Below are positions 1-64,000 of a stretch of DNA of 64,000 nucleotides, one piece after another. A model generated the notes under the pieces. That model saw nothing but the letters and a program-made list of their open reading frames with translations, did not search any database and was not told where the DNA came from. The stretch's first letter is position 1. Every line of letters starts with the position of its first letter. Origin of the DNA: an uncultured Flavobacteriaceae bacterium (GTDB lineage: Bacteria > Bacteroidota > Bacteroidia > Flavobacteriales > Flavobacteriaceae); the NCBI GenBank assembly GCA_943842625.1, contig CALTCK010000005.1:1-64000 (forward strand), given 5' to 3'. Position numbers and translations under genes: made by a program.

Positions 1-1990
1 CTAAGGTACTCATACATTGCATTGCAAAGGCATAAAACAATAATAGAGATATGCCACTTGCTAAGTTAAACAAGGGTGCTCCAGTGGAAGGATGTACCTC
101 TGCAGCCATTCTATTTTTTATGGTTTCTACATCATCGTTCCCAACACTATAAATAGTGGCTAAAGTTCCTACAAAAACTTCCCTCGCAGCAAAAGAACTA
201 ATTAGAGCGATTCCAATTTTCCAATCATAACCCAATGGTTGAACAGCGGGTTCGATCGCTTTACCTACAATACCAATATAAGAATTTTCTAATTTAAATG
301 CAGCAATTTTTATATCAAGTTCGCCTTCGGATAATGGTTGTGTACTGTTTTGAGTGGTAACAATTTTTTCAGCATTATTAAAATCACCGGGACCATAGGA
401 AGCCAATACCCATAAAATTATTGAAATGGCAAGTATTATTTTTCCCGCTCCAAACACGAAAGCTTTTGTTTTTTCAACAACGGTAATCCCTACATTTTTA
501 AACATTGGAAGTTTATAGTTGGGCATTTCAATGACAAAAAAAGATTTACTTTTTAAATCTAAAAATTTATCGAGTACATAGGCTGCAACAATTGCAGCTC
601 CAAATCCCAATCCATATAAAACAAGTAAGGTAAAGCCTTGTAAGCTTATAAGCCCAAGTATTCTCCCTTCAGGGATGACTAATGATATAATAATCATATA
701 AACAGGGAGCCTCGCCGAACAGGTGGTAAAGGGTGTTACTAATATAGTAATGAGTCGTTCTTTCCAATTTTCGATATTTCTAGTGGCCATAATTGCAGGA
801 ATAGCGCAAGCAGTTCCAGAAACTAGAGGCACTACACTTTTTCCACTTAAACCAAATCGGCGCATGATTCTATCCATTAAAAAGACCACTCGACTCATGT
901 ATCCAGTTTCTTCTAAAATGGAAATAAATAAAAATAAAAATGCGATTTGTGGAATAAAGATGACAATCCCACCTAATCCAGGAATGATTCCTTCAGAAAT
1001 TAAATTAGAAAAATCTCCTGGAGGTAAATTTATTTTTAGCCACTCACTTAAGAACGTAAAGGCATTGTCAATCATATCCATCGGATACGTACTCCAATCA
1101 AATATAGCTTGAAAAATTAATAATAAAACTGAAAAAAAGATGGCATATCCCCAAATTTTATGAGTTAATATTCGATCAAACCGACTACGTAGATCTTTTG
1201 CATTTTTTACATCTACGTGTAAGGACTTTTTTAGGGTTTCGTTAATAAATTGATATCGAACAATGGTTTCTTTTTGTTGTAATCTTTTTAAGGTACTAAC
1301 CGATTCTGTTTGTAAGGTTTTAATTCCTTTAAAATCATTACGCTCTAGTTTTCCAAAATTTACATCATGGGTAATTACGAGCCACAACTTATAAACGTCT
1401 TGGTTTGGAAAAGTTTTTTGAATTCTATCAAAATAGTCGGGCGCAATTTTAGAGGAATTTAAACACGGTTTTAAAGATAGCTTTTGATAGTTAGCAATTC
1501 CTGTTTTTAACGCTTCAAACCCTGTGTTTTTACGAGAACTAATTAATACAATTTTGGTTTCTAGTATTGTTTCTAATTGTTTCACATCTATAGAAATTCC
1601 TTTTCGATTCATTCTATCGGCCATATTGATGGCTAGAATCGCAGGAATTCCCAAATCTTTAATCTGCGTGAATAAGAGAAGATTTCTTTTTAAATTTTCG
1701 ATATCAGCGACAACAACCGCAACATCTGGAAAGTCTTTATCTTTTTTATTGAGCAATAATTCAATCACCACATTTTCATCCAAAGAGGAAGCATTTAAAC
1801 TATAAGTTCCTGGTAGGTCAAGAATGTGAGCTTTTATATTCCTTTCTAAATTACAAGTCCCTTGTTTTTTTTCTACAGTAATACCGGGATAGTTTCCAAC
1901 TTTTTGGTTGAGACCAGTTAGCGTATTAAATACCGATGTTTTACCGGTATTTGGATTACCAATAAGCGCTACATTTATTTGTTTAGCCAT
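1..1990 (-). CDS. feoB: Ferrous iron transporter FeoB (partial, C-terminus beyond window)
   Basis: Fe(II) uptake permease of the inner membrane with an N-terminal GTPase. Reading the minus strand from the ATG at 1990-1988 gives MAKQINVALIGNPNTGKTSVFN, i.e. a G1 loop GNPNTGKT near residues 11-18, a G3-like DLPGTYSL, and NMAD as the G4 element. Hydrophobic permease segments follow (e.g. GLGGIVIFIPQIAFLFLF and the SGTACAIPAIMATR region). The frame stays open to position 1, so the C-terminal part lies outside the window. Its start lies inside the last codons of feoA (8-nt overlap), so the two are translationally coupled. The sequence is the standard Bacteroidota FeoAB arrangement; nothing looks broken. 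Confidence 0.95.
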   Translation of the reverse strand, partial: MAKQINVALIGNPNTGKTSVFNTLTGLNQKVGNYPGITVEKKQGTCNLERNIKAHILDLPGTYSLNASSLDENVVIELLLNKKDKDFPDVAVVVADIENLKRNLLLFTQIKDLGIPAILAINMADRMNRKGISIDVKQLETILETKIVLISSRKNTGFEALKTGIANYQKLSLKPCLNSSKIAPDYFDRIQKTFPNQDVYKLWLVITHDVNFGKLERNDFKGIKTLQTESVSTLKRLQQKETIVRYQFINETLKKSLHVDVKNAKDLRSRFDRILTHKIWGYAIFFSVLLLIFQAIFDWSTYPMDMIDNAFTFLSEWLKINLPPGDFSNLISEGIIPGLGGIVIFIPQIAFLFLFISILEETGYMSRVVFLMDRIMRRFGLSGKSVVPLVSGTACAIPAIMATRNIENWKERLITILVTPFTTCSARLPVYMIIISLVIPEGRILGLISLQGFTLLVLYGLGFGAAIVAAYVLDKFLDLKSKSFFVIEMPNYKLPMFKNVGITVVEKTKAFVFGAGKIILAISIILWVLASYGPGDFNNAEKIVTTQNSTQPLSEGELDIKIAAFKLENSYIGIVGKAIEPAVQPLGYDWKIGIALISSFAAREVFVGTLATIYSVGNDDVETIKNRMAAEVHPSTGAPLFNLASGISLLLFYAFAMQCMSTL

Positions 1991-2213
1991 TGATAAGTTC
2001 AATTTCAATCTTACTAGCCATTTCTTTTCGTATTGCTAAATGACTTCCGTTAACAGTTAGATACAAAGGGTCTTTGAATGGAGCTTCTTGTATTAAAGAA
2101 ACTTCATTTCCAGGAAGGCACCCCATTTCTAATAATTTTAGAGGGATAACGTCCACAGAAAAATCTTTAATGATCGCCTTTTGACCTATTTTTAAAGATG
2201 CAATTGAAAGCAT
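1983..2213 (-). CDS. feoA: FeoA, ferrous iron transport accessory protein
   Basis: Small cytoplasmic SH3-fold protein (76 residues, a normal FeoA length) thought to modulate FeoB. The sequence begins MLSIASLKIGQKAIIKDF and contains the family's LLEMGCLPG segment near residues 28-36 and the NGSHLAIRKEMASKIEI C-terminal strand pair. It is the first gene of a feoAB operon and overlaps feoB by 8 nt. A -7-type box lies about 26 nt upstream of the start. No FeoC or Fur box was recognised by eye. Confidence 0.93.
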   Translation of the reverse strand: MLSIASLKIGQKAIIKDFSVDVIPLKLLEMGCLPGNEVSLIQEAPFKDPLYLTVNGSHLAIRKEMASKIEIELING

Positions 2214-2238
2214 TTTTATTTAGATTGATTTTAAACAA

Positions 2239-2246
2239 CAAATGTA
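2239..2246 (-). promoter_or_regulatory. -7 box (TAnnTTTG type) for feoAB
   Basis: The minus strand reads TACATTTG, an exact match to the Bacteroidota -7 consensus TAnnTTTG, 26 nt before the feoA start. The -33 position 19 nt further upstream reads TTTT rather than TTTG, so this is a moderate match. Confidence 0.5.
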
Positions 2247-2313
2247 AGCTAAGATATTGATATGAAAAAATGTTGTTTCGTAAAAGATTTAAAATACAGG
2301 GTTTAGCAAAAAG

Positions 2314-2982
2314 TTATTGTTCTTTTTTAAGAATATCAATATCATTTAAAAGGGATTCAATATCTTTTTCAAGGGTACCATCATAATAGCCTCTAATTCT
2401 TTTTTTTTGGTCAACAAGTATAAAGTTTTCGGTATGAATCATATCATACTCTCCTCCATCACCGTTTGATTTTACCGCTAAATATGATTTTCGAGCTAAT
2501 TGATAGATTTCTTTTTTGTCGCCTGTCACTAAGTTCCATTTGCTGTCCAATACGCCTTTGTTTAAGGCATAATTTTTAAGTTGTGCCACCGAATCTATTT
2601 CTGGAGTCACTGTATGTGAGAGTAGCATGACATCTGGATCTTGTTTTAATTTATTTTGTAGAATTACCATGTTGTCGGTCATAATAGGACAAATTGTTTG
2701 GCAGGTAGTAAAGAAAAAATCGGCTATATAAATTTTATTATTGTAGGTGTCTTGAGTGACTGTTTTTCCATTTTGATTGATCAAAGAAAAATCTGCAATG
2801 GTATGGTATTTTTTTACATGCTGTATGGTGCTGTCGACCAACTCTACATTGACTTGCGCTGGCTGAAATATAGGCAATACCTCTCTTGGCTTTAAGATTT
2901 GATAAAAAATAGAAACGATAACAATGGACAGCACCAAAAGGACTATTGCAAAAGGTTTGTAGTTGGAAAAAAAACGCAGCAT
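2314..2982 (-). CDS. SCO1/SenC-family copper chaperone / thioredoxin-like protein
   Basis: Membrane-anchored periplasmic thioredoxin-fold protein that delivers Cu to the CuA site of cytochrome oxidase or acts as a thiol redox protein. One N-terminal membrane segment (about residues 11-29) is followed by a thioredoxin-like domain. The copper-binding signature is intact: C94-QTI-C98 followed by P, and the conserved distal histidine H183 in MIHTENFIL. 222 residues is a typical length. It is monocistronic as far as seen, with an excellent promoter immediately upstream. It lies back to back with rseP. The SCO family assignment is firm; copper delivery versus general redox function cannot be told from sequence. 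Confidence 0.9.
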   Translation of the reverse strand: MLRFFSNYKPFAIVLLVLSIVIVSIFYQILKPREVLPIFQPAQVNVELVDSTIQHVKKYHTIADFSLINQNGKTVTQDTYNNKIYIADFFFTTCQTICPIMTDNMVILQNKLKQDPDVMLLSHTVTPEIDSVAQLKNYALNKGVLDSKWNLVTGDKKEIYQLARKSYLAVKSNGDGGEYDMIHTENFILVDQKKRIRGYYDGTLEKDIESLLNDIDILKKEQ

Positions 2983-3001
2983 CTTATTTTTTTTAAAAGC
3001 A

Positions 3002-3032
3002 CAAATTTAGCGGACTTTAACCACATTCCAAA
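3002..3032 (-). promoter_or_regulatory. Bacteroidota sigma-ABfr-type promoter of the SCO1 gene
   Basis: On the minus strand TTTG (3032-3029), exactly 19 nt, then TAAATTTG (3009-3002): a complete match to the TTTG-N19-TAnnTTTG consensus. It lies 20 nt before the start codon of the SCO1-like gene. Confidence 0.8.
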
Positions 3033-3169
3033 TGAAACAGATCATCTATTTAAAAAGAAACCTTCAGAAAGGGAGTCGGAGTTGCATTATAGATATTAAA
3101 TTTTATTTTTAAATAGTTAATAAAAAGGTAATAAACGCTTGGTTAGTGAGGTTTGTAATATTAATTTTC

Positions 3170-3177
3170 TATTTTTG
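3170..3177 (+). promoter_or_regulatory. -7 box of rseP
   Basis: TATTTTTG matches TAnnTTTG and sits 20 nt before the rseP start codon. No TTTG is found at the ideal -33 distance, so only the -7 half is supported. Confidence 0.4.
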
Positions 3178-3196
3178 CACGTTAATTTTATAGACT

Positions 3197-4522
3197 ATGA
3201 GTCCATTTGCTGTTAAGGCCATACAACTGTTATTAAGCCTTTCGTTATTAATTGTATTGCATGAATTAGGACATTTTATTCCTGCAAAACTATTTAAAAC
3301 CCGTGTTGAAAAATTTTACTTATTTTTTGATGTAAAGTATTCCTTATTCAAAAAGAAGATTGGAGAAACCGTTTATGGAATAGGATGGTTACCATTAGGA
3401 GGGTATGTTAAGATTTCAGGGATGATCGATGAGAGTATGGACAAAGAACAAATGGCTTTACCTCCGCAACCTTGGGAGTTTAGATCTAAACCAGCTTGGC
3501 AACGACTCATCATTATGTTAGGTGGGGTTACGGTTAATATTATTGTTGGGATGATCATCTACATCTGTATATTTTATTTTGTAGGACAGAAAATAGTTAC
3601 CAACGAACAGTTACCAAACGGATTTGAAGTTTCTCAAACTTTTAAAGAATTAGGATTTAAAAACGGGGATCAAGTTTTAAAATTAAACGAAGAAGAATTT
3701 GAAAATTTAAATGACCTAAATCGTTTTTTATTTTTAAGAGAAGTCAACTCCTTAACGGTTAAGCATCCTGATGGTAATACAGAAACTCTATCTGTCCCTG
3801 AAGATATTGGAATGACGATGTTTAAGGCAGGAGAACTTCAGCCTTTCCAACCTGTTAGAAGCACCGTGCTGGATACTATTATTGAAAATTTACCTGCTCA
3901 AAAAGCAGGATTATTAAAAGGTGATCGGATACTTTCGATCAATGGAATTGAAATAACTAATTGGGCCGATATGTCCGATTTGGTTAAGAAAAACCCTGGT
4001 AACGAAATTGTTATAAAAGTTGCAAGAGCTGGTGCTGTTGAGACCTTTAACTTGACTCCCACCGAAAACGGAACGATTGGAATTAATAACTTTGGAACCG
4101 AATACCTAAACGCCTACAAAGAAGTAAAATATAGCTTTTTTGAAAGTTTAGGAGGAGGAATTAATTACGGATACAACATTCTTACCGATTACGTAAAACA
4201 ATTTAAATATGTGTTTACTTCCAAAGGAGCTTCTCAAGTTGGAGGCTTTGGAGCCATTGCAAATTTATTTCCTGGTACTTGGAGTTGGATTGATTTTTGG
4301 CACACCACAGCATTGATATCCATTATATTAGCTTTTATGAATGTATTGCCTATTCCTGCCTTGGACGGAGGTCATGTAATTTTCTTACTTTATGAGATGA
4401 CTACTGGACGTAAGCCTAATGAAAAAGTTATGGAATACGCACAAATGGCAGGATTTATTATTTTAATAACCCTGGTATTGTTCGCCAATGGGAACGATGT
4501 TTACAGGTGGTTATTTAACTAA
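3197..4522 (+). CDS. rseP: RseP-type site-2 zinc metalloprotease
   Basis: Inner-membrane protease that cuts transmembrane segments (anti-sigma factors, signal-peptide remnants). The HELGH zinc motif is at residues 22-26 in the first membrane helix. A PDZ-like region lies around residues 200-290 (TIIENLPAQKAGLLKGDRIL), and the third zinc-ligand motif PIPALDGGH is near residue 395, followed by the last membrane helices. The 441 residues fit the family. Start chosen at ATG 3197, 20 nt after a -7 box. In many flavobacteria rseP lies near SCO1, as here. All catalytic residues are present. Confidence 0.95.
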   Translation: MSPFAVKAIQLLLSLSLLIVLHELGHFIPAKLFKTRVEKFYLFFDVKYSLFKKKIGETVYGIGWLPLGGYVKISGMIDESMDKEQMALPPQPWEFRSKPAWQRLIIMLGGVTVNIIVGMIIYICIFYFVGQKIVTNEQLPNGFEVSQTFKELGFKNGDQVLKLNEEEFENLNDLNRFLFLREVNSLTVKHPDGNTETLSVPEDIGMTMFKAGELQPFQPVRSTVLDTIIENLPAQKAGLLKGDRILSINGIEITNWADMSDLVKKNPGNEIVIKVARAGAVETFNLTPTENGTIGINNFGTEYLNAYKEVKYSFFESLGGGINYGYNILTDYVKQFKYVFTSKGASQVGGFGAIANLFPGTWSWIDFWHTTALISIILAFMNVLPIPALDGGHVIFLLYEMTTGRKPNEKVMEYAQMAGFIILITLVLFANGNDVYRWLFN

Positions 4523-4538
4523 TAAAAATTAAAATTTA

Positions 4539-4569
4539 TTTGTTGCAGATAAAAAATATTTTATATTTG
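4539..4569 (+). promoter_or_regulatory. Promoter of tRNA-Asn
   Basis: TTTG (4539-4542), 19-nt spacer, TATATTTG (4562-4569): an exact match to the Bacteroidota consensus. It lies about 70 nt before the mature tRNA and directly after rseP, so the tRNA has its own strong promoter. Confidence 0.8.
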
Positions 4570-4642
4570 CACCCGCCTTCAAATCAAACAGGTTTTAAAA
4601 GGCACCAATTACGATCTTATAAAAACGATTACAAAAATAAAT

Positions 4643-4719
4643 TCCTCTTTAGCTCAGCTGGTTAGAGCACCTGACTGTTAATCAGGGTGTCCTTGGTTCG
4701 AGTCCAAGAAGAGGAGCCA
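4643..4719 (+). tRNA. tRNA-Asn (anticodon GTT), CCA encoded
   Basis: Full cloverleaf: acceptor stem TCCTCTT (4643-4649) pairs with AAGAGGA (4709-4715). The D arm is GCTC...GAGC. The anticodon stem CCTGA/TCAGG encloses loop CTGTTAA with anticodon GTT. The T arm is CTTGG-TTCGAGT-CCAAG. Discriminator G is at 4716 and the CCA end (4717-4719) is encoded. It has its own promoter and terminator. No second copy of its 3' end was noticed in the window, so there is no sign that it served as an integration site here. Confidence 0.97.
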
Positions 4720-4733
4720 CTAAAATGATAAAC

Positions 4734-4763
4734 CGGTTATACTTTAAAAGTGTAACCGTTTTT
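4734..4763 (+). terminator. Terminator of tRNA-Asn
   Basis: CGGTTATACTT (4734-4744), 3-nt loop, AAGTGTAACCG (4748-4758; one G-U pair), then a T-rich run. A well-formed intrinsic terminator 15 nt after the tRNA. Confidence 0.85.
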
Positions 4764-4880
4764 CTTTTTTGGTAAGATACTATAGGGGTTACAAGGGAAG
4801 ATTTAGAGCTCGTTTTTAGATTGTTGTTAATTGCAATTTAATTTGTAAATTTATTAAAACTAATAAGCTCATGAATGTCT

Positions 4881-4903
4881 TTTTTCGGGTCGTATCCGAA
4901 AAA
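4881..4903 (+). other. Stem-loop in the leader before the 4942 gene
   Basis: TTTTTCGG (4881-4888), 7-nt loop GTCGTAT, CCGAAAAA (4896-4903): a perfect 8-bp stem 38 nt before the start codon of the 127-residue gene. It has no terminal T run, so it is not a normal terminator. It may be a leader structure or an operator. The rest of the 4764-4941 stretch shows no gene. Confidence 0.4.
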
Positions 4904-4941
4904 CTACTGAGCCTGAAATTACAATCTAAAAATTAAAAATT

Positions 4942-5325
4942 ATGAGTATTAAAAGAGGATCACTTGGTTTTCATGTATCATTTGTAGTGCCTAATAGTGC
5001 TACCGAAAGAATGGAAAATTTTATTACAACACATGAACAATTTATGCGGGAAACACACCACCTTTCTGGAGATAAGGAGCCAGTTATTTTAGCATATTCG
5101 GTCTTTAAATCCCCGGAATTTAATAATCCTTTTGATCCTAATAGTGGTGAGACAGGAAATACGCTTTATGGTTTGACTGAAATTTATAATGGCCCTGAAG
5201 GTGTTCAAGCCCATATGAGTTTAGGTCAACAGCGTGAAGTGATGTTTGCTGAGTTGGTAAGCCTAACAAACACATATTGTGTTGCAGGAATTCTCGGAGC
5301 ACCTGTGGTTGCGGCAATGGAATAA
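4942..5325 (+). CDS. Hypothetical protein, 127 aa
   Basis: I do not recognise this protein. It has no signal peptide or membrane segment and is probably cytoplasmic. Visible features are an N-terminal strand SLGFHVSFVV, a long central helix candidate (ERMENFITTHEQFMRETH), and a small-residue C-terminus VAGILGAPVVAAME. The layout could suit a small ferredoxin-like or dimeric alpha-beta barrel, but no signature supports that. It is the first of several small genes after tRNA-Asn, 25 nt ahead of the next gene, and is preceded by a leader hairpin. Codon use resembles the surroundings. Confidence 0.75.
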   Translation: MSIKRGSLGFHVSFVVPNSATERMENFITTHEQFMRETHHLSGDKEPVILAYSVFKSPEFNNPFDPNSGETGNTLYGLTEIYNGPEGVQAHMSLGQQREVMFAELVSLTNTYCVAGILGAPVVAAME

Positions 5326-5350
5326 TTAAAATCTAACTTAATTCACTAAA

Positions 5351-5995
5351 ATGTTGAGTTGTATACACAAATTTTATGATATACAAGATTATAAAGATTT
5401 AATACCTAATTGGGATTTTGATAAACTTATAATTGGAACTTTTAACCCTTCTAATGACTTCCATGAATCGAATACAGCTAATTTCTTTTATCAGAGGAAG
5501 AGGAATTATTTTTGGGATGTCTTTCCTTTATTTTATAATTCAAAACCTATTTCCAAAGATGATACTAATCTTCAAAAATCTTTTTTAAAGGCTAACAAAA
5601 TTGGCATTACCGATATTTTAATCAGCATTAATGATGCCAAAAAAAATGTGAGCAATCATATCAAACTCATTTCTACCGTTAAAGATGATGATTTAGAAAA
5701 GTTTAGATCTTTTAATTGGAACACAAAAAACATAATTAATATTATTCACCGAAACAAAGTAAAAGAAGTTTATTTCACCAAACTTGGTCTGATTGATCAA
5801 ATAAATGTTAATGAAAACACATTTGAATATCAAATAAGAATTATCGAAAATTATTGTAAAATAAATAATATTTACAACAAACGATTACACTCACCAACAG
5901 GGATGGGTTTAGGTGAAGGAAAAAGAGTTGAATCACTTAAAAAAAGATGGGAAAGTAATGGGATACGGCATCAGTTTTCTTCAGATTCTAAATGA
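5351..5995 (+). CDS. Putative uracil-DNA-glycosylase-superfamily protein
   Basis: 214-residue soluble protein. Motif order resembles the UDG superfamily: LIIGTFNPS (26-34) in the place of motif 1, QRKRNYFWDVF (48-58) like the aromatic block of deoxyinosine/mismatch-type glycosylases (YYGxPRNxFW), KIGITDIL (83-90), and RLHSPTGMG (178-186) in the place of the LPSTSPA-like DNA-intercalation motif. If right, it removes damaged bases; however, the catalytic polar residue of motif 1 is not obvious, so it could be an inactive or divergent member. It lies in a run of accessory genes and precedes a nucleotidase-like gene. The gene is even more AT-rich than the surrounding core genes, which would suit transfer. 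Confidence 0.55.
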   Translation: MLSCIHKFYDIQDYKDLIPNWDFDKLIIGTFNPSNDFHESNTANFFYQRKRNYFWDVFPLFYNSKPISKDDTNLQKSFLKANKIGITDILISINDAKKNVSNHIKLISTVKDDDLEKFRSFNWNTKNIINIIHRNKVKEVYFTKLGLIDQINVNENTFEYQIRIIENYCKINNIYNKRLHSPTGMGLGEGKRVESLKKRWESNGIRHQFSSDSK

Positions 5996-6160
5996 AGACT
6001 AGTAAACAATATATGGATGACGAAGGGCATAAAATATATTTAAGAGTGCCAAAAGGATAAAGTAAAGAACTCATTATATTAAATAATTGGAAAAAAATAT
6101 CTTTTCTAATTAAATTCAACTTGAAAAAAAATTAACATTTATCAATTTAAATTTATTTAT

Positions 6161-6430
6161 ATGAAATACTCAGAAGAATTAAAAAGCAAAGGATATTTGA
6201 TTGAATTTGAAAAGGGTCACACGGATGGTCAAGGTTATGACCTTTACTTGAGAGTAAAACATGGTAAATCCTACTCTGAATCATTTATTTCATTGAGTCA
6301 CTCAAAAGGATACTATTTTACATCTGACTTCGGGACGGATTGTATGGGAGAGGGGTGTGAATGGGAGATTGATGATGAGAGATTGATTTGTGAATATTTA
6401 GGAGTTGAACAACTCAGAGAAATAAGTTAA
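6161..6430 (+). CDS. Hypothetical protein, 89 aa
   Basis: Unrecognised small soluble protein without signal peptide. It contains aromatic, glycine-rich stretches (GQGYDLYLRVKHG, HSKGYYFTSDFG) and two close cysteines in DCMGEGCEW, and looks like a small beta-rich domain. Its TAA stop shares a base with the ATG of the following deoxyribonucleotidase-like gene (TAATG), so the two are translationally coupled and probably act together. The 165 nt before it (5996-6160) contain no convincing gene, only a 22-codon reading frame. Confidence 0.7.
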   Translation: MKYSEELKSKGYLIEFEKGHTDGQGYDLYLRVKHGKSYSESFISLSHSKGYYFTSDFGTDCMGEGCEWEIDDERLICEYLGVEQLREIS

Positions 6431-6885
6431 TGAAAATAATTTACATTGATCTTGACGGGGTATTAGCTGATTTTGAAAAAGGGAAAAAAGAACATCCACT
6501 CGGAAATATAACTCCTTACATAGGAAGACCTGAAAAATTACCTGGTATTTATGAAAATTTAGACCCAATTGAAAGTTCTATTCAATCTGTAAATAAACTT
6601 TTAATACATCCAGATTTTGATGTTTATTTTCTTTCAACTGCTCCATGGGATAATCCAGATGCTTGGACGCATAAAAGACTTTGGATAGCAAAACACTTTG
6701 ATGAAAAATTAATCAGAAGAAGATTAATTCTATGCCATCATAAACAACTTTTAACTGGCGATTATTTAATTGATGATAGGCCTTTCAATGGGGCTTCAGA
6801 GTTTAAAGGTAAGTGGATTTATTTCGGGAGTAATGAATTTCCTGATTGGAAAAGTGTTTTAACCTTTTTTAATATTAAAACCTAA
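6430..6885 (+). CDS. 5'(3')-deoxyribonucleotidase-like HAD phosphatase (NT5C family)
   Basis: Predicted to dephosphorylate (deoxy)nucleoside monophosphates. HAD motif I is DLDGV with the nucleophile D7 and D9. Motif II lies in LSTAPW (68-73), which also is the substrate-loop signature of NT5C proteins. Motif IV is DYLIDDRP with D115/D116. The 151 residues have no extra domain. It is coupled by a TAATG overlap to the preceding 89-residue gene. Its neighbour 5351 may be a DNA-base glycosylase, so a nucleotide or nucleic-acid salvage or defence theme is conceivable, but this is inference. Confidence 0.8.
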   Translation: MKIIYIDLDGVLADFEKGKKEHPLGNITPYIGRPEKLPGIYENLDPIESSIQSVNKLLIHPDFDVYFLSTAPWDNPDAWTHKRLWIAKHFDEKLIRRRLILCHHKQLLTGDYLIDDRPFNGASEFKGKWIYFGSNEFPDWKSVLTFFNIKT

Positions 6886-6926
6886 TTCACTAATGCTGCA
6901 ACTTTGAATAATAGGGGGAGCAGAAC

Positions 6927-6958
6927 AACCCTTTATATCATTGATGTAGAGGGTTTTT
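6927..6958 (+). terminator. Terminator after the nucleotidase-like gene
   Basis: AACCCTTTATATC (6927-6939), 3-nt loop, GATGTAGAGGGTT (6943-6955): 13 uninterrupted base pairs including two or more G-U pairs, followed by TTT. The stem is nearly the same sequence as the terminator at 13774-13812. Confidence 0.85.
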
Positions 6959-7175
6959 GCTTTTATGGGGTTTAATGGACTCTCCCAACTCTAATTTGTT
7001 TAGAAAACCTCCTAAAAGGTTTCTATTTGTTGACAATAAACATCTCAAAGAACACTTTAAAATTACAAAAATTGACAGACAATTGACAGACATTCGTGTT
7101 CTTTTCAACTTTTAGTAGTTTTTCAAACAAACGTTGTACCAACACCTCTGAACTAAAGAGGAATTTATTCAGCAC
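6959..7175. other. Gene-free stretch with an 11-bp tandem repeat
   Basis: No reading frame or RNA gene is visible. It contains a perfect tandem duplication of AATTGACAGAC (7070-7080 and 7081-7091). It also holds a short block (ACTCTAATTTGTTTAGAAAA, about 6990-7010) that resembles the sequence after the 13774 terminator. It separates the rightward 4942-6885 genes from the leftward lipoprotein genes. Confidence 0.5.
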
Positions 7176-7208
7176 AAAAAAAAGGCACTATAATTAAATA
7201 GTACCTTT
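7176..7208 (-). terminator. Terminator of the 7261-7722 lipoprotein gene
   Basis: On the minus strand AAAGGTACTAT (7208-7198), 6-nt loop, ATAGTGCCTTT (7191-7181; one wobble), then five further T. Strong intrinsic terminator 53 nt after the stop codon. Confidence 0.85.
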
Positions 7209-7260
7209 CAAAACCCCTACTAAAAGCAAGGGTGGTATCTTAAATGTGTTAAAGTAACTT

Positions 7261-7722
7261 TTAAAAACAAACATCATAATCTGTGTTTATGTAAATTACT
7301 TCATCATCAAAGTCCGAGTAAGTTTGAGTAAGTGTATATGAGCTACCATCACTTGTTACTGTAAATACTGTTGTATAACTACCAACATCTTCACCATCAT
7401 CAAATTCAATAAATATTGACAAGCTATTTTCAGTTTCTTCTTGAATTGAAGTTGTGGTTATTCCATCAACGGGGTCATTAGTTGTTCCTTGTAAAGGGAA
7501 GCTTGTACAATTTTCTTCTTCTCCTTCCAAATATGAGTATTGTGTTACACTATTTGAGCTATTAATAAATGCTATTCTATATGAATAATCATTCCCTAAT
7601 GGCAGTCGTTCCCATACAACACTATCGTATTTTTCTATAAAAAGTTGATTACCATCACTACTATCATCACTACTACAAGCAACGATAAGTACAGTTAAAA
7701 AAAGGTAGATTAGTTTTTTCAT
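7261..7722 (-). CDS. Small predicted lipoprotein (tandem family member A)
   Basis: 153 residues. A lipoprotein signal peptide MKKLIYLFLTVLIVAC ends at Cys16, followed by a Ser/Asp spacer; the mature part is predicted beta-rich. The mature N-terminus (NQLFIEKYDSVVWERL) is clearly related to that of the 8473-8970 lipoprotein (NQLFLNIYDGLVW), so the two are paralogues; each has further cysteines that could form a disulfide. Expected location is the outer membrane. It has its own promoter with a PhoB-like direct repeat (7748-7793) and its own terminator. Function unknown. Confidence 0.85.
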   Translation of the reverse strand: MKKLIYLFLTVLIVACSSDDSSDGNQLFIEKYDSVVWERLPLGNDYSYRIAFINSSNSVTQYSYLEGEEENCTSFPLQGTTNDPVDGITTTSIQEETENSLSIFIEFDDGEDVGSYTTVFTVTSDGSSYTLTQTYSDFDDEVIYINTDYDVCF

Positions 7723-7747
7723 AATGTAAATTGTTTAATGTTTTGAA

Positions 7748-7793
7748 CAAATATAAACAAAAAGATAAAGCTGTGTGGTACAACTTTGGTACA
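7748..7793 (-). promoter_or_regulatory. Direct-repeat operator plus -7 box upstream of the 7261-7722 gene
   Basis: In gene direction: TGTACCAAAGTTGTACCA (7793-7776), two 7-nt repeats with 11-bp period. After 20 nt comes TATATTTG (7755-7748), an exact -7 box, then 25 nt to the start codon. No TTTG is present at -33; the repeat occupies that place, as an activator box would. The same arrangement stands before two other genes nearby. Confidence 0.65.
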
Positions 7794-7839
7794 TAAAAAC
7801 CCTCACATTTCTGCAAGGGTTATATAATATGTATTGTGT

Positions 7840-8463
7840 TTAGTTAACACGAACTGCATTAAATTCAATCCTTATGGGAGCGGGTATATCATAATAACCT
7901 GTGTCAAGACTTAAAAAGTAAAGAACCCCTTCATATGTTGCCTTCAAAGTTTCTCCATAATCTAACCCAGTATTTGTTGATGTTGGTTGTGTTCCTAAAT
8001 CTGTAACAAGAATATTTGTAATTACTCCTGTATCTCCCGTTCCATTTTCTTTAAAATTTGTACCAGTACTTGGATAAGAACCAATACTTATTAAATAATC
8101 ATCAATATAATTTCCGAAAAACTTGCCTAATACACCCGTATTACTTCCTAGTTGCGCATCATCAAGAATAAGAAATAAATTCATAGTTTGCCCAGAAATA
8201 TAAGAAACATCGGTTATATCTGAAATAGATAGGGATGTAGCCCATTGGGGTGCTATACCTGTATAACATCTATTTTTTACGCTCCAACTATTTGTGTTTG
8301 ATGTATTACCTTGTACCCTATTTATCACTCCACCAAATTCAACTTCGAAGAAATAGTCAACATTATTACTATTATTTGAATTGTTGTTAGAATTATTACC
8401 GCCATCCTCACCACTACACCCAACGATGAGTACAGTTAAAAAAATATAGAGTAGTTTTTTCAT
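7840..8463 (-). CDS. Predicted lipoprotein with Asn/Ser-rich linker
   Basis: 207 residues. Signal peptide MKKLLYIFLTVLIVGC with lipobox Cys16, then an acidic/Gly start and a low-complexity NNSNNNSNNSNN linker (about residues 23-35) that tethers the mature domain away from the membrane. The mature part is beta-rich with no recognised domain. Separated by 9 nt from the upstream lipoprotein gene (8473-8970) and therefore cotranscribed with it. The signal peptides of the three tandem genes are nearly interchangeable while the mature parts differ. Function unknown; outer-membrane lipoprotein by inference. Confidence 0.8.
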   Translation of the reverse strand: MKKLLYIFLTVLIVGCSGEDGGNNSNNNSNNSNNVDYFFEVEFGGVINRVQGNTSNTNSWSVKNRCYTGIAPQWATSLSISDITDVSYISGQTMNLFLILDDAQLGSNTGVLGKFFGNYIDDYLISIGSYPSTGTNFKENGTGDTGVITNILVTDLGTQPTSTNTGLDYGETLKATYEGVLYFLSLDTGYYDIPAPIRIEFNAVRVN

Positions 8464-8472
8464 TTTGTTTTT

Positions 8473-8970
8473 CTAATTACAAGGAAATTCATCTGGAGCA
8501 ATAGTATAAGTTTCAGATTGTTGTACATCTTGATTTGAAATAAAAAATTCATTTAACAAAGTATTTCCACTACTACTTACAGTACAAGATACAGTTACGG
8601 TATATGAATCAACTCCAAGATCTTCGTTATAAACAACTTGACCCGAGAAAACTATATTATTCTGTTCTTCATTTTGAATTGTGTAAGTAACCTCTCCAAG
8701 TTCAACTCCTGCTTCATTTGTAATGGACGATGGCACTCCAAAGATAATAGTATCACAAAACTCATCATCAAATACAGTTAAACTTGGAGGATCGCTGTAA
8801 AAAGTCAATTTATCAGTTCCGATATCACCAGGGGATTCCGAGTTTAATTTCCAAACTAAACCATCATAAATATTCAAAAACAGTTGATTTACTGCGTCTT
8901 CATTTGAGCTGTCATCAGATGAACAAGCAACGATTAATAAAGCTAAAAATAAATAAGTTAGTTTTTTCAT
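8473..8970 (-). CDS. Small predicted lipoprotein (tandem family member B)
   Basis: 165 residues. Lipoprotein signal MKKLTYLFLALLIVAC, SSDDSS spacer and a mature domain starting NQLFLNIYDGLVW, paralogous to the 7261-7722 protein. Several cysteines in the mature part (e.g. DDEFCDTIIFG, TVSCTVSS, final PCN) suggest disulfides in the periplasm or at the surface. First gene of a two-gene unit with 7840-8463. A PhoB-like direct repeat lies 55 nt upstream of the start codon, at the same distance as in the 7722 and 9900 units. Function unknown. Confidence 0.85.
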   Translation of the reverse strand: MKKLTYLFLALLIVACSSDDSSNEDAVNQLFLNIYDGLVWKLNSESPGDIGTDKLTFYSDPPSLTVFDDEFCDTIIFGVPSSITNEAGVELGEVTYTIQNEEQNNIVFSGQVVYNEDLGVDSYTVTVSCTVSSSGNTLLNEFFISNQDVQQSETYTIAPDEFPCN

Positions 8971-8997
8971 TGTGTTTTGATTGAAAATTTATAATGA

Positions 8998-9043
8998 TAA
9001 AATTAGTAATTATAAATTAAATAACTGATACATAGTTGATACT
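8998..9043 (-). promoter_or_regulatory. Direct-repeat operator plus -7 box upstream of the 8970-7840 unit
   Basis: In gene direction: AGTATCAACTATGTATCAG (9043-9025), a direct repeat of GTATCA with 11-bp period. A 19-nt gap follows, then TAATTTTA (9005-8998), 7 of 8 to TAnnTTTG. Sequence and spacing match the elements at 7748-7793 and 9830-9875. Confidence 0.6.
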
Positions 9044-9121
9044 TCTAAAATAGATGTAAAAAATACCATAAAAAGTGCTTCTAATTATATAATATTTTGC
9101 GTTTTCAAAAAGTAGACATAG

Positions 9122-9152
9122 TTTATAGGTTTTAAAACTTTAACTATATTTG
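9122..9152 (+). promoter_or_regulatory. Promoter of the 9175 SnoaL-like lipoprotein
   Basis: TTTA (9122-9125), 19-nt spacer, TATATTTG (9145-9152): near-perfect Bacteroidota promoter, 22 nt before the start codon. This gene lacks the direct-repeat element of its neighbours. Confidence 0.65.
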
Positions 9153-9174
9153 AAAGAACCAAAACTTAACAAAA

Positions 9175-9684
9175 ATGAAGAAATTATTATTTGCGTTACC
9201 GCTCCTTTTAGTGATAGCTTGTGCACAACAAGAAAAAGCGAGCGAACCCACTAATGGATTTGGGCCTTATGAAGGTCAAAGTGTTTATCTAGGAGATCAA
9301 GCTACTGTCGAGGCTTTTAAAAATCTTGATGTAGCCTGGGGAGCTCGCGACTACGAAACAATGAAAGGAATGATTCAAGATGGAGGAATGTTTGTTTTTG
9401 AAGATGGATTTACTGCAACTACAGGGCAGGAGTTTGTCGATAAAATTGAATTAGAATATCAAGAATCGCTTGAAAAAGAACAAGAATGGGGTTGGAAAAC
9501 AGATTACGCTTTTTCGGTATATCCGAAAGGCTCCGAAGATCCAAAGGCCTTAAATCAAGAGGGACAATGGGTTAACGCTCAATTTACGGGTACCGACGGC
9601 ACCTATATTGAATGGTATCAAATGGTAGATGGGAAACTTAAAATGTGGTACCAAACTAAAGGTAACTACGTGATCCCTGAATAA
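9175..9684 (+). CDS. SnoaL/NTF2-like lipoprotein
   Basis: 169 residues. Lipoprotein signal MKKLLFALPLLLVIAC (Cys16). The mature part has the NTF2-like layout: an N-terminal helix with FKNLDVAWGARDYETMKGMI, strands GMFVFEDGFTATTGQEFV, and a C-terminal strand block ending TYIEWYQMVDGKLKMWYQTKGNY. Such cone-shaped domains bind small hydrophobic ligands or act as enzymes; no catalytic residues can be assigned. Related NTF2-like lipoproteins are encoded at 20658 and 22229. Monocistronic, with a good promoter and a strong terminator. Confidence 0.8.
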   Translation: MKKLLFALPLLLVIACAQQEKASEPTNGFGPYEGQSVYLGDQATVEAFKNLDVAWGARDYETMKGMIQDGGMFVFEDGFTATTGQEFVDKIELEYQESLEKEQEWGWKTDYAFSVYPKGSEDPKALNQEGQWVNAQFTGTDGTYIEWYQMVDGKLKMWYQTKGNYVIPE

Positions 9685-9713
9685 AATAATATACCGCTAC
9701 ACTATAACATTCT

Positions 9714-9739
9714 AAACCTCCGATATCGGAGGTTTTTCT
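9714..9739 (+). terminator. Terminator of the 9175 gene
   Basis: AAACCTCCGAT / ATCGGAGGTTT, a perfect 22-bp palindrome (9714-9735) followed by TTCTT. A stem of up to about nine pairs with a tight loop, 29 nt after the stop codon. Confidence 0.85.
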
Positions 9740-9805
9740 TTGGACTTTTCTGTAATTTATGATAATATTATTAAAGATTTGGTTTTTTTATAGCGTTATT
9801 TCAAA

Positions 9806-9875
9806 TTGATATATCAAGAAAAATATACATGTATCAAAAATGTATCAATTTATTTGTATTTTTTTCTTATGTTAG
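9806..9875 (+). promoter_or_regulatory. Palindrome and direct-repeat operator upstream of the DUF6175 operon
   Basis: TTGATATATCAA palindrome (9806-9817), then TGTATCAAAAATGTATCAA (9830-9848), two direct repeats with 11-bp period. A 19-nt gap follows, then TATGTTAG (9868-9875), 7 of 8 to TAnnTTTG. The TATCAA half-sites start at 9812, 9832 and 9843, i.e. about two turns and one turn apart on one face of the helix. The start codon is 51 nt beyond the repeat. Confidence 0.65.
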
Positions 9876-9899
9876 CTCAAAATTATAATAAACACAAAA

Positions 9900-11159
9900 A
9901 TGAAAAAATTACTATTCCTATTATTAATGGCTCCAATGCTATTATTCGCCCAAGACAAAAACGATTACACTAGAAGTTCCCTTCATCTCCATCTTGTTGA
10001 TGATTTTGACTTTGAGAGTGGTGATTACGTTTTAAAATCCTATCAAAAATTTCACAAAGATCATTTTCCAGAAAATTATAATAATCATTCAATTGATTTA
10101 AATAAAATCCGTTTGGAAAACTGGCAACTGTCAGAGGAGGAAATGGCTGCCGCAGGCAAGAGCAACAACGCGCTTGGCAATGCAATGAGTCAATCTGCTT
10201 CTGGTGCTACTGGTGGTGCTCTAAAAATCCAAGATAATTCTATGGTTAAATTGCAGTTAGACAAATATATAGCTGAGAAAAAGATAGCCCACGAATTAAT
10301 AAAAAAATGGTGGTCAGTTAAGGATGACGGATCTTACAGTAATGCATATATAACCTCTAGGACTCTTGAGAATGAGTCCGTTGAATCAGCAGCATTAACA
10401 GCTGTTCAGGATATGCAAACAGATGTAATAAATAAACTTATCTCCAATACTTTTGTAGTATTTAGTAGATTATATTATGTAAGTAATGCGATACCTGCTG
10501 AAGTTGTAAGGCAAGCTGCATACGCATTAGCTAAGGAATCACCAGAGATGTTAAGAGACGCTGCAATGAAAAAAGCTGATCAAGCATATGAAAAAGCGTC
10601 AGAGGGCTATTCAGTTTGGTCAACTTCTTGGCTTTACAAATTAAATTGGGATCAATCTGTTTTTGATCAATTCATAACAACCATTGAACTTGATGGGGAT
10701 ACTCCGAAAATTAATTTTGAAAAATTAAATGCTCTCAGTTTTAATCTAGAATTTCTAAATCAACAGAAAGCAACTTCATTAGTAACTTTTTCACTTAAAG
10801 AAGAAGATAAAAATAGGACTCAAGACGATATTTTTGATCGTTCAACCATCCGAAATATGGATAAAGTACTTGTAAAACTTCAAAAGAAAAATGATGTTTT
10901 TAAACCAGTATTCCCACTTAGAGATGGATTTGCTTTAGCAGCAGGGACAAAAGAGGGCTTAGAAGGAGATGAAGTATTTGATGTTTTAGAATTCAAAAAA
11001 GGAGAGTACAAAAGCATTGGTACAATGAAGGTAGATAAGAAAAGAATATGGGATAATTCCTTCGAAATTGGAAGGGATGTAGAGCCAGGTCTTACTTATT
11101 TTAAAAAAGGGAGTAAAAAATTTATTCCTGGAATTCATTACGTAAAATTTAAAAAATAA
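9900..11159 (+). CDS. Exported hypothetical protein, first gene of the DUF6175 operon
   Basis: 419 residues, signal peptide MKKLLFLLLMAPMLLFAQ with probable cleavage after Ala17-Gln, so a soluble periplasmic or secreted protein without lipobox. A Gly/Ser/Ala-rich stretch near residues 90-105 (NAMSQSASGATGGALK) separates an N-terminal helical part from a mixed middle. The C-terminal domain (about 270-419) reads as short strands, e.g. DGFALAAGTKEGLEGDEVFDVLEF, reminiscent of a small beta-barrel or SH3-like fold. No enzyme motif is seen. Only 3 nt separate it from the DUF6175 gene; the three genes form one operon behind a direct-repeat promoter. Function not known to me. Confidence 0.85.
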   Translation: MKKLLFLLLMAPMLLFAQDKNDYTRSSLHLHLVDDFDFESGDYVLKSYQKFHKDHFPENYNNHSIDLNKIRLENWQLSEEEMAAAGKSNNALGNAMSQSASGATGGALKIQDNSMVKLQLDKYIAEKKIAHELIKKWWSVKDDGSYSNAYITSRTLENESVESAALTAVQDMQTDVINKLISNTFVVFSRLYYVSNAIPAEVVRQAAYALAKESPEMLRDAAMKKADQAYEKASEGYSVWSTSWLYKLNWDQSVFDQFITTIELDGDTPKINFEKLNALSFNLEFLNQQKATSLVTFSLKEEDKNRTQDDIFDRSTIRNMDKVLVKLQKKNDVFKPVFPLRDGFALAAGTKEGLEGDEVFDVLEFKKGEYKSIGTMKVDKKRIWDNSFEIGRDVEPGLTYFKKGSKKFIPGIHYVKFKK

Positions 11160-11162
11160 TTT

Positions 11163-12608
11163 ATGAAAACTTTAAAAATATTTTTAATTATTTCAATTTT
11201 AATCCCTGTAAATTTAATTGCTCAGTCAAAAAGAGAAGACAGGATTTCACAGGAGAGAACAAGAAATTGGCAATATGAGTCAATTTGCTTTCAATCCGGA
11301 GGTGCTGGCAGTAGTTATTTAGTTCAAATCACTTCTTATGTAGCTGACATAAAACAAGCACAAGCTGCTGCTAAAAGAGATGCTATTCATGCTGTCCTTT
11401 TTAAGGGAATTTCGGGGAATAATTTAGGCTGTACAACTAAAGAACCCGTAATACCTAATGCTGTTTATGAAGATAACTTCCAATATTTTGAGGATTTTTT
11501 CTTCAACTCGCAAGCGTTCAATCAATTTGCAACTATTCCGTCTGGTTCTGCAGAACCAGGTTTTGAAAAATTAAAAAAATCTAAAACGTATAGAATTACC
11601 CACATAGTTTCGGTAAACGTTGAAACTCTTAGAGAAAGACTTGAAGCAGATAAAATTATAGAAGGACTTGGAGATGGACTTGAATCAGCGGGAGGTCCCC
11701 TGCCCATTATTATGGTTTTTCCCTCTGATATATGGATGAATGCAAATGGTTACATGAATAAATTAGATAATCAAGGCGTTACTGTTTACGCTCCAGATTA
11801 TAAAGCTGCACTATTAAATCCTGAATTAGGGACTGCTATGAGAACTCTTGAGGACCTTTTAGGGGAAAGAGGATACAGCCCAGTTAAATTATCTGAAGAA
11901 ATTAAAAAATTAGCAGAGGATGATGCAATTGCAAATTCTGTTGAAGGACGAGATGGTGGTGGTTCTGAAACTTCTATTTTAGAAGATATATTAGCCGTAG
12001 CAAGACCTGATATCCGTTGGGACGTAACTTATACAAAGCAAACTAATGGTATCCAAAATTGGCTTGATTATGGTATAGAGGCCATTGATGCTTATACGGG
12101 TAAAAGATTTGCTGGAGCTGACGACTCAGGGCCAAAATCAATGAGTGCATCTACTTCAGAACTTTTAAGGCAAGCAGTAGCTGATAAAATGGATGATTTC
12201 CTTTCAGAGCATCAAGATCATTTTAATGAAATTATTGAAAAAGGAAGAGAAATATCTTTAGATATTAGAAGGTTCGACAGTTTTGAATATTATTTTAATG
12301 ATGACATTGAGTTTAAAGGAAAAGAAATGGAACTACAATCCTTAATTAGAAGCTATTTAGGTTCTATTGCACGAGATAAAGCTTTTAATTTTAATGCAAC
12401 CGAGAATAAAATCACTGTAAAACAACTTAGAATTGACGTGTCAGAGGAAGTGGAAGATCTATTTGGTGATGGAATGACAACAGAGCCTCTTGATGCATCA
12501 AAATTTGCTGGTAAATTATCTCGTTTTATTAAAAAACAATTTGGCTATCCTTCTAAAGTAGTTCCGAAGGGAGTTGGAGGAGCAATTATATACGTAGGAG
12601 AAAAATAA
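11163..12608 (+). CDS. DUF6175 family exported protein
   Basis: 481 residues with signal peptide MKTLKIFLIISILIPVNLIAQ. Residues 25-165 form an LPP20-like N-terminal region with cysteines in ESICFQSGG and NLGCTTKE. Residues 175-330 carry the DUF6175 signature as I remember it (IIMVFPSDIWMNANGYM, then TVYAPDYKAALLN and LLGERGYSPVKL). A C-terminal domain follows (IRSYLGSIARDKAF ... FIKKQFGYPSKVVP). The architecture recalls outer-membrane assembly or LpoB/FlgT/CsgG-like periplasmic proteins, an inference only. Six nucleotides separate it from the next gene, so the three products are made together. Confidence 0.8.
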   Translation: MKTLKIFLIISILIPVNLIAQSKREDRISQERTRNWQYESICFQSGGAGSSYLVQITSYVADIKQAQAAAKRDAIHAVLFKGISGNNLGCTTKEPVIPNAVYEDNFQYFEDFFFNSQAFNQFATIPSGSAEPGFEKLKKSKTYRITHIVSVNVETLRERLEADKIIEGLGDGLESAGGPLPIIMVFPSDIWMNANGYMNKLDNQGVTVYAPDYKAALLNPELGTAMRTLEDLLGERGYSPVKLSEEIKKLAEDDAIANSVEGRDGGGSETSILEDILAVARPDIRWDVTYTKQTNGIQNWLDYGIEAIDAYTGKRFAGADDSGPKSMSASTSELLRQAVADKMDDFLSEHQDHFNEIIEKGREISLDIRRFDSFEYYFNDDIEFKGKEMELQSLIRSYLGSIARDKAFNFNATENKITVKQLRIDVSEEVEDLFGDGMTTEPLDASKFAGKLSRFIKKQFGYPSKVVPKGVGGAIIYVGEK

Positions 12609-12614
12609 TACATT

Positions 12615-13730
12615 ATGAAAAATATAATTAAATTAGTACTAATCTTAATGGTATCATCTTTGACTGCCCAAAATAATTTAGGGAAAAGTGATGATGTAGC
12701 GAGAATCGCTTTAACCTCATTTATCCCTGACAATATTTTAGAGTCGACACCACATGCTAGAAAGTTATTTATTACCAAGTTAGGACAGATAACAACCCGA
12801 AACGGATTGGGTGGCGCTAAAGGATCAAATAATCGTTTTATAATATCAGGAGATCTTAACGTTGTGACCAAGGATATCTTACCAGGACCTCCAACAAAAC
12901 ATGTAGTTACTATTGAGGTTACCTTAGCTGTTGGTGATGGAATTGACGGGAAGTTATTTGCCTCAGAATACATCGAATTTAAGGGATCAGGAAATTCTGA
13001 AGATAAAGCTTTTATCAGTGCTATAAAAAAAATAAATCCTAGACATAGAGACGTTCAAGCAGTTCTTACTGCTGGTAAAGAAAAGATAATTGAATACTAT
13101 AATGCTAATTGTGACTTTATTTCAAAGGAAGCTCAAACTTTAGCAGATTCACGTGAGTTTGAAAAAGCAATTTTTACACTAAACCAAGTGCCTCAGGTTA
13201 CTAAGGAATGTTATGATAAATCAATGGATATGGCGGTCGTAATCATGAATCAAAAACTTGAATTTGAGTGTCAAGAAAGAATTGCTGAAGCAAAAGCACT
13301 TATATCTGCAAATGATTTTGAAAGCGCATCTCAAGTTTTAAATATGTTCTCCAAAGGTATGGACTGTTACAGTGAAGTAGAAGCGCTTCTAACACAGATT
13401 AACACAGGGATATGTTCCAAATACTTAGGAGAGGCAAAAGGATATTGGGCCAATCGCAATTCCTCAGGTGCTGCCGCTGCACTAGCAAATATAAATGCAT
13501 CTTCTCCATGCTACGCAGAGAGCAGTGCATTAGCTGCTGAAATAGCTGGTCTGCTAGATGAAAGAGAACAACGAGAATGGGATCTTAATTACGAGAAGTA
13601 TAAAGACGACCTCAACATAAGAAATAGAGAATTGGATAATGTAGCAAGTAGAATCAAGGCCGTTAGAGATATTGGAGTAGCCTATGGCGAAAATCAACCT
13701 AAAAAAATCACTTATAAATCCCTATTTTAA
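12615..13730 (+). CDS. Exported protein with LpoB-like N-terminus and three cysteine-paired helical repeats
   Basis: 371 residues, signal peptide MKNIIKLVLILMVSSLTAQ. Residues 25-145 look like an LpoB/CsgG-type alpha-beta domain (ARIALTSFIP ... NRFIISGDLNVVTKD ... VVTIEVTLAVGDG). Residues 166-310 hold three TPR-like helical-hairpin repeats, each with one cysteine at its start and another 32-33 residues later: C166/C199, C219/C251, C267/C299. In an exported protein these would staple each hairpin by a disulfide. The C-terminus (311-371) is charged and probably helical. Last gene of the three-gene operon; a strong terminator follows. No function known to me. Confidence 0.82.
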   Translation: MKNIIKLVLILMVSSLTAQNNLGKSDDVARIALTSFIPDNILESTPHARKLFITKLGQITTRNGLGGAKGSNNRFIISGDLNVVTKDILPGPPTKHVVTIEVTLAVGDGIDGKLFASEYIEFKGSGNSEDKAFISAIKKINPRHRDVQAVLTAGKEKIIEYYNANCDFISKEAQTLADSREFEKAIFTLNQVPQVTKECYDKSMDMAVVIMNQKLEFECQERIAEAKALISANDFESASQVLNMFSKGMDCYSEVEALLTQINTGICSKYLGEAKGYWANRNSSGAAAALANINASSPCYAESSALAAEIAGLLDEREQREWDLNYEKYKDDLNIRNRELDNVASRIKAVRDIGVAYGENQPKKITYKSLF

Positions 13731-13773
13731 ATTGATTTTTTAAAGTTGTAATTTTAATTATTTGTGTTATTAA

Positions 13774-13812
13774 AACAACCCTTTATATTTTTAATATAAA
13801 GGGTTGTTTGTT
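13774..13812 (+). terminator. Strong terminator after the DUF6175 operon (probably bidirectional)
   Basis: AACAACCCTTTATATT (13774-13789), 3-nt loop TTT, AATATAAAGGGTTGTT (13793-13808): 16 perfect base pairs, followed by GTTTG. On the minus strand the stem is followed by TTAAT, so it could also end the leftward LipL32-like gene. Its stem closely resembles that at 6927-6958. Confidence 0.85.
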
Positions 13813-13873
13813 TGTTAGCTTCCAGTGGAAACTCCATAACTCTAGTTTATTTATAGAAAAAGCTTACAAATAG

Positions 13874-14566
13874 TTAATTGTTAATTTGCTCTAAAAGCGC
13901 ACTAATAGTTTTTGCTACTCCAACACCTGGTAATTTTACAGGAGATCCAACCTGTGCTAAAAAGGTACCACTAACCTCTCCTTTCTTGTAAGTAGTAAAA
14001 CCTATTCGATATAGTCCTACAGTAAGAGCTCCCAGAGGATCATTTAAATTACTCTCATATCTTAGTAGAGAATTGTAGCTTCTTCCACCTGGATTTTTTG
14101 GCATTTCACCACTATCATCGTTACGCGCTAGGGTATTCCAATTAGCATTGGCAACTCCTTCTTCACTAATACCTTGTTTTGTGAATATATCCGATCTTTC
14201 TAGTGTTATGTAAGTATCAAAGTAATCGTTAGAATCACTATTTTCGGTATAATCAGCAGATGTAACGATATTTTTTGATTTAATTGTGCCAGCAGGGGAC
14301 ATCATCCTAACTCCTATTTCTGGAGCCACCACTGGAATCCAAACATAAATGTAATAAAACTTTTTACCGTCTTTAATTTCATCTTCTGTTCCTGGAGATG
14401 CGTAACCCATAAATGAAGTGACATCTGTATAAGGAACAGCAATTTTTTTTGGGCCCATTTTTTTTGTGATGGAGCTATTAAAAGTTTTCAATTTTTGAGC
14501 ACTTAACTTTTCTGTCGCGAAAACTAAGATCAACAGAACTAATGATAATTTAAATAAATTTTGCAT
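13874..14566 (-). CDS. LipL32-family surface protein homologue
   Basis: 230 residues. The sequence matches my recollection of the Leptospira surface lipoprotein LipL32 across its core: GKKFYYIYVWIPVVAPEIG (67-85, LipL32 has KKAYYLYVWIPAV), VRMMSP, YFDTYITLERSDI (115-127), YNSLLRY (164-170) and GLYRIGFTTYKKGEVSGTF (184-202). It has an ordinary signal peptide ending LSAQ and no lipobox cysteine, so it is predicted to be secreted or periplasmic and not lipidated. The Asp-rich calcium-binding loop of LipL32 is reduced. It lies 88 nt downstream of the LytTR regulator of the H-NOX operon, same strand. The role of LipL32 itself is uncertain, so no function is assigned. Confidence 0.85.
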   Translation of the reverse strand: MQNLFKLSLVLLILVFATEKLSAQKLKTFNSSITKKMGPKKIAVPYTDVTSFMGYASPGTEDEIKDGKKFYYIYVWIPVVAPEIGVRMMSPAGTIKSKNIVTSADYTENSDSNDYFDTYITLERSDIFTKQGISEEGVANANWNTLARNDDSGEMPKNPGGRSYNSLLRYESNLNDPLGALTVGLYRIGFTTYKKGEVSGTFLAQVGSPVKLPGVGVAKTISALLEQINN

Positions 14567-14654
14567 GATTATTTTTTATAGTTATTATAGATGCAATAAT
14601 TATTAAAAAAAACACAGCAGCAACTGTTTGATCAGCTACTTCTATTTTTTTTAC

Positions 14655-15365
14655 TTAGAGTAGATTTAGCCTTTTCATTAATTCAGGTCTGTTAGACCTG
14701 CTTACGGGAACAATATCTTTTTCGATTAATACACTATTGTCTTCAATATCAATAATTTTATTAATATTAATGATGTATGATCGGTGTATTTTTAAGAACA
14801 TATGATCGGGTAGTTTTTCTTCGATCTTTTTTAAAGTAGAATGTACCGTATAGTTCTTATGGTCGGTTTTCAAATAAATATAATCGCCCTTTGCTTCCAC
14901 CAAATAAATACTTTGAATGTCGATTTTAATTAAACGCTTATTAATGTTTACATAAAAATCATCGCCTGTCTGTTGCTTCTCTTTATCAGTAACAGTAGCA
15001 GTAACTTTTTCGTTAAGTTTTCCTTCTACTTTTTGTATAGACTTTTTAAAACGCTCTGGTTTAATAGGCTTTACAATGTAATCTACGATGCAATCGTACT
15101 CAAATGCTTGGATCGCAAATTCGGCATCAGCCGTTGTTAGGATGATATACGGGGGGTCCTTTAAAGTCCTGATAAAATCAAAGCCGTTAAAATCAGGCAT
15201 ATGGATATCAAGAAATATTAAATCTGTTTTATTTTGATTTAAATATTTAATCGCTTCAATAGCGTTAGAAAATACCTCTACTACATTAAGATTTTTGTAG
15301 CTCGAACATAATTCCCCAATTATAGTTCTAGAAGTAGCTTCATCATCAATAATTATACAATTCAT
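14655..15365 (-). CDS. LytTR-family response regulator
   Basis: 236 residues. An N-terminal receiver (about 1-120) has the acidic pair in IIDDE, phospho-acceptor D53 in FLDIHMPDFNG, a Thr-Thr switch in YIILTTADAEF and the KP motif (VDYIVKPIKPERF). The C-terminal LytTR DNA-binding domain (about 138-236) includes IYLVEAKGDYIYLKT and FLKIHRSYIININKI. It is the last gene of the H-NOX operon and its start ATG overlaps the Hpt stop (shared base at 15365). It is the only DNA-binding output in the operon, hence the likely transcriptional end point. The LipL32-like gene downstream is an obvious candidate target or co-transcribed gene. Confidence 0.92.
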   Translation of the reverse strand: MNCIIIDDEATSRTIIGELCSSYKNLNVVEVFSNAIEAIKYLNQNKTDLIFLDIHMPDFNGFDFIRTLKDPPYIILTTADAEFAIQAFEYDCIVDYIVKPIKPERFKKSIQKVEGKLNEKVTATVTDKEKQQTGDDFYVNINKRLIKIDIQSIYLVEAKGDYIYLKTDHKNYTVHSTLKKIEEKLPDHMFLKIHRSYIININKIIDIEDNSVLIEKDIVPVSRSNRPELMKRLNLL

Positions 15366-15685
15366 TATAATTTATTTAGATAATTAGTTACATTATTCAG
15401 TATGTCAGAAAATTTATCTTGCAGTGCCGAATTTCCTTCGCGTAAATTATTTTCGTGCTGTTCTGCAATTTTATAACTCTTTTCGAGGCCCAAAATACTA
15501 ATTTTATGTTTAATCTTATGCACGTTTTCTGAACATAATTTTAATTTTTCAGATTTTATATTATCATAATATATATTTTTTTCAATTTTAAATTCTTTTT
15601 TGATAATAGAAAATAGCTTTATCTCAAAGGATTTATCACCTCCGGATAGGCTGTTAATATAATTTAAGTTGGCTTGTTCTTTCAC
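15365..15685 (-). CDS. Histidine phosphotransfer (Hpt) protein
   Basis: 106 residues, all-helical, stand-alone Hpt domain that relays phosphate between receivers. The motif VHKIKHKISILG gives the phospho-histidine H56 with the conserved lysine at 59, in the expected middle of the four-helix bundle; a second helix with EQHENNLREG follows. The gene sits between the histidine kinase (15 nt gap) and the LytTR regulator (1-nt overlap). Its presence implies a multi-step phosphorelay, since the kinase has no fused receiver or Hpt. Confidence 0.85.
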   Translation of the reverse strand: MKEQANLNYINSLSGGDKSFEIKLFSIIKKEFKIEKNIYYDNIKSEKLKLCSENVHKIKHKISILGLEKSYKIAEQHENNLREGNSALQDKFSDILNNVTNYLNKL

Positions 15686-15699
15686 AGTATTTTTCGCTG

Positions 15700-18168
15700 T
15701 TATTTTTTTAATGTAAAATAGAAAGTGGTGCCTTTTTTTAATTCACTTTCTAACCAAATATCTCCTCCGTGTAAACCAACAATTTTCTTTACTATGGAGA
15801 GTCCAATTCCGGTAGAATCTTTACTTCTATTTAGGGTGTGAAAAATCTTGAAAATTTTATTATGATATTTTTTGTCAATTCCGATTCCGTTATCTTTGAT
15901 AGAAAACTCATAATGATTTTCTTTGTTAGAAAAATCAATTTCTATAAGGCCTTTACTCTTATCTGAAAATTTAATTGCATTGGTAATTAGATTCAAAAAA
16001 ACTTGCTGAAGCTTTGTTTTATCTCCTTTAATAGATGGAAGTACTTGATTAACATTAATACTCACATGACTTGGGATGTAAAGAACAGTGATGATGCCTT
16101 CAATAATAGCATTTAAATCAACATCCGTTTTTTTCGAAGCTTCAATATCCACTCTAGAATAATGCAGCACATCCGATATTAATTGTTCCATTCTTTCGAG
16201 TGTTGTTTCTATGAGTTCAAAATTTTTAAGGCTATTCTCGTCAAATAAGTCCTTGTTATCTTCTTTTAACCAGTTAACTAGCGCGTCAATAGAGCGCAGT
16301 GGCGATTTTAAATCGTGCGATACAATGTGAGCATATTCTTGAAGCGCTTCGTTACTTTTTTCCCATTCTTTAAGTAATTCTTTGTTTTTAAGTTCTACCG
16401 TTTCACGTTCTCTTATGTTAAGCGCTGTTTTAAGACTAATTGCCACTAAATTAGCTATATTTTCTAATATTTTTGCCTGTTCTTTTGAGTAGTGATTTTT
16501 ATTTTTATGTTCAGAGTCAATAATTCCAATTACTTCTCCATTACTTATAATTGGAACCGTAATTTCTGATAAACGGATGGAATCGTCAACAATATATCGA
16601 GGATCTTTTGAGGTGTCTTTTATAATTTCAGAAATTCCAGATTGAACAACTGTTCCCACAATACCGTCAGACATTGGGATATCTAATTTATTTTTAATAC
16701 CGTAATCTTTCCCTAATTTATCTCCATAAACCGCAATTTGTTCTAAAACGTTCTTTTCCTTATTTACAAGATAAATTATACAATCATTTGTGTCGAGATA
16801 GTCCGCTATGTAACCAACAATTGACCATGCAATCTCATAGATGTTAGTTTTTCCAAGTAAGGCCTTTGTAATTCTATCAATAGTTTTAATGATAGCTGTA
16901 TTTTCTCTTTCGGAAGTAATGTCTTCTATCAATCCCAACTGATATTTAGTAACACCACTAAAATCTTTAATAGCATTCAAGGTAATTTTCACCCATAAAA
17001 CAGTTCCATCTTTTCTGAGGTATCTTTTGTTAACGGCAAAGTGATCTAGTTTCCCGCTATTCATCTTCTTTAGAAGTTCTTTATCGCTCGAAGATGCTAG
17101 GGCAAATTTTTCCATTGAAGTTCCTAAAACCTCCTCTTTTTTTACCCCCATTAATTCATCAAACGTTGAATTTGTCCTGATAAATTTATCATTTTTTCCT
17201 AGAATAATACCCATAGGAACATTACTGAAAATAGTGTCTAACTCCATTTTTTGTTCCTCTAATAATTCCCTATTATTTTTAGCTTCAGTAATATCTAGAT
17301 GGATACCTATAGATCCAATTACATTGCCTTTTTTATCGAAATTTGGAGCTCCACTAACTAACCAATGTCTCGTCTCCCCACTTTTTATTTTTACTTTTAA
17401 TTCATAAGAATTGGACTCTCCTTCCAATCGCACATCAATCGTTTTGTGTATTTTATCTGAATTAATAGTATCTAACTGAAAAATTTCTGAACATTTTTTA
17501 CCTACTAATTCACTTTGCTTGAATCCTGACATATCTAAAAAACTTTGATTTGCCATTAAAATTTCATCATGATTATTTACCTCAATTAACCCAAGATTCA
17601 TATTGGCAATGATGTTCTCGTATTTTAGTTTTTCTCCTTCAATAGCTTTCTGATATTTATCTTCTATCGTAATATCTCTTAAAATTCCTTGGGCTCCAGA
17701 AGCAATTCCATTATCATATATACTACTAGCATTGATGTGGACCAACTTTGTTTTATTATTGTGAGTGACGATTTTAACCCTAAAATCGGTTATAGATCCG
17801 TTTTTTAAGAGCTCTTTAAAGTTGGGAGCAACCATTTCTATATCATTAGGGTGTACCATACTTAATACATTGACTTTATCAGAAAGATTTTTTAACTCTA
17901 ATAAATCAACCGCAGAATTATTCATCTCTACTATATTCCCATTTAAATCTATTTCGACATAAGCATCAACAAGATTTTCAAAAACACCCTGTAGCTGAGA
18001 GTTAACTTTATTATTTAAGGAAGTTAATGTTATATTAGATTGTTCTAATTTTAAATTAAGTTGATACAATTCCTTAGACTTTTCCTCTAAAATTTTTTCA
18101 GCGAGTTTTCTGGAGGCTCGCTCTCTATCGAAAGCTCTTTTTAATATGTTTATTTCTTTTTGATTCAT
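15700..18168 (-). CDS. PAS/GAF sensor histidine kinase of the H-NOX operon
   Basis: 822-residue soluble kinase with no membrane segment. An N-terminal coiled coil (about 8-55) is followed by three PAS domains (about 60-170, 180-300, 305-425), a GAF domain (about 430-580), a dimerisation/phospho-acceptor domain with H618 in SHDLKSPLRSID, and a HATPase domain with N box NLITNAIKFS, G1 DNGIGID and G2 STGIGLSIVKKI. It overlaps the H-NOX gene by 4 nt, so it probably is the direct partner whose activity is set by ligand-bound H-NOX. The N-terminal coiled coil (RAFDRERASRKLAEKILEEK) is where such partners may dock, by inference. Confidence 0.93.
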   Translation of the reverse strand: MNQKEINILKRAFDRERASRKLAEKILEEKSKELYQLNLKLEQSNITLTSLNNKVNSQLQGVFENLVDAYVEIDLNGNIVEMNNSAVDLLELKNLSDKVNVLSMVHPNDIEMVAPNFKELLKNGSITDFRVKIVTHNNKTKLVHINASSIYDNGIASGAQGILRDITIEDKYQKAIEGEKLKYENIIANMNLGLIEVNNHDEILMANQSFLDMSGFKQSELVGKKCSEIFQLDTINSDKIHKTIDVRLEGESNSYELKVKIKSGETRHWLVSGAPNFDKKGNVIGSIGIHLDITEAKNNRELLEEQKMELDTIFSNVPMGIILGKNDKFIRTNSTFDELMGVKKEEVLGTSMEKFALASSSDKELLKKMNSGKLDHFAVNKRYLRKDGTVLWVKITLNAIKDFSGVTKYQLGLIEDITSERENTAIIKTIDRITKALLGKTNIYEIAWSIVGYIADYLDTNDCIIYLVNKEKNVLEQIAVYGDKLGKDYGIKNKLDIPMSDGIVGTVVQSGISEIIKDTSKDPRYIVDDSIRLSEITVPIISNGEVIGIIDSEHKNKNHYSKEQAKILENIANLVAISLKTALNIRERETVELKNKELLKEWEKSNEALQEYAHIVSHDLKSPLRSIDALVNWLKEDNKDLFDENSLKNFELIETTLERMEQLISDVLHYSRVDIEASKKTDVDLNAIIEGIITVLYIPSHVSINVNQVLPSIKGDKTKLQQVFLNLITNAIKFSDKSKGLIEIDFSNKENHYEFSIKDNGIGIDKKYHNKIFKIFHTLNRSKDSTGIGLSIVKKIVGLHGGDIWLESELKKGTTFYFTLKK

Positions 18169-18707
18169 TGATGGGTAGAAATATTAAACTCAACTCTAGT
18201 ACCCTGAGCATTTAATTTTTTTAGTTTTATTTCACTAGTAACATTAAAATATTCAAATGTTTTTTTCATTAATCCTAATCCAAAATGATGCATTGCTCTG
18301 CTTGATTTATAAATCATAATCAATGAATTTGCTGTTTTTTTTACTATTTCGAAGGTTGGCAACTCTGCATCTGGATATATTTTTTTAACCTCTACATGAA
18401 TATGATTTTCAATAGAAGAAATCATTTCCATCGGGTCATTATAGGTACTAAGTAATTCAGGGTAGCTAACTTCCAATACACTAAAAAAATGTTCACCATA
18501 AGTTAGCAACAAATCATCTTTCGATATTCCTGTATGTTCACTTAAATGAGTTAGGAGCTGTAACATTTCAGAAAAACTATAAGTACCAACAGAGGTGTAA
18601 ACTCCATTGGACTTTAAATCTGAATTTATAATTATGGTATCCACCATTTCTAAACCAAACTTATTTTCAACCAATTCTAAAAATTCTGTAAATACAATTC
18701 CTTTCAT
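18165..18707 (-). CDS. H-NOX heme nitric oxide/oxygen-binding sensor
   Basis: 180-residue gas sensor. I place the start at ATG 18707 (MKGIVFTEFLELVENKFG), the classic H-NOX start, not at the upstream ATG 18737, which lies inside the receiver gene. The proximal heme histidine is H104 in NHIHVEVKKIYPDAELP (seven residues before the conserved Tyr-Pro), and the heme-propionate motif YxSxR is Y133-K-S-S-R137. No distal-pocket tyrosine was assigned, so NO is the more likely ligand than O2 (inference). It lies 2 nt after the receiver gene and overlaps the kinase by 4 nt. Confidence 0.93.
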   Translation of the reverse strand: MKGIVFTEFLELVENKFGLEMVDTIIINSDLKSNGVYTSVGTYSFSEMLQLLTHLSEHTGISKDDLLLTYGEHFFSVLEVSYPELLSTYNDPMEMISSIENHIHVEVKKIYPDAELPTFEIVKKTANSLIMIYKSSRAMHHFGLGLMKKTFEYFNVTSEIKLKKLNAQGTRVEFNISTHQ

Positions 18708-18709
18708 GA

Positions 18710-19120
18710 TTATTTTATTAACTCGTTTGCACTCCAATAGGAGAGTAATATATTTATTTTAGCTATATAATCTTGATATTTTAATGGTTTCTGGACATAA
18801 CCAGCAATCCCAATATTATAACACTCCAAAAGGTCTTTTTTATTACTAGAGGTAGTTAAAATTATGGTAGGTATAAATTTTAGTGACTCATTTGTTTTTA
18901 AGATGCTTAGAAATTCAATCCCATTAATTTTTGGCATATTAAGGTCTAATAGAATGATATCTGGATAATATTCTTTATTTAATAATAGCTCTAATGCATC
19001 TTCACCATTGTTTACCTCTGTAACTTTATGATTCATGTTTAACGATAACATTGCCCTATTTAGTTTCATAAGTTCAATGGTATCATCTTCAATTAATAAA
19101 ATTTTTAGTTCTCGCTTCAT
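18710..19120 (-). CDS. Single-domain response regulator (receiver only)
   Basis: 136 residues, a receiver without output domain. Acidic pocket E11-D12-D13, phospho-acceptor D59 in IILLDLNMPKING, TTSS switch and the VQKP lysine are all present. As the first gene of the H-NOX operon, it probably serves as the intermediate receiver between the kinase and the Hpt protein, or as an adaptor to motility or protein partners. A TACCTTTA (19167-19160) element resembles a -7 box upstream, but without a -33 partner. Confidence 0.9.
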   Translation of the reverse strand: MKRELKILLIEDDTIELMKLNRAMLSLNMNHKVTEVNNGEDALELLLNKEYYPDIILLDLNMPKINGIEFLSILKTNESLKFIPTIILTTSSNKKDLLECYNIGIAGYVQKPLKYQDYIAKINILLSYWSANELIK

Positions 19121-19298
19121 TTTTTTATTACCTTATGCATTAAGATTTTAATTTTTTTTAAAGGTATTGTTTTTTATGGGAAAAATACGATGAATTGCGT
19201 TTTATTGTAGTTAAGTGGGGCTTTAAAATGATTTTGGTTTTGTTAAACTAGCCCTGTTAAACTTTTAAAGTTGATTAAAATCATAACATAAGGCTATA

Positions 19299-19326
19299 AA
19301 AAAACCCTCCAATTGGAGGGTTTTTT
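19299..19326 (-). terminator. Terminator of the 21443-19359 unit
   Basis: AAAAAACCCTCCAA / TTGGAGGGTTTTTT, a perfect 28-bp inverted repeat just after the stop of the 19359 gene. It separates this leftward unit from the H-NOX operon, which begins at 19120. Confidence 0.85.
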
Positions 19327-19358
19327 ATTGTAGAAAACACTATTTCTAGGTTTACTTT

Positions 19359-19886
19359 TTAATTGACACGAGTCAGATTGCAAGTAGCTTTAAAAGCAAC
19401 TCCTTTTGGACCCGAAACCGTATACTCGTAGTAGGCTTGATTTGGATCTTCCGGCATCGTATCTATTTTCCAAGAGGTCACAAACATATCTTTAGCAAGA
19501 GATAAGTTGCTAAGCTCAGCATCCGTAGTAAATTCAAACACACCATCTTTGCTACTTTCTAAACGAGATACAGGACGGTTTTTTAAACCACAGTAATGAG
19601 TCAGTAAAAGTTCATCATTTTGTAAGTTAAAAATAGTAAGCATTTCAATGCCCCCTGTAAAGCTCTCCTCCATTAAAGCGCTACCATTTGAAGTAATACT
19701 ATATTCGACATTAAAACTATCTGAGGAACCATTAGTTCTCTCTAAAGTTCCAGCCCATTTTCCTTCAAGAGACTTTAGCATTGTAAAATCGTCTGCAGGA
19801 ATTGGTTCTAAAACGGGATTTATCCCTGCTGTACAAATCGAAGTGCATAAAAATAACACACCGAAAAAAGTGAATAATTTTTTCAT
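19359..19886 (-). CDS. Exported lipocalin-like/DUF1579-like protein
   Basis: 175 residues with an N-terminal signal peptide (MKKLFTFFGVLFLCTSICTAG). The mature part starts with FTMLKSLEGKWAGTLERTNG, the G-x-W opening of lipocalin- and DUF1579-like beta barrels, and continues as antiparallel strands ending FKATCNLTRVN. A small ligand-binding role in the periplasm is likely but the ligand is unknown. It lies 11 nt after the 19898 gene, so the two are cotranscribed, and is followed by a strong terminator. Part of a cluster of small exported ligand-binding folds. Confidence 0.75.
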   Translation of the reverse strand: MKKLFTFFGVLFLCTSICTAGINPVLEPIPADDFTMLKSLEGKWAGTLERTNGSSDSFNVEYSITSNGSALMEESFTGGIEMLTIFNLQNDELLLTHYCGLKNRPVSRLESSKDGVFEFTTDAELSNLSLAKDMFVTSWKIDTMPEDPNQAYYEYTVSGPKGVAFKATCNLTRVN

Positions 19887-19897
19887 GATTAATCTAT

Positions 19898-20584
19898 TTA
19901 GTTAAATTGTTTTAAAATACGTAATTCGTAGTCTTTTACATCTTCTCGAGGTCCTCTCTCTTGGATAAGTTTCATAAATTTATCATCTTTTTGAAGTTTA
20001 TCATACAACATCATATGGTCTTCTTTGTCTTTTCCTGATAAAGCTACCCAGTGAGATGCACCATTGGGCCTTCCAAAATCGTAGGTGCCAAATCCAACAG
20101 CTCTACCTTCAAAATCATCTTTAAACTCTTCAACAATTTTATCATGACCTGCTTTAAACATCATTGGATCATCAATTTTAATATCCCAAATATGAACAAC
20201 ACGATTTTCCTCTGCATCTCCGTTTTGCCAACTCAATACTCTTCCAGAATAGGATGCTTGCCATTCATCTACATAATTAACCATATTTGCCCATAAAGCA
20301 TCATTTTTATCATCGCTAACAGCATCTTCTGCCATCATCTCCTCTCCCATAGTCCAAAACCAAACCAAGCGATGGGTTGCTCCGTTTGACCTTCCATTTC
20401 CAAGTCGTTCTAAAGAAATTCCGCCTTGATTCATTTCAACATCATCAAATGTTTCATTAAAAACATTGAGAATATCTTTCTGAGTGTGTGGTTTGGCTTT
20501 AAATTCGACCACACTATAGGCCATTGTTTGTGCGCTAAGTGACACTGTAGCAAAAAATGCTAATACTAAAATAATTTGTTTCAT
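19898..20584 (-). CDS. Exported protein with internal duplication (ABM-like halves)
   Basis: 228 residues, signal peptide MKQIILVLAFFATVSLSAQ. The mature protein is two similar halves: GNGRSNGATHRLVWFWTMG (first) and FGRPNGASHWVALSG (second) occupy equal positions. Each is followed by a helical segment with acidic/Met residues and preceded by a helix containing a V.EF or IVEEF core. The pattern fits tandem ferredoxin-like (ABM/dimeric alpha-beta barrel) domains, which bind small ligands or heme; no catalytic residue is assignable. First or second gene of the leftward unit, 11 nt before the 19359 gene. Confidence 0.75.
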   Translation of the reverse strand: MKQIILVLAFFATVSLSAQTMAYSVVEFKAKPHTQKDILNVFNETFDDVEMNQGGISLERLGNGRSNGATHRLVWFWTMGEEMMAEDAVSDDKNDALWANMVNYVDEWQASYSGRVLSWQNGDAEENRVVHIWDIKIDDPMMFKAGHDKIVEEFKDDFEGRAVGFGTYDFGRPNGASHWVALSGKDKEDHMMLYDKLQKDDKFMKLIQERGPREDVKDYELRILKQFN

Positions 20585-20657
20585 TGTAAAGTTTTTTAAT
20601 TGTTAGTAAAATAATAAGCTTTTTGCGGTCAGTTATTATAAAGGTCTTGAGTTGATA

Positions 20658-21443
20658 TTAATAGGCGGTATAGTTACTATTTGAATGAGCTACAGTTAGA
20701 CCGTTAGCTCCTCCTTTCATATAAGGAATCATTTTTTCAATAATTTTATATTCATCTGCAGTTTGTCTCCATTCAATATATTTTAAGAATAGATCGTTAG
20801 ATGCCCAATCTTCGACAATCCAAACCGTATTTGTTTCACTATTGTAAACCATCTCTGTAGACATACAACCTTCGTATGCTCTGGTAGCGGCTAGGCCGCC
20901 TTCACTGTTTAAAAGTGCCATGATTTCATTGGCTTTACCATCTTTAATTTCGATGGTTGCAAAAACTTTTGTTTTAGGATAAACAGCATTATACATTCCG
21001 CCATAGTCAAAGAAATCTCCTTGAGTGATCACTTTTCCTTCTGCGTCAAAATTAAAATACCAGTAGCCCATCAGACTCAATTGTTTTCCCGTAGCAACAT
21101 TAGTTCCCGTCCAAGTTCCATAGGTTCTTACACTTCCATCCAATACGCCTTCTTGGTCTGTTCCTGGAAGCCAAACATTTGCATTGTACTTGATATCATC
21201 AAAATCGTTATGATACCCTTCTAGCATAGCTTTATACTGGTCAAAGCCCGATGCTTTTGCACCATACATAGAGGTAATTGATTCCATTTTTTCGCTTACT
21301 AAAGCTAATTGAGCTTCTAGATTTTCTTCTTCATGAAGTTGAAATAATTTTTGAGCAGTTGCTAGGTTTTTAGCGTAATCAGGATTGTTGTTACAACTCG
21401 TTAGTATAGTTGCCATTAAAAATAGTAGAATAAGTCTTTTCAT
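20658..21443 (-). CDS. Lipoprotein fusing NTF2/SnoaL-like and ABM-like domains
   Basis: 261 residues, lipoprotein signal MKRLILLFLMATILTSC (Cys17). Residues 25-165 are NTF2/SnoaL-like and clearly homologous to the 22229 protein (shared NANVWLPG / TANNWLPG, LDGSVRTYGTWTGT, GDFFDYGGM). Residues 170-255 resemble an antibiotic-biosynthesis-monooxygenase (ABM) domain: VFATIEIKDGKANEIMALL, then TNTVWIVEDWASNDLFLKYI. So one protein carries the two folds that are separate in its neighbours. Membrane-anchored by lipidation; enzymatic role unknown. 73 nt upstream of 19898 in the same direction. Confidence 0.8.
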   Translation of the reverse strand: MKRLILLFLMATILTSCNNNPDYAKNLATAQKLFQLHEEENLEAQLALVSEKMESITSMYGAKASGFDQYKAMLEGYHNDFDDIKYNANVWLPGTDQEGVLDGSVRTYGTWTGTNVATGKQLSLMGYWYFNFDAEGKVITQGDFFDYGGMYNAVYPKTKVFATIEIKDGKANEIMALLNSEGGLAATRAYEGCMSTEMVYNSETNTVWIVEDWASNDLFLKYIEWRQTADEYKIIEKMIPYMKGGANGLTVAHSNSNYTAY

Positions 21444-21654
21444 TGTTTTGTTTGATTTATTAATAAAAAAATTGAATTATCGACTCTTTTGTTATCAAAA
21501 ACAAAGAGCAAAAAAAGTGGTAGTTATTATTCTATTAATTTAGAAAGAAGTTATAAAGTAAAATTACAAAAAACTTTCATTTAAATGTAATTTTCAAGCA
21601 GTTTCATCAAGTTTTTAATCACACTCTTCTGTGTTAGGTAAAATAATTAAAATC

Positions 21655-22077
21655 TTATTCCCCTTTGAGCATCTTTTTAAAATTTTCCAAATCGAATTCA
21701 TTTCCATAAAATAGGGTGCTCATTTTCATAATATCTGCTGCAATTAATACAGCCGTTTTTATTTCTTCGTCAGTAGCACCGAGTCTTTTTAGCTCAGCCA
21801 CGTGATAGGGAATACAATATTGACATTTGATGGCTGCAGAAGTTGCAATACCAACAAGATGAGCTTCCTTTTCAGGAATAACCCCTTCTTTATATAAGCC
21901 CATTTGAGCTTTAAAATAAGTATCTGAACTTTTTAAAATTGAAGTTGGATAAACCGAACTAAAAGGGTTTGTAGCTTTAATTGAAGTTTTCTCCGCGTCA
22001 CTTATAGGAGCATCTTGAGCGTTTATGCCTAAAGTAAGAGCGAAAAAGAATAGTAGGGATAAATATTTTTTCATCAT
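21655..22077 (-). CDS. Exported AhpD-like / carboxymuconolactone decarboxylase family protein
   Basis: 140 residues. It has the AhpD-type active-site motif CQYCIPYH (CxxC followed by His) at about residues 85-92, then the family helix LKRLGATDEEIKTAVLIAADIM. Unusually for the family, it has a signal peptide (MMKKYLSLLFFFALTLGINAQ), so the thiol chemistry would take place in the periplasm. AhpD-like proteins reduce peroxiredoxin partners or handle peroxides. It is transcribed away from the 22229 NTF2-like gene; a perfect palindrome lies between them. Confidence 0.88.
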   Translation of the reverse strand: MMKKYLSLLFFFALTLGINAQDAPISDAEKTSIKATNPFSSVYPTSILKSSDTYFKAQMGLYKEGVIPEKEAHLVGIATSAAIKCQYCIPYHVAELKRLGATDEEIKTAVLIAADIMKMSTLFYGNEFDLENFKKMLKGE

Positions 22078-22159
22078 TTAAAATTGTTTTATTTGATAAA
22101 AATAAATTTTTATTTATTTTTTTATGTTATTTTAATGTCAATAAAAAGTTAATTTATTG

Positions 22160-22177
22160 ATTATTTGCGCAAATAAT
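22160..22177. promoter_or_regulatory. 18-bp perfect palindrome between divergent genes
   Basis: ATTATTTGCGCAAATAAT, perfectly self-complementary. It is flanked by a further TTATTG / CAATAA pair that is offset by 3 nt. It sits 82 nt from the AhpD-like start and 51 nt from the NTF2-like start, the position expected for an operator of a dimeric regulator acting on both genes. Confidence 0.5.
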
Positions 22178-22228
22178 AAACAATAATTTATAAATTTAAC
22201 ACTTAACATAAATTAAAACCATAAAACA

Positions 22229-22738
22229 ATGAAAACTATTTTAGTATCCCTATCGATAGTAGCTTTCCTATTCTCTTGCGAAAGTGGAAATCATGTCGAT
22301 TTTAGTAAAAATGTTGAAACCGTTAAAGAATTAGTGAATCTGCATGCTCTCGAAGATGCAGATGGTATCAGTGCTCTTTTTCATGATGATCTTGAATGGC
22401 AGGGTCCTGCTTATGGTTCTGGTCAGTTAAATAAAGCAGACCACATGGCTGCAATTGTGATGTATCACGATATGTTTGACAATTTAAAGTATACCGCTAA
22501 TAACTGGTTACCTGGAGTAAATGCAGAAACCGGTCAATTAGACGGTAGCGTAAGAACGTACGGTGTTTGGACAGGAACACACACCGCAACAGAAACTCCT
22601 TTAGAGTTAACCTCCTACCATACATTTGATTTTAAGGACGGTAAAATAATTACAGGTGGCGATTATTTTGACCTTGGCGGAATGGTTGCTTCCTTTCAAG
22701 TTACTCCAGAAACCGATCAAGCTGACGCAGTAGAATAA
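22229..22738 (+). CDS. SnoaL/NTF2-like lipoprotein
   Basis: 169 residues, lipoprotein signal MKTILVSLSIVAFLFSC (Cys17). The mature part is a single NTF2/SnoaL-like domain (KELVNLHALEDADGISALFHDD, NWLPGVNAETGQLDGSVRTYG, GKIITGGDYFDLGGM). It is a close relative of the N-terminal half of the 20658 protein, so gene duplication has shaped this cluster. Acidic, probably outer-membrane anchored, facing the periplasm. It is divergent from the AhpD-like gene across a palindromic operator candidate. Confidence 0.82.
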   Translation: MKTILVSLSIVAFLFSCESGNHVDFSKNVETVKELVNLHALEDADGISALFHDDLEWQGPAYGSGQLNKADHMAAIVMYHDMFDNLKYTANNWLPGVNAETGQLDGSVRTYGVWTGTHTATETPLELTSYHTFDFKDGKIITGGDYFDLGGMVASFQVTPETDQADAVE

Positions 22739-22765
22739 GCAAAACCTAATTTAATATTTATTTGA

Positions 22766-22806
22766 TACGGCGATATTTTAGAATAAATATCGCCGTACTA
22801 TATTTG
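22766..22806 (+). promoter_or_regulatory. Inverted repeat overlapping the promoter of the 22827 gene
   Basis: TACGGCGATATTT (22766-22778), 6-nt loop, AAATATCGCCGTA (22785-22797): a perfect 13-bp stem, directly followed by TATATTTG (22799-22806), an exact -7 box. The hairpin covers the whole -33/spacer region. It can end transcription from the 22229 gene, although there is no T run, or act as an operator for the next gene. Confidence 0.55.
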
Positions 22807-22826
22807 TGAAAATAAATTTTTTGTTA

Positions 22827-24311
22827 ATGTATTTAAAACCATCTCTTTTCTTAGTATTTAACCTTTGTTTCATTCCTTCAGATGCGCAAACATTCTCTGC
22901 GAGGGTTCTGGATATGGAAACTAAACAATCAATTCCCTATGCAACAGTCGAAACAGGTTTAAATCAAGGTTTGATCACTAATGAAGACGGAGAATTTACT
23001 TTTTCATTAGAAAATGTAAAACAGCCACAAGATTCTATTTTTGTTTCTTACATGGGCTACGAAACAAAGGGAGTATTTTTTGAGGAGGCAGAAGCTTTAA
23101 AGATTTTATTGACTCCAAAAACATACCAACTCAAGGAGGTGTTTTTAACAACTAATATCCTTGAAGTAGACGAAATTATTGAAAAAGTTAAAGAGCACCT
23201 GCCTAAAAATTATGCGACAGATCTTACGAAAAAGAAAATATTTTTTCGTCAATCAGAAATTGGGACGATGAAAAAATTAGATTTTGGATTTGAAAAATCA
23301 ACAATAGACGAACTTAACAAAAAATTAATCGATAGTATTCGTACTATTATTCCAAATAAAACATCTTATTATAAGGAAGTAGTTGCTGAGTTATATGGTA
23401 ATTATGATCGCTATAAATTAAATATAAATAAAGCCGCTGAATTGTATGATAAAAATAGTGATATTTCAGCAGAGGGTATTGGAAAAAAGCTTGAAAAAAT
23501 TTTTAATGATAACATCAAAAAAGACTCTTATATAAAAATTAAATCAGGAATATTTAGCACCAAAATGGAAGTGGACTCGATTCTGAAAGAGAATGAAGAG
23601 GTGAAAGCGGAAATTGAAAAAAGAAAAGCAGAGGGAGATATTAATTTTCATAAACAAATTGGAAATCAAATAGCGAATCTGTACGAACAATTATTTTTTA
23701 CAGAAGACAGTAAGATAGATGTTATCGATAAATCAAACAGGTATAATTTTAGTCTGGAAAATTATACAGTAATTAACGGAATGTCAGTATATATTATTCC
23801 ATTTAGTCCAAAAGGAGGAAAAGAGTTTAAGGGAGTGCTATATGTTAATACGCAAGATTTTGCTATTGTTAGATTAGATTTCGAGAATGTGAAGTCTTTA
23901 AGTAAATTTGAGCTTTTGGGGATTAGTTATAGAAATGATGTGTTTAGAGGTAAAATGTTATTTGATAAAGATTTAAATGGCAGTTATAGTCCAAGGTATT
24001 TGGAACTCAATGATGGGGGTTATATGGGCTTGGATAGACCTTTAAAAGTGATAGAAAAAAATAAAAATGTTAAGGGCAGAAGAAAACAAAATGAACTTTC
24101 CTTAAACTTAAAAATACAAGGCAATCAATTATCAAAATATGAGTTTGTTGTTTTTGAATCCGAAGCTATTAATCAAGATTATTTTGATAAAATTGAAGAA
24201 CAGAAGTTGGTAAAAGCAACTTATTTATCGCAATATGATCCCACATTTTGGAAAGATTATACCATTATAGAACCTAATCAAGCCATAGAAACATTTAAAG
24301 TTGTTGAATAG
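22827..24311 (+). CDS. Exported protein with carboxypeptidase-like regulatory domain
   Basis: About 494 residues, signal peptide MYLKPSLFLVFNLCFIPSDAQ. Start placed at ATG 22827 because the upstream GTG (22806) lies on the -7 box. Residues 20-100 form the CarboxypepD_reg-like beta-sandwich (ARVLDMETKQSIPYATVE ... SFVYMGYE-type strand ISYxGY as SYMGYETKG). The remaining 400 residues are a charged helical region, then a strand-rich part with VLYVNTQDFAIVRLDFENV, common in Bacteroidota outer-envelope proteins of this class. No barrel or TonB plug is present. Role unknown, perhaps surface polymer or nutrient binding. Confidence 0.8.
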   Translation: MYLKPSLFLVFNLCFIPSDAQTFSARVLDMETKQSIPYATVETGLNQGLITNEDGEFTFSLENVKQPQDSIFVSYMGYETKGVFFEEAEALKILLTPKTYQLKEVFLTTNILEVDEIIEKVKEHLPKNYATDLTKKKIFFRQSEIGTMKKLDFGFEKSTIDELNKKLIDSIRTIIPNKTSYYKEVVAELYGNYDRYKLNINKAAELYDKNSDISAEGIGKKLEKIFNDNIKKDSYIKIKSGIFSTKMEVDSILKENEEVKAEIEKRKAEGDINFHKQIGNQIANLYEQLFFTEDSKIDVIDKSNRYNFSLENYTVINGMSVYIIPFSPKGGKEFKGVLYVNTQDFAIVRLDFENVKSLSKFELLGISYRNDVFRGKMLFDKDLNGSYSPRYLELNDGGYMGLDRPLKVIEKNKNVKGRRKQNELSLNLKIQGNQLSKYEFVVFESEAINQDYFDKIEEQKLVKATYLSQYDPTFWKDYTIIEPNQAIETFKVVE

Positions 24312-24316
24312 AGTAA

Positions 24317-24664
24317 TTATTGCCTTTTTACAATAAGATAAAAATCGTTTTCTAGTGCAAGATATCCTTGGTCGTATAAATAAAAATAAACCGATCCGGT
24401 TTTAGTGGTGTAAATATTGGTAAAAAATTCAAAGTTAAACCCCAATCGAAGTAATTTTTCCTTAGTTGTTTTTGTTTTACCGTCAGGATTCAAGGACTCC
24501 AAAATCCGATAATTTTTTCGCAATCGATTATTAATATTTCTAACAAGATTTTTACTGTCTTTGTTGAGTGCGTTATTATGAGTATTTCTGCAAGCGTCAC
24601 TACAAAACTTTTTGTCAGCCCTGCCAATTATTTTATCACCACATTCTGGACAACGTTTCTTCAT
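24317..24664 (-). CDS. Zinc-ribbon protein (DUF2116-like)
   Basis: 115 residues, cytoplasmic. The N-terminal zinc ribbon MKKRCPECGDKIIGRADKKF has C5-P-E-C8 and the second pair C21-SDAC25, the treble-clef pattern of a small nucleic-acid- or protein-binding finger. The C-terminal half (NRLRKNYRILESLNPDGK ... TKTGSVYFYLYDQGY) is the domain usually found with it in flavobacteria. Function unknown. Convergent with the 22827 gene, 5 nt between stops, no terminator visible. Confidence 0.85.
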   Translation of the reverse strand: MKKRCPECGDKIIGRADKKFCSDACRNTHNNALNKDSKNLVRNINNRLRKNYRILESLNPDGKTKTTKEKLLRLGFNFEFFTNIYTTKTGSVYFYLYDQGYLALENDFYLIVKRQ

Positions 24665-24680
24665 GATATAAAATTACCAA

Positions 24681-25598
24681 TTATATTTTAGACGTAGCAT
24701 TATTTTTTTTAAAATGTATTCTATAAATCGCCTCAAATTTAAGGAAAACACTGCCTAAAATATCAGAATTTAGTTGCGTTCTGTTATCTCCAAAACTAAA
24801 AGCTGAAATCCTATAATTTAACCGATCCCCTTGCGCATAAACTTCATTCGTATTATTAGAATACCCCAATTTTGCTCTTAATAAAATACTGTTTTCTACT
24901 AGACCAAATTGAATATAAGTACTTGCTTCAATTGGACGCTGGTCCACATAAACAGGTGTTGAGGTTTCCTGGCTAATATTATAACTTCTCCCAATGGCAA
25001 AATAATCAAATCCGATAGACATTCTCTCAAAATGGTAATTCACAGCCGCAGTAATTGGCAAAGAAGCATCTATTTCAAAACGTTTATGGGGACTCAAATA
25101 GTAGGCGCCAACAATAGGAGTAGCAAAAACTCCAAACAATTCAGTGGAGGCGTACAATCCAAAACGGAACTTAAAATATTCGCTTTTTTTAAGTTTTGCA
25201 ATGGCATAGATTCCAAAATTAAAATCATCTCCAGAAATTGTTTTGTAATCAGAAGCAATTTTAGGCAACAAAACAAAGGTACTACTCCATTTTTCCGAGA
25301 AGGTTGTCGCAAGGCCAACTTTTAACAATGTATTGTATAAGGTTGTCGACTGGTTGTATTCAGGAGACAACCACAAGTTATGTGAGCTTAAATCGATACC
25401 GGTTAAAAAAACATGCTTTGAACTTAATTCAATGGGGAAGGTTACTGCAGCGTTAAAGGCGTTAATAGGGGTGTTCTCGTTAGTGTCTTCAAATTTTGCT
25501 TGATCAGTATAGCTATATCCAAACTTAAAAATATCCACATAGTCTTGTGCGATTGAAGTTATAGGAAGAAATACTAAACAGAAAATGAATTGTTTCAA
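24681..25598 (-). CDS. DUF6268-family outer-membrane beta-barrel protein
   Basis: 305 residues. Signal peptide MKQFIFCLVFLPITSIAQ, then alternating amphipathic strands through to the C-terminus (IFKFGYSYTDQAKF, FRFGLYASTELFGV, ISAFSFGDNRTQL, FLKFEAIYRIHF), the pattern of a DUF6268 outer-membrane barrel. The C-terminal tail after the last aromatic strand is short and basic. Probably a porin-like or structural barrel; no substrate can be assigned. Sixteen nucleotides upstream of the zinc-ribbon gene in the same direction. Confidence 0.8.
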   Translation of the reverse strand: MKQFIFCLVFLPITSIAQDYVDIFKFGYSYTDQAKFEDTNENTPINAFNAAVTFPIELSSKHVFLTGIDLSSHNLWLSPEYNQSTTLYNTLLKVGLATTFSEKWSSTFVLLPKIASDYKTISGDDFNFGIYAIAKLKKSEYFKFRFGLYASTELFGVFATPIVGAYYLSPHKRFEIDASLPITAAVNYHFERMSIGFDYFAIGRSYNISQETSTPVYVDQRPIEASTYIQFGLVENSILLRAKLGYSNNTNEVYAQGDRLNYRISAFSFGDNRTQLNSDILGSVFLKFEAIYRIHFKKNNATSKI

Positions 25599-25910
25599 AA
25601 GGAAAAAGATTAAAAATTTAGGTCTAAGCTACTGAAAAGAAATTAAATTTGAAATTTAATTAAAATGAGCTAAGATTCAGTTATAATAATATTTATACAG
25701 AAGATGATGTGAATGTTGTAGAGTCAGGAGAAATTAGAATGGTGCGATAAAAACCAATTCTTTTTAACTATATAAAGCTCTGTGGTTAATTCCACAGAGC
25801 TTTTTTAGTCGCTTAATTTTAAGGCAATAAGCCATTGCCTTATCTTAACTATTTATTAAATTCGCAGCGTTCTTTTTAGTGTAAAAAACAATTTGCAAAA
25901 GCAAAAAATA
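25599..25910. other. Intergenic stretch with an orphan reading-frame tail, terminator and hairpin
   Basis: Contains a start-less frame (about 25664-25750) reading NELRFSYNNIYTEDDVNV... and ending IRMVR-stop, immediately before a strong rightward terminator at 25774-25806. No start codon precedes it (a TAA stop lies just upstream). It looks like the remaining 3' end of a lost gene. A second hairpin AAGGCAAT/ATTGCCTT lies at 25821-25841. The ileS promoter must lie after that; no good TAnnTTTG was found. Confidence 0.4.
25774..25806 (+). terminator. Rightward terminator without an intact upstream gene
   Basis: AAAGCTCTGTGG (25774-25785), 6-nt loop, CCACAGAGCTTT (25792-25803) and further T: a 12-bp perfect stem. 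The only gene to its left (25598) is transcribed away from it. Confidence 0.8.
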
Positions 25911-28900
25911 ATGAGTACAAAATTTGAAACATACAAAGGCTTAAACCTCCCAAAAATAGGAGAAGACATTCTCAAATTTTGGGAAGAGGAAAATGTATTT
26001 GAAAAAAGTATTACTTCTCGGGAGGGGAAAACTCCCTATGTTTTTTTTGAAGGACCGCCATCGGCTAACGGCTTACCGGGGGTGCATCATGTTTTAGCAC
26101 GTACCATTAAAGACATTTTTCCACGCTATAAAACTATGAAAGGATTCCAAGTAAAGCGAAAAGCTGGTTGGGATACTCATGGTTTACCGATTGAATTGGG
26201 GGTAGAAAAAGAATTGGGGATCACCAAAGAAGATATCGGAAAAACCATCTCGGTTGAAGATTATAATGCAGCTTGTCGCAAAGCAGTTATGCGGTATACT
26301 GATATTTGGAATAACCTTACCCAACAAATTGGCTATTGGGTAAATATGGAAGACCCCTACGTGACCTATGAGCCAAAATACATGGAAACAGTTTGGTGGC
26401 TATTAAAAGAAATATATAACAAGGGATTGTTGTACAAAGGATATACCATACAGCCGTATTCTCCAAAAGCAGGAACGGGCCTTAGTTCTCACGAATTAAA
26501 TCAACCAGGCACCTATCGAGATGTTACCGATACAACCGTGGTGGCACAATTTAAAGCTATTAAAGATTCAATGCCCGCTTTTCTAAAAGATGTGGAAGGA
26601 TCTATTTATTTTTTAGCTTGGACGACTACCCCATGGACGTTGCCTTCAAATACAGCTTTAACGGTAGGTAAAAAAATTGATTATGTTCTTGTAAAGACAT
26701 TCAATCAATATACCTTTGAAGAATCACAAGTAATTTTAGCAAAAAATTTAGTTGAGAAACAGTTTTCAGGAAAGTATGAAAAAGTAGCTTCTGAAGATGA
26801 GCTACCCTCTTATGAAAAAGGCGCTAAAAAAATTCCTTACTTAATTCTAAAAGAATTTAAAGGGAATGAAATTTTAGAATCCAGATACGAACAGTTAATG
26901 CAATTTTCATTGCCAAATGATCAACCAGAAAATGCATTTAGAGTTATTGCAGGGGATTTTGTAACTACAGAAGAGGGTACAGGAATTGTTCATACAGCCC
27001 CTACATTTGGAGCAGATGATGCGATGGTAGCTAAGTTAGCTCAGCCGGAAGTTCCTCCGATGTTGGTGAAGGATGAAAATGGTAAGTTAGTTCCTTTGGT
27101 AAATTTACAGGGGAAATTTAGACCAGAGATGGGAGAGTACGCCGGCAAGTATGTAAAAAATGAATATTATCCGGAAGGAGAAGCGCCTGAAAAATCGATA
27201 GATATTGAGATTGCGATTCAATTAAAAACAGAAAACAAGGCTTTTAAAGTAGAAAAATATACCCACAGTTATCCAAATTGTTGGCGAACCGATAAGCCTA
27301 TTTTATATTACCCATTAGATTCTTGGTTTATTAAAGTTACCGATTTTAAGGATCGTATGTTTGAGTTAAACTTAGGAATCAACTGGAAGCCTAAAGCCAC
27401 TGGAGAAGGGCGATTTGGTAATTGGTTGGCCAACGCCAACGATTGGAATTTGTCCAGATCGCGATACTGGGGAATTCCTTTGCCTATCTGGCGTACTGAG
27501 GATGGAACAGAAGAGATGGCTGTTGGGTCTATTGAAGAATTAAAAAATGAAATGAAAAAAGCAGTAGTTGCAGGTTTCATGCAAAAAGATATTTTTGATG
27601 ATTTTGTAGCAGGAGATTTTTCTGAAAAAAATTATGCAAAAGTAGATTTACATAAAAATATTGTAGACGACATTATATTGGTTTCAAAAAATGGGACCCC
27701 TATGAAACGGGAAGCTGATTTAATTGACGTTTGGTTTGATAGTGGAAGTATGCCCTATGCTCAATGGCATTATCCATTTGAAAATAAAGATAAAGTGGAT
27801 ACTATTTGGCGAAAAGCTGATTTTATTGCTGAGGGAGTTGATCAGACTCGAGGCTGGTTTTATACGTTGCATGCTATAGCAACCATGATATTTGACGATG
27901 TTGCTTATAAAAATGTGGTTTCAAATGGTTTGGTTTTGGATAAAAATGGGCAAAAAATGTCTAAGCGTCTAGGAAATGCCACCGACCCATTTGAAACTAT
28001 CGATAAGTTTGGTCCCGATGCCACACGATGGTATATGATAAGTAATGCCAATCCATGGGATAATTTAAAATTTGATATTGCAGGTATTTCAGAAGTGCGA
28101 AATAAATTTTTTGGGACCTTATACAATACCTATAGTTTTTTCAGTTTATATGCTAATTTGGACAATTTCAGTTATACAGAAGACGACATTGCTTTAGAAA
28201 AAAGACCCGAAATTGACCGTTGGATTTTATCTGAATTACACACCTTAATTGATAAAGTAGATCAATATTATGGCGAGTATGAGCCTACGAAAGCTACAAG
28301 AGCCATCTCAGACTTTGTGCAAGAAAACTTAAGTAATTGGTTTGTGCGTTTAAGTAGAAGGCGTTTTTGGAAAGGAAGCTATGGTGAGGATAAAATATCT
28401 GCATATCAAACCTTACATACTTGTTTACTCACCATATCAAAACTAAGCGCACCTGTCGCTCCATTTTTTATGGATCGATTGTACAGAGATTTAATAGGAG
28501 GAACTATAAAAAAAGACAAACTATCGGTTCATTTAAGTAACTTTCCACAAGCTATTTCGACTTATATCGATAAGGTATTGGAGCATAAAATGCAAAGAGC
28601 GCAAACTATTTCATCGTTGGTATTGTCGTTGCGACAAAAAGAGAAAATTAAAGTACGTCAGCCATTACAGAAAATCATGATTCCCGTTTTAAATAACGAT
28701 CAACGAGATGAGATTCTTGCTGTTTCGGATCTTATTAAATCGGAGGTAAATGTCAAGGAGATTGAATTAATAGATGAAGGTTCAGGTATTTTAGTAAAAC
28801 AAATAAAACCAGATTTTAAAAAGCTGGGCCCTCGTTTTGGGAAAGACATGAAATCCATTGCACAAATAATTAATAATTTTGGGCAGGAAGAAATTGCTAT

Positions 28901-29315
28901 TCTTGAAAAAGAAGGAGAAATTAGTGTTTTAATTAACGAAAAAAATACTACATTGTGCAAAGATGATGTCGTTATAAGTTCTCAAGATATCGAAGGCTGG
29001 TTGGTCGCAAATAGTGATGGGGTTACAGTGGCATTAGATGTAACTATTAGCCCAGCATTAAAAAGTGAAGGAATTGCAAGAGAATTGGTGAATAGAATCC
29101 AAAATATTCGTAAAGACTCTGGTTTTGAAGTGATGGATCGAGTTAAAATTACTATTCAAGACGATGAAAAATTAAAAATAGCGGTTAACCAAAATTTAGA
29201 ATACATTAAACGCGAAACATTAACAAACGATTTAAATTTTGAACAAAAATTAGAGGAAGGAACTGAAATAATTTTTGATGATATAATTAGTAAGTTGGTT
29301 ATTAAAAAAGTATAG
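25911..29315 (+). CDS. ileS: Isoleucyl-tRNA synthetase
   Basis: Class I synthetase charging tRNA-Ile, 1134 residues from ATG 25911 (MSTKFETYKGLNLPKIGED). An in-frame TTG six codons upstream adds residues without family support. The HIGH-type motif is GLPGVHHVLA (about residues 57-66) and the KMSKS motif is K682-MSKR. The editing (CP1) domain lies between, with TTTPWTLPSNTAL and DTHGLPIEL-type motifs. The C-terminal anticodon-binding region ends after a long DUF5915-like tail, as in eukaryote-like/Bacteroidota IleS forms. Head of an operon with dksA-like, adhesin-like and lspA genes. Confidence 0.97.
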   Translation: MSTKFETYKGLNLPKIGEDILKFWEEENVFEKSITSREGKTPYVFFEGPPSANGLPGVHHVLARTIKDIFPRYKTMKGFQVKRKAGWDTHGLPIELGVEKELGITKEDIGKTISVEDYNAACRKAVMRYTDIWNNLTQQIGYWVNMEDPYVTYEPKYMETVWWLLKEIYNKGLLYKGYTIQPYSPKAGTGLSSHELNQPGTYRDVTDTTVVAQFKAIKDSMPAFLKDVEGSIYFLAWTTTPWTLPSNTALTVGKKIDYVLVKTFNQYTFEESQVILAKNLVEKQFSGKYEKVASEDELPSYEKGAKKIPYLILKEFKGNEILESRYEQLMQFSLPNDQPENAFRVIAGDFVTTEEGTGIVHTAPTFGADDAMVAKLAQPEVPPMLVKDENGKLVPLVNLQGKFRPEMGEYAGKYVKNEYYPEGEAPEKSIDIEIAIQLKTENKAFKVEKYTHSYPNCWRTDKPILYYPLDSWFIKVTDFKDRMFELNLGINWKPKATGEGRFGNWLANANDWNLSRSRYWGIPLPIWRTEDGTEEMAVGSIEELKNEMKKAVVAGFMQKDIFDDFVAGDFSEKNYAKVDLHKNIVDDIILVSKNGTPMKREADLIDVWFDSGSMPYAQWHYPFENKDKVDTIWRKADFIAEGVDQTRGWFYTLHAIATMIFDDVAYKNVVSNGLVLDKNGQKMSKRLGNATDPFETIDKFGPDATRWYMISNANPWDNLKFDIAGISEVRNKFFGTLYNTYSFFSLYANLDNFSYTEDDIALEKRPEIDRWILSELHTLIDKVDQYYGEYEPTKATRAISDFVQENLSNWFVRLSRRRFWKGSYGEDKISAYQTLHTCLLTISKLSAPVAPFFMDRLYRDLIGGTIKKDKLSVHLSNFPQAISTYIDKVLEHKMQRAQTISSLVLSLRQKEKIKVRQPLQKIMIPVLNNDQRDEILAVSDLIKSEVNVKEIELIDEGSGILVKQIKPDFKKLGPRFGKDMKSIAQIINNFGQEEIAILEKEGEISVLINEKNTTLCKDDVVISSQDIEGWLVANSDGVTVALDVTISPALKSEGIARELVNRIQNIRKDSGFEVMDRVKITIQDDEKLKIAVNQNLEYIKRETLTNDLNFEQKLEEGTEIIFDDIISKLVIKKV

Positions 29316-29316
29316 A

Positions 29317-29697
29317 ATGAAGCAAGAAGTAAACACAAGATACAATGATGCTGATTTGGAAGAATTCAAGCAGCTAATATTAGAAAAAATAGAGCATGCA
29401 ACGACCCAATTGCATTTAATTGAAAGTGCTTTTAGAAACGATAGTGATAATGGTACTGATGATACGTCTCCAACATTTAAAGCTTTTGATGAGGGGAGTC
29501 ATGTAATGAGTAAAGAGGCAAATTCTCAATTAGCAATACGTCAAGAGAAGTTTATTCGAGACCTAAAAAATGCTTTAATTAGAATTGAAAACAAAACCTA
29601 TGGTGTATGCCGGGTAACCAAGAAATTAATCAATAAGGAACGACTTAAGTTAGTTCCGCACGCGACACTTAGCATAGAAGCTAAAAACATGCAATAA
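29317..29697 (+). CDS. TraR/DksA-family zinc-finger-like protein
   Basis: 126 residues. N-terminal coiled-coil helices (about 10-75, ILEKIEHATTQLHLIESAF) and a C-terminal DksA-type region YGVCRVTKKLINKERLKLVPHATLSIEAK. Only one cysteine of the four-cysteine finger remains, as is normal for this flavobacterial type (YGxCRxTGKLI). DksA-like proteins bind RNA polymerase through the secondary channel with ppGpp. The gene starts 1 nt after ileS and precedes lspA, the usual flavobacterial ileS-dksA-lspA order. Confidence 0.9.
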   Translation: MKQEVNTRYNDADLEEFKQLILEKIEHATTQLHLIESAFRNDSDNGTDDTSPTFKAFDEGSHVMSKEANSQLAIRQEKFIRDLKNALIRIENKTYGVCRVTKKLINKERLKLVPHATLSIEAKNMQ

Positions 29698-29775
29698 AAA
29701 ACAATCAATATATTTCAATTCCAAATTCTTCAGTTTTAAAACAAAAAGAGTTTGGTTTTTTTTTAGAGTTTTTAT

Positions 29776-30399
29776 TTGAAAAAAATTATTTTAATACTAC
29801 TACTGTGCAGTAAATCTTTTTCTCAAAAAATAATTGAAAAAGAGATAGCGGCAAACCACTATAAGAGTATTAAAATCAGTTCAGACAAAATCCATCATGT
29901 TAATTTAATCTCGACAGACCTTAATACGATATCTATAATAACAAGAATCGAAGGTCAAGATCATGAAAGTGTTGTTTTAAGTCTGCTAGAAAAAAATAAT
30001 ATATTATTTATTGAACCAGATACCACCCCTTTTTTTAGGTCTATTAATGATAAATTAGCAGCTCACAAATTGCAATCCATAGAAATCGAACTGAAGCTCC
30101 CTAAACGATTAGGCATAACTATTACTTCTAAAACAGCTTCTTTGACATCTACAGGAAGCTTTAACTTTGTCGTCACCTCTTTGGAGCACGGAAATTGCAC
30201 CCTAAAAAACTTTGAGGGGAATGCAAATTTAAGTTCAAAATCAGGATTTATTAATGTTTCTTCTAAAGCAAATATTAAAGGAGATGCTCGCTCAAAATCA
30301 GGTTTTATAATTAACGAACTTTCAGACAATTCAAGAAGTAATTATAAAATAATTGCTGAAACAAAAGATGGGGATATCTCTTTAATTCAAATTCATTAA
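29776..30399 (+). CDS. Exported DUF4097/adhesin-like beta-helix protein (TTG start)
   Basis: 207 residues starting at TTG 29776, giving a clean signal peptide (KKIILILLLCSKSFSQK). The mature part is short repeated strands (LGITITSKTASLTSTGSF, ANLSSKSGFINVSSKANIKGDARSKSGFI), the one-sided beta-solenoid of putative auto-transporter adhesin head (DUF4097-like) proteins. The repeated SKSGFI phrase marks two successive coils. Location periplasmic or surface. It lies between the dksA-like gene and lspA, probably in the same operon. Confidence 0.75.
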   Translation: MKKIILILLLCSKSFSQKIIEKEIAANHYKSIKISSDKIHHVNLISTDLNTISIITRIEGQDHESVVLSLLEKNNILFIEPDTTPFFRSINDKLAAHKLQSIEIELKLPKRLGITITSKTASLTSTGSFNFVVTSLEHGNCTLKNFEGNANLSSKSGFINVSSKANIKGDARSKSGFIINELSDNSRSNYKIIAETKDGDISLIQIH

Positions 30400-30431
30400 A
30401 TAATATTATTTTTACCTACAAGAAAAATACA

Positions 30432-31049
30432 ATGTCTTTAAAAAAATCCATAGTCATAATTATCTTGATCTTGTTAATAGATCAGATTTCCAAAGTTTAT
30501 ATAAAAACTCATTTTAAATTAGGAGAGAGTATCACTGTTTTAGAATGGTTTAGAATTGCTTTTGTAGAAAACGAAGGAATGGCTTGGGGTGCAAAAATAC
30601 CCGGGCAATATGGAAAACTAGCTCTTACCTTATTTAGATTAGTTGCAATTGTTGGTATTGGTTATTGGTTGTGGGATTCTATCATAAAGAAATCTTCTAA
30701 AATTTTAATTATATCGATCACCTTAATTTTTGCTGGAGCATTAGGCAATATCATCGATTCTGTTTTTTATGGCATTATCTTTAACAATAGTTATGGGCAA
30801 TTAGCCTCTATGTTTCCTGAAGGGGGAGGGTATGCGCCTGTATTTTACGGTAAAGTTGTAGACATGCTTTATCTTCCAATTTGGGAAGGTTTTTTGCCAG
30901 AATGGATTCCTTTTTCTGGCGGGAAATATTTCACCTTTTTTGATCCTGTTTTCAATGTAGCAGATATGGCTATAAGTACTGGATTTGGATTGCTAATCGT
31001 ATTTAATAGAAAAGCATTTCCAAAGCAAAAACCACTTGAGTCACAATAA
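30432..31049 (+). CDS. lspA: Lipoprotein signal peptidase LspA
   Basis: Inner-membrane aspartyl protease that cleaves signal peptides from lipid-modified prolipoproteins, so it serves the many lipoproteins in this window. Four membrane segments. The two catalytic aspartates lie in ALGNIIDSVFYG and FNVADMAIS. 205 residues is longer than E. coli LspA because of the Bacteroidota insertion between the motifs (NSYGQLASMFPEGGGY). Last gene of the ileS operon; converges with the DUF2752 gene with 9 nt between stops. Confidence 0.96.
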   Translation: MSLKKSIVIIILILLIDQISKVYIKTHFKLGESITVLEWFRIAFVENEGMAWGAKIPGQYGKLALTLFRLVAIVGIGYWLWDSIIKKSSKILIISITLIFAGALGNIIDSVFYGIIFNNSYGQLASMFPEGGGYAPVFYGKVVDMLYLPIWEGFLPEWIPFSGGKYFTFFDPVFNVADMAISTGFGLLIVFNRKAFPKQKPLESQ

Positions 31050-31058
31050 TACAAACGT

Positions 31059-31430
31059 CTATATTAAATTTCTTAATACCGTAAAAAGTAATAGAAAAAA
31101 TAATATTAGCATCAGTCGCTTGGTTGTTATCAAAAGATCTGGCAAATCAATACGAAATGGTTTTAATGCTGTTTTTAAAAAAAGAAATAGCAATAATGGT
31201 GTAAAAAAATAAATTGTTAAATTAAGTTTTGCTGCTTTTATAAAATTACCATGTAATAATTCATGAAAAGCCCTCTGAGAACCGCAACCTGGGCAATCGA
31301 TACCGCTAATATTTTTTGTGACACAAAGAATAAAAACAGTTTCACTTTGTACGGGATCATGTTGATAGAAATAATAAATTCCTCCTCCAAGTATAAAAAA
31401 ACCAATTATGGATAATAGTTTATAAATCAA
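31059..31430 (-). CDS. DUF2752 membrane protein
   Basis: 123 residues, three predicted membrane segments. The family signature GIDCPGCGSQRAFHELLHGNF (near residues 43-63) is present, with the two cysteines in the CPGCG turn. Function unknown in the family. It is the last gene of the leftward rimK operon and follows the CCC-motif membrane protein, a pairing seen in flavobacteria. Confidence 0.9.
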   Translation of the reverse strand: MIYKLLSIIGFFILGGGIYYFYQHDPVQSETVFILCVTKNISGIDCPGCGSQRAFHELLHGNFIKAAKLNLTIYFFTPLLLFLFLKTALKPFRIDLPDLLITTKRLMLILFFLLLFTVLRNLI

Positions 31431-31445
31431 AAAACACGGCTGTTG

Positions 31446-31757
31446 TTAAATATTATAAATTTCTAAAATATCTTGATAAGTAGCTATACCTCCCAAAAAA
31501 TATAAATAGACTATATTTAAAATTAGTAATCCAATCGCAATATAAGCAAGAGTTTTTGAATTTTTAGCTGAAGATAAAGCACCAGCAAAATCTCCCTTTT
31601 CGAATTTTGATTTTACTTGACTAGAAAAGACAATAGCTATGATACCAAGAACAAAGCCAATACAACAAGGAGAACATAGCCCTAAAACAGTTGCCACTAT
31701 AGCGAGTGTCATTTGATTGTCTGGTACAGAATTTTCTGAATAGTTAGTTTCAAACAT
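31446..31757 (-). CDS. CCC-motif membrane protein (DUF4190-like)
   Basis: 103 residues with two membrane helices: LAIVATVLGLCSPCCIGFVLGIIAIVF (about 18-44) and TLAYIAIGLLILNIVYLYFL (70-89). The SPCC cluster gives the family its name. The short loop between the helices contains KSKFEKGDFAGALSSAKNSK, the usual amphipathic segment. No function is known. Six nucleotides after the 5-FTHF cyclo-ligase stop and 15 nt before the DUF2752 gene. Confidence 0.85.
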   Translation of the reverse strand: MFETNYSENSVPDNQMTLAIVATVLGLCSPCCIGFVLGIIAIVFSSQVKSKFEKGDFAGALSSAKNSKTLAYIAIGLLILNIVYLYFLGGIATYQDILEIYNI

Positions 31758-31763
31758 GATAAA

Positions 31764-32330
31764 TTATTTTTTAAAAGTATAAATATTATGTGGTGTGACG
31801 CAAAAATTTAAGGGGATATCTGTTGCTTCAGGAGTGATAACTTCTTCAGGAGTAAAAAAAGATAACCCTATTAAAATTGTTTTAGCTTCACACTTTGTTA
31901 GAAAACGATCATAATATCCTTTTCCATAACCCACTCTATTTCCAATTCGATCATAAGCCAATAAGGGTATAAAAATCACGTCTAATTGTGAGGGTATAAT
32001 TTTTATTCCAGATACTGGTTCTGGCACCCCGTATTTAGATGCCTTTAAAGAAGTATTGTCTTGTAATAATATATGAGACATTTCACCAGTTTCACGCAAT
32101 ACTTTTGGAACCACAATACTCTTGTCTTTTCCTTGCAACACATGAAGTAAAAACTCGGTATTTACCTCTAATTTGTTTACTATTGGTAAAAAAATATGAT
32201 AGTTGGAAAATTCCCAAATAGGTAGGCTTAAACAATTATTTGCAATATTAATACTAAACTCATCCCTCTGTTTTTCTGTAATATGAGCTCTTTTAGATTT
32301 GTATTTTAATCTTAGTGCTTGTTTATTCAT
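31764..32330 (-). CDS. 5-formyltetrahydrofolate cyclo-ligase
   Basis: ATP-dependent conversion of 5-formyl-THF to 5,10-methenyl-THF, salvaging one-carbon units. 188 residues, single domain. The N-terminus MNKQALRLKYKSKRAHIT is typical, and the nucleotide-binding signature DVIFIPLLAYDRIGNRVGYGKGYYDRFL (about 136-163) is complete. It overlaps the aspartoacylase-like gene by 8 nt, so it is part of the rimK operon. Confidence 0.95.
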   Translation of the reverse strand: MNKQALRLKYKSKRAHITEKQRDEFSINIANNCLSLPIWEFSNYHIFLPIVNKLEVNTEFLLHVLQGKDKSIVVPKVLRETGEMSHILLQDNTSLKASKYGVPEPVSGIKIIPSQLDVIFIPLLAYDRIGNRVGYGKGYYDRFLTKCEAKTILIGLSFFTPEEVITPEATDIPLNFCVTPHNIYTFKK

Positions 32331-33327
32331 CTATGTTCTCCATTTCCTCTCCTTGCGCCTGATCATCCTTAGTCGACATATGAAAAATAGCGTCACCTTG
32401 ATGAACAATCGGTGCCTGATTAACATTAATAACATATCCTTTGTTTGGAGCGATCACGTTAAATTTCATTTTTCCATACGGATCTGTGATGGTAGCTAAA
32501 GTAGCTCCTTTTTTGACCAATTCATTACACTTTATTTTTAAGTGAAACAAACCACTTTTTTGCGCTCTTATCCATCTCGACTTTTCTATTACCACCGTAT
32601 CTCTACTAGGATTGGTCACGTTAAATTTAGAATCTAACATGTTAAGGTAATATAAAAACCGCTTAGTACCTCTAACACCATAATTTACAATCTGTGTGTT
32701 ACTTTCTAAGGATTTACCTCCCTCAAATAATATGATTGGAATCCCTTTTTTACCACAAGTAGACCGATAGGTTTTTTTTAAATTTTTTGAATAAACTGAA
32801 AAAGGTACATTAAAAATCTTTGCTAGTTTTAATAAATTTTCATCGCCTGGATTTATTCTAACCTGAGGTGCGTTAAAACGACTGGCTCCTCCTGTATGAA
32901 AATCGACACAGTAATCGGCATGTGGTAAAATTTCATTTGTAAAGAAATAAGCGACTCTACTTGCTAGAGAACCTCTCCGATTACCTGGGAAAGATCTATT
33001 TAAATCTCTGCCATCTGGAAATGCTCGATCCGTATTTAAAAATCCAAAAACATTTAAAATTGGAATACTTATAATGGTACCTCTTTTTGGTTTATTGATT
33101 TTTCGTGAAATTAATTGCCTTACAATTTCTACTCCATTTATTTCATCTCCATGAATTGCGGCGGTAATTAATACGGTAGGTCCTGGATGGATGGATCTTT
33201 CTATAATGATTGGAATTTCTATACTGGTAGAGGTATACAACTTTGCAATATTAAAATCAATAGTTCTACTTTCGCCCAGTTCTATTTTTTCTCCTAGGAT
33301 TTCAAGAGTTTTTACAAATTCCTTCAT
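32323..33327 (-). CDS. Succinylglutamate desuccinylase/aspartoacylase family protein
   Basis: 334 residues, M14-like zinc hydrolase. Zinc ligands appear in ITAAIHGDEINGVEIV (HGDE, about 55-62) and VDFHTGG (about 143-149); the catalytic glutamate would be that in ILFEGGKS. A C-terminal beta-rich domain (lipoyl-like, VIEKSRWIRAQKSGLFHL) follows. Its start shares one base with the rimK stop (TAATG). This gene is regularly found with rimK and is thought to trim or modify glutamyl side chains, an inference from context. Confidence 0.88.
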   Translation of the reverse strand: MKEFVKTLEILGEKIELGESRTIDFNIAKLYTSTSIEIPIIIERSIHPGPTVLITAAIHGDEINGVEIVRQLISRKINKPKRGTIISIPILNVFGFLNTDRAFPDGRDLNRSFPGNRRGSLASRVAYFFTNEILPHADYCVDFHTGGASRFNAPQVRINPGDENLLKLAKIFNVPFSVYSKNLKKTYRSTCGKKGIPIILFEGGKSLESNTQIVNYGVRGTKRFLYYLNMLDSKFNVTNPSRDTVVIEKSRWIRAQKSGLFHLKIKCNELVKKGATLATITDPYGKMKFNVIAPNKGYVINVNQAPIVHQGDAIFHMSTKDDQAQGEEMENIDE

Positions 33328-34199
33328 TACCGATTATTTCTTTCAATATAACTGATTATTTTTTCTGAAATATTTACTTCAGTTGTTTTTTCAATTCCTT
33401 CTAAACCTGGTGATGAATTTATTTCTAAAACCAAAGGACCTCTTGAGGATTGAAGTATATCGATTCCACAGACTCCTAATTTCATCGCTTTAGCAGCTTT
33501 AAGGGCAATATTTTCTTCTTCGTAAGAAAGATTTATTTTTGCAGAGGATCCGCCCCTATGTAGATTAGATCTAAAATCTCCCTCTTTACTTTGTCGTTTC
33601 ATAGCAGAAACTACTTTACCATCTACAACAATTACTCTTAGATCTGTCCCCTTTGATTCTTCTATATATTCTTGTAACAAAAACTTAACTCCAGCAGTTT
33701 TTAGTGTTTCAATAGTTGATAACGCACTCAAATAGGTATCGGCAAGAATTACACCATTGCCGTGTGTTCCTTCTAATATTTTTATTATGACCGGTTTATT
33801 TTTAAAATTTGAAAGTAAATATTCCAAATTTGAAGAGGATCCCAAAATAGTTTTAGGAATAGGGACGTTAAATGTTGAAAGTAATTGTGAGCAGGTCCAT
33901 TTGTCTCTTGTTTGCAAAATAGCCTCTGCAGACACTACAGAAAAAACATTCATTGCATTAAAATGACGAACCAATGTAGCTCCATAATAAGTTTTTGAAG
34001 CCCCAATCCTAGGAATTATTGCGTCCAAGTCATCAACAATTTCATCATGAAAACGGACTACAGATTTTCCGTTTTCTATGGATAATGAGCAATGCGATGG
34101 GTCTAATACCTCCATCACATGTTTTCTTTTTGTACCAGCCTTTAATAGACTTTGAGTGGAATATAGAGTTTCCCCTTTTGATAAAATTGCAATGTTCAT
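33327..34199 (-). CDS. rimK: RimK-type ATP-grasp glutamate ligase
   Basis: 290 residues, ATP-grasp enzyme that adds glutamate residues to ribosomal protein S6 in E. coli (close to the usual 300). The pre-ATP-grasp domain ends near residue 95. Motifs: VIIKILEGTHGNGVIL (ATP lysine loop), LQEYIEESKGTDLRVIVV, and the family-specific AMKRQSKEGDFRSNLHRGG; the metal-binding LVLEINSSPGLEGIEKTT is near the end. First gene of the leftward operon, divergent from uvrC. The S6 target is by homology only. Confidence 0.9.
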   Translation of the reverse strand: MNIAILSKGETLYSTQSLLKAGTKRKHVMEVLDPSHCSLSIENGKSVVRFHDEIVDDLDAIIPRIGASKTYYGATLVRHFNAMNVFSVVSAEAILQTRDKWTCSQLLSTFNVPIPKTILGSSSNLEYLLSNFKNKPVIIKILEGTHGNGVILADTYLSALSTIETLKTAGVKFLLQEYIEESKGTDLRVIVVDGKVVSAMKRQSKEGDFRSNLHRGGSSAKINLSYEEENIALKAAKAMKLGVCGIDILQSSRGPLVLEINSSPGLEGIEKTTEVNISEKIISYIERNNR

Positions 34200-34270
34200 T
34201 CGTGATATAGTTGCAGCTAATTTAGTAATTTATCTATAAGTACTTATTTTTTCGTTCAATAAACATCAAT

Positions 34271-34278
34271 TATCTTTG
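34271..34278 (+). promoter_or_regulatory. -7 box abutting the uvrC start
   Basis: TATCTTTG matches TAnnTTTG exactly, but ends only 4 nt before the uvrC ATG at 34283 (TTTT at the -33 place). If used, the mRNA would be leaderless or nearly so; otherwise it is chance. Confidence 0.35.
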
Positions 34279-34282
34279 AAGG

Positions 34283-36085
34283 ATGACAGTTTTGCCAATA
34301 AAAATACAGTTAAAGACCTTACCCGCGAAGCCAGGGGTCTATCAGTACTTCGATAAAGATGGAAAATTATTGTATGTTGGGAAGGCAAAAAATTTAAAAA
34401 AAAGAGTTTCTTCTTATTTTACCAAACAACATGATATTGGAAAAACACGCGTCTTAGTAAAAAAGATTGTAAGTATAAAACATATTGTCGTAGAGACTGA
34501 AACCGATGCCTTACTGTTAGAGAATAATTTAATTAAAAAGTACCAGCCTCGTTACAATATTATGCTTAAAGACGACAAAACCTATCCATGGATTTGTATA
34601 AAAAAAGAACGATTCCCTAGGGTGTTTTCGACTAGAAAAATGATAAAAGACGGCTCTGAATATTTTGGTCCTTACACCAATGTAAAAACTGTATATACCT
34701 TATTAGAGTTAATAAATGGTTTATTTCCTTTAAGAAATTGCAATTATGATTTAGCAGATAAAAATATTAAATCGGGAAAATATAAAGTTTGCTTGGAATA
34801 TCATCTTGACAATTGTTTGGGGACCTGTGAAGGAAAACAAACTGAAGAAAATTACAATAAAAATATTGCTGCGATTAGAAATATACTGAAGGGCAATTTT
34901 AAAGATTCATTAGTCGCATTTAAAAATCAAATGGAAGGTTTTGCTACCAACTTATATTTTGAAGATGCTCAAAAAATAAAAGAGAAAATTGCGACTTTGA
35001 TGAATTATCAATCTAAATCGATGATTGTAAATTCAAAAATTAATAATGTTGACGTTTTTTCAATTGTAACCGATGAAGCCTATGGATACGTTAACTATCT
35101 TCAACTGTCTTATGGTTCAATTATTCGATCACATACACTGGAAATAAAAAAGAAACTTGAAGAAACTGATGAGCAAATTTTACAAATATCAGTAATTGAA
35201 TTAAGGCAGCGTTTTCAATCACAATGTAAAGAGATCTATGTCCCTTTTAAGATTAATGTTGGAGAAAACTTAAAAATCTATGTGCCAAAACTCGGAGATA
35301 AAAAGCGAATATTAGATTTGTCACTTAGAAATGCAAAATATTATCGGATGGAGCGATTTAAGCAGACTAAAATTACAGATCCCAATCGTCATGAAAACAG
35401 GATTATGTCTCAAATGAAAAAAGATTTACGCTTATCCGAAGAGCCTCGTCACATAGAATGTTTTGATAATAGTAATATTCAAGGAACCAATCCTGTTGCT
35501 GCTTGTGTAGTATTTAAAAATGGGAAGCCAAGTAAAAAAGATTATAGAAAATTCAATATTAAAACTGTTGAAGGCCCCGATGATTTTGCATCTATGGAAG
35601 AAGTGGTGTATCGAAGATATAAACGCTTATTAGACGAAAAGCAACCATTACCTCAATTAATTATTATTGATGGAGGAAAGGGTCAATTGTCTTCTTCTTT
35701 AAAAAGTCTTGACAAACTTGAGCTAAGAGGAAAAATTGCAATCATAGGTATTGCGAAAAGATTAGAGGAATTATTTTATCCTGAAGATCCCATTCCTTTA
35801 TACCTTGATAAAAAATCGGAAACTTTAAAAATCATACAACAATTAAGAAATGAAGCGCATAGATTTGGGATTACTTTTCATAGAAATAAAAGGAGTAAAG
35901 AAGCATTAAACACAACATTGTTACATATCGAAGGAATTGGAGAGAAAACAATAATTGAGTTATTAAAAATTTTTAAAAGTCTGAAAAGATTACAAACAGC
36001 AAGTTTTGACGACCTCTCTAAGGTAGTTGGCCCTAGTAAAGCTCAAAAAATAATCGAACATTTTAAACAAAATGTAACAATTTAG
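34283..36085 (+). CDS. uvrC: Excinuclease ABC subunit C
   Basis: Nuclease of nucleotide-excision repair making both incisions around a lesion marked by UvrB. 600 residues. N-terminal GIY-YIG domain (PGVYQYFDKDGKLLYVGKAKNLKKRVSSYF, about 17-46), UVR motif region near 205-240, RNase-H-like C-terminal nuclease with IECFDNSNIQGTNPVAACVVF and LIIIDGGKGQL, and two helix-hairpin-helix repeats at the end (LLHIEGIGEKTIIELLKIF). All expected parts are present. Divergent from rimK. Confidence 0.97.
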   Translation: MTVLPIKIQLKTLPAKPGVYQYFDKDGKLLYVGKAKNLKKRVSSYFTKQHDIGKTRVLVKKIVSIKHIVVETETDALLLENNLIKKYQPRYNIMLKDDKTYPWICIKKERFPRVFSTRKMIKDGSEYFGPYTNVKTVYTLLELINGLFPLRNCNYDLADKNIKSGKYKVCLEYHLDNCLGTCEGKQTEENYNKNIAAIRNILKGNFKDSLVAFKNQMEGFATNLYFEDAQKIKEKIATLMNYQSKSMIVNSKINNVDVFSIVTDEAYGYVNYLQLSYGSIIRSHTLEIKKKLEETDEQILQISVIELRQRFQSQCKEIYVPFKINVGENLKIYVPKLGDKKRILDLSLRNAKYYRMERFKQTKITDPNRHENRIMSQMKKDLRLSEEPRHIECFDNSNIQGTNPVAACVVFKNGKPSKKDYRKFNIKTVEGPDDFASMEEVVYRRYKRLLDEKQPLPQLIIIDGGKGQLSSSLKSLDKLELRGKIAIIGIAKRLEELFYPEDPIPLYLDKKSETLKIIQQLRNEAHRFGITFHRNKRSKEALNTTLLHIEGIGEKTIIELLKIFKSLKRLQTASFDDLSKVVGPSKAQKIIEHFKQNVTI

Positions 36086-36124
36086 AGTTTATCTTTACTT
36101 ATTAGGATATCATAACAAGTCTCA

Positions 36125-38434
36125 GTGAAATTTTTATTATCAGTAACAATCATATTGGCATCCGGAATTATGTTTTCTCAAGAAGATTTTCTCAAAGAAG
36201 ATGTTAAAGTTGGATTGGTGTTAAGTGGCGGTGGAGCTAAAGGTATGGCTCATATAGGTGCTTTAAAAGTTATTGAAGAATCGGGTGTTCGTATAGACTA
36301 TATTGGAGGCACAAGTACCGGAGCAATTATCGGAGGGTTATATGCCACAGGATATTCAGCAATTCAAATAGACTCAATATTTAGAGCAGTAAATTTCTCT
36401 CAATTGATTCAAGATGAAATTCCTAGAAGTGCAAAAACTTTTTTTGAAAAAAATGATTCTGAAAGGTATGCGATGAACCTCCCTTTTCAGAAGTTTAAAA
36501 TTTCGCTGCCCACCTCGATATCTAAGGGTCAAAATATGTATAACTTATTTTCGAAACTTACTTCTCATGTAAATGATGTCGATAATTTTAATGACTTACA
36601 AATTCCTTTTTTCTGTATTGCAACGAATATTGAATCAGGGAAAGAAACCATTCTAAACAAGGGTTATTTGCCAGCAGCTGTTGCTGCGAGTAGTGCCTTG
36701 CCAACACTATTTAATCCTGTAAAAATTGGAGATTCAATTTATGTAGATGGAGGTGTTACTAATAATTATCCCATTGAAAAAGTAAGATCGATGGGAGCTG
36801 ATATTGTTATTGGAATTGACGTACAGGATACTTTAAAAACAAGAAATAAACTAAAAAATGCTATAGAAATATTAGGGCAAGTTGGTAATTATAGTGCAAT
36901 AGAGGCGATGATAGATAAGAGAAATGATACGGATATTTATATCCGTCCAAACATTACAGATTTTTCAGTAGTCTCTTTTAATGAAAAATTAGCAATTATG
37001 GATGCTGGAACAAAAGAGGCATTATCAGTTAAGAACCAATTAATTGAACTTGCTTCCAAACAAAAAAGGGTTTTAAGAAAAAAAGAGACCATTAATTTTA
37101 GCGATTCTTTATTAATTAGTGGTATCCAAATAGAGGGTAATTACCACTATACTCGTTCTTATATTTTAGGAAAATTAAAATTAAGAATTCCATCGATAAC
37201 TTCCTATAGAGCTTTTAGCGAGGGCGTTAATAACCTATCAGCGACTAATAATTTTCAAAAAATTAATTATCGTTTTATTAATGATAAAAAAGGAGGTCTT
37301 ATCATAAAATTTGATGTGGTAGAGAGCGAAAATAAATCTTCCTTTCGATTGAGCGCTCACTACGATGATTTATATAAGACAGCTGTACTGTTAAACTATA
37401 CTCATAAAAGACTATTATCTAATAATGACATCACCTCTTTTGATTTTATTATAGGAGATAATCTAAGATATAACTTTGATTATTTTATTGATAAAGGTTA
37501 TTATTGGAGTATAGGCTTAAATTCTAACTACAATACTTTTGAAGAAAACGTAAATTTAGATTTTATTAGAGCAATCGATATGACTGATTCTGATATTAAT
37601 AGTTTAAATTTCCAATATGCCGAACTAACGAATCAAATATATTTACAATCCTTCTTAAAAAGAACCTTTTTAATTGGCGCCGGAATTGAACATAAATGGA
37701 AAAAATATTTATCAAAAACAATTGGTATCGACCAAAACAATGAACCTAGAACGATTTTTGACGACACTAATTATTTTGGAACTTTTGGGTATGTTATTTA
37801 TGATTCGTTTGACCATAAAATTTTTCCAACAAAGGGGTTTTATTTTAAGGGTAATTTTAATTTTTATTTTTATGCAAATGGAATTAACGAAAATTTTAAT
37901 GAATTTTCAATAGGGAGAGCCAAGATAGGCTATGCTAAGACCATCATAAAAAACCTTTCTCTGTTAGTTGAGTCAGAGGCTGGAGTAAATATTGGAGGTG
38001 ACGCAACAAAATCCTTTGATTTCTTTGTCGGAGGTTATGGTTATAAGGAGAGTAGTAATTTAGTGTCTTTATATGGGTATAAAGATTTGAATCTTCGAGG
38101 AGATACATTTTTAAAGGCGACCATAACTTTTGATTATAATTTTTACAAAAAATTACACCTAATTACTTCCGCAAATATTGCAAATGTTGGAGATAATTTA
38201 TTTGAGGACAATAAATGGGTTGATGCAATTGATTATTCTGGATATGCTTTAGGTTTTGGAGCGGATACTTTTTTAGGGCCAGTTGAAATTAAATATTCAT
38301 ATTCCTCCAGAAATAGAGAAAAGCGTTTGGTATGTGAGTGTAGGCTACCGGTTTTGATAGGATATTCTCATATATATAGGTTTTACTTTTCTTCATCTAA
38401 AAACAATAATTTTTTTACGATATTTGTATTATGA
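36125..38434 (+). CDS. Patatin-like phospholipase fused to POTRA and outer-membrane barrel (GTG start)
   Basis: 769 residues, GTG start and signal peptide (KFLLSVTIILASGIMFSQ). The patatin domain is complete: oxyanion motif GLVLSGGGAKG (30-40), nucleophile S64 in GTSTG, and the catalytic Asp in VDGG (D208). One POTRA-like region (about 325-400) precedes a 16-strand BamA-type barrel (about 410-769). This is the PlpD/FplA type V autotransporter layout, where the barrel exports or anchors the lipase; in Bacteroidota the lipase is usually surface exposed. 39 nt after uvrC, same direction. Confidence 0.92.
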   Translation: MKFLLSVTIILASGIMFSQEDFLKEDVKVGLVLSGGGAKGMAHIGALKVIEESGVRIDYIGGTSTGAIIGGLYATGYSAIQIDSIFRAVNFSQLIQDEIPRSAKTFFEKNDSERYAMNLPFQKFKISLPTSISKGQNMYNLFSKLTSHVNDVDNFNDLQIPFFCIATNIESGKETILNKGYLPAAVAASSALPTLFNPVKIGDSIYVDGGVTNNYPIEKVRSMGADIVIGIDVQDTLKTRNKLKNAIEILGQVGNYSAIEAMIDKRNDTDIYIRPNITDFSVVSFNEKLAIMDAGTKEALSVKNQLIELASKQKRVLRKKETINFSDSLLISGIQIEGNYHYTRSYILGKLKLRIPSITSYRAFSEGVNNLSATNNFQKINYRFINDKKGGLIIKFDVVESENKSSFRLSAHYDDLYKTAVLLNYTHKRLLSNNDITSFDFIIGDNLRYNFDYFIDKGYYWSIGLNSNYNTFEENVNLDFIRAIDMTDSDINSLNFQYAELTNQIYLQSFLKRTFLIGAGIEHKWKKYLSKTIGIDQNNEPRTIFDDTNYFGTFGYVIYDSFDHKIFPTKGFYFKGNFNFYFYANGINENFNEFSIGRAKIGYAKTIIKNLSLLVESEAGVNIGGDATKSFDFFVGGYGYKESSNLVSLYGYKDLNLRGDTFLKATITFDYNFYKKLHLITSANIANVGDNLFEDNKWVDAIDYSGYALGFGADTFLGPVEIKYSYSSRNREKRLVCECRLPVLIGYSHIYRFYFSSSKNNNFFTIFVL

Positions 38435-38549
38435 CTAATCATCGTTGGAAATATACCCTTCTTGATATCAAGTTTCTAAATAAAAGAAACCCAGAATAGG
38501 CATTTAATAATTTTCAATTAATTAAGTTTAACCATTTAATAAAAAAATT

Positions 38550-39707
38550 ATGCCACGTTACCATAAACTCGGTAAAATACCACCTAAAAGACATACTACC
38601 TTCGAAAAACCCGATGGATCCTTATACCAAGAAGAACTATTTGGCACAGCAGGGTTTGCAGGAATGTCTTCTCTAATTTATCATTTATATCCACCAACTG
38701 TTGTTTCTGAAGTTAAGAGAGGTGAAGATGTAAGCCCAAAAATTGCCATTGATAAAAACATGAAGGCACTTAGTTTTAAAGGATTTTCATTAAGCCCAGA
38801 AAAGGATTATTTGTCAAGTAGAAAAACATTATTTGCAAATAATGATTTACATATCGGCTTAGCGGCTCCAATGGGATTTTCTAAAAATTATTTTTATAGA
38901 AATTCAGATGCTGATGAAATGTTATTTATTCATATGGGTTCAGGAATCTTAAAAACAATGTATGGAAATATTGAATTTAAATATGGAGACTATCTAATCA
39001 TACCAAGAGGAACTACGTATCGAATTGACTTTGAAACAGAAGATAACAAACTATTGTATATTGAGTCGTTTAGCCCGATAGTAAGTCCAAAAAGATACAG
39101 AAATAATTTCGGTCAATTTTTAGAACATTCCCCATTTTGTGAAAGAGACTTTAGATTGCCTAAAGATCTTAAAACACATGATGAAAAAGGTGAATTTAAA
39201 ATACTATCAAAAAAACAAGGTGTAATGTGGGAATACACTCATTCAAACCACCCTTTCGATGTTATTGGTTGGGATGGTTTTCACTATCCGTATGCTTTTT
39301 CAATTCACGACTTTGAGCCCATTACAGGTAGAATTCATATGCCTCCTCCTATCCATCAGCAATGGGAAGCATCCGGTTTTGTAGTGTGTTCTTTTGTGCC
39401 TAGAATGTATGATTACCATCCAAAATCTATACCTTCACCTTATCATCATTCAAATATTGACTCAGAAGAGTTGTTGTATTATGTTGATGGAGATTTTATG
39501 AGTAGAAATAATATTGAAAAAGGACAGATTACATTACATCCGGGAGGAATTCCTCATGGGCCTCACCCTGGCGCGATTGAAAGGAGTGTAGGTAAAAAAG
39601 CAACGGAAGAATTAGCGGTGATGATTGATCCTTTTAAGCCGCTCATGATTACTGAAGAAGCCTTAAAATTAGAAGTAGACGATTATTATAAATCTTGGAT
39701 TAAGTAA
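38550..39707 (+). CDS. hmgA: Homogentisate 1,2-dioxygenase
   Basis: Opens the ring of homogentisate to maleylacetoacetate in tyrosine degradation. 385 residues, cupin fold. The iron and substrate region is intact: GRIHMPPPIHQQWEASGF, then YHHSNIDSEELLYYVDGDF with the HxxxxxE ligands, and HPGGIPHGPHPGA. The N-terminal half has a cupin MLFIHMGSGILKTMYGNIEF. Followed after 27 nt by the 4-hydroxyphenylpyruvate dioxygenase gene; together they form the upper homogentisate pathway. Confidence 0.95.
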   Translation: MPRYHKLGKIPPKRHTTFEKPDGSLYQEELFGTAGFAGMSSLIYHLYPPTVVSEVKRGEDVSPKIAIDKNMKALSFKGFSLSPEKDYLSSRKTLFANNDLHIGLAAPMGFSKNYFYRNSDADEMLFIHMGSGILKTMYGNIEFKYGDYLIIPRGTTYRIDFETEDNKLLYIESFSPIVSPKRYRNNFGQFLEHSPFCERDFRLPKDLKTHDEKGEFKILSKKQGVMWEYTHSNHPFDVIGWDGFHYPYAFSIHDFEPITGRIHMPPPIHQQWEASGFVVCSFVPRMYDYHPKSIPSPYHHSNIDSEELLYYVDGDFMSRNNIEKGQITLHPGGIPHGPHPGAIERSVGKKATEELAVMIDPFKPLMITEEALKLEVDDYYKSWIK

Positions 39708-39734
39708 GGTATATTTAAGAAAAAAACAACATGT

Positions 39735-40898
39735 ATGAGTGATAAAAAAATCAAATCGGTTGATTACGGTTTAGAAAAAATATTTGAAGGAGCGCAAGAT
39801 TTCTTACCTTTATTAGGAACAGATTATGTTGAATTTTATGTTGGTAACGCTAAACAATCTGCGCATTTTTATAAAACAGCTTTTGGATTTCAATCCTATG
39901 CATACAAAGGGCTTGAAACTGGTTCTAAAGACAGTGTGAGTTATGCTTTAAAGCAAGATAAAATAGTTTTAATATTAACAACGCCTCTTAATAGTAAATC
40001 CCCTATTAACGATCATTTAGTTAAACATGGAGATGGAGTTAAAGTGATTGCTTTGTGGGTAGATGACGCTCGAAAAGCTTACGAAGAAACAACAAGTAGG
40101 GGAGCTAAATCTTATATGGAACCTTTTGTGGAAAAAGATGAGTTTGGCGAAGTTGTAAGAGCTGGTATTTATACCTATGGTGAAACGGTTCATATGTTTG
40201 TTGAGCGTAAAAATTATAAAGGTAATTTTTTACCAGGTTTTGTTCCCTTGAAGTCAGATTATAATCCGGAATCGGTAGGTTTAAAATACATTGATCATAT
40301 GGTTGGAAATGTTGGTTGGGGAGAAATGAATAAATGGGTTAAATGGTATGAAGATGTTATGGGATTTGTTAACTTTTTGTCTTTTGATGATAAACAAATA
40401 CATACAGAATACTCTGCTTTAATGAGTAAGGTAATGAGTAATGGAAATGGTAGAATAAAATTTCCAATTAATGAACCTGCAAAAGCTGCAAAAAAATCAC
40501 AAATTGAAGAATATTTAGATTTTTATGAAGATTCGGGAGTTCAGCATATAGCTGTCACTACAGATGATATTGTTCAAACGGTTGCTCAACTTAAAGCTAG
40601 AGGAGTAGAATTTTTACCAGCGCCACCACAAGCTTACTACGATGAAATTCCGAGCAGACTAGGCGTACACATGGAAATGATGAAAGAGGATATTAGAGAG
40701 CTACAAAAATTTTCGATACTCGTAGATGCTGATGAAGAAGGTTATTTGTTACAAATATTCACAAAACCAGTAGAAGATAGGCCTACTTTATTTTTTGAGA
40801 TTATTCAAAGGATGGGAGCTCAAGGGTTTGGTGCAGGTAATTTTAAAGCATTATTTGAATCTATTGAAAGAGAACAAGCAAACAGGGGAACTCTTTAA
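39735..40898 (+). CDS. hpd: 4-hydroxyphenylpyruvate dioxygenase
   Basis: Converts 4-hydroxyphenylpyruvate to homogentisate. 387 residues with two VOC domains. The Fe(II) triad is formed by His in YIDHMVGNVGWGEM, His in VQHIAVTTDD and Glu in TLFFEIIQRMGAQGFG; the C-terminal GFGAGNFKALFESIEREQ segment is the gating helix. Start ATG 39735. Cotranscribed with hmgA upstream and with the DUF3108 and tryptophan dioxygenase genes downstream (spacings 39 and 3 nt). Confidence 0.96.
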   Translation: MSDKKIKSVDYGLEKIFEGAQDFLPLLGTDYVEFYVGNAKQSAHFYKTAFGFQSYAYKGLETGSKDSVSYALKQDKIVLILTTPLNSKSPINDHLVKHGDGVKVIALWVDDARKAYEETTSRGAKSYMEPFVEKDEFGEVVRAGIYTYGETVHMFVERKNYKGNFLPGFVPLKSDYNPESVGLKYIDHMVGNVGWGEMNKWVKWYEDVMGFVNFLSFDDKQIHTEYSALMSKVMSNGNGRIKFPINEPAKAAKKSQIEEYLDFYEDSGVQHIAVTTDDIVQTVAQLKARGVEFLPAPPQAYYDEIPSRLGVHMEMMKEDIRELQKFSILVDADEEGYLLQIFTKPVEDRPTLFFEIIQRMGAQGFGAGNFKALFESIEREQANRGTL

Positions 40899-40937
40899 TT
40901 ATATAGGATTTATCTTTAAAAGTAATCTAATAGTAAA

Positions 40938-41708
40938 ATGAAGTATTTAAATATTCTGATAATATTTTTTTTTAGTTCGTTTTGCTTTTGTCAAAACAAC
41001 GCATATGAAGCTGGAGAATGGCTTAAGTTCAGGATACATTATGGTTTAATTACTGCGGGACAAGCAACTCTTGAGGTTAAAAGTGAGCTATTAAACGATC
41101 AAGAAGTTTTTCATATCATTGGGTTTGGAGAAACTACAGGGATGACCAGTTGGTTTTTTAAAGTGGAAGATCATTATCAGTCTTATGTTTTAAAAGACAA
41201 AGACCTTCCCGTAAGATTTGTAAGGAATATCAATGAAGGAGGTTATAAAAAAGAGATTCAGATCGATTTTAATCAGTCTTCTAAAATAGCTACTATTGTT
41301 GACTTTATTAATGATAATAAGAAAATAGTTCCTTTCCCGAGTCAGGCACAAGATATGGTTTCTTCTTTTTATTATTTACGTAATAATCTAGACACCCACT
41401 CTTTGAAGGAGAACGATGAGTTTGACTTAGATATGTTTTTTGATAGTGAAAATTATAAATTCAAACTCAAATATTTGCGTAAGGAAGTTTTAGATACCGA
41501 ATTTGGAAAAGTCTCCTGCTTAGTTTTTAGACCCTATGTTGAGTCTGGTAGAGTTTTTAATGAAAAAGAAAGTCTTACGATTTGGGTTAGTGATGATGAC
41601 AATAAAATACCACTGTTAATTAAAGCAGATTTAGCAGTAGGATCTTTAAAGGCCTCTTTAATAGAGTTTAAAAAATTAAATAATTCGTTTAAAATATTTG
41701 TAGAATAA
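40938..41708 (+). CDS. DUF3108 exported protein
   Basis: 256 residues. Signal peptide MKYLNILIIFFFSSFCFCQ, then beta-strand-rich DUF3108 pattern: EAGEWLKFRIHYGLITAGQATLEV near the N-terminus and SLTIWVSDDDNKIPLLIKADLAVGSLKASL near the end. The family is periplasmic and uncharacterised; in flavobacteria it is regularly tied to the tryptophan dioxygenase gene, as here (3 nt apart). Function unknown. Confidence 0.88.
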   Translation: MKYLNILIIFFFSSFCFCQNNAYEAGEWLKFRIHYGLITAGQATLEVKSELLNDQEVFHIIGFGETTGMTSWFFKVEDHYQSYVLKDKDLPVRFVRNINEGGYKKEIQIDFNQSSKIATIVDFINDNKKIVPFPSQAQDMVSSFYYLRNNLDTHSLKENDEFDLDMFFDSENYKFKLKYLRKEVLDTEFGKVSCLVFRPYVESGRVFNEKESLTIWVSDDDNKIPLLIKADLAVGSLKASLIEFKKLNNSFKIFVE

Positions 41709-41711
41709 ATT

Positions 41712-42653
41712 ATGGCAACTCAATCAAATAGAGATAAATTAATACATCAGTTAGAAAATAAATTTAATGATATAGGTCAAGATTTAGATACTCACTTAGA
41801 GGGGTTACTTTATAGCGAACCAATAACCTATTGGGATTATATAAAAACAGACGCTTTATTAAATTTGCAACTTCAAAGAACTACATTACCTGATGAGATG
41901 GTATTTATTATGTATCATCAAGTAAATGAGTTATTATTTAAAATGATACTTTGGGAGATCGAACAAGTTGCACATCATAAAATGTTAACTGCTGAATTTT
42001 TCTCCTCACGACTAATGCGGATAAGTAGGTATTTTGATATGCTTACCTCCTCTTTTTCTATAATGCAAGACGGAATGGAAGTGGATCAGTATTTGAAATT
42101 TAGAAATACGTTAACTCCTGCGAGTGGTTTTCAAAGTGCTCAATATCGGAAAATTGAATTTGCTTCTACAGATTTAATTAATTTAATAGATGCAAGATTC
42201 AGAGAGACCATAGACCGGAATACTCCCTATGAACATGCTCTAAATCATTTGTATTGGCAAGCTGCTGGGAAAGATTATAAGACTGGGAAAAAATCATATC
42301 TGCTATCAGCCTTTGAAGAAAAATACAAAAATGAATTTATTGTTTTTACAAAAGAGTATAATACCATAAATTTATATGCAAAATTCAAGGAATTGCCAAA
42401 AGAAGTACAGCAAGATAAAAAATTAATTAAAGCGATGAGACACTACGATCATACGGTTAATATCACCTTGGTAATGGCACATTATAATGCAGCTAATCAC
42501 TATATTTCTGGTGATAAATCATCAGGGAAAGAAATTGAAGCAACTGGAGGTAGTGACTGGAAAAAATACATGCATCCAAAATATCAAAAAAGAATATTTT
42601 TTCCAGATTTATGGTCCGAAAAAGAGTTAAATGACTGGGGAACTAATCTTTAA
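41712..42653 (+). CDS. Tryptophan 2,3-dioxygenase
   Basis: Heme enzyme opening the indole ring of tryptophan to N-formylkynurenine. 313 residues. Conserved blocks: EMVFIMYHQVNELLFKMILWE (about 56-76), the FRNTLTPASGFQSAQYRKIE substrate/heme block, and the distal part GGSDWKKYMHPKYQKRIFFPDLW. The C-terminal part lacks the RFRH form known from proteobacteria, as in other Bacteroidota members. The last 23 nt overlap the possible start of the M23 peptidase gene. With hmgA and hpd it completes an aromatic amino-acid catabolic operon. Confidence 0.9.
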   Translation: MATQSNRDKLIHQLENKFNDIGQDLDTHLEGLLYSEPITYWDYIKTDALLNLQLQRTTLPDEMVFIMYHQVNELLFKMILWEIEQVAHHKMLTAEFFSSRLMRISRYFDMLTSSFSIMQDGMEVDQYLKFRNTLTPASGFQSAQYRKIEFASTDLINLIDARFRETIDRNTPYEHALNHLYWQAAGKDYKTGKKSYLLSAFEEKYKNEFIVFTKEYNTINLYAKFKELPKEVQQDKKLIKAMRHYDHTVNITLVMAHYNAANHYISGDKSSGKEIEATGGSDWKKYMHPKYQKRIFFPDLWSEKELNDWGTNL

Positions 42654-43885
42654 AAAATCATCTGTATTGAAGAAATTTCTTCTATTTCTCTTAGTTTCTT
42701 TACAGTTTTTTTCTTGCTCTCAAAAAAGAACAGATGAAACTACACTAATAAAGAAAGTTGTTAAGGCGAATTTTGAATATGGTTATGATTTTAACGAATT
42801 CAATGTTGTTAGAGACACTATCAGGTCGGGGGATACTTTCGGGGCTATTTTAGACGAAAATCATGTTTCGCAAGGAGAAATTTATGGAGTGGTTTCAAAA
42901 GTAAAAGATAGTTTTGATGTAAGAAGAGTAAAAGTGGGCAATCCTTATGTTTTATTAAATTCAAAAGATAGTATTGGGAAAACACAACTTTTTATTTATG
43001 AAAAAAATAAAATTGATTTTGCAGTGATCGACTTAAGAGACTGCGTATCTAGTTTCAATGATAAAAAAGCAGTTACTTATATCGAAAAATCAGCAAAAGG
43101 AGTCATAACGAGTTCTCTGTCTCAAACAATGGAGGCACAAAGATTAAGTCCAAATATGACCGATCAGTTAGCAAATATTTACGCTTGGACCATTGACTTT
43201 TTTAGGTTACAGCCCGGAGATAGATTTAAAGTAGTTTACACACAAAAATACATCAATGATACAATTCCAGCTGGTCTTGGAGAAATAAAAGCTGCTATGT
43301 TTGAACATCGAGGTAAACCTCTTTACGCTTTTGGATTTATAGGAGATTCTGTTTTAGGCATCAAAGATTATCTATGATGATAAGGCAAATAATTTAAGAA
43401 GAGCTTTTTTAAAAGCGCCTGTTAAATTTAGTAGAATATCCTCTAGATATAATTTAAAAAGAAAAATTAGGTTATATGGAAATAGGGTTAGACCTCACAA
43501 AGGTACTGATTTTGCAGCGCCAACTGGCACTCCGATTTTAGCTACCGCAGACGGAATTGTTACAAAGTCAGAAAAAAGAGGAGGTAACGGTAATTATGTA
43601 AAAATTAGACATAATAGCACCTACGAAACTCAGTATCTACATATGAAAAGGAGAAATGTAAAAACGGGAAAACGAGTAAAACAAGGAGACGTAATTGGAT
43701 GGGTTGGAATGACTGGTAATACAAGTGGTCCGCACGTTTGCTATCGTTTTTGGAAAAATGGAAAACAAGTAGATCCTTTTAAACAAGATTTGCCTCCTTC
43801 AGAACCCTTAAATGAAAAATATCAAAATTCTTATTTTGATCACATCGCTCCTTTAAAACAACAATTAACTAAACTTGTTTTTTAA
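42631..43885 (+). pseudogene. M23 family metallopeptidase lipoprotein, interrupted by a frameshift at about 43372
   Basis: Lysostaphin-type peptidoglycan or envelope endopeptidase. The N-terminal part (42631-43377) has a lipobox LVSLQFFSC and a LysM-like/Csd3-like domain (SGDTFGAILDENHVS). The reading frame stops at 43375, but removing the C at 43372 joins DYYDDKANNLRRAFLKAP and continues to 43885 through the catalytic HKGTDFAAP (HxxxD) and HVCYRFWKNGKQVDP (normal for flavobacterial members). So one gene, broken by a single base. Either a pseudogene or a base-calling error. The start is uncertain: ATG 42631 overlaps the previous gene by 23 nt, with TTG 42667 as alternative. Confidence 0.85.
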
Positions 43886-44064
43886 TTTTTTAAAGCTTAA
43901 AATTTTGTTAATAAAAAACTACTGAAATAACTCATATATATTCAGATATTTACTATAATTACCTAAGCAAATTATTCAAAAAATTTGATTTTTTATTTAC
44001 AATAAAATAATATAAAAAAAACAAATTGAATATGTAAATTTGTATCAACTCAAAACAATTTTAA

Positions 44065-46694
44065 ATGATGAAAAAAATTACTTTTTATTTAGTAATGTCC
44101 TTTTTGTTAGTAAGTGTTATTTCATTTGCACAAGGGACTGTTACAGGAACAATTAATGACAACGATTTAGGAGGTCCTCTTTCAGGAGCAACAATTGTTG
44201 AAGATGGAACTGACAATGGGGCCATTGCAGATTTTGACGGAAACTTTTCTCTTGCCGTAGATGGTGCTAGTGGGAATGTTACAATTTCATACTTGGGATA
44301 TTCTTCTCAAACAATATCCTATTCGCTTTCTAACGGAAGTGCTAATTTAGGAACAATTTCTTTAGCTCCTGATGCTGATGCACTAGCTGAGGTAGTGATA
44401 GTAGGTTCTGGAATTATCGATTTAGCTGCAGGAAGAAAAACTCCTATAGCAGTATCAACAATTTCTGCTGAGGAAATTCAATTAAAAGGAGGGGGGAATT
44501 TAGATTTAACGGAATCTATGGCATTTACACCTTCTGCAACAGTTACAGGGAATAATGGATTTGGAGACTCTCAATTTTTCTTAAGAGGGTTTGACCAAAC
44601 CAATATTGCTATACTATTAAATGGACAACCTGTGAACAGTATGGAAGATGGAAAGGTTTATTGGTCCAACTGGGCTGGTATTGCAGATATTGCAACCACT
44701 GTTCAGATTCAAAGAGGTTTAGGTGCTTCTAAATTAGCGATTCCTTCTGTTGGGGGAACCACTAACATTGTAATGAAAGCTGCAGATAAAAAACAAGGCG
44801 GATTTGCTCGTTTTACAGGAGCAAATGACAGCTACTTTAAAGGAACTGTTGGATACGATTCTGGTAGAAATGAAAAAGGATGGGCTTTTTCTGTGTTACT
44901 AGATCATTGGCAAGCTCACAGGAAATGGGCTAAAGGTACTTATGGTCAAGGACAAACTTATTACTTTGCTGTTGGATACAAACCAAATGAAAAACATAAT
45001 TTCAACTTTTTAATAACAGGCGCTCCTCAATTACACGGAAATCAATGGTCTCAATCTTTGGAGAGAATTGCAGCAGATCCAAAATTTAACCAACACTGGG
45101 GTTATTTAAATGAAGATGGAACTGATATTTCGTCTGAAAGACAAAATTTTTATCACAAACCAGTTGCTAACTTAAACTGGGATTTTAATCTTTCTGATAA
45201 GACTGAATTATCCACTGTAGCTTATGCATCATGGGGACGTGGTGGAGGAACAGGACCTAGAGGTAATGGAAGAATTAGAACAGAAGATCCAGATGGTGAT
45301 GGACCTTTATTTGGTCAACTTGATTATCCTGCAATTGAAGCAAATAATGCTCTCGTAGGTATTGGTGGGGATTATGGAGCTGAAAACGGAGCAGGTTATA
45401 TTAGAAGAGCCTCTATGAATAATCATGCTTGGTATGGGTTATTATCCAACTTAACACATGACTTTTCTGATAACCTTACAGCTAGTGCTGGTGTAGATGT
45501 AAGAACTTATACAGGAGATCATTTTAGACAAATCGCTGATTTTTATGGATTATCAGGATGGACAAATGATAGTGGAGATAATTTACCAGAAGATAACGTA
45601 GTAACTAATTCATATGACGCTAATCCTTGGGCTGCGTTATTTGATTTTGCTCCAGAAGAAGATAGAATTGCTTACGATAATTCAGAAACAATAAACTATC
45701 AAGGTGTTTTTGGACAGGTAGAGTATGCTAATGACATGTTTTCTATTTTTGCGCAAGGGGGTGTATCTAATCAGTCTTATGAAAGAGAAGATAGATATAA
45801 GCCAGCAAAATCTGAAAAAACTAGCAAAACAGGCTATAATATAAAAGGAGGGGTTTCTTTAACTATGGCTGAAGGGAATACTATTTTCTTTAATGCTGGA
45901 TATAACTCAAGACAACCTTATTTAGATAATATTTTTAATAGAAATACAGGTTTCATTACGGAATTGGTTTCGCCAGCAGTTGAAAACGAAAATATCACCA
46001 GTTTTGAAGCGGGTTATCACTTTAAGACTAACAATTTTAGAGCAAATTTTAATGCCTATGTAACCAATTGGACCGATAGAACATTATCTAGTTTTGGTAC
46101 AGATGATAATGGTACTCCAGACGACGACCACAGATGATTTTGATACCACGACGTTACAACGAGGTATTACACAATATCATTCAGGTGCTGAATTAGACGC
46201 TACGTTACAGAGCTACTGATTGGTTGTCACTTCAAGAGGTTTTATTTCTGCGGGTTCTTGGACCTACAAAGGAGAAGCTGTAGTTTCCACCTACAATGCA
46301 GATACGAATGAACAAATTGGTGAAACAAGTACCGTTAACCGTGACGGGATTAAAGTATCGACTGCGCCACAATTCACTGCAGGTATGGGATTTGATGCAA
46401 AACTTACTACAGGACTAAGTATCGATGCTCGTATTAAGTATAGGGATAATCATTACGAATTTACCAATGAAAACACTTCAATAGAAGATTATGCTGGTGC
46501 TCAACTTAGGTAGTTATGCATTAACCAATGCTGGTATTACCTACAGATTTAGTTTAGGCAATAGTAACAGAATGACTTTTAGAGCGAATATGTTCAATGT
46601 CTTCGATAAAGTTGCTATTCAACAAACGGATAGATTCGGTTATTTTACAACTGGAGGAAGAACATTCAACGCTTCTATGCGCTACGAATTTTAG
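44065..46694 (+). pseudogene. TonB-dependent receptor with four frame breaks near its C-terminus
   Basis: Outer-membrane nutrient receptor. Signal peptide, carboxypeptidase-like domain (GTVTGTINDNDLGGPLSGA, ISYLGYSS), plug (LRGFDQTNIAILLNGQPVN), and barrel. The frame is open to 46137. After that, fixes restore the family sequence: one base gained at 46128-46129, one at 46205-46206, two gained or one lost at 46233-46234, one at 46507-46508. The corrected product continues TDDFDTTTLQRG, TDWLSL-RGFISAGSW, YAGAQLGSYALTNAG and ends with a normal FNASMRYEF aromatic tail, so the gene was recently whole. Transport substrate unknown. A strong terminator follows. Confidence 0.85.
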
Positions 46695-46718
46695 TACGAT
46701 ACTTTTTCATAAGTATTC

Positions 46719-46751
46719 AAAAAACGCTCTGTTTGATTCAGAGCGTTTTTT
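46719..46751 (+). terminator. Terminator after the 44065 TonB receptor
   Basis: AAAAAACGCTCTG (46719-46731), 7-nt loop, CAGAGCGTTTTTT (46739-46751). Perfect 13-bp arms with a T run, 25 nt after the receptor stop codon. Confidence 0.9.
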
Positions 46752-46877
46752 ATGATCATATTTAAAAATGGAGTCAAATAATTTACAAAGTTCACAAGAA
46801 TAAGACCATTTTAATAGATTTAATTAATTATTCTTGTATTTTTAATTCCAATATTAATTAACAAAAAATACGATATC

Positions 46878-47222
46878 ATGAATTCTACAAAAGCTAACTT
46901 AATAAATTCGGTATGCTTAATTGCAATTGGTTTATGGGGATACCTTGAAGTAACTTCACCAACTGCACTCATCCCTGTAGGTTTTGGTGCTGCATTAATA
47001 CTTTGTTCTTCTGGGGTAAGAAAAGAAAATAAAGTAGTTGCTCACATAGCCGTTCTCTTAACACTATTAATCCTTATTGCTTTAGTCGGAATGAGATTAC
47101 CTAAATCATTAAATCAAGGAGGATTGGGGCTTTTAAGGGTTTTATTAATGGTTGGGACTTCTACTTTTTCAATGGTTTATTTTGTAAAAAGTTTTATTGC
47201 AAATAGAAAAGCCAGAAAATAA
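46878..47222 (+). CDS. Small membrane protein, 114 aa
   Basis: Four hydrophobic segments (about 9-24, 31-45, 55-70, 84-103), short basic tail RKARK. Starts MNSTKANLINSVCLIAIGLWG, with GYLEVTSPTALIPVGFGAALI, a pattern of TMEM14-like membrane proteins; this is a weak resemblance only. No partner genes: isolated between two terminators. Probably inner membrane. Function unknown. Confidence 0.75.
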   Translation: MNSTKANLINSVCLIAIGLWGYLEVTSPTALIPVGFGAALILCSSGVRKENKVVAHIAVLLTLLILIALVGMRLPKSLNQGGLGLLRVLLMVGTSTFSMVYFVKSFIANRKARK

Positions 47223-47262
47223 GTTAAATTCTATTTTCAAACAATAATGCCGTTTTTGAAAT

Positions 47263-47293
47263 AAAAGCCTCCGATTTTAATTGGAGGCTTTTT
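47263..47293. terminator. Bidirectional terminator between the 46878 and 47306 genes
   Basis: AAAAGCCTCC ... GGAGGCTTTTT, ten perfect base pairs with T runs on both strands, placed between two convergent genes. Confidence 0.85.
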
Positions 47294-47305
47294 AAATAAC
47301 TGAGA

Positions 47306-48364
47306 TTATTTTTCTTTTACCAAATAAATATAGACAGGAAAGTGATCGCTGTAACCTCCTGTATAGGATCCGCTAGCAAAACTACGATAGGGGTATCCCT
47401 TATATCTTCCATGAGCATTTACTAGGTATGTTTTATTATAAATTCCTGCTTGATAAAAACGATAACTTGAAAAATCTTTTTTCGTTAATTCGGTAGATAT
47501 TATTATTTGATCAAACAGATTCCAACTATCTCTGTAAGCAAGCGACCCATAACCCTGTTTAGCTAAATCCTCCATTGGATTGTATAATTCTTTTATAGCT
47601 AGCTCGCTGGTTTTTCTTTTTGCATTTAGATGATCTTTTACACTTGGGTTGGTAGGATCGTCATTAAAATCACCCATAGTAATTATTTTAGCATAGGGAT
47701 CATCACTAAAGATAGAATCAATAATTTGTCTATTTAATTTTGCGGCTTTAATCCTTTTTGACCTACTCCTTTTTTCGCCACCACTTCTGGAGGGCCAATG
47801 ATTAACGATTAGATGAATTTTTTCTCCATCTAACATACCACTGACAACCAACTGATCTCGTGTAAAAACTCTTTTTGACTTATCATTATCATCATAAATC
47901 AAAAGTTCTTTTGCTTTATAATGAGTAGGCGTGAATAATTTTTTCTTATACAATAAGGCGACATCAATCCCTCTTCTATCGGGTGAATCAAACTGTATAA
48001 TTCCGTAATCTTGTTCAACTAAAGTTTCTTGATTAACTAAATCTTCTAAAACTTTTCTGTTCTCAGTTTCACAAACCCCTATGATTGCGGGAGTATTTCC
48101 TGAAACCTCAGCTCCAATTTCAGCCATGACCTTGGCCATATTTTTTAATTTATCTTGATAGATTTCTTCTGTCCAATGATCCTTTCCATCTGGAGTTCTG
48201 TCGTCATCATAGGTTAGAGGGTCATTTTCAGTATCAAATAAATTTTCAAGATTATAAAAGGCAACCGTATTGACCTTGTAGGCTTTTTTTTCTTGAGAAA
48301 AGACAGTGGTAATCGTTAAAATTAATACGATTAATAAGGGTATTTTAATTTTCATTAAGTGCAT
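47306..48364 (-). CDS. Exported endonuclease/exonuclease/phosphatase-family protein
   Basis: 352 residues. Signal peptide (about residues 4-24, IPLLIVLILTITTVFS). DNase I-like fold with the usual motifs: FYNLENLFDTENDP (metal/N-terminal), IIGVCETEN (catalytic Glu), LIVNHWPSRSGG (catalytic His), ITMGDFNDDPTNP (Asp/Asn), and SDHFPVYIYL (final His). So a secreted or periplasmic nuclease or phosphoesterase. It is divergent from the 48477 TonB receptor with 112 nt between, and next to a DUF5689 lipoprotein: a conserved flavobacterial locus, probably for use of extracellular nucleic acid or phosphate esters (inference). Confidence 0.9.
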   Translation of the reverse strand: MHLMKIKIPLLIVLILTITTVFSQEKKAYKVNTVAFYNLENLFDTENDPLTYDDDRTPDGKDHWTEEIYQDKLKNMAKVMAEIGAEVSGNTPAIIGVCETENRKVLEDLVNQETLVEQDYGIIQFDSPDRRGIDVALLYKKKLFTPTHYKAKELLIYDDNDKSKRVFTRDQLVVSGMLDGEKIHLIVNHWPSRSGGEKRSRSKRIKAAKLNRQIIDSIFSDDPYAKIITMGDFNDDPTNPSVKDHLNAKRKTSELAIKELYNPMEDLAKQGYGSLAYRDSWNLFDQIIISTELTKKDFSSYRFYQAGIYNKTYLVNAHGRYKGYPYRSFASGSYTGGYSDHFPVYIYLVKEK

Positions 48365-48476
48365 TGATTATGATTATTTAAAGTCAAATTATTTATGTCA
48401 TTGCCAAAAGTAAATAATTCAATGAAATAATGTAGTTTTGTAAGTAATTAATTATAAACTAATAACTAAATTTAGA

Positions 48477-51332
48477 ATGAAAAAAATCATTTTCACTTTA
48501 TGTGTAGTATCATTGATGAGTTTTACTTTAGTAGCTCAGGATGCTATCATAAAAGGAAGGGTGGTAGATACTAATTCGAGTGAGGCAATTCCAGGCGTAG
48601 AAATACGAATTTTATCCAGTGATTACAATACACAAACTGATGAAAAAGGAATGTTTCTTATTACAAGCAACACGCTCCCACAAGGAGAACAAATACTTGT
48701 TGTAAGTAAACTAAATTATATTACTCAAAGTATTCCTATTACCATCCAAAACGGAGAAACCATTAACCTAGATCCCATTATTATGGATTTAGATCTAACC
48801 GAGTTAGAATCTCAGATTGGAGTAATCAATTTATCAGACAATGAATTAGATGGTGATCTTGGAGGAGCGGCTACAAATGTTTCAGGGCTTTTACAAGCGT
48901 CTAGAGATGTCTTTTTAAGCGCTGCTGCATTTGATTTTAGTGCCACTTTTTTTAGACCCCGTGGTTTAGACAATGCCAATGGTAAAGTTTTAATCAATGG
49001 AATTGAAATGAACAAACAATTTAATGGTCGCCCTCAATGGGGAGATTGGGGAGGTCTTAATGATGTTCAAAGGAATCGAGAATTTTCGATGGGATTAAAA
49101 GCTAATGATTATACTTTTGGTGATTTAGCAGGAACAACCAATATGGTAATGAGAGCCTCTAAATACAGAAAAAGTAGTCGAGTTTCTTATGCTGCTGCTA
49201 ATAGAAGTTATACTGGAAGAATTATGGCATCTTATCATAGCGGTTTATCAAAAACCGGTTGGGCCTATTCATTTTTAGCTTCAAGGCGTTTTGGTGATGA
49301 AGGTTATATAGACGGTACTTTGTATGATGCAAATTCATTTTTTGCGTCTGTAGAGAAGAAAATAAATAACGCTCACAGCCTTAATGTTACCGCATTTTAT
49401 ACCCCAAATCGACGAGGTCGTTCAACTGCAATAACTCAGGAGGTTAAAGATCTTAAAGGAATTCAATACAATCCTAACTGGGGATATCAAGACGGAAATA
49501 TAAGAAACAGTCGTGTGCGTAATATTAAAGAACCAGTATTTATGTTAAATCATTACTGGAAGATAAATGATAAAACTAACCTTAATACAAATGCCTCGTA
49601 TCAAACAGGAAGTATTGGCAATACAAGAGTTGATCAAGGAGGTACACGTCTTGTAACAATTGAAGGCCAGGAAGCCTATATTGGTGGAGGAAGAAATCCT
49701 TTAGGAAATTATTATCAAAGACTACCGAGTTATTTTCTACAGGATCCCAACCCAACTCCAGGAGATTTTCAAAATGCGTATTTAGCCCAACAGGAATTTG
49801 TAAATAACGGTCAGTTAGATTGGGAATCGCTTTACAGAGCAAATGCTATCGCCACTTCTACTGGAGGAAATTCTATTTATGCAATCCAGGAGGATAGAAT
49901 TGACGACACTCAGTTGACTGTGAATACAATTTTTGATACCCAGATTTCAGATAATATTTTATTAAATGCGAGCATTAATTATCGTAATCTTAAAAGTGAA
50001 AACTTTGCAGAAGTAAAAGATTTACTGGGAGGTACTGGATTTTTAGATGTAGACTTTTTTGCTGAAAGTGAAGATGGAGAGGTAGATTTTAGTGTTGGAG
50101 ATGTTGCACAAAGTGATTTAAGAAATCGAAATCGTATTGCAAAAGTGGGCGACCGATATAAATATAATTATGAAATCAATGCAGAAGTACTATCGGGATT
50201 TGCTCAAGCGCAATTTAAATATAACCGAGTAGACTTTTTTCTTGGGGCTTCTGTTACCAATACCAATTATCAAAGAAATGGTTTGTTTGAAAACGGGAAC
50301 TATCAAGGAGCTGAATCTTTTGGTAAAGGAGAAAAACAAAGTTTCACAGATTTTAGTTTCAAAGGTGGAGCCACCTATAAAATAACAGGAAGACATTTAA
50401 TAGATTTGAATTTAGGTTCGTTGTCAAAGGCACCAACAATCAGAAATACGTTTACCAATGCTCGTCAAAATAATAACGTGACTATTGGTTTAGAAAGCGA
50501 AAAGATTCAGAATATTGATATCGGTTATATATATAGGTCACCAATCGTAAAAGCTCGTTTAACCGGCTTTTATTCAAATTTTTCTGATGGAACTGATTTA
50601 GGGTTTTATTTTACTGAAAATTTAGGCGGTTTAGGTTTAGAACAAGATGCTTTTATTCAAGAAGTAATGACTAACGTTGAAAAACAACATATTGGTGTTG
50701 AATTTGGAATTGAAGCACAGGTAACTCCTACTATAAAATTAAAAGGAGCAGCGTCAATGGGTCAATACACATTTAATAACAACCCTAATCTATATATAAC
50801 TAGCGATGATTTAGATGGCCCTGTAACGTTTGGAGATGGAACAACTAAACTTAAAAATTATCATGTTGCAGGTGGTCCCGAGAGAGCGTATCAATTAGGG
50901 TTCGAATACAGAGACCCAAAATTTTGGTGGGTTGGTTTAACAACAAACTATTTTTCAAATGCCTATGTTGATGTAAACAATTTATCTAGATCAGATAATT
51001 TTAGTACTGATTTTGATGGCCAGCCGTTTAATGATTATGATCCAGAGGTAGCCAACGAGCTATTAAAGCAAGAAAAGTTTGATGACTATGTTCTAGTTAA
51101 TATTGTAGGAGGTAAATCTTGGAAAATTAATCAATATTATGTTGGATTTTTTGCTACGATTAACAATGCCTTGGATCAAGAGTATATTACAGGTGGGTTT
51201 GAGCAAGGTAGAAAATCAAACTATAGAGATTTGAAAGAAGATCGTTCTCGTGAAAATGGATCTGTTTTTGGATCTCGCTATTTCTTTGGAACAGGAGCAT
51301 CTTATTATGTAAATGTTTACGTAAGATTTTAA
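48477..51332 (+). CDS. TonB-dependent receptor (intact)
   Basis: 951 residues. Signal peptide MKKIIFTLCVVSLMSFTLVAQ, carboxypeptidase-like regulatory domain (about 22-110, IKGRVVDTNSSEAIPGVEI), plug (about 125-235, FFRPRGLDNANGKVLINGIEMN) and a large barrel ending in the aromatic FGTGASYYVNVYVRF. A TAGTTTTG -7 box lies 36 nt upstream (48433-48440). It is divergent from the nuclease gene and 52 nt upstream of the DUF5689 lipoprotein, so it is likely to import products of that nuclease. Not SusC-like: no SusD-type partner follows. Confidence 0.92.
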   Translation: MKKIIFTLCVVSLMSFTLVAQDAIIKGRVVDTNSSEAIPGVEIRILSSDYNTQTDEKGMFLITSNTLPQGEQILVVSKLNYITQSIPITIQNGETINLDPIIMDLDLTELESQIGVINLSDNELDGDLGGAATNVSGLLQASRDVFLSAAAFDFSATFFRPRGLDNANGKVLINGIEMNKQFNGRPQWGDWGGLNDVQRNREFSMGLKANDYTFGDLAGTTNMVMRASKYRKSSRVSYAAANRSYTGRIMASYHSGLSKTGWAYSFLASRRFGDEGYIDGTLYDANSFFASVEKKINNAHSLNVTAFYTPNRRGRSTAITQEVKDLKGIQYNPNWGYQDGNIRNSRVRNIKEPVFMLNHYWKINDKTNLNTNASYQTGSIGNTRVDQGGTRLVTIEGQEAYIGGGRNPLGNYYQRLPSYFLQDPNPTPGDFQNAYLAQQEFVNNGQLDWESLYRANAIATSTGGNSIYAIQEDRIDDTQLTVNTIFDTQISDNILLNASINYRNLKSENFAEVKDLLGGTGFLDVDFFAESEDGEVDFSVGDVAQSDLRNRNRIAKVGDRYKYNYEINAEVLSGFAQAQFKYNRVDFFLGASVTNTNYQRNGLFENGNYQGAESFGKGEKQSFTDFSFKGGATYKITGRHLIDLNLGSLSKAPTIRNTFTNARQNNNVTIGLESEKIQNIDIGYIYRSPIVKARLTGFYSNFSDGTDLGFYFTENLGGLGLEQDAFIQEVMTNVEKQHIGVEFGIEAQVTPTIKLKGAASMGQYTFNNNPNLYITSDDLDGPVTFGDGTTKLKNYHVAGGPERAYQLGFEYRDPKFWWVGLTTNYFSNAYVDVNNLSRSDNFSTDFDGQPFNDYDPEVANELLKQEKFDDYVLVNIVGGKSWKINQYYVGFFATINNALDQEYITGGFEQGRKSNYRDLKEDRSRENGSVFGSRYFFGTGASYYVNVYVRF

Positions 51333-51384
51333 TAAATAAAATAATGACGTATTTATCGTCGACTAAAAAATAAAATTTATAACA

Positions 51385-52821
51385 ATGAAAACTTTTAAAA
51401 ATTATAAAATAGTAGCCTTCTTTTTAGCAATGACAATGGTATTGTCTTGTGTAAAAGATGATGACTACGATGTGCCAAATACAGACCCTGTTGCTCCAAT
51501 TATCGATGGAGAAATTATTAGTATTAATGCTTTGAACTCATTATTGGAACAAGAACAAACTACTAATAGTAACGATATTTTGAGTTTTACGGAGAGTAAT
51601 TTATACATTTCAGGTTATGTAATTTCAAATGATGAGGCAGGAAATATATACGAAGAGTTAGTTTTACAGGACTCACCAAATAATCCAACAAGAGGTGTAA
51701 AGGTACTCATCAATGTAAGCCCACTTTATACAACTTATGAATTTGGAAGAAAAGTCTACGTAAAATTAGACGGTTTAGCTGTTGGTTATAATGGAGGTGT
51801 TTTATCTTTAGGTTATAGAGATGGAACACAAGTTGAAGCCATAGCAGAATCTTTGATGGATCAAACGATTATTAGAGAGGTTGAATTGGCAACAATTGAG
51901 GCGATGCCAATAAATATTTCTGATTTTTCTTTAGCTAAAACCAATATGTATGTTCGATTAAATGATGTACAATTTAACAGAAATGATGCTTTGGGAGATA
52001 ACCGAAAAACATTTGCAGCAGAGCCGGAAGATGAATTTGACGGGGAACGAAATTTAGAGAGTTGTTCAGAAGGATTGAGTGTTATTCTAAGCACGAGTAC
52101 TTTTTCAGATTTTAAAGCAGTTGAAGTGCCGCAAGGTAGAGGTTATTTAGACGGAATATTAACGTTGGATTATTTTGGCGAAACCTTTAATATGGTTTTA
52201 AATTCACCAGAAACTATTAATTTTGATAGTACAGATCGCTGCGATCCACAAGAGGTAGATTGTGGTTTAGCCTCAAGCACTGGAAGTAATATTATTTTTA
52301 GCGAATTCTTCGAAACTCAAGAAGAAGGAGAATCTGTTTCTGGTAACGGCTGGACCAATTATATTCAAGAAGGATCAAGAGATTACAGAGCTTATTTTAA
52401 TGATGGCGGAAACGGTAACCCATCTCTAGGAATTTCAGCTTCAATAGGATCTTACAATTCAGATGATGATAGTTCAATTACTTGGTTAATTATGCCAGAA
52501 ATTGATTTTGATGCTCAAAATGGTGAAACTGTTAACTTTAAAACGTCGAATAGTTTTTCAGATGGAAGTACTTTAGAGTTTTTATTTTCAAGCGATTGGG
52601 ACGGAACTACTGAGAATATTATGACAGCTTCTTGGTCAATAATCCCTGCAGCTTATATCGTTAAAGATGATGACTTTTATGGCGATTGGTTCCCTTCAGG
52701 TAATGTAAGCTTGGATTGTATCACTGGTAAAGGGTATTTAGCTTTTAAATATACAGGTAGCGGTGAAGAAGATTTTGATGGAACATATGAGTTGGATGAA
52801 ATTGTAGTTAATTCCAACTAA
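51385..52821 (+). CDS. DUF5689 domain lipoprotein
   Basis: 478 residues, lipoprotein with Cys near residue 22 (TMVLSCVKDDD). Residues 35-290 form the DUF5689 region (FTESNLYISGYVISNDEAGNIYEELVLQD, VLINVSPLYTTYEFGRKVYVKL, an OB-like fold). Residues 300-478 look like a choice-of-anchor-J type beta-sandwich (IIFSEFFETQEEGESVSGNGW ... LIMPEIDFD). Surface lipoprotein by inference, partner of the TonB receptor. Follows it closely and ends at a strong terminator. Confidence 0.88.
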   Translation: MKTFKNYKIVAFFLAMTMVLSCVKDDDYDVPNTDPVAPIIDGEIISINALNSLLEQEQTTNSNDILSFTESNLYISGYVISNDEAGNIYEELVLQDSPNNPTRGVKVLINVSPLYTTYEFGRKVYVKLDGLAVGYNGGVLSLGYRDGTQVEAIAESLMDQTIIREVELATIEAMPINISDFSLAKTNMYVRLNDVQFNRNDALGDNRKTFAAEPEDEFDGERNLESCSEGLSVILSTSTFSDFKAVEVPQGRGYLDGILTLDYFGETFNMVLNSPETINFDSTDRCDPQEVDCGLASSTGSNIIFSEFFETQEEGESVSGNGWTNYIQEGSRDYRAYFNDGGNGNPSLGISASIGSYNSDDDSSITWLIMPEIDFDAQNGETVNFKTSNSFSDGSTLEFLFSSDWDGTTENIMTASWSIIPAAYIVKDDDFYGDWFPSGNVSLDCITGKGYLAFKYTGSGEEDFDGTYELDEIVVNSN

Positions 52822-52843
52822 AACTAGTACAATAATTAAAAAA

Positions 52844-52877
52844 AAAACTGCTTAACTTTAGTCAAGCAGTTTTTTTT
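52844..52877 (+). terminator. Terminator after the DUF5689 gene
   Basis: AAAACTGCTT ... AAGCAGTTTT with further T residues; ten-pair arms, extendable inward by a few pairs. Confidence 0.85.
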
Positions 52878-52960
52878 TAACATTTTTTGAAAATTAGTTA
52901 TCAATTATAAGTTTATTAGTACTTTAACTAACTGATTAACATTTAATAATAAACTAAAGT

Positions 52961-55288
52961 ATGAAGAGTTTACAATCCTTAGCTTCCTTTTTTTTAATAG
53001 TTGGTCTAGTATATTACAGTTTTTTTAGCTTAATGCCTCAAAAAGGTTCGCCAAGCTCCGTAGAAGAGACTAAGTTTTCAACAGAAAGAGCTTTGATTCC
53101 TCTTAAAGAAATTACTAAAGCGCCTCATTATATTGGAACAAAAGAACATGCAAGAGTTCGAAATTATTTAATTAGTCAATTAGAAGAATTAGGTTTAGAA
53201 ACTCAAGTCCAGGAAGGCTTTGTGATCAACCCAAAATGGAAGAGTTTAGACAAGCCAAAAAATATAATTGCTCAAATAAAAGGTTCAGAAAATGGAAAAT
53301 CATTATTGCTATTATCCCACTATGACAGCGCTTTAACTCCTTCTTATGGAGCTAGTGATGCAGGCAGTGGAGTGGTAACTATTTTAGAAACACTTAGAGC
53401 TTATAAAGCAAGTGGAAAGAAACCAAAAAACGATATAATAGTCCTATTCACTGATGCTGAAGAAGTTGGTTTAGACGGAGCTCGTCTTTTTGTAAACAAC
53501 CATCCTTGGGCAAAAAATGTAGGGATTGCTTTAAATTTCGAGGCAAGAGGTAGTGGTGGCCCCAGCAATATGATAGTTGAGACCAATGGAGGTAATAAAA
53601 ATTTAATTAAGGCATTTATGGAAGCAGATGTAAAGTTTCCGGTCGCCTCCTCACTTATGTACAGTATCTACAAAATGTTACCCAATGACACTGACTCTAC
53701 GGTACTCAGAGAGGGAGCGGATATTGATGGTTTCTTTTTTGCTTTTATAGATGATCATTATGACTATCACACAGCAAATGATACTTATGATAATTTAGAT
53801 GTAAATACCTTACAGCACCAAGGAGAATATCTTTTGCCTTTGGTTCATTATTTTGGCGATTCAGATTTAAATCAATTAAAATCCTCGGAAGATCATGTTT
53901 ATATAAACCTTCCTTTTTTTAAAATGGTCAGCTATCCATTTACTTGGGTATTTCCAATGCTACTAGTAGCGATTGTTCTATTTATTGTTTTAATTATTTA
54001 TGGGCTTCGCAAAAGAGTGTTAACCGGAAACGGAGTAGTTAGAGGTTTTATCCCATTCACACTAGCGATGATTTTTTGTGGTATTTTAGGGTTTTATGGC
54101 TGGAAATTAATATTATTAATGTACCCACAATATCAGGAAATACAACACGGATTTACTTATAATGGCCATACTTATATTTCATTTTTTGTACTATTGTCCC
54201 TCGGGGTATTATTTGGTATTTACTATAAATTTTCAAAAAAAATAAATGTTTCTAATTTGTTGATAGCACCGCTAATCTTTTGGATATTAATTAATATAGG
54301 AGTCGCTATTTATTTGAAAGGAGCCGCTTTTTTTATTATCCCAGTTTTTTTAGGGCTGTTGTCTTTATGGATATTGATACGAAAAGATCGTCCAAATTTG
54401 ATTTTATTGACGGTCATTGGCTCTATAGCTATATTTATATTCGCACCATTGGTCCAATTTTTTCCAGTAGGTTTAGGATTAAAAATGCTAGTAGGAAGTT
54501 GTTTGTTTACAGCTCTTTTATTTGGAATATTATTACCAGTTATTGGATTTTACAAATTAAAAAAAGTTCTGGCTATGTTATTTGTTATCGTAGCAAGCCT
54601 ATTTTTTATAAAAGCACATTTATCAAGTAATTTTTCTCCGAACAGACAAAAGCCAAATAGTTTAGTTTATTACCATGACGCAGATAATAATAAAAACTAT
54701 TGGGCAACTTACGATCAAGAATTGGACGATTGGACTAAGGAGTATTTAGGAAATTCTCCAGAACCAGCTTCTAGTTATATTTCGTATGCTTCAGGAAGCA
54801 AGTATGCTAAGGGGTACAAGTTTGCAAATGTAGCCCCCAATAAAAATATTCCTATTTTTAAAACAGTTCTCCATAAGGATACCGTCATCAATCAATATAA
54901 AGAAGTTTCTTTTACAATATTCCCGCAGCGAGCTGTAAATCAAATCAGTCTCTATACAGCAGAAGAAGTAAATTTTAAGTCTCTTTCATTTAATGGGCAA
55001 TTTTTTCCCTTGAATAATAACTTAACTAATGCAGCTCAAAAAATTAAAAGTAAAGAGTTAGTGCGTTATTACGTATCCGATAAGGATAGTTTGGTAGTCT
55101 CTTATGAGGTTTCAAAAAACCAGAAGGTTTCTTTTACCGTGCTAGAATACTCGTATGATTTACTAAATCACCCACAGTTCACAATCAATAAACGAGCTGA
55201 TTATATGATGCCAAAACCCTTTATCGTTACAGATGCTATTATTGTAAAGAAGGAGCTTAACTTGGGAAATCTCTCTACAATTAATTAA
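52961..55288 (+). CDS. M28-family zinc peptidase with multi-pass membrane tail
   Basis: 775 residues. Begins with one membrane segment (residues 8-27). The M28 aminopeptidase domain (about 45-310) has all metal ligands: SHYDS (His), GASDAGSG (Asp), DAEEVGLDG (Glu pair), NFEARG (Glu/Asp position) and the final His in DHYDYHTANDTYDN. About eight membrane helices follow (roughly 325-560), then a periplasmic beta domain (570-775). This is the Fxna/ERMP1-type layout found in Bacteroidota. Likely a membrane-bound peptidase facing the periplasm. Own transcription unit. Confidence 0.9.
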   Translation: MKSLQSLASFFLIVGLVYYSFFSLMPQKGSPSSVEETKFSTERALIPLKEITKAPHYIGTKEHARVRNYLISQLEELGLETQVQEGFVINPKWKSLDKPKNIIAQIKGSENGKSLLLLSHYDSALTPSYGASDAGSGVVTILETLRAYKASGKKPKNDIIVLFTDAEEVGLDGARLFVNNHPWAKNVGIALNFEARGSGGPSNMIVETNGGNKNLIKAFMEADVKFPVASSLMYSIYKMLPNDTDSTVLREGADIDGFFFAFIDDHYDYHTANDTYDNLDVNTLQHQGEYLLPLVHYFGDSDLNQLKSSEDHVYINLPFFKMVSYPFTWVFPMLLVAIVLFIVLIIYGLRKRVLTGNGVVRGFIPFTLAMIFCGILGFYGWKLILLMYPQYQEIQHGFTYNGHTYISFFVLLSLGVLFGIYYKFSKKINVSNLLIAPLIFWILINIGVAIYLKGAAFFIIPVFLGLLSLWILIRKDRPNLILLTVIGSIAIFIFAPLVQFFPVGLGLKMLVGSCLFTALLFGILLPVIGFYKLKKVLAMLFVIVASLFFIKAHLSSNFSPNRQKPNSLVYYHDADNNKNYWATYDQELDDWTKEYLGNSPEPASSYISYASGSKYAKGYKFANVAPNKNIPIFKTVLHKDTVINQYKEVSFTIFPQRAVNQISLYTAEEVNFKSLSFNGQFFPLNNNLTNAAQKIKSKELVRYYVSDKDSLVVSYEVSKNQKVSFTVLEYSYDLLNHPQFTINKRADYMMPKPFIVTDAIIVKKELNLGNLSTIN

Positions 55289-55310
55289 TTTGGTATAAAA
55301 ACTTAAAAAG

Positions 55311-55356
55311 TGTATCAAATATAGACTAGATTTTTTGATTTAAAACATTATATTTG
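55311..55356 (+). promoter_or_regulatory. Promoter of the 55379 lipoprotein with a half-site of the PhoB-like element
   Basis: TATATTTG (55349-55356) is an exact -7 box 22 nt before the start. The half-site TGTATCAA (55311-55318) is identical to the first repeat at 9830. The second repeat is degenerate (TAGACTAG). Counting a 19-nt element (55311-55329), the gap to the -7 box is again 19 nt. Confidence 0.45.
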
Positions 55357-55378
55357 ACTTTTAACCGAAATATAAAAT

Positions 55379-55771
55379 ATGAAAAAATTATTATTTTTTA
55401 TCTTAACATTAGTTTTTGTTGCCTGTAGTAGTGGTGATGGTGATAATAGTAACAATACACCAAATATCAATCCGGATATAGTTGGCACCTGGTTTGGAAC
55501 ATCTACAGATTATGACGGCTCCCTTGTGGAAGAAACACTTGTTTTAAATTCAGACGGAACAGGCTCTATAGCTTTTTTATATCAAGCGGAACAAGACCCT
55601 ATGCCAGAAATCGAGCTTATCCCAGATTGGTATACGGACGATACAACTTTGTATTTAATTTGGTATGAATCTCCCCAAGAATTTGGATATCAATTATCTG
55701 ATAATAATAATGTATTAGAAATTAATTTTTCAGACGGAACAACTGTTATTTATGACAGGATTTCCGACTAA
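55379..55771 (+). CDS. Small lipocalin-like lipoprotein
   Basis: 130 residues. Lipoprotein signal MKKLLFFILTLVFVAC (Cys16) then an Asn/Gly/Asp spacer (SSGDGDNSNNTPN). The mature part opens PDIVGTWFGTSTDYDG, the G-x-W start of lipocalin-like barrels, and ends FSDGTTVIYDRI. The signal peptide and spacer resemble those of the tandem lipoproteins at 7261-8970, and its promoter carries a related half-site. Ligand unknown. Isolated, with a terminator behind. Confidence 0.8.
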   Translation: MKKLLFFILTLVFVACSSGDGDNSNNTPNINPDIVGTWFGTSTDYDGSLVEETLVLNSDGTGSIAFLYQAEQDPMPEIELIPDWYTDDTTLYLIWYESPQEFGYQLSDNNNVLEINFSDGTTVIYDRISD

Positions 55772-55803
55772 CTATTGTAGATTTTTTGAGCATATAAAAA
55801 GAT

Positions 55804-55834
55804 AAAAGCCTAACTTAAAGAGTGAGGCTTTTTT
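55804..55834. terminator. Terminator after the 55379 gene (bidirectional form)
   Basis: AAAAGCCT (55804-55811) and AGGCTTTT (55825-55832) with inner pairs AC/GT, followed by T on the plus strand and preceded by A. It lies between the convergent 55379 and 55905 genes. Confidence 0.75.
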
Positions 55835-55904
55835 ATTTATAAATTAGTATGGTACTTGATGTTTTTTTCTAAGCTGAATATCTACTTACGAATTGTTTAA
55901 AAAA

Positions 55905-56411
55905 TTATTTTTCACTGTTGAATTTTTGTAAATCAATCAGATCTTTTTCCATTTTTTCATCAATTTGAATAAATAAATTTTTAATGGAAATATTTAATTC
56001 GTTAAGCTTATTTTCAAGCTTTGTTGAATCTAGATGAATTTTTTTAACCTCTTGATTCAATAAATAAGTACGAGTTTTAACGACTAGTAATCTTGAGTAT
56101 ATTATTGGAGTATTTAAAGTATCTGGTATTTTTTTTAGGATAGAATCTATATGAGAAACCATTAAATTAGATTTTTCTTTTAAAATCTCTAATGAATTTC
56201 CATTTATGTCATTAGCTTGTTCCTCAAAATCTTCAAAAGCTCCCCACTGAATTACTTCTGCTCGAACATTATCCGGTAGTGATGGGACTATAAACAAAGT
56301 ATCGCCATAGGTGCTCAAATTATAATTTTGAGTTGATAAATTTTTTATAGTTTCTTCAGGCGATTTCCCGCAAGCAAAAATTAAAAGACTGAATAAAAAT
56401 AGATACTTCAT
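55905..56411 (-). CDS. Hypothetical helical lipoprotein
   Basis: 168 residues. Short lipoprotein signal MKYLFLFSLLIFAC (Cys14). The rest is mainly helical and charged, with heptad-like stretches SLEILKEKSNLMVSHIDSIL and LENKLNELNISIKNLFIQIDEKMEKDL typical of coiled coils. No family recognised. It has a clear -7 box upstream and is divergent from the threonine dehydrogenase gene. Confidence 0.78.
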   Translation of the reverse strand: MKYLFLFSLLIFACGKSPEETIKNLSTQNYNLSTYGDTLFIVPSLPDNVRAEVIQWGAFEDFEEQANDINGNSLEILKEKSNLMVSHIDSILKKIPDTLNTPIIYSRLLVVKTRTYLLNQEVKKIHLDSTKLENKLNELNISIKNLFIQIDEKMEKDLIDLQKFNSEK

Positions 56412-56429
56412 TAAAGGTTGGTATTACTA

Positions 56430-56437
56430 CAAATATA
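56430..56437 (-). promoter_or_regulatory. -7 box of the 55905-56411 lipoprotein
   Basis: Minus strand TATATTTG, exact TAnnTTTG, 18 nt before the start codon; a TTTA lies 18 nt further upstream. Confidence 0.55.
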
Positions 56438-56522
56438 CGAGTTCTATTCACATATTAAACTAGAAATAAGTGAATACAAAAGTATAGATTATCCGTATAT
56501 TTACGATGCCAAAACAGATATT

Positions 56523-57464
56523 TTGAAAAAAAGAATACTTATTATAGGAGCTTCCGGTCAAATAGGGACTGAGTTAACCTTGTGTTTGAGAAAAAAATAT
56601 GGAAATTCTAAAGTTATTGCAACTGATATTAGAGAAGATGATGGAACATTAAGCACAGATGGGCCTTTCGAGATTTTAGATGCAATGGATTATAAAGCTA
56701 CTGAAGACTTAATTATTCGTTACGAAATTACAGAAGTATATTTATTAGCAGCGATGCTATCTGCGACTGCCGAAAAATTTCCAATGCGAGCCTGGGATTT
56801 AAATATGACTTCATTATTTAACGTGTTAAATTTGGGTAAGGAACAAAAAGTAAAAAAAATATTTTGGCCTTCAAGTATTGCCGTTTTTGGCCCAACAACT
56901 CCAAAGCAACATACACCTCAAAAAACGATTATGGAACCTTCTACGGTTTACGGTATTAGCAAACAAACAGGAGAAAGATGGTGTGAGTATTATCATAAAA
57001 AATATGATTTAGATGTTAGAAGTATTCGTTATCCTGGTTTAATTAGTTATAAGACTGCTCCAGGTGGAGGTACGACAGATTATGCAGTAGATATTTATCA
57101 TAAGGCAGTTAAACATCAAAAATATAATTGTTTTTTAAATCAAGAAACTACCTTGCCAATGATGTTTATTGATGACGCCATTAGAGCAACTTTGAGCATT
57201 ATGGAGGCTCCAAAAGAAGCTATAAAGGTAAGAAGCTCCTACAATTTATCGGGACTAAGTTTTAATCCCACTGAAATTGCTGCGAGTATACGAAAAAAAA
57301 TACCTGACTTTGAAATAGGGTACGTACCTGATTTTAGACAAAAAATAGCAGACTCTTGGCCACAAAGTATCGACGATACTGCTGCTCAAAATGATTGGTC
57401 CTGGAAAAACGAAACCTCTTTAGATAAAATGACCTCGATAATGTTAGAAAATCTATCGAGTTAA
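56523..57464 (+). CDS. NAD-dependent L-threonine 3-dehydrogenase (epimerase-like SDR), TTG start
   Basis: Extended short-chain dehydrogenase oxidising L-threonine to 2-amino-3-ketobutyrate. I start at TTG 56523, giving (M)KKRILIIGASGQIGTELTL, the family's usual N-terminus; the upstream extension in the same frame has no homology and runs into the lipoprotein promoter. NAD motif GASGQIG, catalytic S/Y/K in WPSSIAVFG and STVYGISKQTGE, and the family marker SIRYPGLISYKTAPGGGTTDYAV are all present. Length 313 fits. The alternative, a UDP-sugar epimerase, is less likely because of the TDH-type motif. Confidence 0.9.
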   Translation: MKKRILIIGASGQIGTELTLCLRKKYGNSKVIATDIREDDGTLSTDGPFEILDAMDYKATEDLIIRYEITEVYLLAAMLSATAEKFPMRAWDLNMTSLFNVLNLGKEQKVKKIFWPSSIAVFGPTTPKQHTPQKTIMEPSTVYGISKQTGERWCEYYHKKYDLDVRSIRYPGLISYKTAPGGGTTDYAVDIYHKAVKHQKYNCFLNQETTLPMMFIDDAIRATLSIMEAPKEAIKVRSSYNLSGLSFNPTEIAASIRKKIPDFEIGYVPDFRQKIADSWPQSIDDTAAQNDWSWKNETSLDKMTSIMLENLSS

Positions 57465-57492
57465 ATTTTAAAAGAACTTTAGATGCTATATC

Positions 57493-57813
57493 TTAAAACC
57501 AAGTTCGTTTACCAACTTGATAGGTATTATAAAAATCTTCATCACTTTTAGTAAGGTAAATAATACCTTCAATAAACCCGATTATTCCGGCAGTACCACA
57601 AGTTAAAAAGGAAATTAAAATTTGTATAAATCCCTCTTTATTATAACCTAGTACGAATTTGTGAACTCCAAAGGATCCAAAAAGAATTCCTAAAACTCCA
57701 GCTAATATTTTTTTGTTGTCCCCATTATTTGATGTTTGGTTCCAACTCTCGTTAAACTCATTTACAGTTTTTTTTGTCTCTGCTTCAAACGAATTTTTAT
57801 TTTCTTCACTCAT
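57493..57813 (-). CDS. TM2-domain membrane protein
   Basis: 106 residues. The N-terminal 35 residues are polar and disordered. Two membrane helices form a TM2 domain: ILAGVLGILFGSFGVHKFVLGYNKEG, then LISFLTCGTAGIIGFIEGIIYLTKSDEDF. This is the typical two-helix hairpin with the conserved G-HKFY-like (GVHKFVLG) turn. Function in bacteria unknown. Convergent with the threonine dehydrogenase gene. Confidence 0.9.
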   Translation of the reverse strand: MSEENKNSFEAETKKTVNEFNESWNQTSNNGDNKKILAGVLGILFGSFGVHKFVLGYNKEGFIQILISFLTCGTAGIIGFIEGIIYLTKSDEDFYNTYQVGKRTWF

Positions 57814-57866
57814 TTTTTTTTTTTAATATTCGTTAAAGATAATCATTTTTCTATAGTTAGGATTTG

Positions 57867-58817
57867 CTATTCGTATTGATTCCCGTTAAAATTATTGATA
57901 ATTTTATTCACAATCACTTTCGCTAATTTTTTTTTACTTTCGATGGTCCATCCTGCAACGTGAGGGCTTAAGATAACTTGATTTAGTGTCAGTAATTCAG
58001 ATAACTCTATGGGCAAATCATACTCAAATAATGATTCAAAAGAACTTTTTTCAAATTCAAGTACATCGAGTCCAGCTCCTAAAATAGCGCCTTTTTTTAT
58101 TGCAGTTACTAAGTCTTTGGTAACGACACTTTTTCCTCTTGCGGTATTTATTAACCAAAAAGGTTTTGAGAACTGTTTTATAAAATCAGCGTTAATTAAT
58201 TGATGAGTTAAGCTGGTCCAAGGAGTGTGTAGGCTTACAACATCAACACGTTCCTGAAATTCATCTAAACTAACTTGTTTTGCATTTTCATCTCCCACTT
58301 CGTTTTTTATATCGTAGCACAAAACCTCACAATCAAAACCTCTGAGTTTTTTTGCAAAAGATTTTCCCATATTCCCATATCCTATGATCCCCACAATTTT
58401 ACCATCCAACTCAATCCCTCTATTTTCTTCTCGTGACCAAAGACCATTTTTAACTTCAAGATCGGCTTTGTTAAGTTTATTAAATAAGGAAAGAAGCATC
58501 CCTAAAGTATGTTCGCCCACTGCATTGCTATTTCCCTCAGGTGCTGATATTAATGCAATTCCTTTAGATTCAGCAAAAGGAATATCGATACTTTCTAATC
58601 CGGCACCCACTCGTGCAATAAACTTTAAATTTGTAGCAGCAGCGATAAATTTTTGATCGCATTTAAATCTGCTTTTTATAACGATTCCGTCATAATTAGC
58701 GATTTTTTTTTCAATTGTCTCTTTTAAGGAAGTGTAATCTTCATCATTTTTAAATCCAGCCTCAGCTAGTTGTTTTATGAGTAATGGGTGATTTTTATCG
58801 AGATGAAGTATTTTCAT
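57867..58817 (-). CDS. D-3-phosphoglycerate dehydrogenase-like 2-hydroxyacid dehydrogenase
   Basis: 316 residues, NAD-dependent D-isomer-specific dehydrogenase, most like the short serA form. NAD motif GIIGYGNMGKSFA (about 142-154); catalytic Arg in NTARGKS, Glu in GAGLDVLEFE, and His in LSPHVAGWT. No ACT domain. Likely first step of serine synthesis, but a related hydroxyacid substrate is possible. Separate from neighbours by about 50 nt on each side; same direction as mgtE. Confidence 0.88.
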   Translation of the reverse strand: MKILHLDKNHPLLIKQLAEAGFKNDEDYTSLKETIEKKIANYDGIVIKSRFKCDQKFIAAATNLKFIARVGAGLESIDIPFAESKGIALISAPEGNSNAVGEHTLGMLLSLFNKLNKADLEVKNGLWSREENRGIELDGKIVGIIGYGNMGKSFAKKLRGFDCEVLCYDIKNEVGDENAKQVSLDEFQERVDVVSLHTPWTSLTHQLINADFIKQFSKPFWLINTARGKSVVTKDLVTAIKKGAILGAGLDVLEFEKSSFESLFEYDLPIELSELLTLNQVILSPHVAGWTIESKKKLAKVIVNKIINNFNGNQYE

Positions 58818-58864
58818 ATTTTCGAGAAATTAGATTCCCTAAAAGTTATTGAGTAGGGTTTCAT

Positions 58865-60214
58865 TTAAAAACCAAGTATGAGTTTTGCAATATAAAAAAA
58901 CAAGAAAATTCCAAATATATCGTTACTGGTAGTTATAAATGGCCCAGTAGCTATTGCAGGATCAATCCCTTTTCGGTCTAAAATAATAGGGACAAATGTT
59001 CCAATTAGAGAAGCTATTATAATAACCGAAAGCATCGATAAAGCTATTGTTATGCTTACGATAAAGTCTTGCCCAACAAATGCTCCAAAAAGAATCACCA
59101 ATAAACCTAAAATACTTCCATTGATCAATGCTAGACCGACTTCCTTTATTAAACGATGAAACATACTCCCTTTAACCACATCGTTTGCTAAACCTTGTAC
59201 AATAATAGCACTCGATTGCACCCCAACATTACCTGCCATGGCAGCAATTAATGGAGTAAAGAAAAATAAGATAGGATAGCTTGATAAAGCTTCATCAAAA
59301 CCTTGTAAAATATATACACTCCCTAAGCCTCCAAAAAGGCCGAGTACCAACCATGGTAAACGAGCTTTTGTAAGTTCATAGATATTATCATCAGCCTCAA
59401 CATCTTGAGAGATACCGGCTGCTAATTGGTAATCTTTTTCTGCTTCTTCTTTGATAAAGTCAACAATATCATCAATAGTGATTCTGCCAACTAACACTCC
59501 TTTTTGATCGACTACAGGGATTGCTTCTAGATCGTATTTTTGCATAATTTTTGCAACCTCCTCATCTTTCGTATCCACAGACACATAATCAACTTTTGAT
59601 ATATATACATCGCTAATATGAGTTTTAGTAGAAGCGGTTAAAAGATCTTTTAACGATAAGCGTCCTTTTAGTTTATCATCTTTATCTGTAACATAAATGG
59701 AATGAACACGAGTCACATTTTCTGCTTGCCTTCTCATTTCTCTTACACAACTAGCTACCGTCCATGTTTCTTTAACTTTTACCAATTCTTTTGCCATTAA
59801 AGCTCCAGCAGTATCTTCTTCATAATTTAACAGTTCAACAATATCAGAAGCATGTTCTTCGTCTTCAATTTTTTCGATTACCTTTTTTTGAATATGATCA
59901 TCAAGTTCTGATACAACATCGGCAGCATCGTCAGTGTCCATTTCTTCAATTTCTTTGGCAATTTCAATAGGAGAGAGACGATTCAGAATTTTTTCTCGAT
60001 CATCTTCATCAAGTTCCATTAAAGCCTCCGAAGTTATTTCACTTTCTAGAGACTTAATAAGGTAGGTAGCTTCTTCTGAATTTAATTCTTCTAACAATTC
60101 AGCAATATCAGCAAAATGGATATCTTTTAGTAACTGCCTTAGGGCAATTCTATCTTTGTTTGCAATGAGTTGGACTACTTTTTCAAGATAATCCGTTGTT
60201 AGTTGAAATTGCAT
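58865..60214 (-). CDS. mgtE: Magnesium transporter MgtE
   Basis: 449 residues. N-terminal superhelical MgtE-N domain (about 35-135) and two CBS domains (about 137-255, [23 protein letters not shown] and the [19 protein letters not shown] phrase) sense cytoplasmic Mg2+. Five membrane helices follow (about 285-449), with the family motif [23 protein letters not shown] and [19 protein letters not shown] carrying the pore Asp. The start codon lies inside the last 32 nt of rsmA, so the two genes are coupled. Complete by length and motifs. Confidence 0.94.
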
Positions 60215-60980
60215 CGTTCTCTAATTTTTGAGTGAGCATTATAAATTCAGTAACAGAAAGTTGTTCTGGTCGCTGCCCAAAGATAGCATCTTCTTTCAAT
60301 TTATCAGAAAGATTGAAGACTTTTAAGCTGTTTCTTAATGTTTTTCTTCGTTGTTGGAAGGCAGTTTTTACCACTTTAAAGAGTATTTTTTCATCACAAG
60401 GGAGCATGTAATTTTCTTTTCTTATAAGGCGAAGTACTCCGCTATCTACTTTTGGAGGAGGATTAAATACTGATGGAGGGACCGTAAATAAATATTCGGC
60501 ATCATAAAATGCTTGAACCAAAACAGACAATATACCATAGGCTTTAGACCCTTCTTTTTCACAAATACGTTTGGCAACTTCTTTTTGAAACATTCCAGTA
60601 AATTCTGGTATTTGATCTCGCCATTCTAAAGTTTTAAATACAATTTGTGTAGAAATATTATATGGAAAGTTTCCAGTAATGGCATAAGATTTTCCATTAA
60701 AAAAATTTCTTAAATCAAATTTTAAAAAATCGGCAGGTATTACTTTTAGGTTTTTATTTTTATAATGCTCATTTAGATAAGTTACAGATTCTTGATCCAG
60801 TTCCATGGCAATTACATCCAAGTCCTTATCTATTAAATATTTGGTAAGCACCCCCATTCCAGGTCCAATCTCTAGTACATTCTTATAATTTTCCTGAGTT
60901 AAAGTATCTGCAATTTTTTTTGCAATATTTTCATCTTTAAGAAAATGTTGCCCTAAATGTTTTTTTGCTCTAACAGACAT
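60183..60980 (-). CDS. rsmA: 16S rRNA adenine dimethyltransferase RsmA (KsgA)
   Basis: 265 residues. Methylates A1518/A1519 of 16S rRNA late in 30S assembly. SAM motifs: [19 protein letters not shown] at the N-terminus, [14 protein letters not shown] (motif I), and [15 protein letters not shown] (catalytic NFPY, motif IV). The C-terminal domain has [19 protein letters not shown] and [14 protein letters not shown]. Overlaps mgtE by 32 nt at its 3' end, and lies 2 nt after the DUF4286 gene. Confidence 0.96.
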
Positions 60981-60982
60981 CT

Positions 60983-61306
60983 TTAATGGTGAGTAACAGA
61001 ATATTCATCTATAATTTCCAGCTCAGTTCTGAATGCAAGCATCTTATCTGCAAATTTTAATAAACCTTCTTGCTTTAATTTATCTGCATCGTTTTTATAA
61101 TAACTATCCAGAGCCTCCCGAGATTTTGCTTTGTATTGTACCGCATAAGTAGTACCACCCATTTCTTCTTCTACTAATACTTTGGTAAGCCTCGCATCTA
61201 TAAATTTTCCAGTTGCTAATACTTGTGGGATATGATTTTTAATCCATTTTAGCCATTCGTCATGGATACTATCTTCAATATTTACGGTAACATTATATAT
61301 GATCAT
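60983..61306 (-). CDS. DUF4286 family protein
   Basis: 107 residues, small soluble protein. [30 protein letters not shown] at the N-terminus and [25 protein letters not shown] are the characteristic ferredoxin-like strands of DUF4286. Function unknown; conserved neighbour of rsmA in Bacteroidota. 2 nt from rsmA and 2 nt from the TPR gene, so all are one operon. Confidence 0.92.
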
Positions 61307-61308
61307 AC

Positions 61309-63097
61309 TTATTCGATTTCGTCTCCTCTTAAGATTCTGAATTTTTTTCTTGCCTCTACAAAGTAAATACTATTCTCATAATTAAAAATTATCAACTCAT
61401 AATATTCTTTTGCTTTTTGAGATTGGTTGAGTTTTGTTTCGAATAATTTTGCCAATCTGTAATAAGAATCATCCGCTAAAATATCGTCATTATAAAACTC
61501 AATTAGCGTACGATATTTTTTTACAGCTTTAGTATATTCTTCGTTAGCTTCGTACAATTCTCCTAATTTATAAAGCGCTTCATCTTCAATTTTCTCTCCC
61601 TTATGATTTAATAATAAGTTTTCTAAAATTAAAATTGCTTCGGCTCTTTTATTTTGAAAAGCAAGTAAATCGGCACGGGCATATTGTTTTAAAGCGGTTT
61701 GTGTGGAATCTTCTAATGAATTATCTTTTATCAATAAGCTTAAATGCATGGCATCGTTAGCAATTAATTGTGTAGCTGATTTTTTTAAGACATCTAATTG
61801 TACTTGAGCCCAGTTAAAATCGCCCTTTGAAATAACTCGTTTTAGCTACTTTAAAGCGTGCTTCTTGAGCTAACAAATCTCCTTGTACCTCGTTTTGAAT
61901 CTGCGAATAATAAATTAAAGCTTCATTAAATCGTTCGTCAAATACCAAAATATCAGCCAATAACATTTTTACTCTTGCTTTTTGATAACGCGTTAAGGGT
62001 TCTTTTGAAAATTTTTTTAGATTGGCTATTGCAAAATCTTTTTTTTGATTTTTAAAAGCTTCAAAATAATTGAAATCTAATTGTAATTGATAGGTTTTTT
62101 TACCTTCTCCAAACTCGCTAAAAAGACGCTGGTATTCTTTTTCAATTTCAGGATAATCCTTTTTTTTGGAGGTCTTACGTTTTATCTTCATTAAATATTG
62201 ATGTCCTGCTATTTTACCTTCTGGAGTTGAAGCATTTTCCAGTAAATAATTAACGATTAGAGTTGCGTTTTCATAATCCTCGTCTTTAGTGGCGATGTAG
62301 GCAATATCTGCAATACCTGACATGTCATCATCTCCCATACGCTTATAAATTGCTTTTTCTTGAAGGAATGCTTTTTTATAGTCTTTTTGTTGTACAAACA
62401 ACCAGCTTAATAATTCGTTGTATAGTACATCGGGTTGTTTTTGAAGTTTTCGCAATAATGATTTACGAAGTAAAACATTGCCCTCATCTGTTGAATTCTC
62501 AGAAATATATTGACTAAAATTTTGTTTGGCAACACCCAAGTAAGACCGATTTTTTTTAATTAAAGTTAAGTAACTATCGAACATTTTTTCAAGATTTCCC
62601 TGTTCTCCATATAACTTAGCTAGTTGATAACTAAAATCACTATCAGGGAATACTTCCATTGCTATGGTATAGGTTGCTATAGCTTCTTCAATTAAGCTAT
62701 ACTTTTCAAAAGATTGTCCTACGCTTCGGCCATAATTAAACTTAACGGTTTCCTTCACAAAAAGAATCGCTTTATCATAATTGATAGTTGCAAGTGAATC
62801 GTTTCTTTGTAAAGAATAATTGTACCCTAACTCAACATAAAGTTGTGGAATTATTCTTTTAGTATCCAGTTTGTTTAGGATTATTTTTTCAGCTTCTTTA
62901 TACTTTTCAAGTTGTTGATTTGAAGTTATAATTGCTTTAAAATAATTAAAATTTTTGTTTTTTTTATAGAGCTTTGTGTATAGCAACAGCGCTTTTTCAT
63001 ACTCTCCTTGTTCCAAATAATTTTTGGCTAACAAATCGTTTTGCGCATAAGCAATTGTTAATGGTAACAATAATAGGATGAAAATAATTTTGCGCAA
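61309..63097 (-). pseudogene. Tetratricopeptide repeat protein, frameshifted at about 61824
   Basis: About 595 residues if restored. Signal peptide MRKIIFILLLLPLTIAYAQ and numerous TPR-like helical repeats (e.g. LAKNYLEQGEYEKALLLYTKLY, EALIYYSQIQNEVQGDLLAQEARFKVAKTSYFKG). The frame ends at 61814. Removing one G of the run complementary to 61823-61825 turns FKGRF-stop into FKGDFNWAQVQLDVLKKSATQLIANDAMHL, joining the 61309-61749 frame that ends in more TPRs and ILRGDEIE. So it is one gene with one extra base. A base-calling error in a short G run is possible. Between DUF4286 and serS in the operon. Confidence 0.85.
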
Positions 63098-63110
63098 GAT
63101 TTAAAGTTTT

Positions 63111-64000
63111 TTAGTTAATCATGTCAAAGCCACAATAGGGTATTAAAACAGCTGGAATTTTGATACCTTCTGAAGTTTGATAGTTTTCAAGTATTCCTGC
63201 CAATACTCTTGGCAATGCTAAGGCGCTTCCGTTGAGCGTATGAACCAGTTTGTTTTTACCATCTTCGTCTTTATAACGTAACTTTAATCTATTCGCTTGA
63301 AAAGCTTCAAAATTGGAAACAGAAGATATTTCTAACCAACGGTCTTGCGCCGTCGAGAACACTTCAAAATCGTAGGTCAGCGATGCAGTAAAACCTAAAT
63401 CTCCTCCGCACAATCTTAAAATGCGATAAGGAAGTTTTAATTCATTTAAAATATCTTTAACGTGCTCTACCATTTCTGTTAGCGCAGCATCAGAATTTTC
63501 TGGTTTTTCTATTCTAACAATTTCTACTTTATCAAATTGGTGCAACCTATTTAGACCTCTTACGTGCGCGCCGTAACTTCCCGCCTCTCTTCTAAAGCAT
63601 GGAGTGTATCCTGTACACAAAATGGGCAATTCAGAATGTGTTCTTAAATCTCCACGAAATATATTGGTAACTGGGACCTCGGCAGTAGGAATTAAATACA
63701 AGTTGTCACCGGTTACGTGATACATTTGGCCCTCTTTATCGGGTAACTGTCCGGTTCCATAACCAGAAGTCTCATTAACTAAATGAGGCACTTGATATTC
63801 TGTATAACCAGCACGGGTGTTTTTGTCTAAAAAATAAGCAATTAATGCACGTTGTAATCTAGCTCCTTTGCCTTTATATACTGGAAAGCCAGCTCCAGTA
63901 ATTTTCACACCTAGTTCAAAATCTATTAAATCGTATTTTTTAGCTAACTCCCAATGTGGTAAAGCTCCTTCAACTAGTTTTGGAATTTCACCTTCTTTAA
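63111..64000 (-). CDS. serS: Seryl-tRNA synthetase (N-terminal part beyond window)
   Basis: Class II synthetase. The catalytic core is present: motif 2 region CFRREAGSYGAHVRGLNRLHQFDKVEIV, then DRWLEISSVSNFEAFQANRL and motif 3 NGSALALPRVLAGILENYQ. The C-terminus IPAVLIPYCGFDMIN ends at 63111. The frame is open to the window edge (upstream residues such as ITGAGFPVYKGKGARLQRAL are inside), so the N-terminal coiled-coil arm is outside. Head of, or upstream in, the TPR-DUF4286-rsmA-mgtE operon (13-nt gap). Confidence 0.96.
   Translation of the reverse strand, partial: KEGEIPKLVEGALPHWELAKKYDLIDFELGVKITGAGFPVYKGKGARLQRALIAYFLDKNTRAGYTEYQVPHLVNETSGYGTGQLPDKEGQMYHVTGDNLYLIPTAEVPVTNIFRGDLRTHSELPILCTGYTPCFRREAGSYGAHVRGLNRLHQFDKVEIVRIEKPENSDAALTEMVEHVKDILNELKLPYRILRLCGGDLGFTASLTYDFEVFSTAQDRWLEISSVSNFEAFQANRLKLRYKDEDGKNKLVHTLNGSALALPRVLAGILENYQTSEGIKIPAVLIPYCGFDMIN

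Follow-up and report, generated by a model that had tools for sequence, protein, structure and literature searches.

The promoter repeats of three envelope-gene units

The window, a 64-kb stretch of DNA from an uncultured Flavobacteriaceae bacterium (contig 5 of a 1.94-Mb genome in 17 contigs that is 84% complete), harbors three units of lipoprotein and secreted-protein genes that share a direct-repeat element at their promoters. This raises the question of which protein reads the repeats, and with what effect. The original prediction was a winged-helix activator of the PhoB/OmpR family, encoded outside the window and co-regulating the lipoproteins and the DUF6175 operon. The elements, their -7 boxes, and the units that they precede are as follows.

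7776..7793, (-): operator 1, TGTACCAAAGTTGTACCA, TGTACCA-aagt-TGTACCA, a tandem 7-nt direct repeat with an 11-bp period
7748..7755, (-): -7 box TATATTTG, 6/6 matches, 20 nt from operator 1
7261..7722, (-): target gene of operator 1, encoding a 153-aa lipoprotein-like protein with a signal peptide
9026..9043, (-): operator 2, AGTATCAACTATGTATCA, AGTATCA-acta-TGTATCA
8998..9005, (-): -7-like box TAATTTTA, 5/6 matches, 20 nt from operator 2
7840..8970, (-): target unit of operator 2, two lipoprotein-like genes (8473-8970 and 7840-8463)
9830..9847, (+): operator 3, TGTATCAAAAATGTATCA, TGTATCA-aaaa-TGTATCA
9868..9875, (+): -7-like box TATGTTAG, 5/6 matches, 20 nt from operator 3
9900..13730, (+): target operon of operator 3, encoding a 419-aa secreted protein, a DUF6175 protein, and a 371-aa secreted protein

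All three elements were recovered as predicted with their 11-bp period, and the geometry that had been likened to a Pho box, two 7-nt direct repeats at this period in an activating position, is indeed present. The distance from the end of the site to the -7 box, put at 19 to 20 nt, is exactly 20 nt in each case, and the start codon follows after 53, 55, and 52 nt, close to the predicted 51 to 55 nt. When periods from 8 to 23 were scanned with at least 13 of 14 matches, TGTAYCA pairs at period 11 were found in the window only at the three operators; two exact matches occur in the 64 kb, against 0.0013 expected under a first-order Markov model. The DUF6175 protein (11163-12608) matches PF19672 with E=4e-64.

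The sequence AGTATCAactaTGTATCA (9026-9043 of the window) recurs at L062, L063, L067, and L068, with similar flanks and different genes downstream, in the window's own genome (G000) as well as in G311 and G301, a pattern that resembles the copying of a promoter cassette. The adjacent lipoprotein genes of the window (7261-8970) and of L058:3803-5017 encode near-identical signal peptides (MKKL.Y.FLALLIVACSSDDS) and mature parts that are unlike one another.

A LipL32-like surface lipoprotein gene of the window (13874-14566, -) immediately follows the gene for a LytTR response regulator (14655-15365, -). Because of this proximity, the LytTR protein was considered as the cognate regulator. LytTR sites have a period of about 21 to 22 bp, which does not match that of the operators, and the protein shows no tie to the motif; it was therefore rejected. 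The LipL32-like gene of the window has no clear tandem operator left, and its counterparts in G311 and G301 (L058, L067) carry one. In Pseudoalteromonas tunicata, a LipL32 ortholog is described as helping surface colonization (PMC4080168).

The element has a fixed place in the promoter

Throughout the genome, TGTAYCA-N4-TGTAYCA is found at 8 exact sites, against 0.04 expected, and at 6 further sites with one mismatch; a reversed control pattern gave 2 sites in all. Among 16 GTATCA pairs with spacers of 0 to 25 nt, 8 have the 5-nt spacer that corresponds to period 11 (binomial, 5e-8). The excess over expectation and this spacer preference indicate that the element is not a product of chance. 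Three identical copies of the motif in G053 are without a promoter context like that of the G000 sites and look unrelated.

We examined 30 clade sites from the window's genome and four congeners, the clade genomes being mostly incomplete metagenome-assembled genomes. In 23 of the 30, a TAnnTTTG box with at least 5 of 6 matches begins at precisely 20 nt from the end of the site, and any other distance between 5 and 39 nt accounts for at most 4. The same TAnnTTTG consensus is that of the -7 element in sigma-A promoters of Flavobacterium psychrophilum, where it was mapped at -12 to -5 (PMC9723704); the term "direct repeat" is absent from the main text of that paper. If the -7 box has the same position here, the operator spans approximately -50 to -33 and thus occupies the place of the -33 element, as had been proposed.

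A divergent gene adjoins the repeat in diverse genomes

At L048 3001-3018, a site of the genome stands next to a divergent gene for a 420-aa protein, with 10 bp between the site and the gene start, and the same arrangement of site and divergent gene was seen in congeners and in another genus. This candidate regulator gene (G000:C8:143334-144590, -) lies on another contig, which agrees with the expectation that the regulator would be absent from the window. The protein gave no Pfam family, no meaningful NCBIfam match, and no PDB sequence match. A family profile scan of genome contigs identified 20 homologs with 29 to 87% identity, ranging from Flavobacteriaceae to Crocinitomicaceae and including one on contig NZ_CH724148.1 of the named strain Polaribacter irgensii 23-P. 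All 20 have a tandem 7-nt repeat with an 11-bp period at the gene start, at a distance of 3 to 29 bp except in L125, where the repeat overlaps the assumed start. In a test that presupposed no motif, an exact 7-mer repeat at period 11 was present in 18 of the 20 upstream regions, and the other periods from 7 to 25 gave none, apart from a single region at period 17. Searches of the literature found no description of either motif or regulator, and the regulator is most likely of a previously undescribed kind, belonging to marine flavobacteria.

The contig of L118 (CALSPC010000009.1) is labeled Rhodobacteraceae and encodes a regulator near-identical to that of L119 from a Flavobacteriaceae genome, so that it is probably misassigned. 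A wider group of weak homologs (L135-L158), Flavobacteriaceae proteins of mostly 411 to 430 aa, shares the N-terminal helix-turn-helix (HTH) domain; upstream of their own genes are 10-bp-period, often triple repeats such as TTGTTCA-n3, with z values of 11.2 at period 10, 6.0 at period 20, and near 0 elsewhere.

The operator beside the regulator gene faces two promoters. Outward, a -7 box is found at 20 nt in 17 of the 20 homologs, a distance that also holds for most remote targets. Inward, the proximal half-site (TAnnTTTGATACA) shares bases with the regulator's own TAnnTTTG box, which has 6/6 matches in 12 of the 20 homologs and 5/6 in five more. Divergent from the regulator is either a candidate for a non-coding RNA or a protein-coding gene, the latter often for a secreted protein. 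This geometry bears on whether the repeats might be an extended -33 element that is read by an alternative sigma factor and includes no activator site, a reading suggested by the unvarying spacing of 20 nt between repeats and -7 box, which resembles a two-part promoter. We find it hardly credible: the -7 box has the ordinary sigma-A sequence, TAnnTTTG (PMC9723704), and the half-sites form head-to-tail arrays of two and sometimes three copies. The element also extends, in reverse orientation, over the regulator gene's -7 box and start, which would be needless for a sigma element.

In the window's genome, the region beside this operator (L048:3045-3240, G000:C8) is free of open reading frames, as it is at L059, L066, and L075, and has a conserved core, AACAACTAACTAACCAAATTAAATCTAATAA; a terminator hairpin is present in 3 of the 4 genomes. 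This region, which would be driven by the regulator-adjacent operator, is probably a small RNA of about 190 nt (MFE z -4.7). A comparison of the candidate with Rfam gave sub-threshold matches only, and its alignments contained no covariation for or against a structure.

Half-sites and their occurrence follow the regulator

Among the operators of the homologs, the usual half-site is TGTATCA, with the variants TGAGCCA, TGTACAA, TGTACTA, TGAAYCA, and TGAACAA. Both halves of a variant operator are altered together, and the alterations track the protein tree of the regulator; in G268, two paralogs have different operators. With the altered half-sites TGAGCCA, TGTACAA, and TGTACTA, the -7 box remains 20 nt away. 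The genome of L123 (G324; TGTACTA) contains two further promoters with the same shifted repeat, and in both cases the downstream gene encodes a secreted protein and the -7 box is 20 nt from the repeat. At the level of sequence, this co-variation provides the strongest evidence that the regulator itself binds the repeats.

Presence and absence match as well. The regulator gene was found in 6 of 19 genomes of the genus (in one as a fragment at a contig edge), and exact TGTATCA sites occur in 4 of these 6 genomes versus 0 of the 13 without it (Fisher, 0.004). Distant genomes with the regulator have at least one to a few sites, beside the regulator gene or upstream of a different one, and several of these, among the matches listed, precede a lipoprotein gene. 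Because only few sites are found in distant genomes among the matches listed, the ancestral system appears to have been local and to have expanded later in the clade of the window's genome.

The regulator is predicted to be all-helical

An AlphaFold model of the protein is all-helical (pLDDT 87 at full length and 97 for the N-terminal domain alone) and contains no winged helix. The N-terminal domain has no Pfam HTH match; its best structural matches are HTH domains of the lambda-repressor/POU type (DdrO, EspR, TP901-1 CI, Rgg2, and ComR), with modest Z scores of 4 to 6. In the structural comparison, at Z 7.5 to 10, almost the full length of the model could be aligned with PrgX, PlcR, and Rgg, and the C-terminal part matched MalT domain III (Z 10.1), Rap (9.2), AimR (8.8), and PrgX (8.7); values of this size are common for helical repeats and can arise by chance. 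In Foldseek, neither the full-length model nor the N-terminal domain gave a match with E <0.001. The prediction is a lambda-repressor-like HTH joined to a tetratricopeptide repeat (TPR)-like superhelix, which in outline would resemble an RRNPP-type receptor.

The peptide-sensing RRNPP(A) proteins (Rap, Rgg, NprR, PlcR, PrgX, and AimR) have the layout predicted here, a lambda/XRE-like HTH followed by a TPR-like superhelix, and their genes adjoin a target, as this one probably does. In contrast to them, the present regulator has no Pfam or PDB sequence match, is found in Bacteroidota instead of Firmicutes, and is linked to an operator that is a head-to-tail direct repeat. Dimers of lambda-repressor-like HTH proteins commonly bind inverted repeats, and direct repeats are unusual for them. 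Published surveys of RRNPP systems looked in Firmicutes (PMC9765709, PMC10075063).

The original prediction, a winged-helix response regulator of the PhoB/OmpR/WalR type that binds the repeats and activates the three units, drew on a real likeness. PhoB and VicR (WalR) boxes also consist of two 7-nt direct repeats with a 4-nt spacer and an 11-bp period upstream of the -10/-7 element, and the site studied here is in an activating position. The VicR box is of the same form as our operator and its consensus, TGTWAHA-N4-TGTWAHA, for a member of the OmpR family, is close to it in sequence (PMC4168254), so that the analogy is understandable. Such a regulator is nevertheless very unlikely. The genome encodes only two Trans_reg_C proteins, of types also found in congeners without the motif, and Trans_reg_C proteins are present in 19 of 19 congeners, most of which have no exact sites. 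The motif, moreover, follows a different protein in position, in presence and absence, and in half-site, and that protein is predicted to be of the all-helical HTH-TPR type, with neither a receiver domain nor a winged helix; this part of the prediction was abandoned. The position differs as well: between the operator and the TA of the -7 box lie 20 nt, and the operator's span of about -50 to -33 is roughly 10 bp further upstream than that of a Pho box, which lies closer to the -10 element by this distance.

A proposed model of activation and autorepression

We consider it very probable that the operators belong to the HTH-TPR regulator encoded on G000:C8, which would bind head to tail, activate its targets, and repress its own gene. 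This reading draws on the sites, their spacing, the linkage, the half-site co-variation, the match in presence and absence, and the predicted fold, all taken from sequences. The lambda-repressor-like HTH would comprise N-terminal residues 1 to 80, with a candidate recognition helix at residues 40 to 47 in the invariant stretch ISYNT-x-RR, and the C-terminal helical-repeat (TPR-like) domain may sense a signal. Two protomers would sit head to tail on the two 7-nt half-sites, separated by one turn of the helix. Since the operator of a target promoter covers approximately -50 to -33, the bound regulator would replace the -33 contact and recruit sigma-A RNA polymerase to TAnnTTTG. At the regulator's own gene the operator overlaps the end of the -7 box and the transcription start, and binding there would shut this promoter while activating the divergent one; it is the geometry of a single operator relative to both -7 boxes that points to autorepression inward and activation outward.

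The cognate regulator might instead be a repressor at every site, as lambda-repressor-like HTH proteins often are, and the operator does overlap the -33 region of the targets. We regard this as unlikely, because the rigid 20-nt spacing, kept even with altered half-sites, is demanded by contact with polymerase and not by repression.

Three consecutive half-sites with an 11-bp period are present at L161:2752-2780, the promoter of a P. irgensii lipoprotein gene at 181751-181779 of G316:C1, and at L078:7157-7185, the operator of a regulator in G268. This suggests head-to-tail stacking of more than two protomers.

Targets and conservation of the putative regulon

Most sites in the window's genome lie upstream of genes with signal peptides, for secreted or envelope proteins. 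Besides the units of the window, these include genes for two metalloproteases, one Reprolysin-like with HYR domains (L051) and one of the matrixin-like M10 type (L053), and for large surface proteins that contain repeats (L049 and L050). Proteins of other kinds are encoded by two operons, one with an SPFH/SHOCT protein (L046) and one with a series of genes that includes an ATP-dependent ligase domain (L047). The site is kept at orthologous promoters in the congener G311 (L047/L057, L051/L055, L049/L061, L050/L065/L074, and L048/L059). Enrichment before genes and conservation at orthologous promoters were the points on which the original prediction was to stand or fall: the motif is enriched before genes and several orthologous promoters keep it, but the site is missing from the DUF6175 operon homologs of G188 and G304. 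Regulon membership is therefore lineage-specific. Through the shared promoter-positioned element, the proposed co-regulation of the lipoproteins and the DUF6175 operon remains probable.

In G311, an operator precedes an operon for a KAP P-loop NTPase (L056:3024-6907), a protein that also matches the PADLOC candidate defence models PDC-S20, QatA, and PifA.

The ancestral arrangement would have been one regulator with one neighboring gene, often one that encodes a lipoprotein or secreted protein. Within the window genome's clade, the operator would then have spread to about a dozen promoters, those of surface proteins, metalloproteases, lipoproteins, envelope-stress-like operons, and the probable small RNA.

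Implications

Few transcription factors of marine flavobacteria have known sites, and our analysis links an unannotated protein family of these bacteria to an operator, a promoter geometry, and a regulon. Tentatively, the regulator may be the first branch to come to light of a Bacteroidota-wide superfamily of cytoplasmic lambda-HTH and TPR proteins that bind tandem direct repeats (with an 11-bp period, or in the wider group a 10-bp period and often three copies), regulate their own genes, and use the helical domain to sense a ligand, possibly a peptide; it would then be an RRNPP-like class outside the Firmicutes. The half-site changes that follow the protein lineage offer a ready data set for a recognition code, and the homolog in the named strain Polaribacter irgensii 23-P makes the idea directly testable. 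The makeup of the putative regulon suggests that it serves to control the cell surface: it contains secreted metalloproteases, surface proteins with HYR domains, lipoproteins (LipL32-like ones among them), operons for SPFH/SHOCT and KAP-NTPase proteins, and a probable small RNA.
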